NCBI RefSeq assembly: GCF_900142475.1 | Contig: NZ_FRAY01000003.1 | Location: 186,001-250,000, forward strand | Direction of reading: 5' to 3' | DNA length: 64,000 bases | Source: Fibrobacter sp. UWH4 | Lineage (GTDB): Bacteria > Fibrobacterota > Fibrobacteria > Fibrobacterales > Fibrobacteraceae | Shown: one piece after another, positions 1 through 64,000 of the stretch | How positions within the stretch are numbered: the first letter of the stretch is position 1 | Layout: the number at the start of each line of letters is the position of its first letter | The notes under the pieces: generated by a model | Databases searched by the model: none | Told to the model about the DNA's origin: nothing | The model's input: the letters and a program-made list of their open reading frames with translations, nothing else | Program-made: the position numbers and the translations under genes

Positions 1-253
1 TTTCTTTCCACAGGGCGTATGGCTTGGTAATGGCGGGGTGGTTCAGGTGCGCAAGGATATTGCCTTCTTGCATGAATCGGCGAATGTTTGTGTCGCTGTC
101 TTCGATATCCTGCTGCATTTGCTTGACGACCACCATTCGGTCGAGCGACTTGTCGTGGCAAAGCCATAGCTTGCCCATTGCGCCGGAACCAAGTTCCTGC
201 GTCGGGGTATATCCACCAATCTTTGAAGGCTTTGTATTCTTCGTTTCGCTCAT
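1..253 (-). CDS. Ser/Thr protein kinase, N-terminal part (runs off the left edge)
   Basis: This is the first 84 codons of a Hanks-type serine/threonine kinase read leftward from the ATG at 251-253; the rest lies outside the window. Residues 20-28 (ELGSGAMGK) are a glycine-rich nucleotide loop, and residues 41-46 (VVVKQM) carry the ATP-anchoring lysine at K44. The segment RRFMQEGNILAHLNHPAI fits helix C with its conserved glutamate. No transmembrane segment precedes the kinase fold, so the catalytic domain is N-terminal and cytoplasmic, as in PknB-like proteins. No ribosome binding site is visible before the ATG. Substrate and C-terminal sensor cannot be seen. The family call is firm; the role is unknown. 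Confidence 0.85.
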   Translation of the reverse strand, partial: MSETKNTKPSKIGGYTPTQELGSGAMGKLWLCHDKSLDRMVVVKQMQQDIEDSDTNIRRFMQEGNILAHLNHPAITKPYALWKE

Positions 254-272
254 AAATCAAATGTTTTGGTTT

Positions 273-342
273 GAGGTCGCTTCGCTTTGAGTTCGGGCTT
301 TCGCCCTTTGAGTTATAATCGCGCCTTTGGCGCCTTTATTTA
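273..342. repeat. Three short hairpin modules upstream of the kinase gene
   Basis: Two consecutive modules share the frame GAG(G/T)TC, a small GC hairpin, then TTTGAG: 273-291 (stem GC/GC) and 289-312 (stem GGGC/GCCC). They overlap by three bases. A third hairpin at 315-342 begins ATAATCGCG and matches the cores at 7159-7185 and 34492-34520. Flanks are conserved while stems vary. The same GAGGTC/TTTGAG frame recurs at 9642-9667 and, inverted, at 9769-9793. Confidence 0.6.
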
Positions 343-375
343 GCTCATAGCCCGAAGCAAGGCGTCCTCAGAACC

Positions 376-1962
376 TCATCGCTTAGACTCCTTTAAGTAA
401 ATCGTATGGTGTTTCGTCTTGGGGTCCAGATTCGGGTAGTCAAGAATATAGTGCAGCCCGCGGGATTCCTTGCGGTGGAGAGCGGCGGTCAGGATCATCT
501 TGGAAACTTGGAGCGCGTTCAGGAATTCGATAAAGTAGAAGTTTTCGGTTTCCTTGTTCTTGATGGCTTCGTCGACGTCTTTCTGGAGTTCCTCGATGAC
601 TTTGAGGCCCTGGTTGAGGCCCGCCACGGTGCGTACGATGCCGCAGTGAGTCCACATCATGTCCTGCAAAATCTTCTTGCGCTTGCGCCAGTAGGCCGCT
701 TTGGTGAAGGTCACCTTTTCCGTCTTGCTGGACTTGGATTCCGTGATTTTTTCTTTGAGAAGTCCGCTTTCGCTAATGTTGTCAACGGCACGGATGGCAA
801 AGACGACGCTTTCCAGCAGGGAATTGGAGGCGAGGCGGTTTGCACCGTGGACGCCCGTCGCGGCGACTTCGCCGCAGGCGTACAGGCCCTTGATTTCGGT
901 CCTGGACCAGGTATCGACCAGTACGCCTCCGCACATATAATGTGCGGCGGGCACCACGGGGATCCATTCCTTCGTGATGTCGATGCCTGCGTCGAGGCAC
1001 TTCGCGTAGATGTTCGGGAAATGGCTCTTGATGTCTTTCGGCGTGCGGCCCGAAAGGTCGATGAACATGTTCGGCTTGCCGAGGCGCTGCATTTCGCTCT
1101 GGATGGCGCGAGCCACGATATCGCGGGGGGCGAGCGAGTGGAGCGGGTGCACCTGGTTCATGAATTCTTCGCCCTTGTAGTTCTTGAGGATTCCGCCGAA
1201 TCCGCGCACGGCTTCCGAAATCAGGAAGGGCTTCTTGAGGCTAGGGGCATAAAGGCTTGTGGGGTGGAACTGCATAAATTCGATATCCTGCAGTGCGGCA
1301 CCTGCGCGAGCCGCAATCGCCATGCCGTCGCCACAGCTGTCGGGCGGGCACACGGTGTACTGCCAGATACGGCCTGCACCGCCGGTAGAAAGGATGGAGG
1401 CCTTTGCGTAAAGGTTTTCGACAAGGCCCGTCTTCTGGTGGATAATCTTTGCACCGACGCAGCGCTTTGCCTTGCCTTCACCCTTGCAAATCAGGTCCTT
1501 GATGTAGCAGTTCTCGATGTAGTGGATGTTCTTGTGGTTGTGGAGCTCGGCGAGGAGGGCCCGCATGATTTCCTTGCCGGTGAGGTCCGCTGCGTGCAAG
1601 ATGCGGTGGTGGCTATGGCCGCCTTCGAGATGCAGGTCGAACTGCGTCTTGTCGGTCGGATTGGGGGTGAACTGCACGCCCCACTTGACAAGCTGGCGGA
1701 TGGTGTCGGGACCGCTCTTGGTCAGGATGTTCACGGGTTCCTTTTTGCAGAGACCTGCACCCGCTTCGAGTGTGTCATCGATGTGGAACTTGAACTTGTC
1801 GGTCTTTTCGGTAACGGTGGCGATACCGCCTTGTGCGTAGTTGGATGAGCCGTCCGGTTTTGCTCCCTTGGTAAGGATGACGACCGAGAGGCCTTTTTCT
1901 GCAGCATGGATCGCTGCGCTTAAACCGGAAATACCTGCACCCAGGACTAGAATATCGTACAT
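376..1962 (-). CDS. nadB: L-aspartate oxidase
   Basis: NadB oxidises L-aspartate to iminoaspartate with FAD, the first step of de novo NAD synthesis. The 528-residue product has the usual length. It opens with a Rossmann FAD motif (LVLGAGISGLSAA), followed by SSNYAQGGIA, the substrate-site region EFMQFHPTSL, and the late FAD segment CGEVAATGVHGANRLASNS. These are hallmarks of the succinate dehydrogenase/fumarate reductase flavoprotein fold as used by NadB. The C-terminal helical domain is present. The start has a good site, GGAG seven bases upstream. No nadA or nadC lies nearby, so the NAD pathway is split on this chromosome. A fumarate reductase flavoprotein is less likely, because the C-terminus and length fit NadB. 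Confidence 0.93.
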   Translation of the reverse strand: MYDILVLGAGISGLSAAIHAAEKGLSVVILTKGAKPDGSSNYAQGGIATVTEKTDKFKFHIDDTLEAGAGLCKKEPVNILTKSGPDTIRQLVKWGVQFTPNPTDKTQFDLHLEGGHSHHRILHAADLTGKEIMRALLAELHNHKNIHYIENCYIKDLICKGEGKAKRCVGAKIIHQKTGLVENLYAKASILSTGGAGRIWQYTVCPPDSCGDGMAIAARAGAALQDIEFMQFHPTSLYAPSLKKPFLISEAVRGFGGILKNYKGEEFMNQVHPLHSLAPRDIVARAIQSEMQRLGKPNMFIDLSGRTPKDIKSHFPNIYAKCLDAGIDITKEWIPVVPAAHYMCGGVLVDTWSRTEIKGLYACGEVAATGVHGANRLASNSLLESVVFAIRAVDNISESGLLKEKITESKSSKTEKVTFTKAAYWRKRKKILQDMMWTHCGIVRTVAGLNQGLKVIEELQKDVDEAIKNKETENFYFIEFLNALQVSKMILTAALHRKESRGLHYILDYPNLDPKTKHHTIYLKESKR

Positions 1963-2107
1963 GACCGAACTCCGTTGGAGAGTTTTAGATTTTGTTGCCT
2001 AATAGATAGAAAAAATGCGCTATTTCGGCATTATTTGAATGCAAAATAAAAGATTTTCTTTTTTTTTGCTACATTTTGCGCGACAAAATTTATATGGAGT
2101 CTACTTT

Positions 2108-4060
2108 ATGTTAACGTGGATTAATGAAAAAGCCAAGTGGATCATCGTTATCTTTGCCGCGGGTATCGTGGTGGGCCTTTTGGCCATGGACCGCGTCCCG
2201 AACCAGGGACACAGCTACCCGGTCGGCGTGGTGAACGATAAGAAGATTACTTATGCCGAATTTGATTCCCGCATCAAGAATATCGTGCAGAACCAGTACC
2301 AGGGCCAGCACCTCGAAGACGAACAGTACAATCAGCTCCGTACTGAAGTGTTCCGTAGCTTTGTTCGTCAGATTCTCCTGAACGAACAGTTCGAAAAGGC
2401 CGAACTGAGTGCTTCGGTCGCGGAACTTGAATCCGAATTCAGCCGCAATCCGGATGCCGTTCGCGCCCGCCTGGTGCAGGAAGCCCAACGCCACCTGTAT
2501 ATGATCCAGCAGCAGGCAACGAGCCAGGAAGACCTGATGCAGCGTTCTCAGGCTTATATCGCCAGTCTGCCGAAGTTCCTCACGGACTCTACCTTCAATA
2601 AAGATGAGTATGACGCTTGGCTCAAGACTCCCGAAGCTTTCCGCTGGGGCGTGATGCTTCAGTTCGAAGAAGATTTGAAGGCCAATACCATCCCGATGCG
2701 CCAACTGCAGATGCTGGTCGGAGCTTCGGTTCACCCGACTTCTCTCGAAGCGAACTGGGCGGTCAATCGTCGCTTGAACGATTACGAACTGCAGGTGGCG
2801 GTCGCCTCCAATGCAGATTTCAAGGTCGAAGACAATTCCGTGGATAGCGTGATGGTTGCCGGTTATTTCAATGCCCATCGCGACAGCTTCTTTGTGAAGA
2901 AGGATATGGCTCAGTTCGAATTTGCCTACCTTCCGGTCGATGCCACTGCCGGTGATGATGCTCGCATCCGCGAATATGCCATGACGCTTTACTACCAGCT
3001 GACCGACTCCTCTTCGACCACCACGTTTGAAGATATGGCTCGTATTTCTTCTGAAGACCAGACCACTGCCGAAAAGGGTGGCCTCCTGAGCGAAGACTAT
3101 GTGGGACATGGCGTCTATGTGAAGGAATTTGAAGATGTTGCCTTCAAGCTGGATTCCGGTGCCGTTTCTGAACCGGTCCGCACCCGTTTCGGTTACCACA
3201 TTATCAAGAGCTACGGCAAGACCAAGGATTCTACCGGTGCTGAGCTCGTGAAGGTCGGTCACATTCTTCTGGTCGTTAATGCTTCTTCTGAAACGATTGA
3301 CAGTCTCGAAGGTATTCTGAACAAGGTCAAGGCTTCTGTCGATGCTGGCAAGAGCTTTGCCGAAGCCGCCAAGGAACAGAACCTCGATACTCATACTTCG
3401 AACTGGATTTCCCGTGGTGACAATATCGAAGGTGTCGGCTATCTCAAGGGCCTTGCCGCTTATGCATGGCCGAATGAAAACCTTCCGGATGAAACCAGCA
3501 AGGTTTCTCCGATCATGAAGAACAGCAAGTGGGTGGTTGTTGCCGAAAAGGTGAAGGAACTCAAGGCCGGCGAACGTAGCCTCGACCTCTATTTCGACAA
3601 CATCAAGAGCACGCTCCTTCGTAACAAGGCTGCTGCCGCTGCCGAAGAATACCTGAATTCTGTTGCCGAAAAGGTGAAGGCCTGGGTTCCGGCTGACAGC
3701 GCTGCCGATTCCGCCGCCGTTGCCGCGAACAAGATTGAAAAGGTGAACATCGAAAAGGCAAATGCCTCTGTCGACGGTTATGTCCCGGGCTTTGGTTATG
3801 GCAATGTCCATCTCGCCAAGACTCTGGAAAATGTCAAGGAAGGTGAATGGTCTTCCGCTATCGCCACCGATAACGGTGCCGTGATGGTGAAGGTCGTTTC
3901 CAAGAAGGCTCCGCAGGAAGATGCCGTTAAGGAAGCGGTGAAGACCGAAATTGCCAATACTTCGAGCTATGCGGCGATGAGCATCTTCAACGAATTTGTC
4001 GCAAATCTTGAAAATTCGACTGCTGTCGAAAGCAATCTCGACCTGTACTACAGGGACTAG
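2108..4060 (+). CDS. Membrane-anchored parvulin-type peptidyl-prolyl isomerase (PpiD/SurA-like)
   Basis: A 650-residue periplasmic foldase. One transmembrane helix near the N-terminus (WIIVIFAAGIVVGLLAM, about residues 10-27) anchors it in the inner membrane. A SurA-N-like helical chaperone region follows (about 40-240), then a clear parvulin domain around residues 270-400 (ending EPVRTRFGYHIIKSYGKT) and a second, weaker isomerase-like region that starts at VGHILLVVN. This topology is that of PpiD, which helps outer-membrane and periplasmic proteins fold. I start at ATG 2108, which has GGAG at a good distance; an upstream in-frame ATG at 2039 would add an unlikely leader. A TACATT box lies upstream. 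It precedes tRNA-Glu on the same strand. Confidence 0.85.
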   Translation: MLTWINEKAKWIIVIFAAGIVVGLLAMDRVPNQGHSYPVGVVNDKKITYAEFDSRIKNIVQNQYQGQHLEDEQYNQLRTEVFRSFVRQILLNEQFEKAELSASVAELESEFSRNPDAVRARLVQEAQRHLYMIQQQATSQEDLMQRSQAYIASLPKFLTDSTFNKDEYDAWLKTPEAFRWGVMLQFEEDLKANTIPMRQLQMLVGASVHPTSLEANWAVNRRLNDYELQVAVASNADFKVEDNSVDSVMVAGYFNAHRDSFFVKKDMAQFEFAYLPVDATAGDDARIREYAMTLYYQLTDSSSTTTFEDMARISSEDQTTAEKGGLLSEDYVGHGVYVKEFEDVAFKLDSGAVSEPVRTRFGYHIIKSYGKTKDSTGAELVKVGHILLVVNASSETIDSLEGILNKVKASVDAGKSFAEAAKEQNLDTHTSNWISRGDNIEGVGYLKGLAAYAWPNENLPDETSKVSPIMKNSKWVVVAEKVKELKAGERSLDLYFDNIKSTLLRNKAAAAAEEYLNSVAEKVKAWVPADSAADSAAVAANKIEKVNIEKANASVDGYVPGFGYGNVHLAKTLENVKEGEWSSAIATDNGAVMVKVVSKKAPQEDAVKEAVKTEIANTSSYAAMSIFNEFVANLENSTAVESNLDLYYRD

Positions 4061-4067
4061 TCGAGAG

Positions 4068-4096
4068 TAGACAAATATCTAATTGTTTGCTATATT
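4068..4096 (+). promoter_or_regulatory. Promoter of tRNA-Glu
   Basis: TAGACA (4068-4073), a 17-base spacer and TATATT (4091-4096) give a sigma-70-like promoter whose start point falls about 20 bases before the tRNA. The spacing and -10 box are the same as at tRNA-Arg (32418-32446). Confidence 0.7.
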
Positions 4097-4123
4097 TGGC
4101 GAACCCAAATGGGCAAACATAAC

Positions 4124-4196
4124 GGTGCCATCGTCTAGTGGTCCAGGACACTGGCCTCTCACGCCGGTAACAAGGGTTCGAGTCCCTTTGGCACTA
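4124..4196 (+). tRNA. tRNA-Glu (CTC)
   Basis: A complete 73-base cloverleaf. The acceptor stem GGTGCCA pairs with TGGCACT, the discriminator base is A, the D-arm contains TCTAGTGGTC, and the anticodon loop CTCTCAC (4156-4162) presents CTC, which reads GAG. The T-arm is GGGTTCGAGTCCC. The 3' CCA is not encoded. This anticodon is a supplement to the usual TTC tRNA-Glu. Confidence 0.95.
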
Positions 4197-4198
4197 TA

Positions 4199-4236
4199 AA
4201 AAAGGACGGATTCCGTGTGGAGTTCGTCTTTTTTTT
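4199..4236 (+). terminator. Terminator after tRNA-Glu
   Basis: An A-rich arm ending GGACG and an arm CGTCT followed by eight T residues form a hairpin just past the tRNA. The stem is short and the loop is long, so this is a moderate call. Confidence 0.45.
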
Positions 4237-4334
4237 GTTGTTGTTATGTTCACAAAAGAATATAAAAAAATATTAAAAAAAAGATTTTACAAAGGGAAAA
4301 AAAGATATATATTTGGGTGCGGATTGGGTTATCA

Positions 4335-6311
4335 ATGAGAATATTCAATAGAAAGTTTTTCTTTAGATCCTTGCTGATTTTGGCAAGCCTGTTTTTTGCT
4401 GCTTTTATTCCGGAAATCTTTGCGACAAAGGGCCGTATCCTATGGGCTATTCCCTACATTTTGGCTGATTTTTTCCTGGTCATGGTGGCTGTCCTGTACC
4501 GTTTTCCGTCGGCGGACCGCAACAAGATGCGAGACGATGTGAAGGTGCCGCCTGCGACAACTTCGATCCCGACGCGAGATTTCCAGAAGGACCTGCAGGA
4601 ACGAGATGAATTGTTCCAGATGATGGTTGATATTTCTTCGAATGGCTTTTGGACATTTGACGTTGTTACGGGCAAGGTTTACTGGTCGCAGCGGGCGTTG
4701 AACATGTTGCAGGTCGATATTGCCAATGCGGACGATTCATTTGATGTCTTGCGTCGGCAGATTGTCGAAAGCGACTGGGATCATTTTAGGGAACTGTTGA
4801 ATTCGTCGCTTGAATCCGGAGATCGGCTCAATTGCGTTGTTACGCTGGTAAAGAGCGGATCAAAGAATGAGCAGCTGACTGTTTCGGGAAATGTGCAGAA
4901 AAATGCGGATGGTCGCCCTGTGCGTGTTATCGGCTCGGTCAACACGTACTCCGACAAGCAGGCGATTGACAAGCAGAATTTTTACTACGCTTATCAGGAT
5001 GCCCTGACAGGGGTGTATAACCGCAAGTTCTTCCTAGAAAAGCTGAAGGTCGATGTCGATATGGCCTTGCAGCGCCCCGATTACCTGTTTGCCGTTGCCC
5101 TTTTGGATATTGACCGTTTCGGTGCAATCAATGCATCCTATTCGGTCAACGTGGGTGACAACGTACTGCGGGTCGTGGCAGACCGAATCAAGTCTCAGTG
5201 CCGTACGGGAGATACGATTGCGCGTATCGGTCCCGACGTTTTTGCTATTGTCCTGCACGATATTCAGTCGGGTGGCAGCGATAGCGATGTGAAGTCGATT
5301 GTGCGTCGCATCCATAATGCGGTCAAGTTGCCGATCCAGCTGGAAGGCCGTGAACTTTATATTGGCGTTTCGATGGCTGTTGCCCTGAACCGCGAAGTGG
5401 ACTGCGTCGAGGATATCCTTGCGAATGCGACGGCTAGCCTTCGTGAAATGAAGAAAGGCGTCAACCATGGGGGCATCCAGTTCTCGTGTGGAGGCATTCG
5501 CGAAAAGGCGATGCGTCTTTACAAGCTTGAATTCGAAATCCGCAAGGCGATTCAGGCGCAGGAATTCGTGCTGTTCTACCAGCCGATTGTCGATATTACG
5601 GACGGGAACCGCATTGTTGCTTTCGAGGCGCTCGTTCGCTGGAACCAGGCGCAGAACGGTTTTATTTCGCCGGCCGATTTTATTCCCATTGCAGAAGAAA
5701 CCGGACTCATTATTCCGTTGGGTGCGCAGTTGCTTGAAATGGCTTGCATCCAGATGAAGAAATGGGTGGATATGGGTTTTGATAATGTCCAGATGGCGGT
5801 CAACTTCTCGGCCAAGCAGTTTGCCCTGGACAATATGCTCGAAGACGTGAAGCAGGTCCTGTTGCGCACGAAGCTGAATCCGAAGAACCTGAAACTTGAG
5901 ATTACCGAATATACCGCGGTGTGCGAAGCCGAAAAAACGGTGAAAATCATGCAGGCGCTTTCGGGAATGGGCATCCAGATTTCGATTGATGACTTCGGAA
6001 CGGGTTATAGCAGTCTTTCTTACCTGAAACGCTTCCCGATTCATACTCTCAAGATGGACAAGTCCTTTATCGACCATGTGACAGACGACGAAGAAGACGC
6101 TTCGTTTGCCCGTATGGTGATCGGTATCGCGAAATCGTTGAATCTTGACCTGATTGCCGAAGGTGTCGAGTCTGAATCCCAGCTTGAATTCTTGAGGGCT
6201 GAAGGTTGCAAGCTGATTCAGGGATTCTACTTCAGTAAGCCTCTTTCTTCGGATAAGGCTCTTGAATATCTGCAGGCGCATTACCAGCCTGAAGAGCTTC
6301 AGACGGTATAG
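4335..6311 (+). CDS. Membrane PAS-GGDEF(degenerate)-EAL protein, likely c-di-GMP phosphodiesterase
   Basis: About 658 residues: two N-terminal transmembrane helices (ASLFFAAFIPEIFA and AIPYILADFFLVMVAVLY), a PAS domain around residues 90-200, a GGDEF domain and a C-terminal EAL domain. The GGDEF signature is GPDVF, so cyclase activity is doubtful, but an RTGD (RxxD) stands five residues before it, the spacing of the c-di-GMP inhibitory site. The EAL domain keeps EALVRW, the metal/catalytic glutamate in KLEITEYT, DDFGTGYSSL and AEGVES, so phosphodiesterase activity is expected. The GGDEF part may sense nucleotide. A GTG at 4317 is a possible earlier start, but it lies only three bases after a TATATT box. 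The gene ends exactly where tatD ends on the other strand. Confidence 0.85.
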   Translation: MRIFNRKFFFRSLLILASLFFAAFIPEIFATKGRILWAIPYILADFFLVMVAVLYRFPSADRNKMRDDVKVPPATTSIPTRDFQKDLQERDELFQMMVDISSNGFWTFDVVTGKVYWSQRALNMLQVDIANADDSFDVLRRQIVESDWDHFRELLNSSLESGDRLNCVVTLVKSGSKNEQLTVSGNVQKNADGRPVRVIGSVNTYSDKQAIDKQNFYYAYQDALTGVYNRKFFLEKLKVDVDMALQRPDYLFAVALLDIDRFGAINASYSVNVGDNVLRVVADRIKSQCRTGDTIARIGPDVFAIVLHDIQSGGSDSDVKSIVRRIHNAVKLPIQLEGRELYIGVSMAVALNREVDCVEDILANATASLREMKKGVNHGGIQFSCGGIREKAMRLYKLEFEIRKAIQAQEFVLFYQPIVDITDGNRIVAFEALVRWNQAQNGFISPADFIPIAEETGLIIPLGAQLLEMACIQMKKWVDMGFDNVQMAVNFSAKQFALDNMLEDVKQVLLRTKLNPKNLKLEITEYTAVCEAEKTVKIMQALSGMGIQISIDDFGTGYSSLSYLKRFPIHTLKMDKSFIDHVTDDEEDASFARMVIGIAKSLNLDLIAEGVESESQLEFLRAEGCKLIQGFYFSKPLSSDKALEYLQAHYQPEELQTV

Positions 6312-7115
6312 TTAGATGCCGTAGCAACGGCGAGTATTTTCGCGGCAGTCCCTGTAGAGTTGATCTATGGGGATTTGTTTTACTTGGGCGAGTGCCTGTG
6401 CGATGTAAGGGATGTAGCCCGAATGGCAGGGCTTTCCGCGGTAAGGAATGGGGGACATGTAAGGGGAATCCGTTTCCAGGAGCATCTGGTCCATAGGCAC
6501 GAGTGCCGCTGCATCGCGCACGTTTTGCGCATTCTTGAAAGTCACGATTCCCGTAAATCCAATAAAGATGTTTGCGCCGCGGTACTTTAGGTCAAGTAAT
6601 TGTGCGCAGAATTTAGGCGAGCCCGTAAAGCAGTGTACATGAATCTTGCTTCCGCGAAGGTCTGCATTGCGCAACACGGCAAGCGCATCGTCGTCTGCTT
6701 CGCGCAGGTGAAGCACTAGCGGCTTTTTTGAGGCGAGACCAAGTTCCAAGTGGCGCTCGAAAAGCTTGACCTGTTCGGCCTTGGTGTCGGAACCGTAATG
6801 GTAATCCAGCCCGAATTCTCCACATGCAACGCACTTGGGGTGCTTTAGAAATTCCTGCAGGCGGGCTTCGTCTTCGGCGGTTTCCGTCAAAACATATTCC
6901 GGATGAATCCCATAAGCGGTGTAGACGTTCGAGTATTTTTCAGAGAGCTCCTGGGCTCGCGTAAAGTCTGCCGGGTCGCAGGCCACGTGAATATAGGCTT
7001 CGGGGGCCTTCACGTTTTCGTCGGGATCGTGGGAAAGGCGTGCAAACAAGTCGCCGACGGTTTCGCCGGAGTGCTGCTCGTAAGAATCTAAGTGACAGTG
7101 AGTATCAATGAACAT
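6312..7115 (-). CDS. tatD: TatD-family metal-dependent DNase
   Basis: A 267-residue TIM-barrel hydrolase of the TatD family, which has 3'-5' exonuclease/DNase activity on damaged DNA and possibly RNA. The metal ligands are visible: THCHLD at residues 4-9, the glutamate in GEFGLDYHY, the histidine in VLHLREA, the histidine in VHCFTG, and the aspartate in ETDSPYMSP. Length is typical. The stop codon abuts the stop of the convergent GGDEF-EAL gene with no base between them, so the two transcripts must overlap. It is read in the same direction as greB, separated by a repeat-bearing gap. Confidence 0.9.
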   Translation of the reverse strand: MFIDTHCHLDSYEQHSGETVGDLFARLSHDPDENVKAPEAYIHVACDPADFTRAQELSEKYSNVYTAYGIHPEYVLTETAEDEARLQEFLKHPKCVACGEFGLDYHYGSDTKAEQVKLFERHLELGLASKKPLVLHLREADDDALAVLRNADLRGSKIHVHCFTGSPKFCAQLLDLKYRGANIFIGFTGIVTFKNAQNVRDAAALVPMDQMLLETDSPYMSPIPYRGKPCHSGYIPYIAQALAQVKQIPIDQLYRDCRENTRRCYGI

Positions 7116-7129
7116 GGTAATTAGTTCGG

Positions 7130-7212
7130 AATTCGGAGTTCTGAGTTCAGAATTGAATTAATCGCGGCGTTGCCGCCTTACTTATTAATTCCGAAATCCG
7201 AATTCTGAAATC
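7130..7212. repeat. Period-7 degenerate repeat around a GC hairpin
   Basis: Two arms of degenerate seven-base units (TCTGAGT, TCAGAAT; GAAATCC, GAATTCT, GAAATCT) flank the core AATCGCGGCG-TT-GCCGCC at about 7159-7185. The arms are roughly complementary, so the whole element can fold into one long imperfect hairpin. It fills the gap between greB and tatD. Confidence 0.65.
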
Positions 7213-7216
7213 TGAA

Positions 7217-7684
7217 TTAATAAGTGACTTCTACGATCTCGTAAGTAATCACACCCTTGGGGGCTTGCACTTGCACCTGGTCGCCTTGTTTTTTGCCCAT
7301 CAGGGCTTCGCCGACGGGGGACTTCATGCTGATACGGCCTTGCAGCGGGTCGATTTCCTTTTCGCCTACGATGCTGTAGGTGCGTTCGCGCTTGGTCTTG
7401 ATGTCCTTCATCTTGACTGTGGCGCCAAAGCGGACAGTGCCGTCGTCACTTGCCTGTGATTCCACTACCTGCGCGCCGTCCAGAATGCGGTCCAGTTCGC
7501 GGAGCCTGCGGTCGATTTCGCGCACGCGCATGCGGCCATAGGTATAGGCAGCGTTTTCACTGCGGTCACCCTCGGCTGCAGCCGCCTGCACCTGGTTGAT
7601 CATTGCCGGGCGTTCCACGTATTTCAAGTGTTCCCATTCCGCCTTGAATTTTTCAAAGCCTTCTTTAGAAATCAAGTGTTTCAT
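7217..7684 (-). CDS. greB: Transcription elongation factor GreB/GreA
   Basis: A 155-residue Gre factor that stimulates RNA cleavage by backtracked RNA polymerase. The N-terminal antiparallel coiled coil carries the acidic tip AAAEGDRSENAAY, and the following YGRMRVREIDRRLREL resembles GreB more than GreA. The C-terminal FKBP-like domain ends in GEALMGKKQGDQVQVQAP, the family signature. Length is standard. An AAATGTAGA-rich leader and no strong ribosome binding site precede the ATG. It is divergent from the DUF2062-DUF1015 gene at 7778; the gap contains a period-7 repeat. Confidence 0.9.
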   Translation of the reverse strand: MKHLISKEGFEKFKAEWEHLKYVERPAMINQVQAAAAEGDRSENAAYTYGRMRVREIDRRLRELDRILDGAQVVESQASDDGTVRFGATVKMKDIKTKRERTYSIVGEKEIDPLQGRISMKSPVGEALMGKKQGDQVQVQAPKGVITYEIVEVTY

Positions 7685-7716
7685 CGACCTAAATGTAGAA
7701 AATGTGATGACGACTA

Positions 7717-7768
7717 GCTACATATTTCTGCTGACTGTCTACTGTCTACTTCCTACTATTGCTATATT
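7717..7768 (+). promoter_or_regulatory. Period-7 repeat leading into a -10 box
   Basis: Degenerate seven-base units (CTGACTG, TCTACTG, TCTACTT, CCTACTA) run directly into TATATT at 7763-7768. Only nine bases separate this -10 box from the ATG at 7778, and no ribosome binding site is present, so a leaderless or nearly leaderless mRNA is likely. Confidence 0.5.
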
Positions 7769-7777
7769 TGGCTCGCA

Positions 7778-9619
7778 ATGATTCAATTTAAGCACAAGCG
7801 TATCGACCGCAACGAGTCGAAGTATAAGAGACTGAGCCGTATCTATTACAACCGCATGTTCCCCAAGCGCCAAGATGCGCTCAAGGTGGCATGGTCGGTT
7901 GCTGCCGGTGTGTTTATCGGCATTTGGCCCACTATCGGCATAGCGATTATCCTTACGGTGGCCTTTTGCGCCCTGTTCAGGCTCCCGAAAGTCCCCGGAA
8001 TCGTTGCTTCCTTCGTGGCAAACCCGCTCACTCAGTTCGGTTTCTTCTATCCGTCGGGATACGCCATCGGTTGCTGGCTGTTGAAGCCTGAAAAAATCAA
8101 TTTCGATTTTCTGGAAGAATTTGAAGGGCTTTCTTTCAAGAACTGCTTTTCCCTGATTTCGCACTTGTGGCACGATGCCGCAGGGCATTTGGCGGCATTT
8201 ATGGTCGGAATTACGATTGTGGCTGCCATTGGCGGTGTAATCTTCTTTTTCCTGGCCTATTTTATTGTAAATTATCGCAAAAAGAAATGGATGGCTGGCA
8301 AGACCAGTTATATCCAGAGCTTGATTGCTGAAGACGAAGCTTTAATTAAAGAAGCACACAAAGGAAAACACCCTATGATGCATATCTATCCGTTCAAGGC
8401 GCTGCGCCCGGTGAATCCGGCCGAAGCCGAAACGATTTCCGCCCTCCCGTACGACGTGATGAACCGCGCCGAAGCAAAGGCCATGGCCGAAGGGCTCCCG
8501 CATTCCTACCTGCGCGTGACTCGTGCGGAGCTGGAACTTCCTGATTCCGTGGATGCATACGACCCGAAGGTCTATGCGCATGCTCGCGAAAACCTGGACA
8601 AGATGATTGCCGACGGTGTGATCGCTTACGACAAGAAGCCTTGCCTCTATGTTTACCGCCAGACCATGAACGGTCGCGAACAGTACGGCCTCGTCTGCTG
8701 CGTTCCCGCTGCGGATTACTTTAACGGCATTATCAAGAAGCACGAACTGACCCGCGCTGACAAGGAAGAAGACCGTTTGCGCCATGTGCTCGCCACCAAT
8801 GCCAACACCGGTCCGGTGTTTCTGACTTACCGCGACCAGGGCCAGTTCGACGTGTTCGGTGCCGTGACCAAGCGTAAGCCCGTGTATGACTTCGTAAGCA
8901 AGGGCGACGGATTCGGCCATACGGTTTGGATTATCGACGATGATGCCGAAATTGAAGCCATCCGCAAGTCTTTCGAAGCCGTTCCGGTGAGCTACATTGC
9001 CGACGGTCACCACCGCAGTGCTGCTGGTGCTCGCGCCGCCAGCTACCGCGCCGAACAGAACCCGAACAACACCGGTGACGAAGAATACAACCGTTACCTC
9101 GCCATCCTCTTCCCGAGCACCCAGCTCAAGATCCTCGACTACAACCGTGTGCTCAAGGACCTGAACGGCCATACTCCGGAACAGCTCATGGACGAAATGA
9201 AGAAGGTGTTCGATATCGTTGCCCTCGACAAGATGCAGAGCCCTGCCAAGCAGAACCAGGTGAACTTCTACATGGGCGGCAAATGGTACGCTTGCACGTT
9301 CAAGGCTGAATACCTCAAGAACCTCGGCCCGGTGGACAGCCTCGACGTGGCTCTCCTCCAGAAGCTTATCCTCAAGCCGCTCTTCGATATCGACGACCCG
9401 CGTACTTCCAAGCGCATCGACTTCGTCGGTGGCATTCGCGGTCTCGGTGAACTCGTGAAGCGTGTCGACAGCGGTGAATGCGCCTGCGCCTTCGCTATGT
9501 ATCCGACCACTCTCGATCAGCTCATGAACATCGCCGACGCCGGCGAAATCATGCCGCCGAAGAGCACCTGGTTTGAACCGAAGCTCCGCGACGGTCTCTT
9601 GGTTCACTCGCTGGACTAA
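7778..9619 (+). CDS. DUF2062-DUF1015 fusion protein
   Basis: A 613-residue protein with two parts normally found as separate families. Residues 1-170 match DUF2062: a basic start, then YYNRMFPKRQDALKVAWSVAAGVFIGIWPTIG and several membrane helices. From residue 200 on (MMHIYPFKALRPVNPAEAETISALPYDVM) it is a complete DUF1015 protein of about 414 residues, including ADGHHRSAAG and FVGGIRGLGEL. No stop lies between them. An AAAGGA stands eight bases before the in-frame ATG at 8375, so the DUF1015 part may also be made on its own. DUF1015 proteins are uncharacterised; serC often neighbours them in other genomes, but here it lies 10 kb away. Function is unknown. Confidence 0.85.
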   Translation: MIQFKHKRIDRNESKYKRLSRIYYNRMFPKRQDALKVAWSVAAGVFIGIWPTIGIAIILTVAFCALFRLPKVPGIVASFVANPLTQFGFFYPSGYAIGCWLLKPEKINFDFLEEFEGLSFKNCFSLISHLWHDAAGHLAAFMVGITIVAAIGGVIFFFLAYFIVNYRKKKWMAGKTSYIQSLIAEDEALIKEAHKGKHPMMHIYPFKALRPVNPAEAETISALPYDVMNRAEAKAMAEGLPHSYLRVTRAELELPDSVDAYDPKVYAHARENLDKMIADGVIAYDKKPCLYVYRQTMNGREQYGLVCCVPAADYFNGIIKKHELTRADKEEDRLRHVLATNANTGPVFLTYRDQGQFDVFGAVTKRKPVYDFVSKGDGFGHTVWIIDDDAEIEAIRKSFEAVPVSYIADGHHRSAAGARAASYRAEQNPNNTGDEEYNRYLAILFPSTQLKILDYNRVLKDLNGHTPEQLMDEMKKVFDIVALDKMQSPAKQNQVNFYMGGKWYACTFKAEYLKNLGPVDSLDVALLQKLILKPLFDIDDPRTSKRIDFVGGIRGLGELVKRVDSGECACAFAMYPTTLDQLMNIADAGEIMPPKSTWFEPKLRDGLLVHSLD

Positions 9620-9641
9620 TTGCTTAACAGGTTTGAGCGAT

Positions 9642-9667
9642 GAGGTCGGAGCTAAAGCTCCTTTGAG
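9642..9667. repeat. GAGGTC-hairpin-TTTGAG module
   Basis: GAGGTC, a GGAGC/GCTCC stem with loop TAAA, then TTTGAG. The flanks are the same as in the modules at 273-312, while the stem sequence differs. Confidence 0.55.
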
Positions 9668-9696
9668 TCCTTTTCGCTTAGAACTTAAAAAATGAG

Positions 9697-9727
9697 CCAT
9701 AAGGTTTTACGCCTTATGGTTCTTTTT
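9697..9727 (+). terminator. Terminator after the DUF2062-DUF1015 gene
   Basis: CCATAAGG and CCTTATGG form a perfect eight-base stem, followed by TTCTTTTT. An A-run on the other side could also let it serve the convergent signal-peptidase-like gene. Confidence 0.8.
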
Positions 9728-9768
9728 GTATTTACTGTAAATACGCTAAAAGTGCCGAGACCTCATAC

Positions 9769-9793
9769 CTCAAAGCACCGCAGGTGCGACCTC
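9769..9793. repeat. Inverted GAGGTC-hairpin-TTTGAG module overlapping a stop codon
   Basis: CTCAAA, the stem GCACC/GGTGC and GACCTC; read on the minus strand this is the GAGGTC...TTTGAG frame. Its last bases overlap the stop codon of the gene at 9792-10874. Confidence 0.55.
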
Positions 9794-10874
9794 ACTCCTC
9801 TTCTTCTTCCGTAGCGAGGAGCGACAGCGCAAAATTCATTGCTTTGTCGAGGAGTTTTTTCGCTGGGTCAATGACCTTGTCTTTGATGCGGTCGGGCCAC
9901 TTGATATAGCGTCCGATGAAGTCGTTATGGGTAAAGTAGCCGAATTCACGGGAGTCGGGACAACTGGTTCCTTTTGAACAGGTCAGGTAATAGCAGTCTT
10001 CGTCGATAATAATTTCGTTGAGTGGTTCTTCGAGGTATTCCTCGGGCTTGGGTTCCGCCGCCGTTTCAGCCACGATCGCTGCAGTGTCCTTGACGGTAGA
10101 GTCCTTGATTGCTGCGGTTTCGGCCTCGTTTGTATCCAGAGTCTGCGGCGGTGGTGGATTTAGTTCAAGCTTGGCAGGCTTGAGGCGGAAGAGCTCGCGC
10201 TTGATTTTGATGGGGGCGTTGCCCGGTTCGCTTTGACGGATTTGCAACTCGATAAGGTAACGGTCCTGCCATGGGAGAAAATCAATTTCCTTAAGGCTGA
10301 CCTGGCGGTTCGCGATCTTGGTGGAGCCGACACGGTCCAGGTTTATTTCGCGGTCACCTTGCCACAAGCTCGACTTGACGGCAACCTTTTGCCCGTGTGT
10401 ATGCAGGTAAGAGAGAACATAATCTTGTTCGACGTCGTTTAGTTTGTCAAAATAGAGCGTGTCGCCGGCCTTGGGAATGTAAATGGTCTTACTTTGTATA
10501 AAGGAATCTTCGTTTTTCCATTTGAAGTTGCGATGCGGAGTCCGGACAATTCCTTTGTCTGTAATTTCAATGGAGTCTCCCGGCATGGCAAGAACGTTAC
10601 GGACCATGGCGTCTCCGCTCTTAAGGGCGACCCAGACGATGTCCTGGTCCTGGATTCTGCTTAGGCATTGCGGAAGCTTGCACATCCAGTGGATGGAATG
10701 CTCCTTGAACTTGGGGGTCATCGATGAATCCATGATCTTTACGGGAGCGATCGCATAAAGTCGAGCCGCTAAGGCAAACCCCAGTATTATCATGAGGATA
10801 AGGAATAAAAAGAAGATATGGCTTTGGGAATTGCGCCGCTGTAAACGTCGAACTTTTCTCGAAAGCCTGGACAT
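9792..10874 (-). CDS. Signal peptidase I-like protein with Arg at the catalytic Lys position
   Basis: A 360-residue S26-family protein, the expected partner of lepA, whose stop lies six bases upstream. One membrane helix (FLFLILMIILGFALAARLYA) is followed by the serine box DSSMTP. The later signature is well kept (CPDSREFGYFTHNDFIGRYI). The lysine box, however, reads VRNVLAMPGD where active enzymes have (I/V)KR..GLPGD: counted back from PGD, the general-base lysine is arginine. A proline-rich insert with ETAA repeats (about residues 240-285) is also unusual. It is either a non-catalytic relative or uses another lysine. Another lepB should then exist elsewhere on the chromosome. Confidence 0.8.
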   Translation of the reverse strand: MSRLSRKVRRLQRRNSQSHIFFLFLILMIILGFALAARLYAIAPVKIMDSSMTPKFKEHSIHWMCKLPQCLSRIQDQDIVWVALKSGDAMVRNVLAMPGDSIEITDKGIVRTPHRNFKWKNEDSFIQSKTIYIPKAGDTLYFDKLNDVEQDYVLSYLHTHGQKVAVKSSLWQGDREINLDRVGSTKIANRQVSLKEIDFLPWQDRYLIELQIRQSEPGNAPIKIKRELFRLKPAKLELNPPPPQTLDTNEAETAAIKDSTVKDTAAIVAETAAEPKPEEYLEEPLNEIIIDEDCYYLTCSKGTSCPDSREFGYFTHNDFIGRYIKWPDRIKDKVIDPAKKLLDKAMNFALSLLATEEEEE

Positions 10875-10880
10875 CTTGTT

Positions 10881-12701
10881 TTAGTCCCCGTTGCTGGTGG
10901 AGTTGTCGGAGAGCGAAAGCACGGCGAGGAACGCCTTCTGCGGCACTTCCACCGAGCCGATGCTCTTCATGCGCTTCTTACCTTCCTTCTGCTTTTCAAG
11001 GAGCTTGCGCTTACGGGTAATGTCGCCGCCGTAGCACTTGGCAAGCACGTCCTTGCGCACGGCCTTCACCGTAGAGCGGCTAATGATCTTGCCGCCGATG
11101 GCGCCCTGGATGGCCACGTCGAACTGCTGGCGCGGAATGAGGTCCTTAAGCTTCACGCAGATGGCGTTGGCATAAGTGTGGGCCTTGTCCTTGTGGATAA
11201 TCACCGAGAAGGCGTCCACCGGGTCGCCGTTCAACAGGATGTCCAACTTCACGAGGTTGTTTCTGCGGTATTCGCTTGGCGCATAGTCGAGGCCGGCGTA
11301 ACCGCGGCTAACAGACTTCAGTCGGTCGTAGAAATCGAACATGATTTCGGCGAGAGGCAGGTTGTACTTGAGAATCACCTTTTCTTCGTCGAGATATTCC
11401 ATGGTCTCGAATTCGCCGCGCTTTTCTTCGCATAGCGTCATGAGTGCCCCCACGAATTCCTTGGGCGTGAAAATCTGCGCCTTCACGTAGGGCTCTTCGA
11501 TGTGGTCGTAGCGGCTTGCGTCGGGGAGCTTGGAGGGGCTTTCGATTTTCACCATCGTGCCGTCGCTCATGTACACGTGGTATTCCACGTTCGGCACCGT
11601 TGTGATGATATCCACGTTGAATTCGCGATCCAGACGCTCCTGCACGATTTCCATGTGCAAGAGTCCGAGAAATCCGGTGCGGAATCCGAAGCCGAGCGCT
11701 TCGGAGGTTTCGGGTTCCCAACTCAATGCCGAGTCGTTCAGGCGGAGCTTTTCCAAGGCCTCGCGCAAGTCCTTGTAGTCTTCCGGGTTAATGGGGTAGA
11801 TGCCGGAATAGATCATCGGCAAAATATCCTTGTAGCCCGGGAGCGGCTCGGTGGCGGGGTTCGCTGAATCGGTGAGTGTATCGCCGATTTTCACGTCGCT
11901 AATCGTCTTCACGTTTGCAAGTACGTAGCCCACCATGCCTTCCGAAAGTTCGGGTCGTGGGTCGCGGTGCATGCTGAAGGTTCCGACTTCGGTCACCATG
12001 TATTCGCCGCCGGTCTTCATCATGCGGATTTTCATTCCGGCCTTGAGCGTACCTTCTACGATGCGGATGTAATTGATCACACCGCGGTAAGAATCGTATA
12101 CGGAGTCAAAGATGAGCGCCTTGAGCGGCTTTCCGCTATCGCCCTTGGGGGCTGGAATTTCGTCGACAATTTTGTCCAGCACCTGCTCCACGTTCAGGCC
12201 GGTCTTGGCGGAAATGCGCGGAATTTTTTCAGGGTCGTAACCGAGCAAGTCGCCTACGAGCTGTGCCACATGGTCGGGCTGAGCGCCCGGAAGGTCCACC
12301 TTGTTCAAGACAGGAATGATTTCCAAGTCGTTTTCAAGAGCGAGGTAAAGGTTCGAAAGTGTCTGGGCTTCGATACCCTGGCTTGCGTCCACCACGAGAA
12401 TCGCGCCTTCGCAAGCGGCCAGGGAGCGGCTGACTTCGTAAGTAAAGTCCACGTGCCCCGGAGTGTCGATCATGTTCAGGATGTATTCCTTGCCGTCTTT
12501 TTCGTACACCATGCGGATGGCGTGAGCCTTGATGGTAATGCCGCGTTCGCGTTCAAGGTCCATGTCGTCCAGGAGCTGGTTTGTCATCTCGTTTTTCGAA
12601 ACTGTCTTGGTCAGTTCGATCATGCGGTCGGCGAGTGTAGATTTGCCGTGGTCAATGTGGGCGATGATGCTGAAATTTCTGATATTGTCGTTTTGCGGCA
12701 T
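10881..12701 (-). CDS. lepA: Elongation factor 4 (LepA), ribosomal back-translocase GTPase
   Basis: LepA binds stalled ribosomes and helps translation under stress. The 606-residue protein has the full family layout: G1 [10 protein letters not shown]3 DTPGHVDF, G4 NKVDLPGA, then the EF-G-like domains and the LepA-specific C-terminal domain ([23 protein letters not shown]), which marks it off from EF-G and TypA. It is the first gene of a lepA then signal-peptidase-like operon, the order seen in many bacteria. It is divergent from the cyclophilin gene at 12826, and an AATATA (TATATT on the minus strand) at 12747-12752 is a likely -10 box. Confidence 0.96.
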
Positions 12702-12771
12702 AGGTGCGATAGATTTATCGGGTGAATACTGCTAATTTTCGGGGTAAATATAGAAAATGCGCAAATGGGCT

Positions 12772-12802
12772 TTGACAAAATTAGCTATATTACCGATATA
12801 AA
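12772..12802 (+). promoter_or_regulatory. Promoter of the cyclophilin gene
   Basis: TTGACA (12772-12777), 17 bases, then GATATA with TATAAA overlapping at 12797-12802. It is the best -35 box in the window and lies in the divergent gap shared with lepA. Confidence 0.65.
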
Positions 12803-12825
12803 TTGTAGAAAAGCGCCATTACTTC

Positions 12826-13419
12826 ATGGTTGTCAGGAATATGTTTTCAAAATTTTCAAGTCGTATGGTCCACCATTCCTGGTGTCGTCCGTTAGTTTTT
12901 TTTGCCGTTGTCTGCACCCTTGTATCGGGACTGTTCTGCCTGTCATTTGCAGAGGGCAAGGTCTTCAATAAAGATTACTCTGGAATCAAGGCTATTGAGG
13001 CTGTCATCGAAACTCACGAAGGTAAAATCGTAATTAATCTTGATTTCAAGTCCGCCCCGAATACGGTTGCCAATTTTGTGGAACTTGCGAACAAGGGATT
13101 TTATAATGGTCTCCTGTTCCACCGTGTGATTCCGGGTTTCATGATCCAGGGCGGCGATCCCGATGGTAATGGCACGGGCGGTCCCGGCTATTCGATCGAC
13201 GATGAAATTTCCAAGCTGACGCACGAAACCGGAGTTATTTCGATGGCTAACCGAGGCCCGAATACGAACGGTTCGCAGTTCTTCATTACGCAGACGCCCC
13301 AGCACCATCTGGATGGTAAGCACACCGTGTTTGGCAAGGTGCTCGAAGGGCAGGATGTAGTTTGTCGCATCGAACAGAACGACCCCATTATTAACATCAC
13401 TATCGTGGAAAAGAAGTAA
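12826..13419 (+). CDS. Exported cyclophilin-type peptidyl-prolyl isomerase
   Basis: About 197 residues. A basic start and hydrophobic stretch ([21 protein letters not shown]) form a signal peptide, so it probably works in the periplasm. The cyclophilin core is complete: [15 protein letters not shown] contains the catalytic arginine, GSQFFIT and [12 protein letters not shown] follow. The loop lengths match short bacterial PpiA/PpiB proteins. ATGs at 12841 and 12865 are alternative starts; none has a convincing ribosome binding site. The H1-like zinc-finger gene begins three bases after the stop, so the two are probably co-transcribed. Confidence 0.88.
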
Positions 13420-13422
13420 GCT

Positions 13423-14487
13423 ATGAGTTCTAAGAAAGTCGCATCTAAGGATTCCAAGTCCAAAAAGGCTCCCGCCAAGGCTGCTGCAAAGAGTGCCGCC
13501 AAGCCGGCTGCAAAGGCTGCCGCTAAGGCTCCTGCCAAGAAGCCTGCCGAAAAGCCGGCTAAGAAGGTCGCCCCTGCTGCAAAGAAGCCTGCTCCGGCTC
13601 CTGCGAAAAAGGCCCCCGCCAAGGCAAAGCCCGCTCCGAAGGCTGAATCTAAAAAGTCAGTGACTAAGGATGCTCCTAAGACTTCTACTGCAAAGAAGGC
13701 TCTCGCCGCGAAGTCCGTTGCCACGGAGAAGAAGGTCTCTAAATCCTCCGCGAAACCTGTTGCCGCAAAGACCGTCGAAAAGGTTGCCACAAAACCGAAT
13801 GCTGCTGAAAAGGTGGAAAAGGCCACTCCTGCTGCCAAGAAGTCCGCGCCCGCCCCGGTAAAGGCTCCTGTCAAGGAAGAAAAAAAGGTCGCTCCGGTAG
13901 AAGCGCCCAAGGTTAAGGAAGAACCCGCTGCAGTCGCTTCCGCTGCTGCTGACGACAAGGGCGAAGTCAAGAAGAAGAATGCTCCGGACTACGCCTATGC
14001 CGTACTTCTGCAGGGAGTCAAGCGTCTTTCCAAGACGATCATGTTCGTAAAGGTCGATGAATCCGAAGACCGTTCCAACAAGAAGAAAATGTCCAGCGAT
14101 GTCAAGAACCTGGACATGAAGCCGACTTCCCCGATCCGCCACAAGGCGTCCCTCGCCGAAGAAACCCAGGAAGAATTGACGGAACGTATCCTCAAGGAGC
14201 TTGAAGAACAGAATCGCTTGTTCGAACGTGAAGCGGCGACGCAGATGTGCACCCGTTGCAACCGCAATTTGGTGTCTCCTGAATTCTGGGTCGACAAGCA
14301 CCTCGGCTTCTGCGAAGAATGCGCCGCAATCCTTAAGCTCGGCCAGTCCAAGGAAGCCCGTAAGGTGGAATACCAGCTGGGCGCTATGGATGGCGACTCC
14401 CTGGATGAAGAAGATGACGATATTATTGGACCGGACGCAGACGACCTGAAGGCCGCTGAAGAAGATCTGGCCGAAATGGACGATTAA
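13423..14487 (+). CDS. Histone H1-like Lys/Ala-rich protein with a DksA/TraR-type zinc finger
   Basis: A 354-residue protein in two halves. Residues 1-185 are almost only K, A, P, S and V in PAKKA/AKKAP repeats, like histone H1 tails and bacterial Hc1/AlgP proteins that bind DNA without sequence specificity. After a short linker, residues 215-275 are helical and acidic, and a C4 zinc finger follows with C276, C279, C297 and C300 (CX2C-X17-CX2C), the DksA/TraR/YocK type. The tail is acidic (SLDEEDDDIIGPDADD). I infer a nucleoid or RNA-polymerase-associated protein. It lies three bases after the cyclophilin gene and ends in a good terminator. Low-complexity repeats make the protein prone to length change. 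Confidence 0.82.
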   Translation: MSSKKVASKDSKSKKAPAKAAAKSAAKPAAKAAAKAPAKKPAEKPAKKVAPAAKKPAPAPAKKAPAKAKPAPKAESKKSVTKDAPKTSTAKKALAAKSVATEKKVSKSSAKPVAAKTVEKVATKPNAAEKVEKATPAAKKSAPAPVKAPVKEEKKVAPVEAPKVKEEPAAVASAAADDKGEVKKKNAPDYAYAVLLQGVKRLSKTIMFVKVDESEDRSNKKKMSSDVKNLDMKPTSPIRHKASLAEETQEELTERILKELEEQNRLFEREAATQMCTRCNRNLVSPEFWVDKHLGFCEECAAILKLGQSKEARKVEYQLGAMDGDSLDEEDDDIIGPDADDLKAAEEDLAEMDD

Positions 14488-14514
14488 TATCTCCATTCAT
14501 CGCAATTTCAAAAA

Positions 14515-14540
14515 ACTCTCGCAAGGCTGCGGGAGTTTTT
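14515..14540 (+). terminator. Terminator after the H1-like gene
   Basis: ACTCTCGCA and TGCGGGAGT pair around AGGC, followed by five T residues. It closes the cyclophilin/H1-like operon. Confidence 0.85.
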
Positions 14541-14554
14541 CATTTTTCTTGGAC

Positions 14555-14620
14555 GCGCCAATGAAGAAGCGTCGGTACTTTTGATTCGCGCCAATGAAGA
14601 GGCGCCGCTAATTTTTAGAT
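14555..14620. repeat. 33-bp tandem repeat, two copies
   Basis: Copies at 14555 and 14588 share GCGCCAATGAAGA(A/G)GCG, then (T/C)CG(G/C)TA(A/C)TTTT. A weaker related stretch follows (GTCAATAAATTAGCGTCGATA). It lies between two convergent genes and has no open frame of note. Confidence 0.55.
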
Positions 14621-14712
14621 ATGTCAATAAATTAGCGTCGATACGGATTGACTGTATAGACGCACTGGTCGAACGGCGCGACAGATGAATCTTGTCTTGG
14701 CGAGATTGCCTG

Positions 14713-15387
14713 TTAGTTCACCTTGCGCATGACGCCGATGAGCTTACCTGCGATAGTGAAGTCCTTGTCGTTCTTGACGATGATGGGACGGTAGCGCGGG
14801 TTTGCTGGGCGAAGTTCTACATGGTCTGCCAGGGGATGGTAGTACTTGACGGTGGCTTCGTTTTCAATTTGAGCAACGATGATTTCACCGCGTTCGGCAG
14901 TCTTTTGCTGACGAGCGAAGATGAGGTCTCCGTCAAAGATGCCGGCGTTGATCATCGAATCGCCCTTGACGCGGAGTGCGAATACATCCGAACGGCAGGC
15001 GAGGAAGTCGCGGTCAATCGTGACGGTGCCTTCGAGGTTCTGCACGGCAAGAATCGGCGTACCGGCGGCAACTCGGCCGACGATAGGAATTTCGATCGTG
15101 TTGCTCGGGGCTTCGGCGACATTTCCGCTTTTGTCGTTGTCGATCACTTCGATGCCGCGGCTGAGTCTGGGCGAACGGTTGATGTAGCCCTTCTTGATGA
15201 GGGCTGCAAGAATGGAACGCACGCCGTTTGTCGAAGAAATTTCAAAATGGTTGCCGATTTCGCGCACCGTGGGCGGCATACGGTTTTCCTTTGCATATTT
15301 CTTGATGTATTCAAGAATTTCTTCTTGACGGGAAGTCAATTCCTTGCGTTTGGAGTTTTCCAAACCGTCGAATTTTCCGTTGACCAT
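14713..15387 (-). CDS. lexA: SOS repressor LexA
   Basis: LexA represses DNA-damage genes and cleaves itself when RecA is activated. The 224-residue protein has the winged helix DNA-binding domain ([29 protein letters not shown]...[16 protein letters not shown]), an Ala108-Gly109 cleavage site in VGRVAAGTP, the nucleophile Ser144 in GDSM and the base Lys181 in ATVKYYH. All parts needed for autocleavage are present. Two copies of a TGC-N-C-N4-GTGCA-like palindrome lie 39 and 70 bases upstream of the start, as expected for autoregulation. The gene is divergent from psd. Confidence 0.96.
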
Positions 15388-15425
15388 ATTTTACCTCGCT
15401 ATTAACTTTCTATACACAAATATAA

Positions 15426-15439
15426 TGCACAAAAGGGCA
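15426..15439. promoter_or_regulatory. lexA: LexA box (proximal)
   Basis: TGCACAAAAGGGCA; on the minus strand TGCCCTTTTGTGCA, which fits TGC-N-C-N4-GTGCA. From memory this is the motif type described for F. succinogenes LexA. It lies 39 bases before the lexA start. Confidence 0.7.
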
Positions 15440-15456
15440 TTTGTCAATATTTTCAC

Positions 15457-15470
15457 TGCACAAAAGTGCT
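15457..15470. promoter_or_regulatory. lexA: LexA box (distal)
   Basis: TGCACAAAAGTGCT, one mismatch from TGCAC-N4-GTGCA symmetry. It lies 31 bases from the proximal box (start to start), about three helical turns, and could also affect the divergent psd. Confidence 0.55.
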
Positions 15471-15541
15471 TTTTTTACAAAAAAATATGAAAAAGTTCCG
15501 GTGGCAGCTGCTCGCCACGCTGAATTACTATCTTTCGTTTC

Positions 15542-16393
15542 ATGAATACCGCATTTTATGTCTTTATGAAGTTGTTGCCGAAGAACGCGGTAAGCCGTGT
15601 ATTCGGAGCCTTTACCCGTCTTCGCGTGCCGGTGCTTTCGAAGGTGGCACGCAATAAGTTTGCCGCCTACTACAAGCTGAATATGGAAGAGTCGGAATAT
15701 CCGCTCGAACATTACGCAAACATCGGTGAACTTTTTATCCGCAGGCTCAAGCCGGGAATACGCCCGATTGCAGACTCTGAAATCGTGTCGCCGGTGGACG
15801 GTGTACTTTCGCAGACGGCCACTTTCGACGAAAAGCAGGAATTGATCCAGGCCAAGGGCAAGACCTACACGCTCAAGGACTTGCTCCGTGACGAAGACAT
15901 GGCCGCCCGCTTTGAAGGAGGCGCATTCGCGACGATTTATCTGGCTCCGTTCAACTACCATCGCATTCACAGTCCGGCTGCGGGCGAAGTTATTGGCGCG
16001 AGCTATTGTCCGGGAACTCTCTGGCCGGTGAATGTGGGTAGCGTGGAACGCGTAGAAGGCCTGTTTTGCATCAACGAACGACTCACGAGCCATATACGCC
16101 TGGACGACGGTTCTGAAATGCTGGTGGTCAAGGTCGGAGCTACGAACGTGGGCCGCATCGGAGTCGCCTACACGGACGAGCTCCTTGTGAATGCGGGCAA
16201 ACTCCCCAGGGACTGCAAGCGTTACGACTGGAAACCCTCGCGAGAAATCCGCGTGGAAAAGGGCGGCGAACTCGGCCGTTTTGAAATGGGCAGCACCGTG
16301 ATTCTCGTGGTTGACAAGAAGATTCGTGAAAGAAATCCGGGGCTTTTCCAGAGCCGTGTCGGGACTGCCGTGAAGGTGGGCGAGGCGCTCTAA
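15542..16393 (+). CDS. psd: Phosphatidylserine decarboxylase proenzyme
   Basis: Psd makes phosphatidylethanolamine at the inner membrane and cleaves itself to create a pyruvoyl cofactor. The 283-residue proenzyme contains the SPVDG motif (D of the processing triad), the histidine in FNYHRIHSP, and the cleavage motif MGST with Ser251 as the future pyruvoyl group. This is the LGST-type large family. The start at 15542 has no clear ribosome binding site. An overlapping frame from ATG 15487 reads a plausible N-terminus (MKKFRWQLLATLNYYLS) but stops at 15655, so I keep 15542. It runs divergently from lexA; the next gene begins 37 bases after the stop. Confidence 0.93.
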   Translation: MNTAFYVFMKLLPKNAVSRVFGAFTRLRVPVLSKVARNKFAAYYKLNMEESEYPLEHYANIGELFIRRLKPGIRPIADSEIVSPVDGVLSQTATFDEKQELIQAKGKTYTLKDLLRDEDMAARFEGGAFATIYLAPFNYHRIHSPAAGEVIGASYCPGTLWPVNVGSVERVEGLFCINERLTSHIRLDDGSEMLVVKVGATNVGRIGVAYTDELLVNAGKLPRDCKRYDWKPSREIRVEKGGELGRFEMGSTVILVVDKKIRERNPGLFQSRVGTAVKVGEAL

Positions 16394-16430
16394 TACAGCA
16401 TCGAGGCGCATTGCCTTTAGGTATTTCCAG

Positions 16431-17297
16431 GTGGTTTCTGTCAAGCGTTTTATTCACGATGAGCCGGCGTTGTTCAAGGCGACGGCTGAATTCGTGCGCC
16501 TGTTTGCGCGAATCGATGACCCGGTTCTTGCCGTCGCAACTTGTGAAAAAAATATCAATGCGCGTATTGCGTGGACGCTTTTCGGAACGGCGCTTTTTCA
16601 AGACGTTAGCTACCCTGAGTTTGTGACGCTTTTGCGGACTCTGAACGAAAAATTCCCTGGCGAAAAACTCTGGACATTGCCGGTGCCGAAGGCGCAGGAC
16701 ATTGAGGACTGTGTAGAAACCGCTTTCGGTTGTCGCTCCTGGTCCATGTTTGAGAACGTGTCGGGAATTTTCTGGAGTGTAGGGCTCTTTGTGCGCCGTC
16801 ACCTGGATTTGCGAGGGTGGCTTAAGTCTCGCACGCCCGAAGAAATCTGGCGCGATCTGGGTGAAATCTATTTTATGGGCAAGGGGAATCCGCGCCCGAA
16901 AGTTTGTGCCGCGATTTATCGATTGCTTGCTCCAGCTCCGGTGGGGCTTGGGCTTGACTGTGCGCCCTCGCCCAAATGGCCTCCGTTGCCTTTGACGATG
17001 GGCGCTCGCCGCTATCTCTCGATTCTTGGGCCTGCGAGCGACGGCTTTGCCGACTTGGAGCCCTCGCAAAAGCAAACGCTGGCGACAGATTTGTATGTGG
17101 CGCTTGTTCAATATTTGATGGAACAGTCTGAGAATGCCGAAGTGAAAAAGTCGAAGGTCGACGCTTTGACCGCCTACGTGGCAGCCCATAGTCTGCAGTT
17201 CTACTTGGAAGACGGTACGGATGATTTTATCTGTCGACTTTCTACCGACCATTGCCGCAAATGTCCCCTGCGCAAATATTGCAACTACGCTATTTGA
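16431..17297 (+). CDS. Uncharacterised protein with an endonuclease III-type 4Fe-4S motif
   Basis: I do not recognise the family. The product is about 288 residues, mostly helical. Its C-terminus has cysteines spaced CX6CX2CX5C (CRLSTDHCRKCPLRKYC), exactly the iron-sulfur loop of endonuclease III, MutY and other HhH-GPD DNA glycosylases. The canonical helix-hairpin-helix (LPGVG) and the catalytic Lys/Asp pair are not evident; MGKGNPRPKVCAAIYRLL might be a divergent counterpart. So a diverged DNA-repair or DNA-binding protein is a reasonable inference, not a proof. The start is GTG with AGGT-like bases upstream. It follows psd by 37 bases and is probably co-transcribed. Confidence 0.65.
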   Translation: MVSVKRFIHDEPALFKATAEFVRLFARIDDPVLAVATCEKNINARIAWTLFGTALFQDVSYPEFVTLLRTLNEKFPGEKLWTLPVPKAQDIEDCVETAFGCRSWSMFENVSGIFWSVGLFVRRHLDLRGWLKSRTPEEIWRDLGEIYFMGKGNPRPKVCAAIYRLLAPAPVGLGLDCAPSPKWPPLPLTMGARRYLSILGPASDGFADLEPSQKQTLATDLYVALVQYLMEQSENAEVKKSKVDALTAYVAAHSLQFYLEDGTDDFICRLSTDHCRKCPLRKYCNYAI

Positions 17298-17334
17298 TTC
17301 GGATTTCGGAATTCAGATTTTGGAGTTGTTTAGA
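17298..17334. repeat. Period-7 degenerate repeat (TTCGGAT type)
   Basis: Units TTCGGAT, TTCGGAA, TTCAGAT and TTTGGAG follow each other directly after the stop of the preceding gene. The unit family is the same as at 7130-7212 and 18246-18285. Confidence 0.6.
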
Positions 17335-17345
17335 TTTGGTGACTG

Positions 17346-17375
17346 TTGAAATTTTGACTCTTTTTTTTCTACATT
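17346..17375 (+). promoter_or_regulatory. Promoter of the lipoprotein gene, leaderless type
   Basis: TTGAAA (17346-17351), an 18-base spacer and TACATT (17370-17375). Only six bases separate the -10 box from the ATG at 17382, so transcription should begin at or next to the start codon. Confidence 0.55.
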
Positions 17376-17381
17376 TCTCGT

Positions 17382-18221
17382 ATGCTTTTCTCTTATAAAT
17401 CCTTGGGGCTTGTGCTTGCGGCGAGTATTGCGGCGCTTGTGACGGGCTGCCAGGAGAAAGATGAAATCCCGGTCGACTATTCCGCGATTGCGTACAAATT
17501 TTTTAAGCCTGTTTCCTTTGCTCAAGATTCTTCGAAAAATTCAGAAATATCTTCGCTGGAATGTCGCTTTGATTACCGTTATGCGGTTATGCTTGGCGAT
17601 ACTTTGGACGTGACGGTGCTTGAGTTCGAAAGCGATGTGTATGCGCTCGACTATTACATGAACAGCGGACATTTTCAGGGCAGCGTTCCGATTCTGAGGG
17701 GTAACTTCCTGGAGCAGAGTTTCCGTGCCGACAAACATATCTTTATTTTCAGACACGACAGCTACCGCCGCTATGAACGTGCAGACCTTGAGAATTACGT
17801 CCGCAAGTTCCCTGGCTACCATGGCGGTTTTCCGCAGGCATTCTTGAGCTTGCCGTTTGAATTCCGTGAACAGGGGCGTTCTTCGATTCAGACGAAGTTT
17901 TTCCTCGGCGTCAAGTCGAGCTTTCCGGTGCTGGAGCAAAGCTATCGTGACGGTAATTTGCGCTGGAACGTGGCTCGCAGCTGGGACCAGGTCGAATCGG
18001 ATGCGTTCAGCGCCTGGGCTTCCGGCTTGAAGCACGTGGAACCGGTCGGCATTTTCCCTGCGAATGACTGCATTTACTTTGAGGCGGGCGAGGGCTCAAA
18101 CGGAATTGCAAGCCGCCTGTCCGGCGGGCGAGTGGCTGTTGTCTGGGGCTATATGTCTTGGCCGGACTTGGAACGCACGTTCTTTACCGCCAGTGACCGC
18201 ATTTATGAGGCACGATATTAG
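17382..18221 (+). CDS. Uncharacterised lipoprotein
   Basis: A 279-residue protein with a type II signal peptide ending in LVTGC, so lipidation would be at Cys23. I do not recognise the rest. It is a mixed alpha/beta domain rich in aromatic residues (YALDYYMNSGHFQGSVPILRGNFLEQSF; HIFIFRHDSYRRYERADLENYVRKFPGY), with no enzyme signature that I can name. The mature protein starts with a charged linker (QEKDEIPVDYS). There is no ribosome binding site and the -10 box is only six bases away, so the mRNA is probably leaderless. Period-7 repeats flank the gene on both sides. Confidence 0.8.
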   Translation: MLFSYKSLGLVLAASIAALVTGCQEKDEIPVDYSAIAYKFFKPVSFAQDSSKNSEISSLECRFDYRYAVMLGDTLDVTVLEFESDVYALDYYMNSGHFQGSVPILRGNFLEQSFRADKHIFIFRHDSYRRYERADLENYVRKFPGYHGGFPQAFLSLPFEFREQGRSSIQTKFFLGVKSSFPVLEQSYRDGNLRWNVARSWDQVESDAFSAWASGLKHVEPVGIFPANDCIYFEAGEGSNGIASRLSGGRVAVVWGYMSWPDLERTFFTASDRIYEARY

Positions 18222-18245
18222 CGGTTATGGGCTCGGCGCGATTTT

Positions 18246-18288
18246 TCAATTCTGAAATCCGAAATCTGAATTCTGAATTTGTTATATT
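18246..18288 (+). repeat. Period-7 repeat ending in a -10 box
   Basis: Units TCTGAAA, TCCGAAA, TCTGAAT, TCTGAAT run into TATATT at 18283-18288, six bases before the ATG of the next gene. Confidence 0.6.
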
Positions 18289-18294
18289 AGTGCC

Positions 18295-18627
18295 ATGGCT
18301 ATTGAAAAACTTGCAGAAACTCTTTTGGAAAAGCTCCGTTTCATCACCAAGGCTGAAACGGTTATCGGTAACCCCATTCAGGCCGGCGAATCGACTGTTG
18401 TGCCCGTGAGCCGCGTGTCGGTGGGCTTCGGTTTTGGCGGTCACCAGTCCAAGGGCGATACTTCTGCCTCTGGCGGTGGCGCCTCGGTGGAACCGGTCGC
18501 CTTCCTCGTCATCAAGGGTGACGACGTGCGCGTGATGCCTATTAGCAAGGACAGTTCGCTTGTTTCTAAAGTCATGGACATCGTGCCCGATGTCGTGAAC
18601 AAGTTTAAGAAGACTGACTCTGAATAG
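18295..18627 (+). CDS. GerW/YtfJ family protein
   Basis: A 110-residue protein of the GerW (YtfJ) family, first known from spore formers but widespread in other bacteria. The family core is seen in VIGNPIQAGESTVVPVSRVSVGFGFGG, a glycine-rich stretch (GDTSASGGGASVEPVAFLVI) and the C-terminal helix (VMDIVPDVVNKF). It has no signal peptide. Fibrobacter does not sporulate, so the role here is unknown. The ATG is preceded by TATATT six bases upstream and no ribosome binding site. Confidence 0.85.
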   Translation: MAIEKLAETLLEKLRFITKAETVIGNPIQAGESTVVPVSRVSVGFGFGGHQSKGDTSASGGGASVEPVAFLVIKGDDVRVMPISKDSSLVSKVMDIVPDVVNKFKKTDSE

Positions 18628-18698
18628 TGCTTTGCCGTGACCGTGACTTTATGTTGCGGTCGACCTCTGTTATAAAAAATGATCTGTTTGAGTTGATT

Positions 18699-18960
18699 GT
18701 ACCTATAAGTTGTCGCTTTTGAGTGTCTTATAGGTGTTTTTTTTATGTGCGAAGTAATGTGCGACCTATAAATGATGATTGATCGTTATTTTATAGGTGT
18801 TTTTTTCTTGGATTTTGAGATTTCATGTAGTTAATTTGTTTGTAAAATGCAAAAAAGTACCTATAAAATGTTGCCTGTGAAAATGTTTATAGGTACATCT
18901 TTCTAATCATTTTGTTTTGCGTACCTATAAAGTCTTTTTTCTGTTTGACTTTATAGGTGG
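18699..18960. repeat. Array of four hairpins with constant ACCTATAA arms
   Basis: Four inverted repeats share the arms ACCTATAA and TTATAGGT: 18701-18735 (9-bp stem), 18764-18798 (9 bp), 18857-18896 (11 bp) and 18923-18958 (12 bp). Loops of 12-18 bases differ in sequence. The first two are followed by runs of seven or eight T. Starts are 63, 95 and 64 bases apart, and the second pair repeats the first at an offset of 158-160 bases. No open reading frame of note lies in this 509-base gap between 18627 and serC. Terminators, protein sites or a miniature mobile element are all possible. Confidence 0.8.
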
Positions 18961-18973
18961 TTCTTGCCAAAAT

Positions 18974-19003
18974 AAAAGCCCCAGCATTGAGCTGAGGCTT
19001 TTT
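18974..19003. terminator. Bidirectional terminator beyond the hairpin array
   Basis: AAAGCCCCAGC and GCTGAGGCTTTTT pair around ATTGA. The T-run serves the plus strand and the A-run upstream can serve minus-strand transcripts from serC. Confidence 0.75.
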
Positions 19004-19030
19004 GAATGATTTTTGCGTTCTGGCTAATTC

Positions 19031-19150
19031 TTAGCCTTTGAACTTTGGACTCCCGCATTCGCGTGAGCCCAAGTTCTTGGCATTAGCCTTAAAACGTTGG
19101 ACTTTCGCTGTCGCTCAAGTCCAAGTTCTTGGCTAATTAGCCGAGAACTT
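19031..19150. repeat. About 53-bp imperfect repeats abutting the serC 3' end
   Basis: Units begin with TTAGCC at 19031, 19083 and 19137; the third is the serC stop region itself (TTAGCCGAGAACTT). The first two contain TTGGACT...AGYCCAA hairpins and end with AAGTTCTTGGC. The serC terminus therefore looks like the seed of a small tandem array. Confidence 0.55.
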
Positions 19151-20243
19151 TCTTTTCGAAGTCGCCGAGGCAGTCAACGAGGGCCTGCACGCCTTCGACC
19201 GGCATCGCGTTGTAGATGGATGCGCGGAAGCCACCCACGGAGCGGTGACCCTTGAGCTGCTGCAGACCGCGAGCCTTTGCGAATTCGAGGAATTCCTTGG
19301 CGAGATCGTCTGCCTTGTCAGCGGCAACCACGTCCTTGTTGAACACGAACGGAACGTTCATGATGGAGCGGTCTTCCTTGGCAGCGGTACCGACGAACAC
19401 CTTGGAGTTGTCGAGGGCGCTGTAAAGGAGAGCAGCCTTGCTGCGGTTCACCTTTTCGATAGCATCCACACCACCGAATTCCTTGAGCCACTTGAGGGTG
19501 CGGTTCATCACGTACACGGCGAATACCGGAGGAGTGTTGAACATGTTGGCAGCGTCGATGTGGGTCTGGAAGTTGAGCATGGTCGGGATGGTGCGGTTCA
19601 CCTTGCCGAGAAGGCCCTTCTTGATAATCGTCACGGTCACGCCAGCGCAGCTGATGTTCTTCTGGGCGCCGCCGTACACAACGCCGAAGTCGGACACGTT
19701 GATCTTGCGGGCGAGGAAGTCGGAGCTCACGTCAGCCATGAGGAAGCCGGACTTCGGCTTCGGGAAGTTGTGCCATTCGGTACCGTAGATGGTGTTGTTG
19801 GCCGTCACGTGGAGGTAGGTCGCGTTGTCGCTGAGCTTCAGGTTCTTGTCGATGCGGCTGTAAGTTTCGGACTTGGTGTCGCAAGCGGCGAGAGCGTTAC
19901 CGAACTGCTTGGCTTCCTTGTAGGCCTTGTTTGCCCAAACGCCAGTCAGAGCGTAGTCTGCCGTAGCGTCCTGGTCCAAGAAGTTCATCGGGAGCATGCA
20001 GAACAGAAGGGAGCAACCACCACCGAGGAAAACGATGTCGTAGTCTTCAGGGATGCCCATCAATTCGCGGAGGTACTGTTCCGTCTGGGCGAACATGTTT
20101 TCAATCGGCTTTGAACGGTGACTCATGGAGAGAATGCTGATGCCGCTGTTTTCGAAGTCGATGCATGCAGCAGATGCTTCCTTGAGTGCCTGTTCGGGCA
20201 GGACAGACGGTCCTGCGCTAAAGTTATAGACTTTATTTGCCAT
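19137..20243 (-). CDS. serC: Phosphoserine aminotransferase
   Basis: SerC transfers an amino group from glutamate to 3-phosphohydroxypyruvate in serine synthesis, using pyridoxal phosphate; it also serves pyridoxal synthesis in some bacteria. The 368-residue product begins MANKVYNFSAGPSVLPEQ and includes SMSHRSKP, FLGGGCSLLF and the cofactor lysine in YGGAQKNISCAG. HRSVGGFRASIYNAM at the end is the class V signature. I start at ATG 20243, which has AAAGGAA upstream; a longer frame reaching 20312 adds an unrelated leader. No other serine-pathway gene is near. Confidence 0.95.
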   Translation of the reverse strand: MANKVYNFSAGPSVLPEQALKEASAACIDFENSGISILSMSHRSKPIENMFAQTEQYLRELMGIPEDYDIVFLGGGCSLLFCMLPMNFLDQDATADYALTGVWANKAYKEAKQFGNALAACDTKSETYSRIDKNLKLSDNATYLHVTANNTIYGTEWHNFPKPKSGFLMADVSSDFLARKINVSDFGVVYGGAQKNISCAGVTVTIIKKGLLGKVNRTIPTMLNFQTHIDAANMFNTPPVFAVYVMNRTLKWLKEFGGVDAIEKVNRSKAALLYSALDNSKVFVGTAAKEDRSIMNVPFVFNKDVVAADKADDLAKEFLEFAKARGLQQLKGHRSVGGFRASIYNAMPVEGVQALVDCLGDFEKKVLG

Positions 20244-20362
20244 GGTTGTGTTCCTTTTTGTTTTGCCCTTTTGGGGCTTTATAATTACGCGCGTAAAAAT
20301 AGCAAAATACACCCCGTTCGGCTACATCAGAAGCAATAAAAAAATTTGATGGGAGTGTATAG

Positions 20363-20388
20363 AAAAAGCCCCGTTTGGACGGGGCTTG
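20363..20388 (-). terminator. Terminator of the HD-like gene
   Basis: On the minus strand GCCCCGT, CCAA and ACGGGGC form a perfect stem followed by TTTTT. Confidence 0.85.
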
Positions 20389-20403
20389 GCTTAATGGATT
20401 GAG

Positions 20404-20428
20404 ATCCTTCGACTTCGCTCAGGATGAC
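20404..20428. repeat. Short palindromic repeat (ATCCT...AGGATGAC type)
   Basis: ATCCTTCGACTTCGCTCAGGATGAC, an imperfect hairpin seen in the same style at 61041-61090 and partly at 55737-55760. Such elements are common between genes in many bacteria. Confidence 0.5.
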
Positions 20429-20436
20429 ACTGTAAA

Positions 20437-20961
20437 TTACACGCCGAGCGCTTCGATAGCGGCTTGGTACTTCTTGAGGCGGAACTTGGTCTTGAGTTCG
20501 CGGCGTTCCTGGCGCTTGATGTACTTGTCTTCCAAAAGAACGTTCAGAATGGCGCTCTTGGCCTTGGCCATCAGCGGATCGTTCTTGAGGGTGCCCATGA
20601 AATTTACGAATTCCTTTTCGCGGGCTTCGTAATTCGCTTCTTCGGCGGGAACGCCTTCGGCCATAAGCTTGCAGCTGTATTCGTCGATCCAGCCCTGGTT
20701 CTTGTGGTAAGTCATCTTCTGGATCTTTTCGACCATGTCGGCCGGAACGCCCATGGCGATCACTTCTTCAGGGGTTTTCTTGGTAGTGTCGGTAATCAAG
20801 TCCTGCAAAATGGCGAGTGTCTGGACTTCTTCGGATTCACCCTTGTTCTTCAAGAAGTCCGCGACGTTTTGGAGAAAATCGATATAGGGGCCACCGGCCT
20901 TGTCTGTTTGGTTCTTATGGACATCGGCGGCAATTTTGTAAGCTTCTGCGTAAGAGAGCAT
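20437..20961 (-). CDS. Degenerate HD-domain (RelA/SpoT hydrolase-like) protein
   Basis: A 174-residue protein. The first half resembles the HD hydrolase of MESH1/SpoT: AYKIAADVHKNQTDKAGGPYIDFLQNVADFL matches the usual A..AH..Q.DKAG.PYI.H...VA pattern. Two metal-site residues have changed: the second histidine (PYI.H) is replaced, and the HD pair reads QD in LAILQDLITDT. It is therefore probably inactive as a (p)ppGpp hydrolase and may bind a ligand or a partner instead. The C-terminal part (EREFVNFM-like helix and KDPL-rich helices) is family-typical. The start at 20961 has AAAGGA at a good distance. It stands alone with its own terminator. Confidence 0.65.
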   Translation of the reverse strand: MLSYAEAYKIAADVHKNQTDKAGGPYIDFLQNVADFLKNKGESEEVQTLAILQDLITDTTKKTPEEVIAMGVPADMVEKIQKMTYHKNQGWIDEYSCKLMAEGVPAEEANYEAREKEFVNFMGTLKNDPLMAKAKSAILNVLLEDKYIKRQERRELKTKFRLKKYQAAIEALGV

Positions 20962-21092
20962 AATGATCCTTTTAAAAAATAAAACTATCGGTGCTAATCG
21001 CACTATACCCTCAATATATATAAAGATTTCAAGAAAAAGTGTCACGTTTTTGTCTTATTTTTCAAAAAAAGGCTTTTTTTCAAATTTAGGGC

Positions 21093-21134
21093 AAAAAAAA
21101 GCCCCAGCAAGGCTGTTGGACCATTTTGCCGGGG
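21093..21134 (-). terminator. Terminator of metF
   Basis: On the minus strand CCCCGGC and GCTGGGG pair around a 20-base loop, followed by eight T residues. Confidence 0.7.
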
Positions 21135-21136
21135 AG

Positions 21137-21153
21137 TATTCCAAGTTGGAATA
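21137..21153. promoter_or_regulatory. 17-bp palindrome TATTCCAA-G-TTGGAATA
   Basis: A perfect palindrome with eight-base arms, nine bases beyond the metF stop. It has the same geometry and core as the palindrome before groES (34896-34912). Its role is unknown. Confidence 0.5.
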
Positions 21154-21161
21154 GGGACTTT

Positions 21162-22049
21162 TTAGGCGAAGTTCTTGCCCAAAATGGCGGAGACGTTCTT
21201 CAGGATTCCTTCGGCGACGTCCGGCTTGTTCATGGAGTAAACGTGTACGTTTGTGATGCCGTTGGCGTACAGGTCGATGATCTGGTCGCTGGCATAAATG
21301 ATACCGGCCTGCTTCATGGCGTCGGGGTCGCTGCCGAACTTGTCCACAAGCGATTTAAAGCGCTGCGGCATAAAGGAACCGGAAAGCTTGATGGCGCGTT
21401 CTACCTGGTTCGCATTCGTGATGGGCATAATGCCTGGGAGCACCGGGCAGTTCACGCCCGCATCGCGGAGCTTGTAAAGGAAGCTGAAGAAGAGGTTGTT
21501 GTCGAAAACCATCTGCGTCGTGAGGAAGTCGGCGCCGGCGTCGACCTTTTCCTTGAGGTGTTTGATGTCTTCGGCCTGGTTGGCGCTTTCGGGGTGCTTC
21601 TCGGGGTAGCAGGCGGCTCCGATGCAGAAGTCCGCGTCTGCGTCCTTGAGTTCACGGATGAGTTCCACGGCGTAGTGGTAATCACAGTTGTCGCGACCGT
21701 TTGCAATCAGCTCCGGCGTGAGGTCGCCACGGAGCGCCATCACGTTCTTGATGCCTGCGGCCCTCATATCTTCGATGCGCTGGCGGATGGTTTCCTTGCT
21801 GCTGGAGACGCAGGTGAGGTGGGCGAGCATCGGGATGCCGAACTTTTCCTTGAGGTTCTTTGCAATCTGGAGCGTGTACTGGCTCACGCCGCCACCGGCA
21901 CCGTAAGTCACGCTCATAAAGGCGGGACCGAGGGCTGCAATCGATTCGGTGGCGGCCTTTACGTTATCGAAGCTTGTCTCTTTTTTAGGCGGGAAAACTT
22001 CGAACGAAAGGCTCATCTTGTCTTGCTTCAGAATGTCTACAATCTTCAT
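21162..22049 (-). CDS. metF: Methylenetetrahydrofolate reductase
   Basis: MetF reduces 5,10-methylene- to 5-methyl-tetrahydrofolate with FAD and NADH, supplying the methyl group for methionine. The 295-residue length is that of bacterial MetF. Key stretches are SFEVFPPK near the start with the catalytic glutamate, SVTYGAGG, LAHLTCV, NVMALRGD and GADFLTTQMVFDN. GGAG lies seven bases before the ATG. No metE or metH is adjacent. The short leader (22050-22139) contains a GC-rich stretch but no riboswitch I can identify. Confidence 0.95.
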   Translation of the reverse strand: MKIVDILKQDKMSLSFEVFPPKKETSFDNVKAATESIAALGPAFMSVTYGAGGGVSQYTLQIAKNLKEKFGIPMLAHLTCVSSSKETIRQRIEDMRAAGIKNVMALRGDLTPELIANGRDNCDYHYAVELIRELKDADADFCIGAACYPEKHPESANQAEDIKHLKEKVDAGADFLTTQMVFDNNLFFSFLYKLRDAGVNCPVLPGIMPITNANQVERAIKLSGSFMPQRFKSLVDKFGSDPDAMKQAGIIYASDQIIDLYANGITNVHVYSMNKPDVAEGILKNVSAILGKNFA

Positions 22050-22139
22050 AATTTCTCCGTGGGCGGGCGAACCGGCACCCTAAGTCTATGCAAATATGTT
22101 GATACACGCATAAATATAGTAAAAATCTAAAAATAAAGT

Positions 22140-22477
22140 TTAATCCGCGCAAAGCCTGCCAAGTTCGTCCTTCTTTTCGAGGATGGTATCGAGCAGGCTT
22201 TTGTAATCCATGTCGGTATTGTTGCGGAGCAATTCGGTAATTTCTACGATCGACGTGTAGAGCGGCGTGAGCGAGAGGTTGCCGAGGACACCTTTCAGCG
22301 CATGGGCCGCCTCGAAGGCGGCTTTCAGGTCTTTCGCGGCAATGGAATCCTTGAGCTTGTCGAAGTAGCCCTCGCCGGGGCCACGAGTTTCAGGTACAGC
22401 GCCTCGTTCCCGAAGCAGCGTGCAAGCCCCTCGGCGGTATTTGCCCCAAAAGCGTTCAGTTTTTCGATGGTAATCAT
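22140..22477 (-). pseudogene. Hpt phosphotransfer protein, frameshifted
   Basis: Read from ATG 22477 the frame gives a good Hpt start (MITIEKLNAFGANTAEGLARCFGNEALYLKLVA) and then loses the fold. After the GGGG run at 22377-22380 the +1 frame continues with the correct Hpt core, including the phosphorylated histidine in AAHALKGVLGNL. One missing base explains this; with it restored the protein would be about 112 residues, the normal size. The start overlaps the stop of the REC-GGDEF-EAL gene (ATGA), so the two are coupled. A run of identical bases is a typical site for a sequencing error, so the gene may be intact in the living strain. It is the only lone Hpt near three hybrid kinases. Confidence 0.75.
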
Positions 22478-24177
22478 GCGCCCCTCCGGCGTTCAAGTTC
22501 CTTTTCGATGAAGGGTACAAAGTCCTTCGGCGGGACCGGCTTCGAGAAGAAGTATCCCTGGATAATCTGGCAGCCCATTCCCTTGAGGGTATCGAGCTGC
22601 GACTGCGTTTCTACGCCTTCCGCTACGGCAGGAATCTTGAGGAATTTCGCGATGCCCGCCACAAGTTCCACGAGTTTCAGGTTGCGTTCGTCCTTTTCCA
22701 TGTTGCGCACGAACGACATGTCGATTTTCAGGATGTCGATGGGCAGCGTGGTAATCATGTTCAACGAGGAGTATCCGGAACCGAAATCGTCCATCTCGAT
22801 GCGGAATCCCTTTTTGCGCAGGTTCTCGATGACCTCGATAAGGCGCTCCATGTTCTCGCAGTAGGCGCTCTCGGTCACTTCAAGCATATATTCTTCCGGA
22901 GAAAGGCCGTTTTCTTCGAGAAGGCGCATAAGTTTCGTTTCCAGTTCCGGGTCCATGATGTCGATGCGGGACACGTTCACGGAAACGGGCACCGTCACGC
23001 CGAATACGTCCTTCCATTTGCGGATCTGTTTTGCGACTTCGTTCCAGACAAAGTTGTCTACTTTTTGTATAAGGCCGTTCCCTTCGAACAGCGGGATGAA
23101 GTCGCCCGGGCTTATGAATCCGAGTGTCGGGTGTATCCAGCGGATGAGGGCTTCGGCGCTGGTGAGCCGCGGGGTGTCGCCTTCGATGTTGTATTTCGGC
23201 TGGTAATAGACAATCAGGTTCTTGTTGTCTATGGCGCTCTGCAAGTCGCGGATGAGAGTTTCCTCGAACATGTAGCGGGAATGCATCTCGTTGTTATAGC
23301 GGGTAAACGCCTGCGTCAGGTCGCCGCGGTTCTTGTCGCAGGCGGCCTTCGCGCGGTCAAACCATGCCTCGATTTCCACGTTGCGGTCTACATTTTCCCA
23401 CAGGCCAAAGCGCACGCGGATGTGGTTCACCTCGAAGAATTCGGTAAGGATTTCCTGGACGATGTTGCGGATGTTGTCGTAGCTTTCCTGGTGCGTCGCG
23501 AAGATATAGAACGTGTCTGCGTCTGCACGGCAGGCGATGGCGTTCATGGGGGCGAGTTCATTCTTGAGCGCGCTACCGATTTCTGCAAGCAGGCGGTCGC
23601 CAAAGTCCCTTCCGCAGAACTCGTTCACCAGGTGGAACTGTTCGATGTCAAATACTATTGCGTCGCGGGGAATGTCCCTGCTCCACAGCTCGATCTGGCG
23701 GATGTATTCAAAGAAGTAATCCTTGGTGTAAAGGCCGGAAATATGGTCGCGTTCCGTCTGGCGGATAATGTCCTGGTCTTCGAAGAGTTCGATGATTTTT
23801 TCGCAGCGGGCGAGCACTACCTCGGGCATGTCGAAGGGCTTCGCGATAAAGTCGGCGGCGCCCAGTTTGAGACTGCGGACTTCGGATTCCTTTTCGGAGG
23901 TCATCACGATGACCGGAATGCGCTTGAGTGTTTCGGTGGTTTCTCTTTTTTTCAGGAATTCAAACCCGTCCATCACGGGCATAAGCAGGTCCAGCAGGAT
24001 AAGCGAGAACCGTTTGTCTTGCCTGGAGAGTGCTGCGAGGGCTTCCTTGGCGTTGTCGGCATATTCGACGTCGTAGTTCACGGAAAGGATATTACCCAGG
24101 ATTTCTCGGTTTACCACTTCGTCGTCTACGATAAGGACGTGTCTTTTGACGGTAGTGATCTGGCGTAGTTTTTTCAT
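22474..24177 (-). CDS. Response regulator REC-GGDEF(degenerate)-EAL
   Basis: A 567-residue output protein. Residues 12-130 are a receiver: VLIVDDE, phospho-acceptor Asp63 in LILLDLLMPVMDG, MTSEKE and FIAKPFD. A GGDEF-like domain follows whose signature reads DADTF, so it should not make c-di-GMP. The C-terminal EAL domain keeps EALIRW, VTESAYC, DDFGSGYSSLN and AEGVE, so phosphorylation probably controls phosphodiesterase activity. The start at 24177 has AAGGAG upstream. It overlaps the Hpt gene by four bases and is divergent from three hybrid kinases, the likely source of phosphate. Confidence 0.9.
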   Translation of the reverse strand: MKKLRQITTVKRHVLIVDDEVVNREILGNILSVNYDVEYADNAKEALAALSRQDKRFSLILLDLLMPVMDGFEFLKKRETTETLKRIPVIVMTSEKESEVRSLKLGAADFIAKPFDMPEVVLARCEKIIELFEDQDIIRQTERDHISGLYTKDYFFEYIRQIELWSRDIPRDAIVFDIEQFHLVNEFCGRDFGDRLLAEIGSALKNELAPMNAIACRADADTFYIFATHQESYDNIRNIVQEILTEFFEVNHIRVRFGLWENVDRNVEIEAWFDRAKAACDKNRGDLTQAFTRYNNEMHSRYMFEETLIRDLQSAIDNKNLIVYYQPKYNIEGDTPRLTSAEALIRWIHPTLGFISPGDFIPLFEGNGLIQKVDNFVWNEVAKQIRKWKDVFGVTVPVSVNVSRIDIMDPELETKLMRLLEENGLSPEEYMLEVTESAYCENMERLIEVIENLRKKGFRIEMDDFGSGYSSLNMITTLPIDILKIDMSFVRNMEKDERNLKLVELVAGIAKFLKIPAVAEGVETQSQLDTLKGMGCQIIQGYFFSKPVPPKDFVPFIEKELERRRGA

Positions 24178-24301
24178 TGGAGAAAACTCCTTGTATCCAT
24201 GGATAAATATATGTAAAAAGAAATAAAAAAGTATCGGATTGTGCGACAAAGCAGTTTTTTTAGATATCTTTAAAACAGAATTACCAGAGTACGAGGTCCC
24301 T

Positions 24302-26344
24302 ATGTTCGGTCGACACTTTCCCCTGAGCGAACAGGCTTTGCAAGTTATCGAGCAGATCGGCGAAGACATGCCGGGCGGTTTTTTCATTTACAAGGCGACT
24401 GGCAACGAGGAACTGCTATACGCAAACAAGGCCGTGTTCAAGATTTTCGGCTGCGAAACACTTGAAGAGTTCAAGCAGCTTACGGGCTATACCTTCAAGG
24501 GGATGCTCTATCCGGACGACTACGAGAAAGTTTCTGTTTCCATTGTGGACCAGATCGAAAAGAGTCAGGGTAATCTGGACTACGTGGAATACCGAATTGT
24601 CCGCAAGGACGGCAAGATACGCTGGCTCGACGACTACGGCCATTACGTGAACTCCGATGTTTACGGCGGACTCTTCTACGTGTTTATTTCGGACATTACC
24701 GAAAAGCGCGTGCAGATGGAGGCGGACAAGGCTGTATTTGCTGCAGTTATCGATGCGCTGAGCCGCGCGTACTACGCCGTATGGCTCATCAACGATATTG
24801 CGACCGGGAGTTTCTCGCTGTTCCGTGCCGACACCTCCGATGGCAGCATCCACGCGAGACCCACCAACGAGGCCCTGGAACTGCTCACCTTTGAGGACGC
24901 CAAGGCGAACTACATCAACAACTATGTTGCCCCGTCGGACAGGGAACACCTGGAAAAGGAACTGACGCTTGAAAACATTGTGGCGAACACCACGAGCAAG
25001 AAGGTTTTCGGCGTAGGGTTCAAGCGCATCGTCGGGAGCGAAGAACGGTACTACCGCATCGAGTTTGCACAGGTGCAGCTCCCCAATGGCAAGACAGGAA
25101 TTGTGGCGGGTTTCAAGGACGTGGACGATGACGTGCGCAAGGACCAGGAAATACAGCAGGTGCTGCGCGACGCCATTGACACGGCGAATGCCTCCAGCAA
25201 GGCCAAAAGCGACTTCCTTTCGAGCATGAGCCACGATATCCGCACGCCCATGAACGGGATTATCGGCATGACGGCAATCGCGACCGCCCACCTGGACGAC
25301 CGGGAACGCGTGGAAGACTGCCTCAAGAAAATTTCGGAAGCCTCGAGCCACCTGCTTTCGCTCATCAACGAGGTGCTCGACATGAACAAGATCGAGTCGG
25401 GCAAGGTGGAACTGAACGAGGAGAACTTCAACCTCTCGGAACTCGTGGATACGCTGCTTGCGATGACCAAGGCGCAGCTCGAGAGCCACCACCACACCCT
25501 GAAGCTTGACGTTGCGGACGTGGTTCACGAAAACGTCATCGGCGACAGCCACCGCATCCAGCAGGTGTTCGTGAACCTGATGAGCAATGCTATCAAGTAC
25601 ACTCCCGATGGCGGGACCATCTCGCTCACGGTGGCGGAAAGGCCCACCAACGCCCATAGTGTCGCCTGCTACGAATTTGTCTTTGAAGACAACGGCATCG
25701 GCATGACGGAGGAATTCCAGAAGCACCTGTTCGAACCGTTCACGCGTGCAAACGACAAGAAGACTGCCGCCATACAGGGAACGGGACTCGGCATGACCAT
25801 TTCGCAGAGCCTCGTGCGCATGATGGGCGGTGACATCCAGGTGAAAAGCAGGCCCGGAGAGGGATCGCGGTTTGCCGTCACCATCTACCTCAAGTTTTTG
25901 GACGTGCAGAATGCGGAAGCCCACAAGGAAGACCCGCTCAAGAATCTGGAAGACCTCAAGTTCGAGGGCAAGCGCATCTTGCTGGTGGAAGACCACCCGG
26001 TCAATGCGGAAATTGCGAAGAACGTGCTGCAGATGACGGGGCTCGAAATAGAATGGGTCATGGATGGCGCAGCGGCCGTGGAACGGATGGCGGACAGTAG
26101 CGAGGGTGAATTCGACCTGGTGTTCATGGATATCCAGATGCCCAACATGGATGGCTACCAGGCGACTGCGGCCATCAGGGCCATGACGACCTATGCAAGG
26201 AGAATCCCCATCGTGGCGATGACCGCGAACGCCTTTGCCGACGACATCCGCAAGGCGAAGGAAGTCGGCATGAACGACCATATCTCCAAGCCGCTGGACT
26301 TTAAGGAACTTGCAAAAATTTTGCAGAAGTGGATAAGGGTGTAG
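24302..26344 (+). CDS. Hybrid histidine kinase: PAS-PAS-HisKA-HATPase-REC
   Basis: A 680-residue soluble sensor kinase; I see no membrane helix. A PAS domain (about 20-140, ending WLDDYGHYVN...ISDITEKR) and a second sensor region (150-285) precede the HisKA box FLSSMSHDIRTPMNG with His311. The ATPase has N (NLMSNAIKYTPDGG), G1 (EDNGIGM) and G2 (GTGLGM) boxes. The receiver has Asp610 in LVFMDIQMPNMDG. I start at ATG 24302 with GAGG upstream; an in-frame GTG at 24239 is possible. Four bases separate it from the permease-kinase gene, so the three kinases form one operon. Phosphate must pass from Asp610 through an Hpt. Confidence 0.9.
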   Translation: MFGRHFPLSEQALQVIEQIGEDMPGGFFIYKATGNEELLYANKAVFKIFGCETLEEFKQLTGYTFKGMLYPDDYEKVSVSIVDQIEKSQGNLDYVEYRIVRKDGKIRWLDDYGHYVNSDVYGGLFYVFISDITEKRVQMEADKAVFAAVIDALSRAYYAVWLINDIATGSFSLFRADTSDGSIHARPTNEALELLTFEDAKANYINNYVAPSDREHLEKELTLENIVANTTSKKVFGVGFKRIVGSEERYYRIEFAQVQLPNGKTGIVAGFKDVDDDVRKDQEIQQVLRDAIDTANASSKAKSDFLSSMSHDIRTPMNGIIGMTAIATAHLDDRERVEDCLKKISEASSHLLSLINEVLDMNKIESGKVELNEENFNLSELVDTLLAMTKAQLESHHHTLKLDVADVVHENVIGDSHRIQQVFVNLMSNAIKYTPDGGTISLTVAERPTNAHSVACYEFVFEDNGIGMTEEFQKHLFEPFTRANDKKTAAIQGTGLGMTISQSLVRMMGGDIQVKSRPGEGSRFAVTIYLKFLDVQNAEAHKEDPLKNLEDLKFEGKRILLVEDHPVNAEIAKNVLQMTGLEIEWVMDGAAAVERMADSSEGEFDLVFMDIQMPNMDGYQATAAIRAMTTYARRIPIVAMTANAFADDIRKAKEVGMNDHISKPLDFKELAKILQKWIRV

Positions 26345-26348
26345 CGTT

Positions 26349-29273
26349 ATGTTGTCTGAAAAACGCAAAAAATTGTCCGTTTTGAGTGCGTGGGCGCTCT
26401 CCTTCGGTTGTGCCGTAGGCTGGGGTGCATTCGTGATGCCCGCGACAACGCTCCTGCCGATTGCGGGCCCCCTGGGAACAGTTATCGCCCTTGTGCTTGG
26501 CGCCGTGCTGATGGGTGTTGTCGCCTACAATTTCCACGTCATGATGAACCGCATTCCCGGCACGGGGAGCGTATTCTCCTTTACCAAGCAGCTTTTCGGC
26601 TACGACCATTCCTTCCTTTGCACCTGGGCCACGGCCCTTGCGTACCTGGCGGTATTGTGGGCCAATATGTCGGCCTTTGTGCTGTTTATCCGTTTCTTGT
26701 TCGGCCCCGTACTGCAAAGGGGCTTCAGTTATACCATCATGGGCTACGAGGTCTGGGCAGGCGAGCTGTTTACCACGCTTGCAATTATACTTCTGTTCGG
26801 GTTCATCAGTTGCAGGAACACCAACGTGCTGCGCCTGGTGAATACGGTGCTTGCCCTCATATTCTTTGGCGGTGTGGTCAGCCTGTTTGCAATTATTGCC
26901 TGCAAGGGCGGGATTGATTTCTCGGATATGGGCCCGGCCTTTGCGACGGCGGGAGTCGCGAGGGACCATTCCCCCTTGATGCAGATCGTGAACGTGCTGG
27001 TGCTTGCCCCCTGGGCATTTGTAGGCTTTGGCGTGGTGAGCTTTGCCTCTTCCACCTATGACTTCAAGCCGAAATACGGTTTCGCCATCATGGTGGCGGC
27101 TCTTGCAACCGGAGCGATTGTCTACGCCCTCATAGCTCTTCTTTCGGTTTCGGCAAACCCTGCAGGATCCGGCAATTGGGAAACCTATTTTGCCAACCTG
27201 CAAAACTTCAAGGGAATCGATGCCGTCCCGGTATTCCACGCCGTTTTCAGGACCCTCGGCAACGGCGGCCTTATTGTGCTCGCTATAACCATCACGGCGG
27301 CCATTTCCACGAGCCTTCTTGGGCTTTACCGAACAATCGGGCGCATGTTCCTGAGCCTCGCCGAAGATTCCGTGATGCCGTCCTGGTTCGGGCATATCAA
27401 CCGTCACGGCGCCACCAACTACGGCATTATCTACGTGATGCTCCTTTCCTGCATTATTCCGTTCTTCGGGAGAACGGCCATCGGCTGGATTGTGGACATC
27501 ACCTCCATCAGTGCATCTATCATTTATCTGTATGTTTCTGCGGGGATAGTGAAAATTGCCCGCAGTGAAACCGGCAGGCGAAAGACGGTGCTGAACTTTA
27601 CCGGAATCCTGGGTGTCGTAATATCCGCCTTCTTCTTTTTCTTCCCGCTTACGCCGACGCTTTGGAACATGAACACAATTGCCACGGAATCCTTCATGAT
27701 TCTGATGGCGTGGAGCATTGTGGGGTTCGTCGTTTACAGGGCCGTGTTCATGCGCGACCAGGAGAATCGTTTTGGCAAGTCGGCCATCATGTGGGTGACC
27801 ATGCTGTTCATATTGCTGTTCTCGGCGGTGATGTGGGAACGCCAGGTCACTAACGACGAAACTGAGGATGTCATCGCGCATATCACCGAGTTCCATACGG
27901 GCTTGCACGAAAAGATGCATTTGCCCATGACTGAAGGCCAGATAGTCCAGGAAAAGGACTTCATGGAAGAGCAGATGGACCTTGTCCGCGATTCCCAACT
28001 GAAGAACAACCTGGTAGAAACGCTCTTCATTATCCTGTGTGTTTTTATCGTGGTGAACATTTACCGCACGCAGCAGCAACGTGAACAGAAACTGGACCAC
28101 GAAAAGCATATTGCCGAGGAATCCAACAAGGCAAAGACCATATTCCTTTCGAACATGAGCCACGACCTGCGCACGCCCATGAATGCCATTGTCGGCTACA
28201 CCAACCTGGCGCGCAAACCGGAGGCGACCCCCGAGCAAATCCAGAAATACCTGACCAAGATTGACTCCTCTAACATGTACCTGATGGCCCTCATCAACGA
28301 TATGCTCGAAATGAGCCGCATCGAAATCGGGAAGATGGAACTGGAAGAGCGGCCCACCGACCTGCGGAAAATGATGGACGAAATCCGCGATATGTTCGAG
28401 GCGCAGATGGTGGGCAAGAACATCGCCTTTGCCGTGAAATACGACGGCCTCAGGAACCCGGTGGTGCTCTGCGACAGGAACCGCATGAACCGCGTGATTC
28501 TGAACCTGGTCAGCAACGCATTCAAGTTTACTTCGGAAGGCGGGCACGTTTCCGTGACTCTCGCCGAAAAGGAATGTATCGAAGAGGGCATGGCCGCATT
28601 CGAAATCCGCGTCAAGGACGACGGTATCGGCATTTCGCCCGAGTTTGCAGACCGCGTGTTCGATGCCTTCGAGCGGGAACGCGTCTCTACCATCAGCGGC
28701 GTGCAGGGTACGGGCCTCGGGCTTGCCATTGCAAAGAACGTCGTGACACTGATGGGCGGGACAATCAAGTTTGAATCGACAGTCGGCAAGGGGACGGAAT
28801 TCTTCGTGAACGTGGAACTGAAGATGGCGAGCGGCACGGAGGTTCCCGAAAGTGGCGAGCGCAATACCTCCATCGCGGCCAAGGCGGATTTCGCGAACAT
28901 GCGGCTATTGCTGGTAGAAGACATGGAAGTGAATCGCGAACTGGCCAAAATCGTTCTCGAAAGTCTCGGGTTCAAGGTCGAGATGGCGGTAAACGGCAAG
29001 CAGGCGGTCGAGATGGTGGAGAATAACCCTGCCGGTTACTACAACGGGATTGTCATGGATATCCAGATGCCCGTGATGGACGGCTGCGAAGCGAGTCGCC
29101 AGATTCGAGCGCTCTCCGACAAGAAGAAGGCGGAAGTTCCCATTATCGCCATGACCGCGAATGCCTTTGGCGATGACCTCAAGAAGTCGAAAGAAGCCGG
29201 CATGAACGCTCACCTGGCAAAGCCCATCGATGTCGGCATGCTCACGGAAACGCTTGCTCAGTGGGTGCGGTAA
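26349..29273 (+). CDS. APC-type permease fused to a hybrid histidine kinase (HisKA-HATPase-REC)
   Basis: A 974-residue fusion. Residues 1-470 form a membrane transporter of the amino acid-polyamine-cation (APC) superfamily with about 12 helices: it opens SVLSAWALSFGCAVGWGAFVMPATTLLPIAGPLGT, the family's first-helix pattern. A further segment with two helices and an outside loop (FILLFSAVMWE and FIILCVFIVVNIY) leads to HisKA with His605 (FLSNMSHDLRTPMNA), an ATPase with N, G1 and G2 boxes, and a receiver with Asp904. This resembles the layout of CbrA, where a solute transporter is joined to a kinase, but the transporter family differs. Either transport is coupled to signalling or the permease is a pure sensor for an amino acid or amine. 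Confidence 0.9.
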   Translation: MLSEKRKKLSVLSAWALSFGCAVGWGAFVMPATTLLPIAGPLGTVIALVLGAVLMGVVAYNFHVMMNRIPGTGSVFSFTKQLFGYDHSFLCTWATALAYLAVLWANMSAFVLFIRFLFGPVLQRGFSYTIMGYEVWAGELFTTLAIILLFGFISCRNTNVLRLVNTVLALIFFGGVVSLFAIIACKGGIDFSDMGPAFATAGVARDHSPLMQIVNVLVLAPWAFVGFGVVSFASSTYDFKPKYGFAIMVAALATGAIVYALIALLSVSANPAGSGNWETYFANLQNFKGIDAVPVFHAVFRTLGNGGLIVLAITITAAISTSLLGLYRTIGRMFLSLAEDSVMPSWFGHINRHGATNYGIIYVMLLSCIIPFFGRTAIGWIVDITSISASIIYLYVSAGIVKIARSETGRRKTVLNFTGILGVVISAFFFFFPLTPTLWNMNTIATESFMILMAWSIVGFVVYRAVFMRDQENRFGKSAIMWVTMLFILLFSAVMWERQVTNDETEDVIAHITEFHTGLHEKMHLPMTEGQIVQEKDFMEEQMDLVRDSQLKNNLVETLFIILCVFIVVNIYRTQQQREQKLDHEKHIAEESNKAKTIFLSNMSHDLRTPMNAIVGYTNLARKPEATPEQIQKYLTKIDSSNMYLMALINDMLEMSRIEIGKMELEERPTDLRKMMDEIRDMFEAQMVGKNIAFAVKYDGLRNPVVLCDRNRMNRVILNLVSNAFKFTSEGGHVSVTLAEKECIEEGMAAFEIRVKDDGIGISPEFADRVFDAFERERVSTISGVQGTGLGLAIAKNVVTLMGGTIKFESTVGKGTEFFVNVELKMASGTEVPESGERNTSIAAKADFANMRLLLVEDMEVNRELAKIVLESLGFKVEMAVNGKQAVEMVENNPAGYYNGIVMDIQMPVMDGCEASRQIRALSDKKKAEVPIIAMTANAFGDDLKKSKEAGMNAHLAKPIDVGMLTETLAQWVR

Positions 29274-29293
29274 AGTTTTAACAGGACAATGTT

Positions 29294-32200
29294 ATGGAAA
29301 CGAAAAAAAGAATCGGGATTGTAAGTATCGCCACTATCGTGGCCCCCATCATCGTTATCATCCTTGTGCTGGGGACAATCTTCACGGGTCGCCATGCGAG
29401 CGGAGATACGGAAAAGGCCGTGCGCAACGTAACGCTCCTCTTTATGAACGAACTCGCGAACCGCCGCGAACAGGTGGTGGCGTCGAAATTGAACGGCTAC
29501 ATCAACGACCTGGATGTGGCGGTGGGCCTGCTTTCAAAAGAAGACCTCGCAAGTACCGCAAGCTTGCAGAGCTACCAGCTCCGCATGAAGCAACTGTACG
29601 GTCTAGAAAAGTTCGCCTTCGTGGACACTACGGGTCTCATCTACACATCCCGCGGTACGCGCACCGACATTGATCTCTATAATTTCGATTACAGGACCCT
29701 GGCAAAATCCGAAATTTCATTAAAGAAAAACAGTGAAGAAAAGAAGACTGTTGTCATTGCCGTGCCTGTGGACCGTCTTGCCTTTAATGGTCGGGTTTTG
29801 GTCGTGTGCTTCATGGAAATCGACATGAACCGCATGCTGGAAGGTATTTCGCTGGAATCCGACCGGCAGGGAATTACATTTTGCAACATCTACTCGAAGG
29901 CGGGCAATTCGCTTACGAACCTGGTGCTAGGTGGGCTTGCGAGCGGCGACAATCTGCTTGCCGCCATGGAAAAAGCCAGCTTCGAAAAGGGGTTCTCCAT
30001 GGAAAAGATGCGCTCCGACTTCGCGAACCACGAGGCGGGCGTCGTTTCCTTCGAGTATAACGGCATCCGTGAAACTATGTACTATGTTCCCATCCATTCT
30101 ACGGACTGGATGCTGACTTACCTTATCCGCGAAAGCGTCATCTCCGAGCAAATCGGTTCCATTTCGGAAGACATTTTGGAACGCAGCCTTCTGCTATCCG
30201 GAATTATCGCGCTAGTGCTCTTAATCGTGTTCCTGATTCTCTTCATGCAAATCAGGCGTACTTCTCAACTCAAGTTAGAAAAAGAGGTGGCCGATGCCGA
30301 AAGCCGCATCAAGCAGGAAAAACTGGAAGAACAGCTTGCGCTCCAGCAGAAGTTAGTTGAAGAAGAACGCAAGAGGAACGAACAGCGTACCATGATTACC
30401 GCGCTTGCGTCAGATTACCGCAGCGTCTACTACCTGAACCTGGATACCGGAATGGCGATATGCTACCGCAAGGACGGCACCGTTCCGGTACCTTTCAAGG
30501 AAGGGGACGAAATCGGCTACCTGGAAAATTTCAAAACCTATGCCGAAAAGTTTGTCGCACCGGAATCTCGCGAAAAGTTCCTCGCCTTTATACAGCCCGA
30601 AAACGTGCGCGCGGGTGTCGCGAAGAACAAGATCTATACCTTGCGCTACCTGGCAAACCATGGCGGCAAGGAAAGCTACGAAATGCTGCGCATGGCGGGC
30701 GTGCACAATGCCGGCGACGCCCCGGATGCTCCGCTCCGCATTGTGGGCTTCGGCTTCTCCGATATCGACGAGGAAATGCGCGATTCCCTTGCCAAGAGCC
30801 AGGCCCTTTCCGATGCGCTCAAGACGGCAGAAGAGGCGAGCAAGGCGAAGACCATATTCCTCTCCAACATGAGCCACGAAATCCGCACGCCCATGAACGC
30901 GATTATCGGCCTCGACAGCCTTGCGCTGCACGAACCCGAGATTTCGCCGAAGACGCGCGGCTACCTGGAAAAGATCGGCTCCTCTGCAGAACACCTGCTG
31001 AGCCTTATCAACGAGATTCTGGACATGAGCCGCATCGAGAGTGGCCGCACGAAGATCAATAGCGAAGAATTCTCGTTCCCCAAGCTTTTGGAGCAGGTGA
31101 ACACCATCATCGACGACCAGAGCCGCACCAAGGGCCTGAACTATTCGTGCCATGTGGCGGGCAGTCTGGACGACTACTACGTCGGCGACGTCACCAAGAT
31201 TCGTCAGATTCTCATCAACATCCTGGGCAATGCGGTCAAGTTCACCCCGAAGGGCGGAAACATCGACCTCAACGTGGAAAAGATTGCCGCGTTCGACAAC
31301 AAGTCCACGCTCGTCTTCAAGATTAGCGATACCGGTATCGGCATCAGCAAGGAATTCCTGCCCAAGATTTTCGACACGTTCACTCAGGAAAACGCCACCA
31401 CGGCTTTCGAGTACGGCAGCAGTGGCCTCGGCATGGCGATTACCAAGGGTATCGTCGACATGATGAACGGCAAGATCGATGTGGAAAGCGAAAAGGGCAA
31501 GGGGACCACGTTCTGCGTGACGCTCACCCTCAACGACAGCATGCGCAAGCAGGCGACCGACGACGAAATCGAAATCCACCCGAGCGAAATGAGCGTGCTG
31601 GTGGTGGACGACGACGAGATTGCCCTGGGGCACGCGAAACTCGTGCTCGGCAAGGCGGGAGTCCTCACCGACACGGTGCTTACGGGCAAGGAAGCGGTGG
31701 AGATGGCGAAACTCCACCACGCGAGACGCGAGCCCTACAACCTGATTGTGGTTGACTGGCAGATGCCCGAGATGAACGGCATCGAGACGGCGCGCGAAAT
31801 CCGCAAGGTGACCGGCGACGAGTCCGCCATTATCATATTGACGGCCTACAACTGGGACGACATCCTGGACGAGGCCCTGGCAGCCGGCGTGGACTGCTTC
31901 ATTTCTAAGCCCTTGTTCTCGGGAATCCTGCTGGACGAATTCAAGAACGCCCTCCGGCGCAAGAAGGAACACACCTCGCTTGCGAAGAACAAGGCGGAAC
32001 TTGCCGGAAAGCGGGTTCTCCTTGCCGAAGACATGGATGTCAACGCGCAGATCATGATGGAAGTGCTGAAGATGCGGGACTTGCAGGTGGAACTGGCCGT
32101 AAACGGTCGCAAGGCCCTGGAAATGTTCCGCGACCATCCCGAAGGCTACTACGATGCCATCCTTATGGATGTGCGCATGCCCGAAATGGACGGCCTCGAG

Positions 32201-32380
32201 GCGACAGCCGCCATCCGCAAGCTGGAGCGCTCCGACGCCAAGAAGGTTCCCATTATCGCGCTCACGGCAAACGCCTTCGACGAAGACGTGCAGCGGAGCC
32301 TGCAGGTGGGCATGAATGCGCACCTGAGCAAGCCGGTAGAACCCGACGTACTCTTCGAGACGCTCGAGGAATTGCTGTAA
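29294..32380 (+). CDS. Membrane hybrid histidine kinase with two receivers
   Basis: A 1028-residue kinase. A helix at residues 8-30 and another around 295-320 bracket a periplasmic sensor region of about 265 residues (Cache-like: MKQLYGLEKFAFVDTTGLIY...), then a coiled coil rich in K, E and Q, a PAS-like region (400-505), HisKA with His528 (FLSNMSHEIRTPMNA), the ATPase, and two receivers with Asp821 (VVDWQMPEMNG) and Asp959 (LMDVRMPEMDG). It ends the three-kinase operon, 20 bases after the permease-kinase gene, with an ACAGGA-like ribosome binding site. The two receivers suggest phosphate branching or a sink. Ligand unknown. Confidence 0.9.
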   Translation: METKKRIGIVSIATIVAPIIVIILVLGTIFTGRHASGDTEKAVRNVTLLFMNELANRREQVVASKLNGYINDLDVAVGLLSKEDLASTASLQSYQLRMKQLYGLEKFAFVDTTGLIYTSRGTRTDIDLYNFDYRTLAKSEISLKKNSEEKKTVVIAVPVDRLAFNGRVLVVCFMEIDMNRMLEGISLESDRQGITFCNIYSKAGNSLTNLVLGGLASGDNLLAAMEKASFEKGFSMEKMRSDFANHEAGVVSFEYNGIRETMYYVPIHSTDWMLTYLIRESVISEQIGSISEDILERSLLLSGIIALVLLIVFLILFMQIRRTSQLKLEKEVADAESRIKQEKLEEQLALQQKLVEEERKRNEQRTMITALASDYRSVYYLNLDTGMAICYRKDGTVPVPFKEGDEIGYLENFKTYAEKFVAPESREKFLAFIQPENVRAGVAKNKIYTLRYLANHGGKESYEMLRMAGVHNAGDAPDAPLRIVGFGFSDIDEEMRDSLAKSQALSDALKTAEEASKAKTIFLSNMSHEIRTPMNAIIGLDSLALHEPEISPKTRGYLEKIGSSAEHLLSLINEILDMSRIESGRTKINSEEFSFPKLLEQVNTIIDDQSRTKGLNYSCHVAGSLDDYYVGDVTKIRQILINILGNAVKFTPKGGNIDLNVEKIAAFDNKSTLVFKISDTGIGISKEFLPKIFDTFTQENATTAFEYGSSGLGMAITKGIVDMMNGKIDVESEKGKGTTFCVTLTLNDSMRKQATDDEIEIHPSEMSVLVVDDDEIALGHAKLVLGKAGVLTDTVLTGKEAVEMAKLHHARREPYNLIVVDWQMPEMNGIETAREIRKVTGDESAIIILTAYNWDDILDEALAAGVDCFISKPLFSGILLDEFKNALRRKKEHTSLAKNKAELAGKRVLLAEDMDVNAQIMMEVLKMRDLQVELAVNGRKALEMFRDHPEGYYDAILMDVRMPEMDGLEATAAIRKLERSDAKKVPIIALTANAFDEDVQRSLQVGMNAHLSKPVEPDVLFETLEELL

Positions 32381-32417
32381 CCGTAATGAACTTGTTTATA
32401 TGGGAAATGCGGAATCA

Positions 32418-32446
32418 TTGACGCACATACTTTTTTTGACTATATT
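32418..32446 (+). promoter_or_regulatory. Promoter of tRNA-Arg
   Basis: TTGACG (32418-32423), 17 bases, TATATT (32441-32446). The start point falls about 17 bases before the tRNA. Confidence 0.75.
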
Positions 32447-32469
32447 TGTGCAACCTTATAAAGAGGTTC

Positions 32470-32543
32470 GCTCGCGTAGCTCAGTTGGATAGAGCAGCTG
32501 CCTTCTAAGCAGCGGGTCGTGGGTTCGACTCCCGCCGTGAGTA
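32470..32543 (+). tRNA. tRNA-Arg (TCT)
   Basis: A 74-base cloverleaf. Acceptor GCTCGCG pairs with CGTGAGT, with G-T wobbles, and the discriminator is A. The D-arm contains AGCTCAGTTGGATAGAGC. The anticodon stem GCTGC/GCAGC holds loop CTTCTAA with anticodon TCT, which reads AGA. The T-arm is GTGGGTTCGACTCCCGC. CCA is not encoded. Confidence 0.95.
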
Positions 32544-32573
32544 CGAAAGGCTCCCTTTGGGGAGCCTTTTTCG
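32544..32573 (+). terminator. Terminator of tRNA-Arg
   Basis: AAAGGCTCCC and GGGGAGCCTTTTT pair around a short TTTG loop, with flanking ACG/CGT able to extend the stem. Confidence 0.85.
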
Positions 32574-32610
32574 TACTCCCAGCCGGAACTGCTCGGCAAA
32601 GCCGAGCAGC

Positions 32611-32718
32611 CTCCCGCCGTGAAAGCATCATTGCAGATGCAATAGAAGCGGTGTAGCTTCCCGCCGTGAAATTTTCATTGCCGACGTAACACAAGCGGTG
32701 CAGCCTCCCGCCGTGAAG
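32611..32718 (+). repeat. 47-bp tandem repeat derived from the tRNA-Arg 3' end
   Basis: The tRNA 3' string CCCGCCGTGA (32531) recurs at 32613, 32660 and 32707. The last three copies are exactly 47 bases apart and extend to TCCCGCCGTGAA, with (A/T)GC(C/T) before. The rest of each unit is only partly conserved. No full tRNA is rebuilt. Confidence 0.75.
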
Positions 32719-32738
32719 GTGCTCTTTCCTTAAAAAAA

Positions 32739-32763
32739 ACGCCCGGTTCAAGGAACCGGACGT
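32739..32763 (-). terminator. Terminator of groEL
   Basis: On the minus strand ACGTCCGGTTC and GAACCGGGCGT pair around CTT, followed by eight T residues. Confidence 0.9.
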
Positions 32764-32795
32764 CCATAAGGAGACAGATTTTTTGAAGTATCAGA

Positions 32796-34442
<1,647 letters not shown>

Positions 34443-34459
34443 TTAAAATTTTGAAAAAG

Positions 34460-34556
34460 TGGTTAGTGATTAGTGGTTGGTGGTTAGTTTTTATAATCGC
34501 GGCGAAGCCGCCTAACTTAACCTGTTTACTGCCTACTGTTTACTAACCACTACAGA
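34460..34556. repeat. Period-7 repeat and GC hairpin inside the groES-groEL gap
   Basis: Units GGTTAGT, GATTAGT, GGTTGGT, GGTTAGT on the left and TGCCTAC, TGTTTAC, TAACCAC on the right flank the core ATAATCGCGGCG-AA-GCCGCC (34492-34516). The two arms are partly complementary. The right arm runs to the groES stop codon. Confidence 0.7.
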
Positions 34557-34831
34557 GTAGCGATGACGTCCGATTCCTTCACGATGAGGTAGTTTTCGCC
34601 GTCGACGGAGACTTCCGTTCCGCTGTACTTGCCGTAAAGCACCACATCGCCGACCTTGACTTCCATGGCAACGAGTTCACCCTTGTCGTTCTTGCGACCC
34701 GGGCCCACGGCCACAACCTTACCCTGCATCGGCTTTTCCTTGGCGTTGTCCGGGATAAAGAGACCCGAGGAGGTCTTCTGTTCGGCTTCTGCCGGCTTGA
34801 CGACGATTCGATCTGCAAGAGGCTTAATCAT
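34550..34831 (-). CDS. groES: Co-chaperonin GroES (Cpn10)
   Basis: A 93-residue lid subunit of the GroEL chamber. It begins [20 protein letters not shown], has the mobile loop region ([27 protein letters not shown]) and ends [13 protein letters not shown]. The start at 34831 has AAGGAAAA; a longer in-frame start at 34903 would add unrelated residues. Upstream there is no CIRCE element, but a perfect 17-bp palindrome (34896-34912) lies in the likely leader, after a TATATT box on the minus strand near 34932-34937. Confidence 0.97.
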
Positions 34832-34895
34832 TTTCACTTTTCCTTTTTTGCGGGTGGTTTCGCACCCATTGATTGAACTGTTTTGCCCAAATTGG

Positions 34896-34912
34896 TAGTC
34901 CAACTTGGACTA
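34896..34912. promoter_or_regulatory. 17-bp palindrome TAGTCCAA-C-TTGGACTA before groES
   Basis: Perfect eight-base arms around one base, 65 bases before the groES start and just downstream of a candidate -10 box. The position fits a repressor operator. The same core occurs at 21137-21153. Confidence 0.55.
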
Positions 34913-35045
34913 TTTATTTTGTTTCGCCCAATATAAAGCAATTTCCGTGCCAAGAAAAGTTGCTGGCCTAGGCGGGTAAAAAAACGTTGAAATTCTACTA
35001 AAACCGCAATATTTTAAGCCTAAATGCCTCGCTGCGGGGTAAAAA

Positions 35046-35082
35046 AGAAAAAGGAATGTTCCTTTTTGAAACACTCCTTTTA
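35046..35082 (-). terminator. Terminator of the outer-membrane protein gene
   Basis: On the minus strand AAAGGAGTGTTTC and GGAACATTCCTTT pair across 13 positions, with one mismatch and a wobble, followed by a T-rich run. Confidence 0.75.
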
Positions 35083-35113
35083 AAGCGTAACCGTTTGTTT
35101 AAATTTGAAACAA

Positions 35114-36199
35114 TTACTTGATCGTGCTAGTCAGGCGGAAGGCGAGGCCAACGTCGCTCATTTCGTTTTCGCTGTAGACACTGAGCTGGATCTTGGACTT
35201 GCCGATGCTCTTGACGTAGGCGACGGTCCATGCCCAGTCGTCGTAAGTGTGGTTCGGCACGGCGTAAAGGTTGTCGCGCTTGTTGATGTATTCCCATTCG
35301 ACCATGAGGTGGCTCATCAGGGTGTTCAAGATGCCTTCGCTCGGGGCGAAATCAAGACCCAGGTAGAAGGGCTGGTAGTAGATGCCCGGCTGGAAGTACT
35401 TGGATTCGGGGGCGATGTAGTTGTCCACTTCGGTGTTGATGTCGTCGTCTTGCGTGTAGATGCAGGCGTATTCACCGTAGGCGCGGAGAATGGGGAAGAG
35501 GTTGAAGCTGGCGTAGGCGGCCACGCGGTGGGTCACGTAGGCGGTGTTCTGTACCACGTCGACGAGGTTGGAACGGTAGGCGACCTTGACTTCCAGCGGG
35601 AAGGTGAACTTCATGTCGTCTTCGATACGGATGTAGCCCTGGTTGGCGGTGCCGTTCTTGGCGGCAATCATGGCGTTCAGCTGGTTGAGGCCGCTCTTCC
35701 AGCCGAGTTCAACGGCGTTGTGGCTATAATCGCGCATCCAGAGACCGCGCTTGGTGAGATCCTTGTCTACATAGGTACCGAAGTTGGTGGACTGCGACCA
35801 GTCAGTTTTCCAGCGACCGATTTTCAGGTTGACCTGGTCGGCTGCGCCGAGAGCCCATTTATAGTTGACCCAGTAGAGGTCGGCGAGAATCTTGTCCTGT
35901 GCGGACTTGGTGGTCTTGGTCTTGCCGTCGGCATCGGTGGATACGTCGGTCACGTTCTTGTTGCCGAATTCAGGAGCAAAAATGCGGAGCATGATGGTTC
36001 CGTCCAGGTTGTCGCTCTTGTACTGGCCACCGATGTTGGCGCGGATCCAGCCGCTGCTGAAGTTGTTGTCTTCGTCGGCGATGGACTTGGTGACTTGAGT
36101 CTGTACGTTGCCCTTGAGGGTCATGTTGTCGACGACGTCGGCTGCGAAGGCGGAAACGCCCATGGCGAGAGCGGCCGCTGCGATTTTCCTGAAGTTCAT
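35114..36199 (-). CDS. Outer-membrane beta-barrel protein (porin-like)
   Basis: A 361-residue exported protein. Signal peptide MNFRKIAAAALAMGVSAFA, then alternating polar and hydrophobic strands of 8-12 residues with many aromatic belt residues (LYWVNYKWALGAADQVNLKIGRWKTDW; FQPGIYYQPFYLGLDF), ending in strand ...VGLAFRLTSTIK. This is a barrel of about 16 strands. It gives no family-specific motif that I can name; Fibrobacter genomes carry several such barrels. AAGGAG-type bases precede the start. The gene stands alone and faces away from the OmpA-like gene at 36301. Confidence 0.75.
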   Translation of the reverse strand: MNFRKIAAAALAMGVSAFAADVVDNMTLKGNVQTQVTKSIADEDNNFSSGWIRANIGGQYKSDNLDGTIMLRIFAPEFGNKNVTDVSTDADGKTKTTKSAQDKILADLYWVNYKWALGAADQVNLKIGRWKTDWSQSTNFGTYVDKDLTKRGLWMRDYSHNAVELGWKSGLNQLNAMIAAKNGTANQGYIRIEDDMKFTFPLEVKVAYRSNLVDVVQNTAYVTHRVAAYASFNLFPILRAYGEYACIYTQDDDINTEVDNYIAPESKYFQPGIYYQPFYLGLDFAPSEGILNTLMSHLMVEWEYINKRDNLYAVPNHTYDDWAWTVAYVKSIGKSKIQLSVYSENEMSDVGLAFRLTSTIK

Positions 36200-36300
36200 G
36201 AATACTCCTTAGAAGTTTAATTTCGATTCCAAATTTAGAATATGCGATGTGTTTTGCAAGGAATTTTTTTATTTTTGGCGCGTTTTTAAAGGGAGTGTTT

Positions 36301-37017
36301 ATGAACCGTTTCGGATATGCCGCTTTGTTTGTCGTTATGTTGGCGTTCGGCCAGCCGCTGTGCGCCCGTGATCTGGAGCCGAATAAGACGCACGCCGTGT
36401 TGACCGTGACTTTTACCAATGAAGAGGATGTTCCGCAGGCGAAAAAGAAACTGATGTTCGTTGGACAAAATGACCCGAAGAAAAAAATTACGGTGACCAC
36501 CGATAGCGAGGGAGAAGTGACCTTCCATATCCCGCGCGAAGATTCCTACACGATTTTTTGTGAAAGCCTGACTGGATATTTTGAATGCGGCAACACGCCG
36601 TATGTCTCGACGACGGCGAGTACGGGCGGAATTACGGTGACTTTTGACGATACCCGCGTGGAACTGACCGGCGTGACCTTCAAGGCGGGAAGTGCTGAAC
36701 TAGAGCCGAATTCGCTTGCGACTCTCGACGCGGCAATCGCGGGGCTGAAGAGAAATCCGAAGGCCAGGATCGAAATCCAGGGACATACCAGTTCCGAGGG
36801 CGACGACGAGATGAACCAGAGGCTGTCGGAGGCGCGTGCGTATGCCGTGCTGCAGTACATGAAGGAAAACGGCATTGACTGGGGGCGTCTATCGGCAAGC
36901 GGTTACGGTTCTTCGCAACCACGCGCGACGAACAGCACCGAGGAAGGCCGCAAGAAAAACCGCCGTATCGAGCTTCGCGTTTTGAACGAAGACGAAGTCC
37001 CGGTGGAGTATAAATAG
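36301..37017 (+). CDS. OmpA-family peptidoglycan-binding protein
   Basis: A 238-residue protein that should tie the outer membrane to the cell wall. Signal peptide MNRFGYAALFVVMLAFGQPLCA; a small beta domain (about 25-120) of immunoglobulin-like type (KKITVTTDSEGEVTFHIPREDSYTIFCE); and a C-terminal OmpA_C domain with VTFKAGSAELEPNSLATLD, IEIQGHTSSEGDDEMNQRLSEARA and ASGYGSSQP..NSTEEGRKKNRRIELRV. The peptidoglycan-binding Asp and Arg are in place. AAGGGAG lies before the ATG. It has no N-terminal barrel or lipobox, so how it stays at the outer membrane is unclear. Confidence 0.88.
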   Translation: MNRFGYAALFVVMLAFGQPLCARDLEPNKTHAVLTVTFTNEEDVPQAKKKLMFVGQNDPKKKITVTTDSEGEVTFHIPREDSYTIFCESLTGYFECGNTPYVSTTASTGGITVTFDDTRVELTGVTFKAGSAELEPNSLATLDAAIAGLKRNPKARIEIQGHTSSEGDDEMNQRLSEARAYAVLQYMKENGIDWGRLSASGYGSSQPRATNSTEEGRKKNRRIELRVLNEDEVPVEYK

Positions 37018-37055
37018 AGCTTAGAACTTAGAGCTTAGAACTTAGAGCTTAGAAA
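37018..37055. repeat. Period-7 repeat (AGAACTT type)
   Basis: Units AGAACTT, AGAGCTT, AGAACTT, AGAGCTT follow the stop of the OmpA-like gene. These are the most regular seven-base repeats in the window. Confidence 0.75.
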
Positions 37056-37073
37056 AAAATTAGGTTCTACCAA

Positions 37074-37907
37074 CTAACTTTTGCGGAAGCCGTCGTCGCC
37101 GAGGACGATTTTACCTTCGCGGAAGAGCGTGCCCAGAATTTTCTTGAAAGTCTTCTTGGACATATTGAATTCGCGGCGAATTTCTTCGGGATCGCTGTGG
37201 TCCCCGTAGGGGAGGAATCCGCCTGCTTCTTCAAGTTTCTTGAGGATAGCGGCGGGGCTTTCGCTCTTCATGATGCCCTTGTAGCCTACAGGCGTGAGGT
37301 TCAGCGTAATCTTACCGTCTTCGGTGAATCGCTGGATGTAACCGGACATCGTGTCGCCAATGTAGATGCGCGGCGTGTTCGGCGTGACCATGAGGCGACC
37401 CGTGTAGCGGTAATCGACGAGGAAGTCGATGTGGTCGCGGGTGACCTCGTAGGCGGCGAGCTGCACATGCTGCCCCAGGTGAAGCTCAGAGGTGTCCGTA
37501 TCGAGGAAACTCTTGATTTTTTCGGTCGCGACGATGCGGTTGCTCTTGTCGTCTTCGAGGATGTAGACGACGCAGCGGTCTCCGCGACGGAGTTCGCCGA
37601 GTTGCTGCTTGAACGGCAGGAACAGATCCTTGTTGAGGCCCCAGTCCAAGAAGGCACCGTAGCGGTTCACGTCCTTGACCTCGAGGACTGCGAATTCACC
37701 GACGGTAGCGTAGGGTTTATCGAGGGTCGCGATGGGGCGGTCTTCGGAATCCATGTAGACGAATACATCGAGAACTTCACCCTCTTCGAGTGAAAATTCT
37801 TCCCGTTTGCCGGGGAGCAGCACGCGCCCGCCTGTTTCAAGTTCCAGGTAGTAGCCCTGCGGCATGATTTCTTCGACGCGGGCGCGGTTGTATTTGCCTA
37901 ATTCCAT
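37074..37907 (-). CDS. cvfB: S1-domain RNA-binding protein CvfB
   Basis: A 277-residue protein of the CvfB/YitL family, which binds RNA and affects virulence factor or stress gene expression in Staphylococcus. It consists of three S1-like OB folds (start GKYNRARVEEIMPQGYYLEL; middle KDVNRYGAFLDWGLNKDLFLPFKQQ; third GRLMVTPNTPRIYIGDTMSGYIQRFTEDGKITLNL) and a C-terminal winged helix (DPEEIRREFNMSKKTFKKILGTLFREGKIVL). Length and order match the family. It lies 46 bases after parC on the same strand and is probably co-transcribed. Confidence 0.92.
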   Translation of the reverse strand: MELGKYNRARVEEIMPQGYYLELETGGRVLLPGKREEFSLEEGEVLDVFVYMDSEDRPIATLDKPYATVGEFAVLEVKDVNRYGAFLDWGLNKDLFLPFKQQLGELRRGDRCVVYILEDDKSNRIVATEKIKSFLDTDTSELHLGQHVQLAAYEVTRDHIDFLVDYRYTGRLMVTPNTPRIYIGDTMSGYIQRFTEDGKITLNLTPVGYKGIMKSESPAAILKKLEEAGGFLPYGDHSDPEEIRREFNMSKKTFKKILGTLFREGKIVLGDDGFRKS

Positions 37908-37953
37908 TTGGACCTTCCGTTCAATTTTAATTTGTATAAAGTTCTATAGTCCG

Positions 37954-40500
37954 TTAGTCAAAGAGTTCCGGGTCGGATTCGTCAGAGCCTTCGTCTTCGC
38001 TGGATCCGTCGTCGAATGAGTCGGGCGGGGTAATGCGGGTGGCGCGCTTCACCTTCTTGGCGGTGAACTTGCTACCCAGAGCCTTGTAGCCCTTGACTTC
38101 GGCGACCTCGGTGAGGTCCAGTTCTTCCTTCTGGACTTCGCGGCCTACCTGGTATTCCATGAGTTCACGGGCGTCTTCTGTCGCGAAGAATTCAATCATC
38201 TGCGTATCCTTGTGGTCGGACACGAGGTTGAATTCCGTGGTCATGGGGCAGCCTTCCAAGTTGAAACGCTTGACCATGTAGTTGAAATTGCCGCCTTCGA
38301 AGTAGAGGATCGTAAAGACTTGTTCCGGATCGAACTTGTGGATGTACTTGACTCCGGTACCCACGAGAATCGGATCGGCCATGTCGTGCACGCGGGCGGT
38401 ACCGTTTTCCTTGACAATCAGGATCTTGTCCTTTTCGCCGAATTCACCGATGCGGTCACCCTTCTTCTGGGTGCTGATGATGCCGGCTAGGGCGTCAAAG
38501 TAGAGAACGCGGGCGCCCAAGGTGCTAACACCCTTGCGGACGCGCTTGATGCTCTTGACCGGGTACTTGGTCACAATGTTACCCATGGCGCCACGGCCCT
38601 TCACGTCGATGGAGCTGAAATCCACCTCGAAGTTGAGCTTGGTGCGCGGACGCGGCTTGAGCGTGACTTCCACGACTTCGGCTTCGCCGTTCAGGTTGCT
38701 GGACATGTACAGAATCTTGCTGCCCGGCTTGCCCTTACCCATAAAGTAATCCTTGTCGCGGGTAACGCCACCCACGTTGAATCGCTTGATGTAGTAGGCC
38801 CCGTCCTTGCCGTCTTGGTGAATCACGTTGTAAATGTGGCGGTCGTCGTCCTTCTTGAACTTTTCGACGAGCAAGATGTTCTTGCCCACAAAGTCCTTGT
38901 CGCTGACCTTGACGACCTTGAAGCTGCCGTCGGCCTTGAATACGATCAGGTCGTCGTATTCGGACACGTCGAAGAGGTATTCTTCCTTCTTCATGCCGGT
39001 GCCGAGGAAGCCTTCCTTGCGGTTCACGTAGAGTTTCTGGTTTGCAAGAGCCACGTGCACGGCTTCCACCTTGCCGAATTCCGCAATCTGCGTGCGGCGT
39101 TCCTTGCCTTCGCCGTACTTCTTCAAGATGTTCTTGAAGTGCTCGATGGTGTATTCGGTGATGTGTTCCTGATTGTACTTGCAGGTGGCGATGCTTTCTT
39201 CCAGTTCGCGCAAAAGCTGGTCGGCCTTTTCACGGTCGTAATGGCTGATGCGGCGGATCGGAATTTCGATGAGCTTGCCGATTTCTTCGTCCGTGATTTC
39301 CTTGCGGTGCAGGCGTTTGACATAGGGCATAAGGCCTTCGCGCACGAAGTTGATAATCTGCTCGCGGTCTTTTGCCTTCTTGATGACCTCGTAAACTTCC
39401 TTCTCGATAAAGATTTTTTCGAGGGTGGTCATGTGCCACTTGTCTTCGAGGTGCTTGAGTTCGTTGGCGAGTTCCCATTCCAGGAGCTTGACCGTGTGCT
39501 CCGTGTTCATACGCAGAATGTCGGAGACGCCGAGGAATTTCGGGTGCTTGTCGACGATCACGCAGGTGCACGGAGAAATGGACTTTTCGCAGTCGGTAAA
39601 GGTGTAGAGGGCGTCGATGGCGACCTGCGGGTCGGTGCCCGGCTGCAGGTGCACGAGGATTTCGACTTCTTTACTTGTGTTGTCGTCGACGTGCTTAATC
39701 TTGATTTTACCCTTGTCGTTAGCCTTCACGATGCTTTCGATCAGGCTTACGGTAGTGGTGCCGTAGGGGATTTCGCGGATGGCGAGTGTCTTGTTGTCGA
39801 CCTTTTCAATCTTCGCGCGCACGCGGACCTTGCCGCCGCGCTGGCCGTCGTTGTAGTCGCTCACATCGATGATGCCGCCCGTGAAGAAATCCGGGTACAG
39901 CGTAAACTTCTTGCCCTTCAGAATCGCGATGCTTGCTTCGCAGAGTTCGCGGAAGTTGTGGGGGAGGATCGAGGTCGAAAGACCCACGGCAATGCCGTCT
40001 ACGCCTTGTGCCAAGAGCAGCGGGAACTTGACCGGGAGCGTCACCGGTTCCTGGCTGCGGCCGTCGTAGCTCGGAATCCATTCGGTGGTTTCGGGGTTGA
40101 ACACGACGTCGATTGCGAACGGCGTGAGGCGGCCTTCAATATAACGCGGTGCTGCGGCGCGGTCGCCCGTGAAGGGGTTACCCCAGTTACCCTGGGTGTC
40201 AATCAGCAAATTTTTCTGGCCGAGGCCCACGAGTGCATCGCCAATGGAGGCGTCGCCGTGCGGGTGGTAGGCCATGGTTCGACCGACGATGGTGGCCACC
40301 TTCTGGTAGCGGCCGTCGTGGTTTTCGAAAAGGGAATGCAAAATGCGGCGTTGCACCGGCTTAAGTCCGTCCTCGTAGTACGGAACGGCGCGGTCCAAAA
40401 TCACGTAGCTCGCGTAGTCCAGGAACCACCCGTCGTAGAGTTTTTCAAGGTGGTTCACGTTCGAAAGTCCAAGGGTCGAATCTTTAGTTTCTTCGCTCAT
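37954..40500 (-). CDS. parC: DNA topoisomerase IV subunit A (ParC type)
   Basis: An 848-residue type IIA topoisomerase breakage-reunion subunit. KPVQRRILHSL, AYHPHGDASIGDALVGLGQ and the active-site Tyr120 in APRYIEGRLT are clear. The C-terminal half has beta-pinwheel repeats, but I do not find the GyrA box (QRRGGKG), so decatenating ParC is preferred over gyrase; ParC of Bacteroidetes is similar in size. The acidic tail (GSSEDEGSDESDPELFD) is distinctive. parE is not adjacent. A LexA-type palindrome lies 130 bases before the start. cvfB follows downstream. Confidence 0.85.
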   Translation of the reverse strand: MSEETKDSTLGLSNVNHLEKLYDGWFLDYASYVILDRAVPYYEDGLKPVQRRILHSLFENHDGRYQKVATIVGRTMAYHPHGDASIGDALVGLGQKNLLIDTQGNWGNPFTGDRAAAPRYIEGRLTPFAIDVVFNPETTEWIPSYDGRSQEPVTLPVKFPLLLAQGVDGIAVGLSTSILPHNFRELCEASIAILKGKKFTLYPDFFTGGIIDVSDYNDGQRGGKVRVRAKIEKVDNKTLAIREIPYGTTTVSLIESIVKANDKGKIKIKHVDDNTSKEVEILVHLQPGTDPQVAIDALYTFTDCEKSISPCTCVIVDKHPKFLGVSDILRMNTEHTVKLLEWELANELKHLEDKWHMTTLEKIFIEKEVYEVIKKAKDREQIINFVREGLMPYVKRLHRKEITDEEIGKLIEIPIRRISHYDREKADQLLRELEESIATCKYNQEHITEYTIEHFKNILKKYGEGKERRTQIAEFGKVEAVHVALANQKLYVNRKEGFLGTGMKKEEYLFDVSEYDDLIVFKADGSFKVVKVSDKDFVGKNILLVEKFKKDDDRHIYNVIHQDGKDGAYYIKRFNVGGVTRDKDYFMGKGKPGSKILYMSSNLNGEAEVVEVTLKPRPRTKLNFEVDFSSIDVKGRGAMGNIVTKYPVKSIKRVRKGVSTLGARVLYFDALAGIISTQKKGDRIGEFGEKDKILIVKENGTARVHDMADPILVGTGVKYIHKFDPEQVFTILYFEGGNFNYMVKRFNLEGCPMTTEFNLVSDHKDTQMIEFFATEDARELMEYQVGREVQKEELDLTEVAEVKGYKALGSKFTAKKVKRATRITPPDSFDDGSSEDEGSDESDPELFD

Positions 40501-40526
40501 ATTTTAAACTCTAATTAAAACTCTAT

Positions 40527-40562
40527 GGATTGCTTCGTCGCCTAAGGCTCCTCGCAATGACG
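40527..40562. repeat. GGATTGCTTCG...CGCAATGACG palindromic repeat
   Basis: Ends GGATTGCTTCG and CGCAATGACG with a variable hairpin middle (GCCTAAGGC). The same element lies at 49673-49700 and, inverted, at 56631-56664. Confidence 0.7.
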
Positions 40563-40629
40563 TTTATGGCTTAAATTTCAAAGTACGGACACAATGTAGT
40601 AAAAAATCTCGTCAAAAAAATGACACTAC

Positions 40630-40643
40630 TGCACAAAGGTGCA
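40630..40643. promoter_or_regulatory. LexA-type box upstream of parC
   Basis: TGCACAAAGGTGCA, a perfect match to TGC-N-C-N4-GTGCA, 130 bases before the parC start and beyond the terminator of the preceding gene. Confidence 0.5.
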
Positions 40644-40646
40644 AAA

Positions 40647-40673
40647 AAATCCCCCGGCCGGGCCGGAGGATTT
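40647..40673 (-). terminator. Terminator of the EAK-rich outer-membrane gene
   Basis: On the minus strand AAATCCTCCGGCC and GGCCGGGGGATTT pair with almost no loop, followed by a T-run. Confidence 0.85.
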
Positions 40674-40697
40674 GGTCTTAAGCTTGAATCGTTTCGA

Positions 40698-42161
40698 TTA
40701 GAAGCTGAATACGGTTTCGACACCGAAGTAGAGGTTCAGGTCTTCGCCGTAATCCTTGGTGCTTACGAATGCTTCGTGACCGTCCTTTTCCCAGTCGTCA
40801 CCCATGGGGAGGATCGCCATGGCGAAGCCCGTGACGTCAAGACCGTCGACTGGAGAGAAGTAGATACGGGTACCGAAGTTGAGTGTGCCGAGGTCGGTGT
40901 CATCTTCAAGAGAGTTTGTATGCAGTTCGCCGAGGAGGCCGATGGTAACGGCGTCTGTCAGCTTGATGTCGCCTTCACCGTAGGCAAACATGTATTCAGG
41001 AAGTTCGTTATCGTGAACGGTCGGAGTCTTGTCATCGAGCAGGGCGTAGAAGAAACCGCCCTTGATGTTCACATTGGAAACCTTGAAGGACGGTTCTGCC
41101 AAGAAGGCGTGCGTGGCCTTCGGGTCGTCTTCGGTCAGACGGTCGGCATGCAAGCCGTAAACGGCGTGGATGGCGAACGGACCAAATTCAAGAGCGGCTT
41201 CCAAACCGGCGTGCAGTTCGTTAGCCTTGGCTTCCTGCCAGCTCTTGTAGTGTGCGAACGGACGCAGGGACTGACCTGCATAGTCGAACTGGTAAGCGAC
41301 ATGAGCGTCGTAGCTCTTGCCCATGCTAGCATAGCAGTTGGGAATCGGATTGCCATTTTCGTCAACGGCATCGACGCAGACGGTGTGGATGTCATTGCTG
41401 CCACGACCAAAGCCCAAGCCGAGCTGCAGACCATAGAGGTCGAGTTCAAGACCGCGAATGTCGTGTTCCTTCATACCGGCGGCATTATCTGCGGGGTCAT
41501 CGTAGTCGTAGTAGTTGAATGCGCCTTCCGCATGGGTCAGGTCACCGAACTTGAATACCGCGTTTTCGCTATGCTGGTATTGGACAAATGCTACGTTGTA
41601 ATGGACACCCGGGGCTTCGTTGTCGGCATCGGCTTCGAGTTCTACGAAGGCAGACCAATTTTCGTTGAACTTGACATCAAAGTCCACGTCAACAGTTGAC
41701 CAGTAGTCGTGGGTCAGTTCCTTCTTGTCGTCATTTTTCCAGTGGCCGTAAGCGTCAAATTCGGCCTGGCCGGAAATCTTGAATTCCATGGCCTTCGTCG
41801 CTGCAGGGGCTTCATCTGCCTTGGTGATGTTCAGACGGTCAACGAGAGAACCTTCGTTGCCTTCAGCCTTCTTGGCTTCTTCGGCCTTCTTTGCTTCTTC
41901 GGCCTTCTTGGCTTCTTCTGCAGCCTTTGCTTCTTCGGCCTTCTTGGCTTCTTCGGCGGCTACGGCCTGCTGGTCTGCGGCCGGTGCGGCGCTCTGTGCT
42001 GCAGGAGCGGCGGCGGGTTGAGCGGCGTCAGCCTTGGGGGCTTCGGCAGCGGGTTGTGCAGCGGGTGCGGCAGCCGGGGCTGCATTTGCAGGAGCAGCCT
42101 GGGCAAGGGCGCTGGCGGCGGCAAGGCCGAGCACGATTGCGGAAAGTTTCATGGATTTCAT
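40698..42161 (-). CDS. Outer-membrane protein with Ala/Pro and EAKKA repeat region
   Basis: A 487-residue exported protein. Signal peptide MKSMKLSAIVLGLAAASALAQA; a low-complexity stretch rich in A, P and Q (about 22-70); a run of EAKKAEE heptads (about 70-100), which should form a rigid helix or coiled coil; then a beta-barrel of about 370 residues ending VETVFSF, with a terminal phenylalanine as in many outer-membrane proteins. The periplasmic repeat region could contact peptidoglycan or TolA-like partners; that is inference. AAAGGAG precedes the first ATG. A later in-frame ATG (42152) lies within the signal peptide. Confidence 0.8.
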   Translation of the reverse strand: MKSMKLSAIVLGLAAASALAQAAPANAAPAAAPAAQPAAEAPKADAAQPAAAPAAQSAAPAADQQAVAAEEAKKAEEAKAAEEAKKAEEAKKAEEAKKAEGNEGSLVDRLNITKADEAPAATKAMEFKISGQAEFDAYGHWKNDDKKELTHDYWSTVDVDFDVKFNENWSAFVELEADADNEAPGVHYNVAFVQYQHSENAVFKFGDLTHAEGAFNYYDYDDPADNAAGMKEHDIRGLELDLYGLQLGLGFGRGSNDIHTVCVDAVDENGNPIPNCYASMGKSYDAHVAYQFDYAGQSLRPFAHYKSWQEAKANELHAGLEAALEFGPFAIHAVYGLHADRLTEDDPKATHAFLAEPSFKVSNVNIKGGFFYALLDDKTPTVHDNELPEYMFAYGEGDIKLTDAVTIGLLGELHTNSLEDDTDLGTLNFGTRIYFSPVDGLDVTGFAMAILPMGDDWEKDGHEAFVSTKDYGEDLNLYFGVETVFSF

Positions 42162-42319
42162 TATTACTCCTTTAAGCGGATTGGTTTATAATTCGTGTAA
42201 AATATAGTTAGTTCTTCCTCTTTTGGTGAAAAAAGTTTACAAAAAGCTTTTTTCAAATTCTGTTTTTGCGTATTTGTACTAAAAAAAGCGGTTTTTTGAG
42301 GGTGGAAAGGCTTTTTTTT

Positions 42320-42898
42320 ATGTATTTTCGGGGTATGAAATTTGCTTTGCCCATTCTGGCCTTTTTTGTTGTTCAAGCCGTAGCTCTTCCGCAGACGGGA
42401 GTGTTTGTCGATAATCGTGATGGTCACAAGTATCGTACGGTAGTCATTGGCTCCAAGACCTGGATGGCTGAAAATCTAGATTACAAGACGGACGAATCGG
42501 AGTGTTACGACGGCAAAGCTGAGAACTGCAAAAAATACGGCCGTTTATATACTTTTGAGGCTGCGCGCAAGGCTTGTCCGGCTGGTTGGCATTTGCCCGA
42601 AAACGATGAATGGATCCGCTTCAAAAACTTTGTTGAAAATAGCGACGGCAAGGAGGCTGCATGGGTAAGCCTGAAATCGCGCGACAAGTGGGACGGTTCT
42701 GACCGTTACGGCTTTGATGTCATTCCTGCGGGGCGTGCAACAGATGAATTTGTCGGCCTAGGGGAGTCGGCGCATTTTTGGAGTTCAACAGATGAAGATG
42801 GCGATGCCTACGGTTGGCACCTGATGCCTCCAGGTGATTTCGCTCGTGACATAGATCCCGCAACAAATATGTATTCCGTGCGCTGCCTGAGAAATTGA
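42320..42898 (+). CDS. Fib_succ_major (TIGR02145) domain protein
   Basis: About 192 residues. A signal peptide (MKFALPILAFFVVQAVALPQ) is followed by a single Fib_succ_major domain: YRTVVIGSKTWMAENLDYKT, GRLYTFEAARKACPAGWHLPENDEW and a C-terminal SVRCLRN. The domain is named after F. succinogenes, where many secreted proteins carry it; its function is unknown. Four cysteines could form two disulfides. ATG 42320 has GGAAAGG upstream at 12 bases; ATG 42335 is the alternative. The stop overlaps the next start by one base (TGATG), so the two surface proteins are translationally coupled. Confidence 0.88.
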   Translation: MYFRGMKFALPILAFFVVQAVALPQTGVFVDNRDGHKYRTVVIGSKTWMAENLDYKTDESECYDGKAENCKKYGRLYTFEAARKACPAGWHLPENDEWIRFKNFVENSDGKEAAWVSLKSRDKWDGSDRYGFDVIPAGRATDEFVGLGESAHFWSSTDEDGDAYGWHLMPPGDFARDIDPATNMYSVRCLRN

Positions 42899-45780
42899 TG
42901 AAACTTGGTTCGTTTGTTTTATTTATTGCGGGGCTATGCCTGGTGGCGTGCTCCAATTCAGAAAAAATCGTTTCTGACGAACTAGGCGTTCCGGCGGAAA
43001 TTCCACAGGATTCCATCGTGAACAATAGTTTGTCCCAGGACAGCTTGTTAAGAGATAGCCTCCTTAAAGACAGCCTTTTCAAAGATAGTTTGTATAAAGA
43101 CAGTCTAATTCGTTTAGATAGTATTCGCCGAGCAGACAGTCTCGCCCAAATGGAATTGTTGCGAAAAAGCGGGTTGTCCTTGATTGCGTCAAACGGTTTG
43201 TCTATTGAATTGGGAACAAATTCAGCCGAAGCGCGAGTAAACGAACGACCCGCTATGAAGGTTTCGTTTACCTATGACTTTTATGTGTCTAGGCACGAGA
43301 CCACCTGTGCTGAATTTAACGGCTTGATGAAATCAGTGACTGGACTTGCGCTGGATTGCGAAAACGACTCGTTGCCGGTGACAAATGTGACCTATTACGA
43401 CGCAGTCCTTTTTGCGAACGAACGCAGTAAAAGAGAAGGCCTTGATACGGCTTATACCTATGTTTCCAAAAAGATGGATTCGGAAGGCCATTGCGTTAAC
43501 TTAGAGGGGTATGCCTATCATCCGGAAATAGAATCTTTCCATTTGCCGACCGAGGCGGAATGGATGGTTGTCGCCCAAAAGAATTGGTTCTCCGAAAAAT
43601 CATGGACCGCTGAAAATTCCGATTTCAAGCTGCATCCGGTTTGTTCGAAGGCCGAGGACAGTGAAATTTGCGATATGATGGGAAATGCGATGGAATGGGT
43701 CAACGACTGGTTTGGCCTGTTCCGCGATACAACCCTCCAAAATTATGCGGGTGCTCCTGATGGCGGAAAAGTTGCGCAAAGAATTGTCAAGGGCGGAAGT
43801 TTCCGTAGCAAAGCTTCTTCCACTACGTTGTATGCACGGGGGGATATATATTCGGTAACCTCTTCGACAAGAGGAGACTATCTCGGATTTCGTCTTGTGC
43901 GGGGGAGTGTTCCCGATGCATCTTGGATGGGGAGCGATGGCCGTGCGATATCTAGTCGTATTACGCTATTGGCAAATGCCTCGTCGGTGTATTCGTATTC
44001 AAAAACATATAAGGCCAAATTGGCTTTCCGCAATGATGTCTCTGGAAATATCGCCTTTGTGGATTACTCGAACGGGGCCTTGTCTGTTGTAGAAATCCTA
44101 GACACTATCGATGCCTATCATCCGGAGATTTCTCCAGATGGGAACCATGTTGCATTTTGTACAAAGTATGAGGGTGTTGAAGGTAAGTCGGAACTGTATG
44201 TGCGTGACTTAGACGAAAACGGTTCCAACCTTGTAAAGCTTGATGTCGAAAGTGCCGCAATTCCCCGATGGCGTGTACTTGAAAACGGAGATACCGTGAT
44301 TGTGTATGTGACCGATGCAGGAAACAACAAGAGTGAAACGGTATTCCGAGCAACATCGACTTGGCAGGTTCCATTCTCGAACGGGCGATTCGGTGTTCCG
44401 CAGAAACTTTTTGATGGTGCTTACCATGGAGGAATCAGTTTCGATGACCATCTTGCTGTTTCGGGGGCGCGACTTTTGCGCGCTCGCGTTTCGGACCACG
44501 ATACGGTATGGTACAATGGGGAGCAGGCCTGCAATGTATCGCTTTCGCAAGATGGATCGAACCGGACGATGTTCCTGGATTTTGGGAGTTCAACTGGGCG
44601 TGACTTTGTTGGGAAACGTTATGCGACGCACCAACGTTTGTTTATTGCCGATAGTACGGGGCGCTTGGTTCATTCTGTGCAAGCTCCTGCGGGTTTTTCG
44701 TTTGACCATGCGGAATGGGTGGGAAGGTTGGATCTTGCCGTGGCATCTTTAGTCAATTCGAACGGATCACACCGCAAAGTTGTGTTGGTTGATTTGGTCA
44801 ACGACGAAGTTGTTGAACTGGCGGAAGGCGAGGAACTTTGGCATCCGAGCCTGTGGATTTATGAAAGTGGCTTTGAGACAAAGAATTTTGAACTTGATTT
44901 GGATAGTGCCGGAATATATTTTGACAATCCGTCGGATCCTCTGTTGTCTTATAAAATGAACATATTTTGGATCGAAGCGGACTCGATTGAGGTTGTAGCC
45001 CTGGGATCTTCTAGAATGAGTGCTGGTTTTAATTCGAATTCGATAACTTATGGCAAGTCGTTCAATATGGCAACGATTCCGTCGGATATGGATATTTTTA
45101 TGTATCTGGCGGAATTTTATATCCATAAACATTGTCCTCGTCTAAAGGCCCTTGTGGTTGGAATTGATTTTGACTTGTGGTATGATTTGGAAAGCGCGAC
45201 CGTGATGAAAAATATCCTTTCCTATCCTGGATACTTTTATGACTATAATCATCAGTTCTGGGTTGACGGAGGCGTGGACCAAATAAAAATGATTAGCGCC
45301 AAAATAGTCGATGAATCGACTGTTTATCAAGATATGCATCGTAACATGGGTTGGGTCTATGTGGCGGAGAGTCCCTTTGAAGAAAATCCTGAATTCTCCG
45401 GATTTATGTTTGGACGAGATTCAACCTGGAGTGACGATTCGACAACGTATCGGCGCGCCATGAACAATCTTGATTTTATCATTCGAAGCGCAGCGATTAA
45501 GGGCGTCAATGTAGTCGGAGTCATTTTTCCGCAAAGCCCTGAATATAAGAATTCAGGAGCATTTGGAAGACATGGCATGCGACGTTCCCATGCGATGAAG
45601 CTTCTTGAAGAAGTTCAGGAACTTGCCCAAAAATACGGTAACTTTTATTTGCTGGACGAAAATAAGATGGGGGACCATGATTACGCTATGAGCATGGCCT
45701 ACGACTATGACCATCTGAATTATCGGGGGGCCGAAAAAATAACGGCTCGTATCGATTCGGTTCTGAATTCGATAAAATAA
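42898..45780 (+). CDS. TIGR02171-family lipoprotein: sulfatase-modifier-like, propeller and SGNH-like regions
   Basis: A 960-residue lipoprotein (lipobox LVAC). After the cysteine comes a spacer of DSL repeats (QDSLLRDSLLKDSLFKDSL...). Residues 120-350 resemble the formylglycine-generating-enzyme fold (SRHETTCAEFN, LPTEAEWM, MGNAMEWVNDWF, GGSFRS, LGFRLVRG). A TolB-like propeller follows (HPEISPDGNHVAFCT). The last 290 residues look like an SGNH hydrolase: ALGSSRMSAG could hold the serine and YDYDHLNYRGAEKIT the Asp-x-x-His-like end. As I recall, the family is a Fibrobacter paralogous set of about 900-residue proteins of unknown function. Its stop abuts the stop of the convergent regulator gene. 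Confidence 0.85.
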   Translation: MKLGSFVLFIAGLCLVACSNSEKIVSDELGVPAEIPQDSIVNNSLSQDSLLRDSLLKDSLFKDSLYKDSLIRLDSIRRADSLAQMELLRKSGLSLIASNGLSIELGTNSAEARVNERPAMKVSFTYDFYVSRHETTCAEFNGLMKSVTGLALDCENDSLPVTNVTYYDAVLFANERSKREGLDTAYTYVSKKMDSEGHCVNLEGYAYHPEIESFHLPTEAEWMVVAQKNWFSEKSWTAENSDFKLHPVCSKAEDSEICDMMGNAMEWVNDWFGLFRDTTLQNYAGAPDGGKVAQRIVKGGSFRSKASSTTLYARGDIYSVTSSTRGDYLGFRLVRGSVPDASWMGSDGRAISSRITLLANASSVYSYSKTYKAKLAFRNDVSGNIAFVDYSNGALSVVEILDTIDAYHPEISPDGNHVAFCTKYEGVEGKSELYVRDLDENGSNLVKLDVESAAIPRWRVLENGDTVIVYVTDAGNNKSETVFRATSTWQVPFSNGRFGVPQKLFDGAYHGGISFDDHLAVSGARLLRARVSDHDTVWYNGEQACNVSLSQDGSNRTMFLDFGSSTGRDFVGKRYATHQRLFIADSTGRLVHSVQAPAGFSFDHAEWVGRLDLAVASLVNSNGSHRKVVLVDLVNDEVVELAEGEELWHPSLWIYESGFETKNFELDLDSAGIYFDNPSDPLLSYKMNIFWIEADSIEVVALGSSRMSAGFNSNSITYGKSFNMATIPSDMDIFMYLAEFYIHKHCPRLKALVVGIDFDLWYDLESATVMKNILSYPGYFYDYNHQFWVDGGVDQIKMISAKIVDESTVYQDMHRNMGWVYVAESPFEENPEFSGFMFGRDSTWSDDSTTYRRAMNNLDFIIRSAAIKGVNVVGVIFPQSPEYKNSGAFGRHGMRRSHAMKLLEEVQELAQKYGNFYLLDENKMGDHDYAMSMAYDYDHLNYRGAEKITARIDSVLNSIK

Positions 45781-47172
45781 TTATTTCTCCACCACGTTCC
45801 CGAGGATGTGGTGGATTTTTTTGATGCCGTCGAATGCCGAGGGGTTGCTGATGTAGTAGAAGATTTGTTCTACGAGCGCGTCAGTGTTGAAATCGTAAGA
45901 GGGAATGCGCAGCAGGTAGCTTTCCATGGAGTTGTCGAAGGCGATATAGGTGGGCCCGATGTTTGGCTGCGGGATTTCCATATTGTTCTCTTCGGCCATT
46001 TCCATGAAGATTCCCGCGACCTCGTCGTTCACGCAAATCCAGGGCATGTTGTTGCCGTTTGTCGCCTGGAATTCTAGCGCACGTTCGGCAAGCGTCTTGA
46101 GCTTGTCCTTTTCGAGGCTGCGCGCCATGATTTCCACAGAGAGTTTTTCGACTTTCTTGCGGGCGATTTCTTTGTAATCCCAGGGGCTTGCGAATTCGGC
46201 GTCTACGTAGGGGTGCACCACGAGTCCCGATTCTTCGAGGCCGGTCAAGCGGTCCTTGGACCAGGAGCTATTGTGGTACGGCGAAAAATAACCGACTTCG
46301 GTGACTCCGAGGCCCAGCAGATAGCGGCCAATTTCTTTGCCGGGGGTCTTGCCGAAGGTGGAGTTGAAAAATATCCAGTTGTCCTTGCGCAAAAAGCTCC
46401 TGGGTACGGCGTCGATGGGGTGTTCCCACCATACGGCTACGGGGAACTTGGCCTCGGCAAAAAATGTCAGGAGCGGCCTGAAGTTCTGCACCAAAAGTGT
46501 CGAAAGCACAGCTCCCACGGCATTTGGATGTTCCGAAAGTTTGCAGGGCTTGCCGCTGCGGTCAATGAGCTTGCCCGTGGCATCGTTGATGCCGAACAGA
46601 GTCAGCTTGTAATGGTTTTTACCCGCAGTCTTGTAAATCAGTCGCAAAAAGTCCAGTTCGCGTTCACTTTCGGCGCTGAATCCGCCCCAACTGTTGCAGC
46701 GTGTGACAAAGATGAGCTCGCTGAGGGGAGCGTCGTCTTTTTGCTGCTGTTTGCGGTAAAAGACATACTGGCGACCTTCTTTTTTCAAAATACCCAGAGT
46801 CACCTTTTCTTCTAGGAATTTGCGGAGCGTGCCTTGTGACACGTTATAGCGGGCCGAAAGTTCCTTGGAAAGCGGAAGCGGCTGCGAAGGCTTCAGGTAG
46901 CCTTGCGCAAAGTCGCGTTCGAAAGCCTTGGCGAGTTTTTCGGAGACAGTCTCATGAACGTAGGCGACTTTGGTCCGTAGGGGAGACGTGCCCCAGAAAC
47001 AGCCCTTTCCTTGAATCTTGCAAATTTTTCCGGCGGATTCCAGCTCGGCAAGCGCCGCCTGCACCGTGCCCGACGAAGCTCCAAAACTCTTGATCATGGA
47101 ACGCACTGACGGGAGCCTGTCGCCCTCGGCGAGGTTCATGTCGAGCAAAGCCTTGATAATCCGCTGTTTCAT
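45781..47172 (-). CDS. Transcription regulator: two GntR-type winged helices plus a LacI-like sensor
   Basis: A 463-residue regulator. Residues 1-62 are a GntR winged helix (GDRLPSVRSMIKSFGASSGTVQAALAELESAGKI), and residues 85-140 are a second one (PLPLSKELSARYNVSQGTLRKFLEEKVTLGILKKEGRQYVF). From about 150 on it resembles the periplasmic-binding-protein fold of LacI/AraR sensors (ICVNDEVAGIFMEMAEENNMEIPQ...YIAFDNS). AraR joins one GntR head to such a sensor; two heads are unusual. The ligand is probably a sugar. It lies downstream of the lichenase gene on the same strand and may control it or a neighbouring carbohydrate gene. Confidence 0.85.
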   Translation of the reverse strand: MKQRIIKALLDMNLAEGDRLPSVRSMIKSFGASSGTVQAALAELESAGKICKIQGKGCFWGTSPLRTKVAYVHETVSEKLAKAFERDFAQGYLKPSQPLPLSKELSARYNVSQGTLRKFLEEKVTLGILKKEGRQYVFYRKQQQKDDAPLSELIFVTRCNSWGGFSAESERELDFLRLIYKTAGKNHYKLTLFGINDATGKLIDRSGKPCKLSEHPNAVGAVLSTLLVQNFRPLLTFFAEAKFPVAVWWEHPIDAVPRSFLRKDNWIFFNSTFGKTPGKEIGRYLLGLGVTEVGYFSPYHNSSWSKDRLTGLEESGLVVHPYVDAEFASPWDYKEIARKKVEKLSVEIMARSLEKDKLKTLAERALEFQATNGNNMPWICVNDEVAGIFMEMAEENNMEIPQPNIGPTYIAFDNSMESYLLRIPSYDFNTDALVEQIFYYISNPSAFDGIKKIHHILGNVVEK

Positions 47173-47204
47173 ACCTAAATATTAATAAAAAGTCGTGAGC
47201 CACA

Positions 47205-47327
47205 AAGCCCCAAGCGTTAAGCTGGGGCTGTGGCGAGAGCGCGAGCCAATAGGAAGCACCGACTTATTAGCTGCTCGCGCGGTCTGTTGTAAACAAATGA
47301 CCCGCACAGGGGAGGTTCCTATGCGGG
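47205..47327. terminator. Hairpin cluster between the lichenase and regulator genes
   Basis: Three inverted repeats: AGCCCCAAGC/GCTGGGGCT (about 47205-47230), GCGCGAGC/GCTCGCGC (47239-47280) and CCCGCA/TGCGGG (47301-47327). The last is placed to end the lichenase transcript. T-runs are weak, so this is a moderate call. Confidence 0.45.
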
Positions 47328-47355
47328 CCGGGGTTGTTTGGGGTTGGATGAATTT

Positions 47356-48390
47356 CTAGAAATTAAAGTCGACCTGGTAGTTTGCCTTGTTATTCGGGTT
47401 CACGCGAGCGCCCTTGGCGTTGACCGTACCGCGGATTTCCTTGTTCTGGAGCTTCACGCGGGTCGGGAGGATGCTGGTCGGATCGGCAGAAGAACTCGAT
47501 GACACGAACGGATTGTTTTCCTGACTGCTGGAACTCGGCGGGTTAAATTGCTCGCTGCTAGAAGACTGGGGATTTTGGCCCTGGCCGTTGAATTCTGCAT
47601 CGCCTGCAGCATCCTGGGGAACCTGGCCGTTGAAGTTTTCCTGACCCTTGCGGGTGAGGGCCAAAATCAGCATGCCGTTCCTGGAATAGATGTTCTTGTC
47701 GGTGAGATCTACGCGGTTGCCTTCGAAGGTCCAATCGCCCTTGCCCCAACGGGAGCCGTCAAAATTCTCAAAGTTGTCAGACCAGTCAAGCGTAAAGTCG
47801 CTGCCGTTCGGGCCTTGGCCCGGAGTGTACTTGTAAGCCTTGACCCAGTTGATGAACTGGAAAAGCGGAAGTTTGGATTCGTCAAACTGGCCGACCCAAG
47901 CAGCACTTTCGGAAGACCAGAGGTTAAAGCGCAAGCCCTGCGTTCCCTTGAGGTCGTTTACCTGGCCGCCTTCGGTCTTGCGGACTTCGACTCCATCGAC
48001 AGTCCAACGGACATAATTAGGAGTCCATTCGAGGCCGTAGGTGTGGAAAGCCTGGTCGGCAGCCGGATTCACCGCATGGTGCTTTTCGCTTGTTTTCTGT
48101 GCACCGGCCTTGCCGGTAATGATGTTAGATTGGAAACTGCTTGGGTTTTTACCCAGAACTTCGATATCGACTTCGACCCAAGGGCGTCCATCTGCAATTT
48201 CGGAACCATTCTGGTAGAGGAACATGGAGCTGACAGTACCGGAGGCTGCAGCCATCTTCATGCGGGCTTCGTACTTGCCGTACGTAAATTCATCCAGAGT
48301 ATAAAGTTCTGCCCCGGAATAAGCTTTGTCTTGAGCCATGGTTGCTACCGCCGCGATTGCGAGTACGGAAAGAGTCGTTTTAAGATGCAT
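47356..48390 (-). CDS. Secreted 1,3-1,4-beta-D-glucanase (lichenase), GH16, circularly permuted
   Basis: A 344-residue secreted enzyme that cuts mixed-linkage beta-glucans of cereal cell walls. After a signal peptide (about residues 1-19) the catalytic strand WVEVDIE gives Glu73, Asp75 and Glu77, the nucleophile and acid/base pair. The segment that is N-terminal in Bacillus lichenases (FTLDWSDNFENFDGSRWGKGDWTF) comes after the catalytic segment here. This is the circular permutation known from the F. succinogenes enzyme, which this sequence closely follows. A PQSSSS/NPPSSSS linker and a basic C-terminal domain of about 40 residues (RVKLQNKEIRGTVNAKGARVNP) follow. GGAGG lies seven bases before ATG 48390. 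Confidence 0.95.
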   Translation of the reverse strand: MHLKTTLSVLAIAAVATMAQDKAYSGAELYTLDEFTYGKYEARMKMAAASGTVSSMFLYQNGSEIADGRPWVEVDIEVLGKNPSSFQSNIITGKAGAQKTSEKHHAVNPAADQAFHTYGLEWTPNYVRWTVDGVEVRKTEGGQVNDLKGTQGLRFNLWSSESAAWVGQFDESKLPLFQFINWVKAYKYTPGQGPNGSDFTLDWSDNFENFDGSRWGKGDWTFEGNRVDLTDKNIYSRNGMLILALTRKGQENFNGQVPQDAAGDAEFNGQGQNPQSSSSEQFNPPSSSSQENNPFVSSSSSADPTSILPTRVKLQNKEIRGTVNAKGARVNPNNKANYQVDFNF

Positions 48391-48504
48391 TATGCCTCCA
48401 ATTAACACATCCACATTCACCGATAATGAATTTATAAAGAAAATGCAGACGTTACAACGTTTGCAAATGTCAAAACATTACAAGTGTATCGACTGAACTA
48501 TATG

Positions 48505-48526
48505 AAAAAGGGAGATGCCTCTCCCT
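48505..48526 (-). terminator. Terminator downstream of ruvB
   Basis: On the minus strand GGGAGA, GGCA, TCTCCC then TTTTT. It lies about 90 bases past the ruvB stop; between them are two more GC-rich hairpins (48533-48590). Confidence 0.7.
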
Positions 48527-48615
48527 GATTACAGCCCCTGCAGCGCAGGGTCTTCCATCACCCTTTCGCCTAAGGGTTCCGCCCCTAAAACCCCAGAATG
48601 CGAGAAAAAATTTGC

Positions 48616-49659
48616 TTAAAGATCCAGCGATTCCTGCATTCCGGATTCGGCGAGTGCTTTTGGAATGCTCTTGTGGAGCATCTCGTAGGCGGTGCGCGTG
48701 GCGGTACGGCCACGCGGCGTTCGCGCGAGGAGCCCCTTGCGGATAAGGTACGGCTCATAAACTTCTTCGAGGGTGTCCGGCTCCTCGCCGAGCGCTGCCC
48801 CGATGGTGCCCAGCCCCACGGGGCCACCGCCGAACTTGTCGATGATCATCGATAAAATCTTGCGGTCCATGTGGTCGAGGCCTTCACCGTCGATTCCAAG
48901 CATTTCAAGCGTCTTGCTTGCCGACATCAGGTCGATGACTCCTGTACCGCGAACCTGGGCCACGTCCCTGCAGCGGCGGAGCACGCGGTTGGCGATACGC
49001 GGCGTTCCACGGCAGCGCCCGCTCAAGAGTCTTGCCGCGTCTTCTTCGAGTCCGACATTCAGAATTTTCGCGCTGCGCATCAGGATGCTCTTGATGTCAT
49101 CGTCGTCGTAAAGCTCCAGTCGATAATGAAGCCCGAATCGGTCTCGTAGCGGGCTAGTCAGGAGTCCGCTTCTTGTGGTCGCGCCCACCAGCGTAAAATG
49201 CTTGAGCGGCAGGTTCACGCTCCTGGCCGCCGGTCCTGAATCGAGCATGATGTCGAGCCTGAAGTCTTCCATGGCGGGGTAGAGGTATTCCTCGACCACG
49301 CGGTTCAGACGGTGGATTTCGTCGATAAACAGGATGTCGTTTTCCTGTAAACTCGTCAAAAGTCCTGCAAGGTCGCTCGCCTTTTCAAGAACAGGGCCGC
49401 TCGTGATATGGATGTTCACGCCCATTTCTTTCGCGATAATCCCGGCAAGGGTTGTCTTGCCGAGCCCCGGAGGACCGCAGAACAGGCAATGGTCCAACGA
49501 GTCGCCACGGTGCTTGGCGGCCTCGGTAGCAATCGAAAGGCTCTCTTTGATGTTCTTCTGTCCGGTAAACTCTTCGAGACTAGGCGGTCGGAGAGTGCGT
49601 TCAACATCGCTTTCGTCGCCTGTCCGGCGTTCCGGAGAAATAATGCGCTGGTCGTCCAT
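48616..49659 (-). CDS. ruvB: Holliday junction helicase motor RuvB
   Basis: RuvB is the AAA+ ring motor that drives branch migration with RuvA. The 347-residue protein has Walker A GPPGLGKTT, Walker B FIDEIHRL, sensor 1 GATTRSG with TSPLRDRFG (arginine finger region), sensor 2 GTPRIANR and the C-terminal winged helix (GLLARTPRGRTAT). I prefer ATG 49659, with GAGG six bases upstream, over ATG 49665, which abuts the GAGG. It follows ruvA by 44 bases, a gap filled by a CGTCATTGCGAG-type palindrome. Confidence 0.97.
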   Translation of the reverse strand: MDDQRIISPERRTGDESDVERTLRPPSLEEFTGQKNIKESLSIATEAAKHRGDSLDHCLFCGPPGLGKTTLAGIIAKEMGVNIHITSGPVLEKASDLAGLLTSLQENDILFIDEIHRLNRVVEEYLYPAMEDFRLDIMLDSGPAARSVNLPLKHFTLVGATTRSGLLTSPLRDRFGLHYRLELYDDDDIKSILMRSAKILNVGLEEDAARLLSGRCRGTPRIANRVLRRCRDVAQVRGTGVIDLMSASKTLEMLGIDGEGLDHMDRKILSMIIDKFGGGPVGLGTIGAALGEEPDTLEEVYEPYLIRKGLLARTPRGRTATRTAYEMLHKSIPKALAESGMQESLDL

Positions 49660-49672
49660 TCTCATCCTCTGT

Positions 49673-49700
49673 GGATTGCTTCGCTACGCTCGCAATGACG
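49673..49700. repeat. GGATTGCTTCG...CGCAATGACG palindrome in the ruvA-ruvB gap
   Basis: GGATTGCTTCGCTA then CGCTCGCAATGACG. Same ends as at 40527-40562. It occupies most of the intergenic space inside the ruv operon. Confidence 0.75.
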
Positions 49701-49703
49701 TTT

Positions 49704-50312
49704 TTAAAGATACTTCAAAGCCTCAGGGATAAGGGCTGCCGCATCGGCGGAATCTCCCAAAATTTCGGCTGCTTTCATGACGGCCTTTTCTGCCGCGGGG
49801 TCCTTCACGCCGAGGGTATGCAATGCGAGAACCGCTTCCATCTTCGGTCCCGTGAGTGCGCCCATACTGGCGATTCCCGAGCCTTCCACACCGCCCAGGG
49901 CGGATAGCATGGCTCCCGCCTTTTCCTTGAGCGAAAGGACCATCTGTTCGCAAGTTTTCTTGCCGAGTCCCTTGATTTTCCCCAAGGCGCTCTTGTTGTC
50001 GCTGGCGATCATGTTCAGAAGGTCTGCCGGGGTGCTTCCGCTAAGGATTCGCTGGGCGAGCTTGGGGCCGACCCCGTTCACGTCCAGAAGCATCAGGAAA
50101 GTGTCCTTTTCTGTCTTGTCGGCAAAACCGAAGAGTGTCATGGAGTCTTCGCGCACGACGAGGTTTGTGTACAGCGTGACTTCGGCCCCCTCTTCGGGGA
50201 GTTTGCCCGCGGTGTAGGCGGAAATATTCACTCCGTAGCCTACACCGTTGACGTCGACGACCACGAAAGTGGGGGTCTTTTCAACCAAAATTCCACGAAT
50301 CTGCTCAATCAT
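49704..50312 (-). CDS. ruvA: Holliday junction-binding protein RuvA
   Basis: RuvA binds four-way junctions and loads RuvB. The 202-residue product has the OB-fold domain (MIEQIRGILVEKTPTFVVVDVNGVGYGVNIS), the two helix-hairpin-helix motifs (LLDVNGVGPKLAQRIL and KIKGLGKKTCEQMVLSLKEK) and the C-terminal domain III that contacts RuvB (AEILGDSADAAALIPEALKYL). Length is standard. ruvC is not next to it. Two GTGCA half sites lie upstream, but no full LexA-type box. Confidence 0.96.
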   Translation of the reverse strand: MIEQIRGILVEKTPTFVVVDVNGVGYGVNISAYTAGKLPEEGAEVTLYTNLVVREDSMTLFGFADKTEKDTFLMLLDVNGVGPKLAQRILSGSTPADLLNMIASDNKSALGKIKGLGKKTCEQMVLSLKEKAGAMLSALGGVEGSGIASMGALTGPKMEAVLALHTLGVKDPAAEKAVMKAAEILGDSADAAALIPEALKYL

Positions 50313-50513
50313 GACAGGACCTTTTGCACTATTTTGATTATAAACATCTGTTCACTGCACAAATATATACTATATCTTTGGCTCTGTCAAGTTTTTTTTG
50401 ATTTAGGAGTCATTTTTTATAAGTTCTTGTCACACTTTTTCGCCTTGTTCGACTTGGACAGCTCTTTAAGAGGTTGAATAATTTATATTGATGCAAAAGA
50501 AAGGAGGACGATG

Positions 50514-51128
50514 ATGGATATTCGCAAGAGTAAAGTTGAAAAGAATCGGGAATGGTCGGTGTCTACCCAGAGGCGTCTTGCTGCCGCGTTGGGAGTCTCG
50601 GCGCTGGTTTCGCTGACAGCCTGTGATCCTGTTTCGACTAGTGGAAGCATCTCGGCTCCCGATGAAAATTCCTCCTCGTCGGAGGATGCAATTTCGTCTT
50701 CTGCGGACCAGAAAAACATATCCTCGAGCAGTATTGCTCCTGTAAGTGGAGTGTCCTCGGCTTTTGATGATTTCCCGAAAAGTTCGTCCTCGGTCAAAAT
50801 TGATTCGCTGGAGGTGACCGCTGGCGAAATCGTTCCGCCGCTGGAATCATCCAGTTCTTCGGCTAGGCTTGAGCCACCCATGAGTTCCTCGGTTGAATAT
50901 CCACCCTTGGCGGGGATTCTTCCGCCGGATCTTCCTCCCGTAAAAACGCTCTCGAGTTCCTCGCAGGGCCGTATCGAGTCAAGTGCTGCGACTGCGGGCT
51001 TGTCCTCTTCGTTCAGCGACGTGGTTCCGCAATCCAGTTCATCTGAGCCTGAGCCATTGGCCGGCGATCCGGTTGAAATTGCGCCTCCTCTGGCGGACGT
51101 TATTGAGAATCAGCCTGTCGAAAAATGA
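50514..51128 (+). CDS. Ser/Pro-rich lipoprotein coupled to a radical SAM enzyme
   Basis: A 204-residue lipoprotein with the lipobox LTAC. The mature part is low complexity: five or more SSSS blocks separated by acidic and proline segments, and recurring (E)-x-PPL(A/E) motifs (VPPLESSSS, YPPLAGILPP, APPLADVIE). It has no cysteine except the lipidated one. AGGAGG precedes two ATGs; the second, 50514, is better spaced. Its stop overlaps the start of the radical SAM gene (ATGA). This coupling suggests that the lipoprotein is the substrate of, or a surface partner to, that enzyme. Similar lipoprotein/radical SAM pairs are known from Bacteroidetes, but I see no direct sequence match. Confidence 0.8.
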   Translation: MDIRKSKVEKNREWSVSTQRRLAAALGVSALVSLTACDPVSTSGSISAPDENSSSSEDAISSSADQKNISSSSIAPVSGVSSAFDDFPKSSSSVKIDSLEVTAGEIVPPLESSSSSARLEPPMSSSVEYPPLAGILPPDLPPVKTLSSSSQGRIESSAATAGLSSSFSDVVPQSSSSEPEPLAGDPVEIAPPLADVIENQPVEK

Positions 51129-52240
51129 ATCTCGTCCTCTCTTTAACGGAACGGTGCAACCTGCGTTGCACCTACTGCTATTACAAGGTAAGCCACGAGG
51201 CGCGCAGCCTGGTGATGATGGATGACGTTATGGAGGCGGCAATTCGGCTTGCTTTTGAACGAACCCTGAAGCTTGGCCAGAGGTTTCTGAATATCACTTT
51301 CTTTGGCGGCGAACCGTTACTTTGTATGGGCGCCATCCGCAAGGGCGTGGATTTTGCCAAGAATCTTGTGCGTGAACGGCTTGGCGAGAGCGAATTTCGC
51401 TTGCGCTTTGCGGTGAATACGAACGGAACTTTGCTCGATGATTCCGTTGTCGAATTCCTGGAGCGGGAAAATTTCCGCATCTATCTTTCGCTCGATGGTC
51501 ACGAGGCTCATCACGATGTTTGTCGCAAGCAGGTTGGCGGGGCGGGTTCTTTCAAATTGATAGAACCGCATATTCCAGCACTCCGTAGACTTGATACGGT
51601 TGTTCTTTCAGTCGTGACCCGTGAAAATATGGGCTCGCTTTCGGATGCTGTCCGCTGGATTCAATCCCAGGGGTTCAGGAACATGACGACGGCGGTCGAT
51701 TTCGACGGCAAGTGGACGGGGGAGGAATTCGATGTTCTTGCCCGTGAGTACACAAAGTTGGCTGGATTTTGGGTTGAACTTAAAAAGAATAAGGTTCCTT
51801 TTTACTTGGGAACTGTTCAGGACAAGCTAAAATTTCGATTGACGGGTGCGCGTCACCGTCTTACGAGCTGCCATGTGGCCGAAGGCATTGTCGCTTGCGC
51901 CGCGAACGGAAACCTTTTTCCTTGCACGCGTTTTATCAGCAGCAAAAAAGACGCACCCTACGTCATGGGGAATGTCTTTGACGATCCTGCTCAAATTTGG
52001 AATGGCGCGGTCGCACGGGATATTCTGGATTTCTTCAACCGCGACAAGGAAGATTGTGTAGGTTGCGCTCTGCGTTTCCGGTGCCATGCGCATGAATGTG
52101 CCTGTACGTCTTTTTATTCTACAGGTTCCATTCACGGAGTTTCGCCGGAAGTCTGTACGCACGAACAGATGCTCGCCGCCATTTGCGACGATGCTGTTTG
52201 TGACAATGCTTTTTTTGACAAGGCTCTCGGCGAAAACTAG
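51125..52240 (+). CDS. Radical SAM/SPASM peptide-maturase-like enzyme
   Basis: A 371-residue radical SAM enzyme. Cys11, Cys15 and Cys18 (CNLRCTYC) bind the S-adenosylmethionine cluster, and FFGGEPL is the SAM-binding GGE motif. The C-terminal third is a SPASM-type region for auxiliary clusters: SCHVAEGIVACAANGNLFPC, GNVFDDPAQIWN, then CVGCALRFRCHAHECACTSF and a last cysteine in PEVCTHEQ. SPASM enzymes mostly modify ribosomal peptides or activate sulfatases (anSME). The coupled Ser-rich lipoprotein and the sulfatase-modifier-like domain at 42.9 kb make either use possible. I favour modification of the lipoprotein. The stop overlaps the stop of the convergent NifU-like gene. Confidence 0.88.
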   Translation: MNLVLSLTERCNLRCTYCYYKVSHEARSLVMMDDVMEAAIRLAFERTLKLGQRFLNITFFGGEPLLCMGAIRKGVDFAKNLVRERLGESEFRLRFAVNTNGTLLDDSVVEFLERENFRIYLSLDGHEAHHDVCRKQVGGAGSFKLIEPHIPALRRLDTVVLSVVTRENMGSLSDAVRWIQSQGFRNMTTAVDFDGKWTGEEFDVLAREYTKLAGFWVELKKNKVPFYLGTVQDKLKFRLTGARHRLTSCHVAEGIVACAANGNLFPCTRFISSKKDAPYVMGNVFDDPAQIWNGAVARDILDFFNRDKEDCVGCALRFRCHAHECACTSFYSTGSIHGVSPEVCTHEQMLAAICDDAVCDNAFFDKALGEN

Positions 52241-53067
52241 AACAGGCTCGGGGGCGGATTGTTGTCGTCGAGGCCGGCCAGGTTGCGGTCGGCATCGGAC
52301 ATTTCGTTCGCTTTATACTGGTCGAGCGGGTCTTCGGGTTCCACGATCAGGTTGTAGTAGACGTTGTTCTTGAGTTCGTCCTCAATGTAGAACAGCGTGC
52401 CGCCCATGGCGGAGCCGCATCCGGCGCAGGCGCCCTGGTAGCGGATTTTCAGTCGGTTGTCGTCGGTGAGGTCCAGGATTTCTACGTCGCCACCATCGCC
52501 CTGGAGCATTCCTCGGACGGACTGGTGCAGCCAGGCTTCCACCTTTTCGATCTTCTGCACCTTGGTCAGGGCATTCCATTCGGCATCGGCTTCGGCGCGG
52601 CCTTCGGCGGTCTGCGTGCGGTACTTGATGCGTTCCATCTTTTCGCGAACCAGGATGGCGGTTGCCTTCTTTTCGGGGTACTCCGTGAGAATCTTTGCGA
52701 TCAGCGTGTTCATCTGCTTGATTTCCGGAGCGGTTTCGGGGATGGCCCGCACATCGGGGGTGTCGCGGAGTTCAAGTTCGATGCTTTCGGCGGTAATGGC
52801 GCAAGCTTCGTCTACGGTTACCATCTGGATTTTCTTGCAGAATGTATCGGCAAGAGCGGTAAAGATGGGACCACCGTAGGTGAAGAATCTCGTTTCCAGA
52901 ATCTTGTCGCATTCCGGGTCGATCATCAGGTAGACTTTCAGGCTTGCTTCCTTGACGTCGACGAGGGCGAGTCCCTTCTCGTCGGCTTCAATCTGGAAAA
53001 TGGCGCCCCTGTACTTGGGGGCCTTCGCTAAATCCTGCAACTTTTGAGACAAATCTTCGACACTCAT
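52237..53067 (-). CDS. NifU-like iron-sulfur scaffold protein
   Basis: A 276-residue protein. The first 100 residues resemble the IscU/NifU N-terminal fold (YLMIDPECDKILETRFFTYGGPIFTALADTFCKKIQ), but the usual three cluster cysteines are only partly present. The C-terminal part is a NifU C-terminal (Nfu) domain: VRGMLQGDGGDVEILDLTDDNRLKIRYQGACAGCGSAMGGTLFYIEDELK, with the cluster-binding CAGC. An Asn/Asp/Pro-rich tail follows. It probably passes Fe-S clusters to clients, perhaps also to the neighbouring radical SAM enzyme. It follows proA by 13 bases on the same strand. Confidence 0.82.
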   Translation of the reverse strand: MSVEDLSQKLQDLAKAPKYRGAIFQIEADEKGLALVDVKEASLKVYLMIDPECDKILETRFFTYGGPIFTALADTFCKKIQMVTVDEACAITAESIELELRDTPDVRAIPETAPEIKQMNTLIAKILTEYPEKKATAILVREKMERIKYRTQTAEGRAEADAEWNALTKVQKIEKVEAWLHQSVRGMLQGDGGDVEILDLTDDNRLKIRYQGACAGCGSAMGGTLFYIEDELKNNVYYNLIVEPEDPLDQYKANEMSDADRNLAGLDDNNPPPSLF

Positions 53068-53080
53068 CGTTTAAATCCTG

Positions 53081-54361
53081 TTATGCTCGCACCTGGCCGT
53101 TTCCGCGCAAAATCCACTTGTAGCTGCAGAGGCTTTCGACACCCATGGGGCCGCGTGCATGCAACTTGTCGGTAGAAATACCCACTTCGGCGCCGAGGCC
53201 GTATTCGCCACCATCGGCAAAGCGCGTACTCGCGTTCACCATCACGCTGCTGCTGTCCACGTTCGCAACAAAGTAGTCCTGCACGCTTGCGTCTTCTGCC
53301 ACCACGGCTTCGGTGTGGCGGCTGCTGTTCTTTTCGATATGGTCACAGGCTTCGGCGACGTTATCGACGAACTTGACGCTTGCCTTGAGGGCGAGGTATT
53401 CGTGGTGGTAGTTGGAGTCGTCGCCAATGTCCTTGATGCGGCTGTCGTGGCTCTGGGCGTCGTGATCGCCAAAGAGTTCTACGCCACGGTCGGCGAGGCA
53501 ATCAATGAGTTTCTTGACGGTTGCCGCGTCAATGTGGCGGTCGATAATCACGCATTCCATGGCGTTGCACACGCCCGTGCGCTGCGTCTTGGCGTTAATC
53601 AAGATGTTCACCGCCTTGTCCATGTCGGCAGACTTGTCCACATATACGTGGCAGATGCCGTTGAAGTGCTTAATCACGGGAATTTTGCTCTGTTCGACCA
53701 CGGCGCGGATCAGGCGTTCGCCTCCGCGGGGAATCACGAGGTCGAGGCAGTCGTTACGCTGCAGGAGCATGCCCACCAGGTCGTGGCTCGTTTCAGTCAC
53801 GAGCTGCACGGCGTCTTGGTCGATGCCTTCTTCGGCGAGGGCTTCGTGGAAAATGCCGGCGAGGCACTTGGCGGAATTCAGCGATTCCTTACCGCCGCGC
53901 AGAATCACGGCGTTGCCCGCCTTAAAGCAGAGGCAGGCTCCGTCAATCGTTACGTTCGGGCGGCTTTCAAAAATAAAGAACACGGATCCGATAGGTACGG
54001 CGATACGGCTAATCTTGATGCCGTTCTTGAGTTCGCGGCTTTCGAGTACCTTGTTCAGCGGATCGGCAAAAGAGGCGATTTCTTCGGCGCCCTTGGCCAT
54101 GGCCTCGATGCGGGCGTCGTTCAAGGTCAAGCGGTCCATCTTTGAGTCGTCGAGCTTTCCGGCGGCGGCTTCGAGGTCTAGCTTGTTTGCTGCAAGGATT
54201 TCCGGCTTACGGTCGCGCAGAATCTGGGCGACACGGTTCAGCACGGCGCTACGCTTTTCGCCCGGGAGGGTACGGAGCGCCTTGCTTGCCTTCTGGGCGT
54301 TTTTGGCCAGAAGGTCGGAGTATTCTTCCAAGTTGGAATATTTCAAGTTGGAGCAAGTCAT
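53081..54361 (-). CDS. proA: Gamma-glutamyl phosphate reductase
   Basis: ProA reduces gamma-glutamyl phosphate to glutamate semialdehyde in proline synthesis, with NADPH. The 426-residue protein is of family length, and the aldehyde dehydrogenase-like core is clear: PIGSVFFIFESRPNVT, KAGNAVILRGGKE, VIPRGGERLI, and the catalytic cysteine in QRTGVCNAMEC. HARGPMGVESLCSYKWILRG near the end is the ProA signature. The first codons contain the string TCCAACTTG twice, one inside TTCCAACTTGGAA. proB is not adjacent. Confidence 0.96.
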   Translation of the reverse strand: MTCSNLKYSNLEEYSDLLAKNAQKASKALRTLPGEKRSAVLNRVAQILRDRKPEILAANKLDLEAAAGKLDDSKMDRLTLNDARIEAMAKGAEEIASFADPLNKVLESRELKNGIKISRIAVPIGSVFFIFESRPNVTIDGACLCFKAGNAVILRGGKESLNSAKCLAGIFHEALAEEGIDQDAVQLVTETSHDLVGMLLQRNDCLDLVIPRGGERLIRAVVEQSKIPVIKHFNGICHVYVDKSADMDKAVNILINAKTQRTGVCNAMECVIIDRHIDAATVKKLIDCLADRGVELFGDHDAQSHDSRIKDIGDDSNYHHEYLALKASVKFVDNVAEACDHIEKNSSRHTEAVVAEDASVQDYFVANVDSSSVMVNASTRFADGGEYGLGAEVGISTDKLHARGPMGVESLCSYKWILRGNGQVRA

Positions 54362-54446
54362 AAGCCGTTTTTATCCTTTTTTGAGCATTTTTTTAACTGT
54401 TTGTCTTATTTTACAATATAGAAACTTGTTTTTTGTCACATTGGAG

Positions 54447-54569
54447 TATAATTTCAAAATACAGGTTTGTTTTTACCCGCGACGTTGGATTGTTGTCGCA
54501 AGGTATCGGACTTGGGTGTTTTGACTCGGTGCAGTCCTTCTCTCTCGGGGAGGCACCGGGTCTTTTTTT
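54447..54569 (+). ncRNA. Candidate small RNA or attenuated leader
   Basis: A TATAAT box (54447-54452) is followed by about 110 bases that hold a GCGAC/GTCGC hairpin (about 54478-54501) and a long terminator-like hairpin: GACTCGGTGC pairs perfectly (one G-T) with GCACCGGGTC (54523-54562), then seven T residues. The next ATG is 31 bases further on. This is either a free small RNA of about 110 bases or a leader that ends transcription before the gene at 54600 unless relieved. I match it to no known RNA family. Confidence 0.5.
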
Positions 54570-54599
54570 GTGCTTCGGAAAAATTCTATCTTTTTACCC

Positions 54600-55721
54600 A
54601 TGGCAAAGAAGAAAAAGATTTGGAAATCTCCGGCCATGGCACAGGCCATGCGCAGCAAAGAAGACAAACTCCGTGATACGCTCACTCAGATTGTAAGCGG
54701 ACAGAGCAGACTTTTAAATCGTCCCGAAGACTTGTACGAGGCTATTGCAAACGGCATTGACGATATCGAAAACTTCAAGAATCCGAAAGACCAGTTGGAA
54801 CTTTTGGCCTGGACGTTGCGTGCCGACTTTATTTCGTTCAAGGCTGACACCGACGAAGAAAAGGAATACTGGGACAACCTCTTTTACGATGCCGGAACGT
54901 TCTTTGTGGAACTCGCATCGCAGTATACCGACAAGGATTATGTTGCAGACTTGGTTCATGACCTTGCCATGCGCCATGTGGGTGGTGAAGGCCGCTCGGT
55001 GGTGTTCCTGAGCGTCGAAGAAATTTTGCCCAAGGAACGAGCCCAGGCCTTGCTGGTTGAACTTATAGACAAAGTAACGGAAGTTGACCAGGGGAACCGC
55101 GAAGATATTCTGGATGCCATTTGCGACATGGCGGACTCCATCAAGGATGCGGCAAATTTTGCGAAGGCGGCTCTGTTGAAGGATCCGGATAAGAGCAATG
55201 CGACACTTATCGACATTGCCAATGCGCAGTTTATGGCGGGAAACCTTGAACTGGCCAAGCAGTGGCTCGGCGATGTGCGAAACCCTGGTTCCGAAGACGA
55301 AGAAGCGTACCTCGATTTGCAGGCCGCCATTGCCGACAAGGAAGGCCGCAAGTCCGACTGCATCAAGATAGCCCGTACTTTGTACGAAACCTTCCCGAAG
55401 GTGATGAACCTAGGGCGTTTGGCGGCATTCCTGCCCGATGCGGATGCCGACCGCGTTCTCAAGGAACATGAACAGTTCCGTAACGGCAATACCGCAGATT
55501 TGGAATTTATGCAGCTGCTTGCCGGGATGAAGCGTTACGAACAACTTTCGGGCTACGTGGACCGATTCGAAAAGGATTTAACGACGCTTGATGCCGAAGA
55601 ACTGACGGGGCTTGCCGATGCGATCGAAAAGGATGGCCAGAAGGCTCTTGCCGACCACATCCGCGACTGGATTGTGGAAGAACCCGAGGATGCCCAGGCC
55701 TTTGATAATAGTGATAAGTAG
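54600..55721 (+). CDS. Helical-repeat protein of unknown function
   Basis: A 373-residue soluble protein, unrecognised. A lysine-rich start (MAKKKKIWKSPAMAQAMRSKEDKLRDTLTQI) is followed by paired helices throughout. The middle (about 190-300) resembles TPR-type repeats: LIDIANAQFMAGNLELAKQWLGDVRNPGSEDEEAYLDLQAAIADKEGRKSDCIKIARTLYETFPK. The C-terminus is acidic. There is no signal peptide or membrane segment. The ATG lies 31 bases after the terminator-like hairpin of the upstream leader and has no strong ribosome binding site. A scaffold or adaptor role is inferred from the repeats only. Confidence 0.75.
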   Translation: MAKKKKIWKSPAMAQAMRSKEDKLRDTLTQIVSGQSRLLNRPEDLYEAIANGIDDIENFKNPKDQLELLAWTLRADFISFKADTDEEKEYWDNLFYDAGTFFVELASQYTDKDYVADLVHDLAMRHVGGEGRSVVFLSVEEILPKERAQALLVELIDKVTEVDQGNREDILDAICDMADSIKDAANFAKAALLKDPDKSNATLIDIANAQFMAGNLELAKQWLGDVRNPGSEDEEAYLDLQAAIADKEGRKSDCIKIARTLYETFPKVMNLGRLAAFLPDADADRVLKEHEQFRNGNTADLEFMQLLAGMKRYEQLSGYVDRFEKDLTTLDAEELTGLADAIEKDGQKALADHIRDWIVEEPEDAQAFDNSDK

Positions 55722-55780
55722 ACGAACGATTTAAGTCATCCTGGAGACCGTAGGTCGATACCGGACAGCACTTGGTTAGT

Positions 55781-55797
55781 GGACGCCTTTGGCGTCC
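55781..55797. repeat. GGACGCC-TTT-GGCGTCC hairpin
   Basis: Perfect seven-base stem. The same arms with other loops occur at 57902-57925 and 57982-58005. Confidence 0.55.
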
Positions 55798-55909
55798 GCA
55801 ATTTCGGCTCAACCATGCCAGAATGTAAACATTCTGTCGCGGCGTTCGCCTTATATGCTTTTGTAACCTTAGTGCGCATGGTCCCCGAATGGGGAGGATC
55901 CAGTACTTA

Positions 55910-56455
55910 TTATTCCAGCAGCAGTTCCTGCGGAATGGCGCCTTCGATAACGAGGAGACGCCGCTTGAGGTCGAGCCCCAGGGCGTAGCCGACCAGGCTT
56001 CCGCCCTTGCCCACCACGCGATGGCAGGGGAGGATAATCTGTAGCGGGTTCGCGCGGAGGGCGGCGCCCACGGCACGCGTGGCGCGGGGCTCTCCAACCG
56101 CTTCGGCCACCTGCTGGTAGGTGCGTGTTTCTCCGTAAGGAATCTCGGCGATGGCTTCCCAGACCTTTTTCTGGAAATCGGTGCCGTACACCTTAAGCGG
56201 GAGCGAAAATTCGTGAAGCTTTCCGGCCAAGTACAGGTTCAACTGCTGTACGGCCTTGCGGTAGGCGCGGGCCACCGTCGAAGATAGTGTTTGAACCATA
56301 TCCGGCTCGGCATAGGCGCAGGCCTGAACCGAACTCGGCACGCCTTCTCCCGTATAGCGCAGACTACACAGCTTGGATTTTTCGAACACGAAAGTCCACT
56401 CGCCCCACAAATTGCGGTGCGCAATCGTCGTGAATCTTGAATCCGAGAAGTTCAT
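55910..56455 (-). CDS. ogt: Methylated-DNA-protein-cysteine methyltransferase
   Basis: A 181-residue suicide enzyme that removes the alkyl group from O6-alkylguanine. The C-terminal domain is typical: FQKKVWEAIAEIPYGETRTYQQVAEAVGEPRATRAVGAALRANPLQIILPCHRVVGKGGSLVGYALGLDLKRRLLVIE, with the acceptor cysteine in PCHRV. The N-terminal domain is short and divergent, as usual in Ogt. Start is uncertain: ATG 56455 (MNFSDSRF) or ATG 56482 (MTVKFYIH), neither with a good ribosome binding site. It stands alone. Confidence 0.93.
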   Translation of the reverse strand: MNFSDSRFTTIAHRNLWGEWTFVFEKSKLCSLRYTGEGVPSSVQACAYAEPDMVQTLSSTVARAYRKAVQQLNLYLAGKLHEFSLPLKVYGTDFQKKVWEAIAEIPYGETRTYQQVAEAVGEPRATRAVGAALRANPLQIILPCHRVVGKGGSLVGYALGLDLKRRLLVIEGAIPQELLLE

Positions 56456-56613
56456 GGTATGAATATAAAATTTGACAGTCATCTGGTTGTCAAAATTGAT
56501 TGTAAAAAGACAAAAATGGTATAATTCCTTAAATTTTCCAGTTTTTTGCCCCATTTTACTATTTTTAGGTTGGTTAGGAGGTTTTTGTGGGATTTTACAA
56601 CTGGAGGTCTTCT

Positions 56614-57801
56614 GTGAAGATTTTTACAAACGTCATTGCGAGCCCTGTAAGGGCGAAGCAATCCATTTTTGGTCGGTTAGTATTTGCTCTTGTCTTTGCG
56701 GCGTTCACTGCGTGTGACAGCGGTTCCAGCAGTACTGACCCTGACCCGATTGCGGAAGTTTCGAGCAGTGGCGGTGGTGATGAAGTCTTCTCCTCGAGTT
56801 CCGTTACGGACAAAGGAACGTCTTCCGGTGGAAGTTCGAGGTCTTCTAGCTCGGCAATTGGCAAAAATAGTAGCTCCTCAGTGAACTCTGGCTCGGATAC
56901 ATCTAGTTCCGATGAGGGTTCTTCTGTCAAATCTTCGTCAAGTAGTCTTGATCCTTGTAAAGAAGAATATGAGGGACGCGAAAAGATTTCTTTAGATGAA
57001 AATCGCCAACGTGTTGAATTTGTTTGTCATGATGGTTTTTGGATTCCCTTGGCTAAATCTAGTTCGTCAGAAATCTCAAGTAGCAGCTACTACGATATGT
57101 CGAAACAGTATAATGAAAATGTCGAGTATGGCGAGTTTACGGACCCTCGCGATGGAAACGTCTACAGAACTATTACGTATGCAGCGAAGCCTTATATATC
57201 GTCGAATATAGTAGCGATGGCAAGTAACCTTAATTATGGCGAGATGGTTCCCGTAGACTCGGCAACGAACGCCGACGGCGTTGTCGAAAAGTTCTGCTAC
57301 AACGATGATCCCTGGTATTGCGAAAACGGTTTCGACGGACTTTATTCCTGGAGCGAAGCGATGAATTTCCACCGGGCGTGCGACACCCTTTTTCTAGGGT
57401 CATCTGCTGATTGTCCGAATGTTTTTGATGAAGACAATTCAGAAAGGCGTCAGCATCAAGGAATATGCCCGGAGGGGTGGCATGTTATGAATGAATTTGA
57501 GTGGCGTAGACTTCCGTCGACTGATTTTGGATGCGGCAAGATGCTTTCGAAACTTTTTATGGGAACGGATCAGGTTGGATTTTCTGCACTGCTTGGAGGC
57601 GGATATTATGTTGGTAACTATGAAGGAATGGGCGAATATGTCCCGTTTTGGACTCCTCAAGAGGTCTCTGATACGTCAAAGTTTGCGGGATCAGTTTTCT
57701 TGACCACTTTTTTGAATGCAGATAAGGTCGAATTTAGACATCGTAGTTACAAACAAAATAAAGCGGCTGTTCGCTGTGTGAAAGATTATATCGTAGAGTA
57801 A
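56614..57801 (+). CDS. Fib_succ_major lipoprotein with Ser-rich linker
   Basis: About 395 residues. GTG 56614 with GGAGGT upstream gives a signal peptide ending FTAC; a second GTG at 56587 with AGGAGG is the alternative. The mature protein has a linker of about 110 residues of S, G and D (SSSGGG, SSRSSSSAIG), then a cysteine-bearing bridge and a C-terminal Fib_succ_major domain (GICPEGWHVMNEFEWRRL...AAVRCVKD). The function of the domain is unknown; secretion and surface display are clear. A CGTCATTGCGAG-type palindrome lies inside the signal-peptide codons (NVIASPVRAKQSI), an odd place for it. Confidence 0.85.
   Translation: MKIFTNVIASPVRAKQSIFGRLVFALVFAAFTACDSGSSSTDPDPIAEVSSSGGGDEVFSSSSVTDKGTSSGGSSRSSSSAIGKNSSSSVNSGSDTSSSDEGSSVKSSSSSLDPCKEEYEGREKISLDENRQRVEFVCHDGFWIPLAKSSSSEISSSSYYDMSKQYNENVEYGEFTDPRDGNVYRTITYAAKPYISSNIVAMASNLNYGEMVPVDSATNADGVVEKFCYNDDPWYCENGFDGLYSWSEAMNFHRACDTLFLGSSADCPNVFDEDNSERRQHQGICPEGWHVMNEFEWRRLPSTDFGCGKMLSKLFMGTDQVGFSALLGGGYYVGNYEGMGEYVPFWTPQEVSDTSKFAGSVFLTTFLNADKVEFRHRSYKQNKAAVRCVKDYIVE
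56631..56664. repeat. CGTCATTGCGAG palindrome inside a coding region
   Basis: CGTCATTGCGAGCCC then GGGCGAAGCAATCC, the inverted form of the element at 40527-40562 and 49673-49700. Here it is translated as part of the signal peptide of the lipoprotein. Confidence 0.75.
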
Positions 57802-57901
57802 TCTTTTTTAACAAATGTTTAACATTAAAGCAGGGCTTTGGGGAAAAGCGTGCAAGGCTCTACTGCGCGGGCGCTTGCGCACGCATAAGAGAGCCGCCGC
57901 A

Positions 57902-58005
57902 GCGGACGCCGTAGGCGTCAAAAGCGTGCTAAGTGAGTGTCGCGACAAAACGCTTGCGTTTTGGCATGACCGAACGACGCCGCGGACGCCGCAGGCGTCA
58001 AAAGC
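57902..58005. repeat. Two GCGGACGCC-hairpin repeats, 80 bp apart
   Basis: GCGGACGCCGTAGGCGTCAA (57902 on) and GCGGACGCCGCAGGCGTCAA (57982 on), each followed by AAGC. They lie in a 219-base gap (57802-58020) that is otherwise GC-rich, full of short inverted repeats and without a supported gene. Confidence 0.6.
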
Positions 58006-58020
58006 CCATTGGGAGTTATT

Positions 58021-58107
58021 ATGTCAAAGAAGAACAACAAGAAGTCTATCAAGAAATTCAACCACAATGCATACAAAATCGAGTCGCTAGAACCTCGTAT
58101 GCGCTAA
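58021..58107 (+). CDS. 28-residue ORF resembling a LEPR-XLL protein start
   Basis: The peptide is lysine/asparagine rich (MSKKNNKKSIKKFNHNAYKI) and ends ESLEPRMR. GGGAG stands six bases before the ATG. The pattern of a basic stretch followed by (E)xLEPR is the N-terminal LEPR motif of very large surface proteins, where it is followed by hydrophobic residues (LL or MM). Here a stop follows at once, with a GCGC-TAAA-type small hairpin over it. It is either the stub of a lost large adhesin gene or a true small peptide. Confidence 0.5.
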   Translation: MSKKNNKKSIKKFNHNAYKIESLEPRMR

Positions 58108-58202
58108 AGCGCACTTCTTTTTACACAAGTTTTACAAACACATTTTTGCCAAGAGTGAATACCTTTCTATATTCTCGGTGCAGTTCTGAAAAGTGTGCGG
58201 AG

Positions 58203-58230
58203 ACATCCAAGAAATTGGATGTTTTTCTTT
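58203..58230 (+). terminator. Terminator before the second tiny ORF
   Basis: ACATCCAA, GAAA, TTGGATGT form a perfect eight-base stem followed by TTTTCTTTTT. It would end transcripts from the 58021 region. Confidence 0.8.
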
Positions 58231-58254
58231 TTCAAAAGGAACTCTATAAAGGCC

Positions 58255-58323
58255 ATGGGTGATTCTACTGAGAAAATCGTGGCAGTTTCTGGACTTACTC
58301 CGGCAGAAGTCGAAGCGCTGTAG
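58255..58323 (+). CDS. Possible 22-residue ORF upstream of the Mur ligase gene
   Basis: The peptide MGDSTEKIVAVSGLTPAEVE, ending AL, has a balanced, protein-like composition. AAAGG is very near the ATG and AGGA lies further up, so the initiation site is not ideal. It could be a leader peptide, a remnant or chance. Low confidence. Confidence 0.25.
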   Translation: MGDSTEKIVAVSGLTPAEVEAL

Positions 58324-58369
58324 CCCGGTATGATAGCTAAAATAGACGTCTTTTACTACATTTCCTGAC

Positions 58370-59785
58370 ATGGAATCTTACTTTTTTATCGGTGTAGCGG
58401 GCGTAGGCATGAGTGCCATCGCCCAGTATTTGGTTGGCAAGGGTGTTTCTATTAGCGGATCTGACCGCCAGTTCGGTGCAGCAGAAAAGCCGCTTGTGAT
58501 GACTCAGCTCGAAGAATGTGGCGTCAAGTGCTTTCCGCAAGACGGCTCGGGCGTTGTCGCGGGTCTCTCTGCGGTGGTGGTGAGTACCGCCATCGAAGAT
58601 ACGAATCCGGATCTCAAACGCGCCAAGGAACTGGGAATCCCGGTAATGCACCGTAGCGAAATGCTCGCAAAGATTTCTAAGGAAGCAAAGACCATCGCCG
58701 TTTCGGGCACCAGTGGAAAGTCCACCGTGACCGCCATGATTTATCACATTCTGCAATATGCGGGCCTCCAGCCGTCGGTCATGACGGGGGCGGGCCTCGT
58801 GAATTTGCAGAAGGAAGGCAAGATCGGTAACGCCGTGTCCGGTAAGGGTGAATGGCTCGTGGTCGAAGCAGACGAAAGCGACGGAACGCTGGTGCGCTAC
58901 GAACCCGAAATCGGTCTGATTCTGAATGTGGACAAGGATCACAAGGAATTGAGCGAACTCCAGGAAATTTTCCTCAAGTTCAGTCACAACATTCTTGATA
59001 ACGGCAAGATTCTGATTGTAAACGATGCGCATCCGCTGGCCAAGAAGTTTAGCGCCGGTCGCGAATTCGATTTTGGCTTCGAAAACTATGTGGGCGTGCA
59101 GGGCACGGATTTCAAGTCAGTCGGCACGTCCATTCAGTTCCGCGTGCGCCACAATGCAGAACTTGTGAAGTTCGTGGTACCGCTCCCGGGCAAGCACAAT
59201 ATGGAAAACGCCCTGGCTGCAACGGCTGCCGCACTCCGCGCAGGAGTAACGCTCCACACTTGCGCCGACGCCCTTGCGACGTTCCCCGGCGTGTTCCGCC
59301 GCCACCAGATTTTAGGGGCTTTCAACGGCGTGACTCTGGTGGATGACTTCGCGCATAATCCGGCAAAGATTGCCGCCAGCATCAAGAGCGCCCAGGACTT
59401 TACCGAGGGCCGCGTCATCGCCTGGTTCCAGCCTCACGGCTTTGGCCCCACGCGATTCTTGCGCAAAGACCTTGTGGAATTTATCGCGAAGACGCTCCGC
59501 CCCAAGGACTTTGACGACGACCGTGAAAACGACGTGATGTTCTTCAGCGAAATCTACTACGCCGGCGGCACCGTCACCCGCGACATCAGCGCCGGTGACC
59601 TTGCCGATGACCTCCTGCTCAAGGGCTGCGAAGCCATCTACATCGCCGACCGCAACGAATGCGCCAAAAAAATGGTGGAATACGCCCAGCCCGGCGACAC
59701 GATTCTGCTGATGGGTGCGCGAGATCCGAGTCTACAGAATTACGCTCAATATGTGCAGAAGTTACTCGAAGAAGAGTTAATGTAA
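58370..59785 (+). CDS. Mur ligase family protein (MurC/Mpl-like)
   Basis: A 471-residue UDP-N-acetylmuramate ligase-type enzyme of peptidoglycan synthesis or recycling. The N-terminal Rossmann domain (FFIGVAGVGMSAIAQYLVGKGVSISGSD) fits MurC/Mpl, the ATP loop is VSGTSGKSTVTAM, and EADESDG, NVDKDH, PGKHNMENALAA and DDFAHNP follow in order. The P-loop GTSGKST and DDFAHNP differ from classic MurC (GTHGKTT, DDYGHHP), so it may be Mpl-like or a specialised L-alanine ligase. There is no murein operon around it. TACATT lies seven bases before the ATG with no ribosome binding site, so leaderless translation is likely. Confidence 0.85.
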   Translation: MESYFFIGVAGVGMSAIAQYLVGKGVSISGSDRQFGAAEKPLVMTQLEECGVKCFPQDGSGVVAGLSAVVVSTAIEDTNPDLKRAKELGIPVMHRSEMLAKISKEAKTIAVSGTSGKSTVTAMIYHILQYAGLQPSVMTGAGLVNLQKEGKIGNAVSGKGEWLVVEADESDGTLVRYEPEIGLILNVDKDHKELSELQEIFLKFSHNILDNGKILIVNDAHPLAKKFSAGREFDFGFENYVGVQGTDFKSVGTSIQFRVRHNAELVKFVVPLPGKHNMENALAATAAALRAGVTLHTCADALATFPGVFRRHQILGAFNGVTLVDDFAHNPAKIAASIKSAQDFTEGRVIAWFQPHGFGPTRFLRKDLVEFIAKTLRPKDFDDDRENDVMFFSEIYYAGGTVTRDISAGDLADDLLLKGCEAIYIADRNECAKKMVEYAQPGDTILLMGARDPSLQNYAQYVQKLLEEELM

Positions 59786-59810
59786 GCACACCCATCGCTG
59801 TGAGCTGAAA

Positions 59811-59832
59811 ACGACTCGTATTGACGAGTCGT
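59811..59832. repeat. ACGACTCGT-ATTG-ACGAGTCGT hairpin
   Basis: Perfect nine-base stem 26 bases after the Mur ligase stop, with no T-run. It may cap or end the transcript. The rest of the gap to 59944 is GC-rich with no other clear signal. Confidence 0.5.
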
Positions 59833-59944
59833 GTCAGCGAGAGAATCGGCGTTGGGGAAGTTCCTTGTTGATTCTAGCCGATTCGGTCTTTATAGGACCG
59901 GGCGGCCTTCGCAACTCCGAGCTGGGGCCCCTCCCGCATTATAA

Positions 59945-59975
59945 AAAGTTTTTAAGGGCTTCCCTTAAAAACTTT
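59945..59975 (-). terminator. Terminator of aguA that contains its stop codon
   Basis: AAAGTTTTTAAGGG and CCCTTAAAAACTTT are perfect 14-base arms around CTT. On the minus strand the 5' arm includes the last codons and the stop of aguA, and the 3' arm runs into TTTTT. Confidence 0.8.
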
Positions 59976-60990
59976 CATGCTTGCTCATGCAATGCAGGCT
60001 GCCGCCTTCTTCAATCACGGTGCGGCAGTCCAGCCCGATGACCTTGCGGTCGGGGTACACGCTTTCAAAGTAGCGCTTGGCGACAGCGTCGTTCGGCGAC
60101 TTGTACTTCGGGAAAATGAGTGCCCCGTTGGCGTAGATGAAGTTCATGTAGCTGGCCGGCAGAATCTGGCCGTCGTCGAGCTTGCGCTGCGGCGGGAGCG
60201 GCAATGTATCGACCTTCGCCGACTTACCGTAATGGCTCTTGAGCCAGGTTTCGATCAAGTACTTTGCTTCGGTCAGAATAATATTGTTCGGGGAACGCTT
60301 GTCGGTGGCTTCGCACATCACGATGCGGTCCTTCGCCACGAAACGCGCCACATTGTCGATGTGTCCGTCGGTGTGGTCGCCATGCAAACCGTGGGGGAGC
60401 ACCAACATGTCGCGGAGCCCGAAGGCCTTGCAAAGCGCCTTGACAACCTTCTTGATATCCTTTGCTTCATTACGGTTCTTGCCCGTCAGGCAATCCAGCG
60501 TGGTAATGCCGAGGCCGTCGCCGTTGACTTCGATAGCGCCACCTTCAAAAATGTACGGGACGCTTACGCCCTTCTTGTATTCAAAAATGTCGGCGATTCG
60601 AGCAGGAATTTCGTTGTCATTTTTCCAAGGCGGAAACTTTGCGCCCCAGGCGTTAAAGACCGTTTCAGAAACAATCGTTTCTTTTCCCTTCTTCAAGAAG
60701 AACGGACCGTAATCGCGAATCCAGATGTCGTCTGTCTTGATGGTAAAGAAACTAGCCGGGTAAGGGCGGTCGGCAACGGCAATTTTTTCTTCCGTCGTCA
60801 AAAAATCCTTTTTAGGAACCAGCACATTCACGGGCTGAAATTCGCTAATTGTGCGAATCAGATCGACATAGAACTTGCGGATCATTTCTCCGCGTTCACC
60901 GTACCAGTTCTTTTTGTTGTGCGGGAATGCGAGCCACGTGGCGGCCTGTTCTTCCCATTCGGCGGGGTAACGTACATTTGTTTTAGCCAT
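59965..60990 (-). CDS. aguA: Agmatine deiminase
   Basis: AguA converts agmatine to N-carbamoylputrescine and ammonia. The 341-residue enzyme has the family's DDIWIRDYGP, FEGGAIEVNGDG, HGDHTDGHIDN and the catalytic cysteine Cys334 in EEGGSLHC. Length is typical. It is downstream of aguB, which performs the next step, on the same strand with a 120-base gap that holds an inverted repeat. Together they give an arginine decarboxylase-dependent putrescine route. Confidence 0.96.
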   Translation of the reverse strand: MAKTNVRYPAEWEEQAATWLAFPHNKKNWYGERGEMIRKFYVDLIRTISEFQPVNVLVPKKDFLTTEEKIAVADRPYPASFFTIKTDDIWIRDYGPFFLKKGKETIVSETVFNAWGAKFPPWKNDNEIPARIADIFEYKKGVSVPYIFEGGAIEVNGDGLGITTLDCLTGKNRNEAKDIKKVVKALCKAFGLRDMLVLPHGLHGDHTDGHIDNVARFVAKDRIVMCEATDKRSPNNIILTEAKYLIETWLKSHYGKSAKVDTLPLPPQRKLDDGQILPASYMNFIYANGALIFPKYKSPNDAVAKRYFESVYPDRKVIGLDCRTVIEEGGSLHCMSKHESF

Positions 60991-61040
60991 ATTTACTATC
61001 TACCATAAGAGTCATTCTTGATGAATCCAAGACTGGTTTC

Positions 61041-61090
61041 CGTCGCTGCGCTCCAGGATGACTTTTGTAATCGCGTCATCCTCGACCAAC
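61041..61090. repeat. Inverted repeat between aguB and aguA
   Basis: CCAGGATGAC and GTCATCCTCG face each other across TTTTGTAATCGC. The first arm matches the repeat at 20404-20428. Confidence 0.5.
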
Positions 61091-61110
61091 GGGAGGGGAT
61101 CCAAGTTGAC

Positions 61111-61977
61111 TTAATTCGTTCCCCAGATTTTCAGGATGTCGCCATAAAGGTCTACGCGGCGATCCCTGAAGTGCGGCCACCAGCGGCGATTTTCTTCGGT
61201 TTCCTTCAGGTCGATTTCTACGATGCTTGCACCCAAGAAATCGGTGTCGCACTTGTGAATCAAGTAGCCATCAGGGGCTGCCACGAACGACGTTCCCCAG
61301 AAGGTGAGTTCGCCTTCGGTGCCGATACGGTTTGCCGAAAGTACGAAGGTGCGGTTCGCAATGGCGTGTCCGCGCATCACCGTGACCCAGCTGTCCTGCT
61401 GGCGCGGGTAGATTTCGGCAGGTTCAGACTTCATCCAGCCGATAGCGGTGGGGTAGATCAAGATGTCCGCACCCTTCAGGCTCATGATGCGGGCCGCTTC
61501 GGGGAACCACTGGTCCCAGCAAATCAGCACGCCCAGCGTACCGGCGCTCGTCTTGATGGGTTCAAAACCCGTGTCGCCCGGAATGAAGTAATACTTTTCG
61601 TAGAAAGCCGGATCGTCAGGAATGTGGCTCTTGCGGTAAAGACCGGCAATGCTTCCGTCGCGTTCAAAAACGAAGGCGCTGTTATGGTATATGCCACGGG
61701 CGCGCTTCTCGAAGAACGGGAAAACGATCACCGCGTTGATTTCTTTTGCAATATCCTGCCACTGCTTGACGATGGGGCTATCTTTTTCGATGGCCATGTC
61801 AAAAAAGTCGGCATTTTCCTCGAACGGAAAATACGGCGTATGGAACATCTCGGGGAGAACGACCAGGTCGATTCCCTTGCCCTTGAGCGCAAGCGCCTGG
61901 TCCACGTACCACTGGTTATTGGTTTGGCTGTTGCCTGTCCACTTGCCCTGCAGTGTTGCTGTCTTGATTTTGTTCAT
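61111..61977 (-). CDS. aguB: N-carbamoylputrescine amidase
   Basis: AguB hydrolyses N-carbamoylputrescine to putrescine, CO2 and ammonia. The 288-residue nitrilase-fold protein has the catalytic triad Glu43 (LPEMFH), Lys116 (YRKSHI) and Cys153 (LICWDQWFPEAAR). The C-terminal stretch (RRWWPHFRDRRVDLYGDI) is characteristic of AguB rather than of other carbon-nitrogen hydrolases. It pairs with aguA downstream. The leader has no clear ribosome binding site. Confidence 0.95.
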   Translation of the reverse strand: MNKIKTATLQGKWTGNSQTNNQWYVDQALALKGKGIDLVVLPEMFHTPYFPFEENADFFDMAIEKDSPIVKQWQDIAKEINAVIVFPFFEKRARGIYHNSAFVFERDGSIAGLYRKSHIPDDPAFYEKYYFIPGDTGFEPIKTSAGTLGVLICWDQWFPEAARIMSLKGADILIYPTAIGWMKSEPAEIYPRQQDSWVTVMRGHAIANRTFVLSANRIGTEGELTFWGTSFVAAPDGYLIHKCDTDFLGASIVEIDLKETEENRRWWPHFRDRRVDLYGDILKIWGTN

Positions 61978-62087
61978 TTTGCAAATCTTTGTTGTTCAGT
62001 TTTAGAAACCAATAATCTTCGCTGTTAATGGAACTAGCGTTAAGGATAGGATCGTTTTCTAAATCGTTCATAGTTTAAATATAGAAA

Positions 62088-63509
62088 TTAGCGGAGGGTG
62101 TCACGAACAAAACCGTCTTCAGGCGGTTCGCCAAAGACTTCGAAGGTTCCCGAACCAATGACGGCCCCGTTCTTGTACGCGACTTCGACGCGGTACTTGC
62201 CCGGGGGCGTGTTCTTTTTGCGTGTGAACGTCCTGAAGCCCGATTCGCGGCCTCCGTTTAGCGTCATGCGTCCCGAAGAAATGCGGTCCGTCAGTTTGTA
62301 CTTGCTGGTTTGAGGATCCTGGTAGTACCATAGGTATTCCAGTTCGGCCTTGAGTTTTGCCGGTGCGTAAATCGAGGCGAGGAAATAAACCTCGGAAGAA
62401 TCAACCTTGTGTACGCTCGGAATCTGCAACCCGATGCTCTGGAAAATATTTGGGTCATCGATGTCGCAGGTGTAGGTTGCCTTGTCAAAATTCTGGCAGG
62501 CAATTTTTTGCTTGAGCACGAGCGGAACGGGCGGAACCCAGTTCATAATGTAGGCGACCACCAGGAGAATGCTGATGAGCGCCGGGGCTACGAGAATGCT
62601 CTTTTTGCGGTGCGAAATTTTCCAAATAAACATGCACATTCCGAACGAAAGTAGCGTGCTCAGGAAAAACCAAATGAATCCGATTCGATGAACCAAGTGC
62701 GGAATGGCAAAGTTCATGAACATGGTGCCCAGCAGACAGAAAAAGGCGAGGCTCACTCCGAAACTTTCGTATTTCTTCTGCAAGAATTCGTTACCGACCA
62801 AAAGGATTGCTAACAAAATAACGAGTAGGAACGAGGCGAGGGATCCGCTGCTCTTGAAATAGCAGACTACAAGGGCGCTAAACAGGCCGCCGAAGCAGAA
62901 CTGGACTGCCCAGGTGAATCGCTGCTTCCAGGTTTCGCTCCACTCGCGGTCCAAAAAGCGGTGGCGCACGACAATCGCATTTTCGGGAATGGCGGTCGAT
63001 TCATAGCCGACGTTCTTGGCGAACTTGCTAGCGGCATCTTTCGCCTTGACTGCGGCATCCTTTGCTTGGGCGGATGCCTTGGCGGCGGCGTCTTTCGCTT
63101 CTTGTGCCGCTCGGTTCGCCGCTTCAATTGCCTTGGCGGGGGCCTTTTCTGCAAGGAGAGCTGCTGCCTTCTTGAATTTAGATTCGACGGCCGTTTCTGC
63201 AGGAGCGTGAGTTTTGGGTGGTGTAGTTGCTGATGACGTATTTTGCTTGGGTTTTGCCTGAGCCTCCGCCAGCGCTTGCAGGCGTTCTGTGGTCCAGCCT
63301 TCGGGGTGTTCCAGCTGCGCCGAAAGCAAGATTACCAGAATAAGCGCACCGGTGTAATAGGCGAGTAGGATAAGAATGTCGGACCCATAGACCATTTGCC
63401 CGAGCGTTATGGAATCCCATGCAAAACCGCCCAAAAAGGCTATCGCGGGAAAGAATTTCTCAATTTTTTTGACAGCGGGCTTTTCCCGCAACTTGTTCAC
63501 GAACTCCAT
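62088..63509 (-). CDS. Membrane protein with C-terminal DUF2914
   Basis: A 473-residue inner-membrane protein. Two helices near the N-terminus (FFPAIAFLGGFAWDSI; ILILLAYYTGALILVILLS) are followed by a cytoplasmic or periplasmic Ala/Lys helix with many AKDAAAKA repeats (about 100-170), then about six more helices, and a soluble C-terminal domain of about 120 residues. The end (SGFRTFTRKKNTPPGKYRVEVAYKNGAVIGSGTFEVF) is the DUF2914 pattern. Function unknown. I use ATG 63509; an upstream TTG at 63524 is possible. No strong ribosome binding site is seen. Confidence 0.8.
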   Translation of the reverse strand: MEFVNKLREKPAVKKIEKFFPAIAFLGGFAWDSITLGQMVYGSDILILLAYYTGALILVILLSAQLEHPEGWTTERLQALAEAQAKPKQNTSSATTPPKTHAPAETAVESKFKKAAALLAEKAPAKAIEAANRAAQEAKDAAAKASAQAKDAAVKAKDAASKFAKNVGYESTAIPENAIVVRHRFLDREWSETWKQRFTWAVQFCFGGLFSALVVCYFKSSGSLASFLLVILLAILLVGNEFLQKKYESFGVSLAFFCLLGTMFMNFAIPHLVHRIGFIWFFLSTLLSFGMCMFIWKISHRKKSILVAPALISILLVVAYIMNWVPPVPLVLKQKIACQNFDKATYTCDIDDPNIFQSIGLQIPSVHKVDSSEVYFLASIYAPAKLKAELEYLWYYQDPQTSKYKLTDRISSGRMTLNGGRESGFRTFTRKKNTPPGKYRVEVAYKNGAVIGSGTFEVFGEPPEDGFVRDTLR

Positions 63510-63688
63510 GGCAAAAAAATACAAAAATGGGAGGCTTTTAATCCGAATACAAAGATAAAGAAATGTTTATTTGCTCAATTTTTTTGAATAAGGATGAAAT
63601 TGTCATAAATTAATTAAATTTAAGGTGTTAAAAAATAAGATGGGTGAAAAATGAAATTTGTGCCAATTTTTTTTATGTTTCAAAGAAT
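63510..63688. other. AT-rich gap before the right-end genes
   Basis: Composition changes here from mixed to strongly AT-rich (AATTAATTAAATTTAAGG and similar) and stays so to the end of the window. No RNA gene or strong hairpin is visible. Confidence 0.5.
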
Positions 63689-63874
63689 ATGTTTATAGAA
63701 GGACCTTTTGGTGGAACTATATTTGCCCCTCTATCTAAACTTATTTTAGGACAAAATACTAAAGTATTATATGGACTTTTTTTTGCCAAAGATATTACTG
63801 TTCATCAATATACTCAAATATATCGTGTAGACTTTGATCCTATTGTAAAAAAAACGTATGTGTTAGGTAGGTAG
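63689..63874 (+). pseudogene. Fragment of a secreted Fibrobacter repeat protein
   Basis: The frame MFIEGPFGGTIFAPLSKLILG...LYGLFFAKDITVHQYTQIYRVDFDP, about 61 residues, reads like the C-terminal part of a larger extracellular protein of the slime or polymer-forming type (G-T-(I/V)-x-AP...G.FFAK.I.VHQ). It has no signal peptide, and the frame extends upstream only to a GTG at 63644 without a ribosome binding site. Its codons are AT-rich, unlike the neighbours. I read it as the tail of a degraded gene. Confidence 0.45.
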
Positions 63875-63878
63875 AACG

Positions 63879-64000
63879 ATGAAAAAAATAATCCAATTTG
63901 TAATCTTCCTTGTTGCCTTTTTACAGGCGGAAACATTTACCTTCTATCTATTCGTTCCTGAATATAAGGAATGGATTGAGGCTCCTCCTGCAATCAAAAA
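63879..64000 (+). CDS. Secreted protein, N-terminal part (runs off the right edge)
   Basis: ATG 63879, five bases after the stop of the fragment before it, opens a signal peptide (MKKIIQFVIFLVAFLQA) and the start of a mature domain (ETFTFYLFVPEYKEWIEAPP). The pattern of a short strand and W near the mature N-terminus is like Fibrobacter fibro-slime proteins, but only about 40 residues are visible. The sequence is AT-rich like its neighbour. Confidence 0.6.
   Translation, partial: MKKIIQFVIFLVAFLQAETFTFYLFVPEYKEWIEAPPAIK

Follow-up and report, generated by a model that had tools for sequence, protein, structure and literature searches.

The locus: a lipoprotein gene overlapping a radical SAM/SPASM enzyme gene

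Within the window, a 64,000-nucleotide stretch of the Fibrobacter sp. UWH4 genome, a gene for a 204-aa Ser-rich lipoprotein, the presumed substrate (50514-51128), overlaps a gene for a 371-aa radical SAM/SPASM peptide maturase (51125-52240), both on the forward strand. As described in the initial annotation, the two genes share an ATGA (51125-51128), in which the TGA of the lipoprotein (51126-51128) and the ATG of the enzyme (51125-51127) have bases in common. The lipoprotein reading frame offers two ATGs (50511 and 50514), of which the second, opening MDIRKSK, is the conserved start, supported by M-x-I-x-K-x-K at the start of 22/22 orthologues in the window's partner class (class A, see below). 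A Shine-Dalgarno sequence, AGGAGG (50502-50507), lies 6 nt 5' of this ATG, and the intergenic region following ruvA holds a sigma-70-like promoter match (TGGACA-16-AATAAT, 50455-50482) that agrees with the consensus at 10/12 positions and could have arisen by chance. The enzyme start is without a clear ribosome-binding site of its own (CCTGTCGAAAAATGA), which fits the expectation for translational coupling.

The lipoprotein, which matched no family in Pfam or NCBIfam profile searches, begins with a conserved leader, MDIRKSKVEKNREWSVSTQRR (50514-50576), identified from the class A alignment and presumed to be the region recognized by the enzyme. This leader precedes the hydrophobic signal segment and the lipobox (LTAC), whose Cys37 (50622-50624) is the only cysteine in the protein; both this feature and the repeated SSSS blocks, of which there are six runs of 4-5 Ser, had been read correctly from the sequence. 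The (E)xPPL(A/E) motifs noted at the same time also occur, as PPLE, PPLA (twice), and EPLA, but the element kept between genomes is instead Gly-centered, [AS]G[DEIVL][IVPL]. In the window lipoprotein, the presumed modification sites containing it are TAGEIVPP (50817-50840), an element shared by most class A partners, PLAGILPPD (50904-50930), and, from the sequence and class A comparison, PLAGDPVEIAPP (51054-51089). The class A orthologues L001 and L003 (enzymes 94% identical) differ in one whole module, which holds PLAGILPPD and has been lost from L003, a near-identical orthologue. Motif copy number thus varies by modules while leader and tail stay constant, and this module-wise variation fits repeated, independent sites.

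Elsewhere in the window, proteins encoded at 42266-42898, 42895-45780, and 56587-57801, presumably FISUMP-like and TIGR02171-like, are further Fibrobacter-typical proteins, one with a long Ser-rich linker; none of the three was paired with a radical SAM gene inside the 64-kb window.

Conserved pairing across Fibrobacter

Searching for the enzyme in 80 genomes of the genus Fibrobacter, and reading the neighbors of the resulting 110 homologous stretches (at least 48% identity), we found an adjacent partner at 108 of 108 assessable homologues. L024 and L025, broken or cut by a contig end, were left out of this count, and a lipoprotein of the same type lies farther upstream of the broken or cut enzyme locus in L024. 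Thus, the dedicated pairing proposed in the initial annotation is strongly supported, and the orphan enzymes that it had named as counterevidence were not encountered among these homologues. At 75 of the 108 loci, a Ser-rich lipoprotein is encoded directly upstream of the enzyme, mostly overlapping it, with an end-to-start offset of +4 (ATGA) in 47, +1 in 11, and from +8 to 34 bases before the start in the rest. This overlap is beyond chance. The other 33 loci have no lipoprotein and instead encode a small Lys/Ala-rich protein (~70-180 aa) 11-40 bp downstream of the enzyme, with neither signal peptide nor lipobox, so that modification of a lipoprotein, as first proposed, is too narrow a description of the family.

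Partners were accordingly sorted into class A (22 loci, including the window), class B (53 loci), and class C (the 33 basic proteins). In a maximum-likelihood tree of these 108 enzymes, the classes are perfectly separated (support 100 for A, 83 for B, and 99 for C), and partner type changes only twice on this tree, compared with a mean of 46 changes when labels are shuffled. That partner type follows the enzyme tree indicates that enzyme and partner have travelled together, and the two very probably form one functional unit. Most Fibrobacter genomes searched encode one to four copies of the enzyme family.

Several loci depart from the common arrangement. A second pair in the window genome (L002, 1486-1560, class B) has an intact lipoprotein and an enzyme frame that, compared with the intact homologues L044 and L067, shows a one-base shift near codon 12. 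This may reflect an assembly error or a recent lesion, and the genome may have no intact enzyme of the family besides that of the window. Short class A-type lipoproteins with acidic bodies, apparently in tandem in L021, lie upstream of the enzyme in L021 and L024, and nearly all glycines of their mature part lie at the C-terminal ends (GGVIEMYNGEN and GGLMEND). L066 and L080 have tandem class C units of enzyme plus small basic protein, each with its own, strongly divergent partner and with enzymes ~50% identical to that of the window. The Lys/Ala-rich N-termini of class C proteins resemble histone H1-like or nucleoid-type tails, where radical SAM modification would be odd.

Homologues beyond the genus

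All five homologues found by a phylum search in other Fibrobacteraceae genera have a partner. A wider search, comprising a scan of the genomes of 84,980 species and two follow-ups, recovered remote homologues in Spirochaetes/Brevinematales (38-39% identity), one Chitinivibrionia genome (34%), and Bacteroidota of the Saprospiraceae/Chitinophagales type (31-33%). Reading the neighbors of 13 such loci revealed a partner at 12, with none seen at the Bacteroidota locus L189. In Spirochaetes, two or three tandem secreted proteins are encoded upstream of the enzyme, while in Chitinivibrionia and Bacteroidota a single partner is encoded downstream, of roughly 440-550 aa in Bacteroidota. When aligned, the partners of L180, L182, L197, L185, and L186-L191 appear to have a small domain in common, located C-terminal to the motif. 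The predicted structure of a Spirochaete partner has a disordered leader (residues 1-50, pLDDT < 50) and a confident C-terminal domain from about residue 61, for which the PDB yielded no convincing match (best Z 5.7, to restriction-endonuclease-like entries; Foldseek E 0.17). Likewise, partners of all classes had no convincing named family in NCBIfam or Pfam, and a literature search on Fibrobacter radical SAM lipoproteins returned no matching paper. In a survey of ribosomally synthesized and post-translationally modified peptides (RiPPs) in anaerobes, the Fibrobacteres strain is listed without any RiPP type (PMC4289311).

A shared leader and glycine motif among partners

Partner leaders are well conserved within classes. 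In class A, I3, K5, K7, and W14 are present in 22/22 partners and S15 in 21/22, and class B partners start with MKIEK in 50/50 aligned sequences. Similarly basic leaders, with an aromatic residue and then S, P, or T, occur in other genera and phyla, including MNIKIKHFQKKTPYSS or similar in other Fibrobacteraceae, KETFKPEYS and REKRTPRYT in Spirochaetes, and K.V.P.KR.Y..KYPS in Bacteroidota.

The Gly motif was defined with the sequences already in view, and relatedness within classes inflates the z-scores, which are therefore descriptive. Class A partners contain 47 copies of [AS]G[DEIVL][IVPL] in 2101 aa, against 3.8 expected when each protein is shuffled internally, and class B partners contain 17 in 3381 aa (3.4 expected). 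As a control, 14 other Ser-linker frames of the window genome, read near the first 30 Ser-codon pattern matches and perhaps including a few that arose by chance, contain two in 2336 aa (1.9 expected). Across the patterns tried, which included a broader motif, G[IVLMDE][IVPL], scored in classes A, B, and C, enrichment in class C was only moderate (z 2.5-4.8 depending on the pattern, subject to the same inflation). An unbiased scan of gapped pairs (distances 1-4) placed I-x-x-P, G-I, and G-x-I among the few pairs enriched in both A and C, which is weaker support for the motif than that from the tailored pattern.

Individual partners carry the element in varied contexts. LAGVIADP-type elements lie between the Ser runs of L109, the L111 partner contains TAGDPVFPDD and LAGGITMPLE, and class C elements include FGEILPPWFIRGIPAPE, WGIIVPDW, and GDPINPG. 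Six Spirochaete partners read whole have a Gly...[IV]...Pro element just past the signal peptide (GGDIAYFP(E), LGEPVAMP(K), TGIAVYYP, DGDIAMFP(E), DGDVAMLP, and LGVQVVAP), and the Bacteroidota partners have GLPYRP..GTGLP. When Spirochaete, Chitinivibrionia, and Bacteroidota partners are aligned (15-35% identity to the first row, one close paralogue excepted), only two columns are invariant, the leader Tyr and the motif Pro. The suggestion that modification occurs in the PPL repeats came close, the conserved feature being a Gly-x-(Ile/Val)-x-x-Pro element beside them. In class B, the motif competes with a further conserved element, a C-terminal tail that mostly contains Cys and matches the leader in conservation. 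This tail typically reads C-x-D-P-x(4)-C-x(3)-SMVTTFExxDI (SM[VAP][ST][ST]) and might serve these partners as an additional or even the principal site. In the early-branching class B loci L026, L028, L029, and L096, it is instead G-H-[IV]-x-[VIY]-P, which contains G-x-[IV]-x-x-P.

Relationship of the enzyme to known maturases

The enzyme has the radical SAM cluster and Cys-rich SPASM region ascribed to it initially, and it exceeds the Pfam gathering thresholds for both Radical_SAM (53.7 bits) and SPASM (29 bits). Its cluster motif, CNLRCTYC (C11-X3-C15-X2-C18; 51155-51178), was placed by alignment, and its SPASM region (51869-52186) reads C249-X12-G-X4-C267...C311-X2-C314-X5-C320-X4-C325-X-C327...C344...C354, with T268-R269 following C267. 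These nine cysteines are invariant in 31 family members. The enzyme thus combines CX3CX2C with a seven-Cys SPASM domain, as radical SAM/SPASM maturases do, with CX2CX5CX4CXC in place of the usual CX2CX5CX3C and with C327 and C354 as extra invariant cysteines of the genus family. The C-X-C (C325 and C327) is found in the SPASM core of the Fibrobacter, Spirochaete, Chitinivibrionia, and Bacteroidota enzymes and is not present in the anaerobic sulfatase-maturating enzyme (anSME), QhpD, NlpM, and CteB sequences compared. An AlphaFold model (pLDDT 89.6) has a full barrel, whose first strand starts at residue 2, and a SPASM domain, without a RiPP recognition element (RRE). Its nearest solved structures, all maturases of peptides or proteins, are CteB (5wgg, Z 35.4), anSME (31.9), ChlB (31.9), and TigE (27.0). 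EpeE, a peptide epimerase of the kind (EpeE/YydG) in which an enzyme Cys donates a hydrogen atom and D-residues result, is a weaker match (14.5).

The best NCBIfam match of the window enzyme is PapB (NF047865), over residues 3-336 and at 187.4 bits against a cut-off of 340; other maturase families trail PapB, all far below cut-off. For class B and class C enzymes, as for the remote homologues, the PapB score is 198-226 bits, also below cut-off. With PapB the best match yet far below cut-off in all members tested, these sequence comparisons point to a separate clade near PapB, QhpD, and CteB. Six further places in the window genome match the PapB profile more weakly, including several other radical SAM frames. 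In Bacteroidetes, TIGR04133/TIGR04134 pairs also consist of a lipoprotein gene adjoining a SPASM enzyme gene. Neither model was among the best 25 of 70 enzyme matches in NCBIfam, and the lipoprotein had no NCBIfam match.

Similarity to anSMEs bears on the serine residues, which had been offered in the initial annotation as a possible modification site. An anSME-like oxidation of Ser to formylglycine in the SSSS blocks would agree with the abundance of Ser in class A and B partners and with the structural proximity of anSMEs, which share with the window enzyme the overall fold and the lack of an RRE and, as proposed for it, take proteins destined for export as substrates. However, unpaired proteins encoded in the window genome often contain SSSS runs too, these being a generic linker in Fibrobacter; not even SSS occurs in the L111 partner, and Spirochaete and class C partners are not Ser-rich. 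The Ser runs were rejected as target on these grounds. Nor does the enzyme fall into the anSME clade, the other outcome named at the outset as counterevidence, as it scores 104.5 bits against the anSME cut-off of 349.45 (TIGR03942), is encoded beside a lipoprotein rather than a sulfatase, and has Thr268 in place of the Asp that directly follows the SPASM Cys of anSMEs and is the catalytic base in anSMEcpe. Targeting of Ser is consequently highly improbable.

The same position distinguishes the family from thioether-forming maturases. The residue after SPASM Cys267 is Thr or Ser in Fibrobacter, Thr in Spirochaetes, and Ile or Val in Bacteroidota and Chitinivibrionia, compared with His in CteB, QhpD, and NlpM. 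R269 (PC-T-R-F) shares its alignment column with an Arg in QhpD (LCHRF) and in NlpM (PCHRF), and in PapB, Arg372 is essential and has been implicated in handling its Asp/Glu (PMC9413430). By analogy, R269 may bind an acidic residue near the motif Gly, which is suggestive at most, the link to PapB being judged via QhpD and NlpM only; Bacteroidota enzymes have Gln at this position and a motif, GLPYxP, without an acidic residue. CteB, the SCIFF maturase, and QhpD/PeaB, the quinohemoprotein amine dehydrogenase maturase, resemble the window enzyme in their fold and SPASM region, and QhpD acts on a whole protein subunit encoded next door, much as the window pair is arranged. Both nevertheless form Cys thioethers and have an N-terminal extension and C-H-[RQ]-F rather than C-T-R-F.

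The enzyme could accordingly be a PapB/QhpD-like thioether (ranthipeptide) maturase linking Cys to Asp/Glu. Its true substrates would then be the class B tails that contain Cys, and class A would have drifted or would act differently. The PapB profile (best NCBIfam match in all members tested, 187-226 bits), the SPASM Cys layout, the alignment of R269, and a mature-chain Cys in 52/53 class B partners, many in a C-x-D-P context, are all consistent with such a reaction. Yet no Cys outside the lipobox is present in 15/22 class A and 23/33 class C partners, and the window lipoprotein, with its lipobox Cys only, lacks the PapB-type substrate Cys with Asp/Glu downstream (CX3D). From their sequences, and setting the lipobox Cys aside, a thioether within Cys-free partners is impossible. 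Together with scores far below the PapB cut-off, the missing RRE, the extra C-X-C, the residue after the SPASM Cys, and a lipoprotein as partner, this makes a thioether maturase unlikely.

A proposed maturase-substrate pair

We propose that the two genes encode a dedicated maturase-substrate pair, in which the lipoprotein is made beside the enzyme, and we infer from the patterns above that the partner is the substrate, as well as the mode of leader recognition, site, timing, and chemistry. Lacking the usual RRE, the enzyme would recognize its partner by the charged leader ahead of the signal peptide. While the chain is still in the cytoplasm and not yet exported, several Gly-[D/E/I/V]-[I/V/P]-x-x-Pro elements that lie between its Ser-rich spacers would undergo radical SAM chemistry. 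Hydrogen abstraction at a motif residue would probably alter an aliphatic or acidic residue rather than Ser, whose oxidation is unlikely, with epimerization, ring closure (e.g., to a cyclopropane), desaturation, or a C-C or C-O link as candidate reactions, and the change would need no substrate Cys. In classes A and B, export and signal peptidase II would perhaps remove the leader together with the signal peptide, as lipoprotein biology suggests, making a dedicated protease unnecessary and leaving the modified chain on display at the envelope. These export steps would be inapplicable to class C partners, which lack a signal peptide and lipobox. We put the probability of the whole model, a maturase-substrate pair with leader recognition and the Gly motif as site, at roughly 0.55.

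A precedent for chemistry of this sort is TvgB, which makes cyclopropylglycine in the TVGG repeats of its substrate, likewise a repeated short Gly motif with a beta-branched residue and no Cys (PMC9062424), although the resemblance is one of motif only. TigE is a structural neighbor of the window enzyme at 18% identity. Unlike the window pair, TvgB and TigE serve peptide precursors within larger clusters, and the order TVGG differs from G-x-[IV]-x-x-P.

Alternatively, the enzyme may act on another substrate altogether, with the lipoprotein as a merely co-regulated partner, such as an anchor, scaffold, or regulator. The existence of several partner architectures without common sequence, among them the roughly 440-550 aa protein of Bacteroidota, is compatible with this explanation. 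Against it, the constant neighbor at lipoprotein, Spirochaete, and Bacteroidota loci has a basic leader and a Gly/Pro motif, and partner type co-varies with the enzyme clade; we consider a separate substrate distinctly improbable.

Returning to the maturase-substrate pair, its general kind, a radical SAM maturase with a dedicated precursor, is known, and what is described here is a conserved maturase-partner family, in a clade named by no curated model that we found, with a reaction that is probably Cys-independent. More tentatively, the system might represent an undescribed Cys- and Ser-independent radical modification of a surface lipoprotein at several Gly-motif sites, guided by a leader that stands before the signal peptide and is lost in lipoprotein processing, in a clade that also serves small basic proteins and spans four bacterial groups. 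If this is true, radical SAM peptide maturation would reach beyond small secreted peptides to surface lipoproteins of full length, their leader being removed by a signal peptidase, and the two-gene system of enzyme and multi-site substrate would offer a compact test bed for a Cys-free reaction. With one to four copies in most genomes searched, the family may shape the envelope of Fibrobacter, which are important fiber-degrading gut bacteria.
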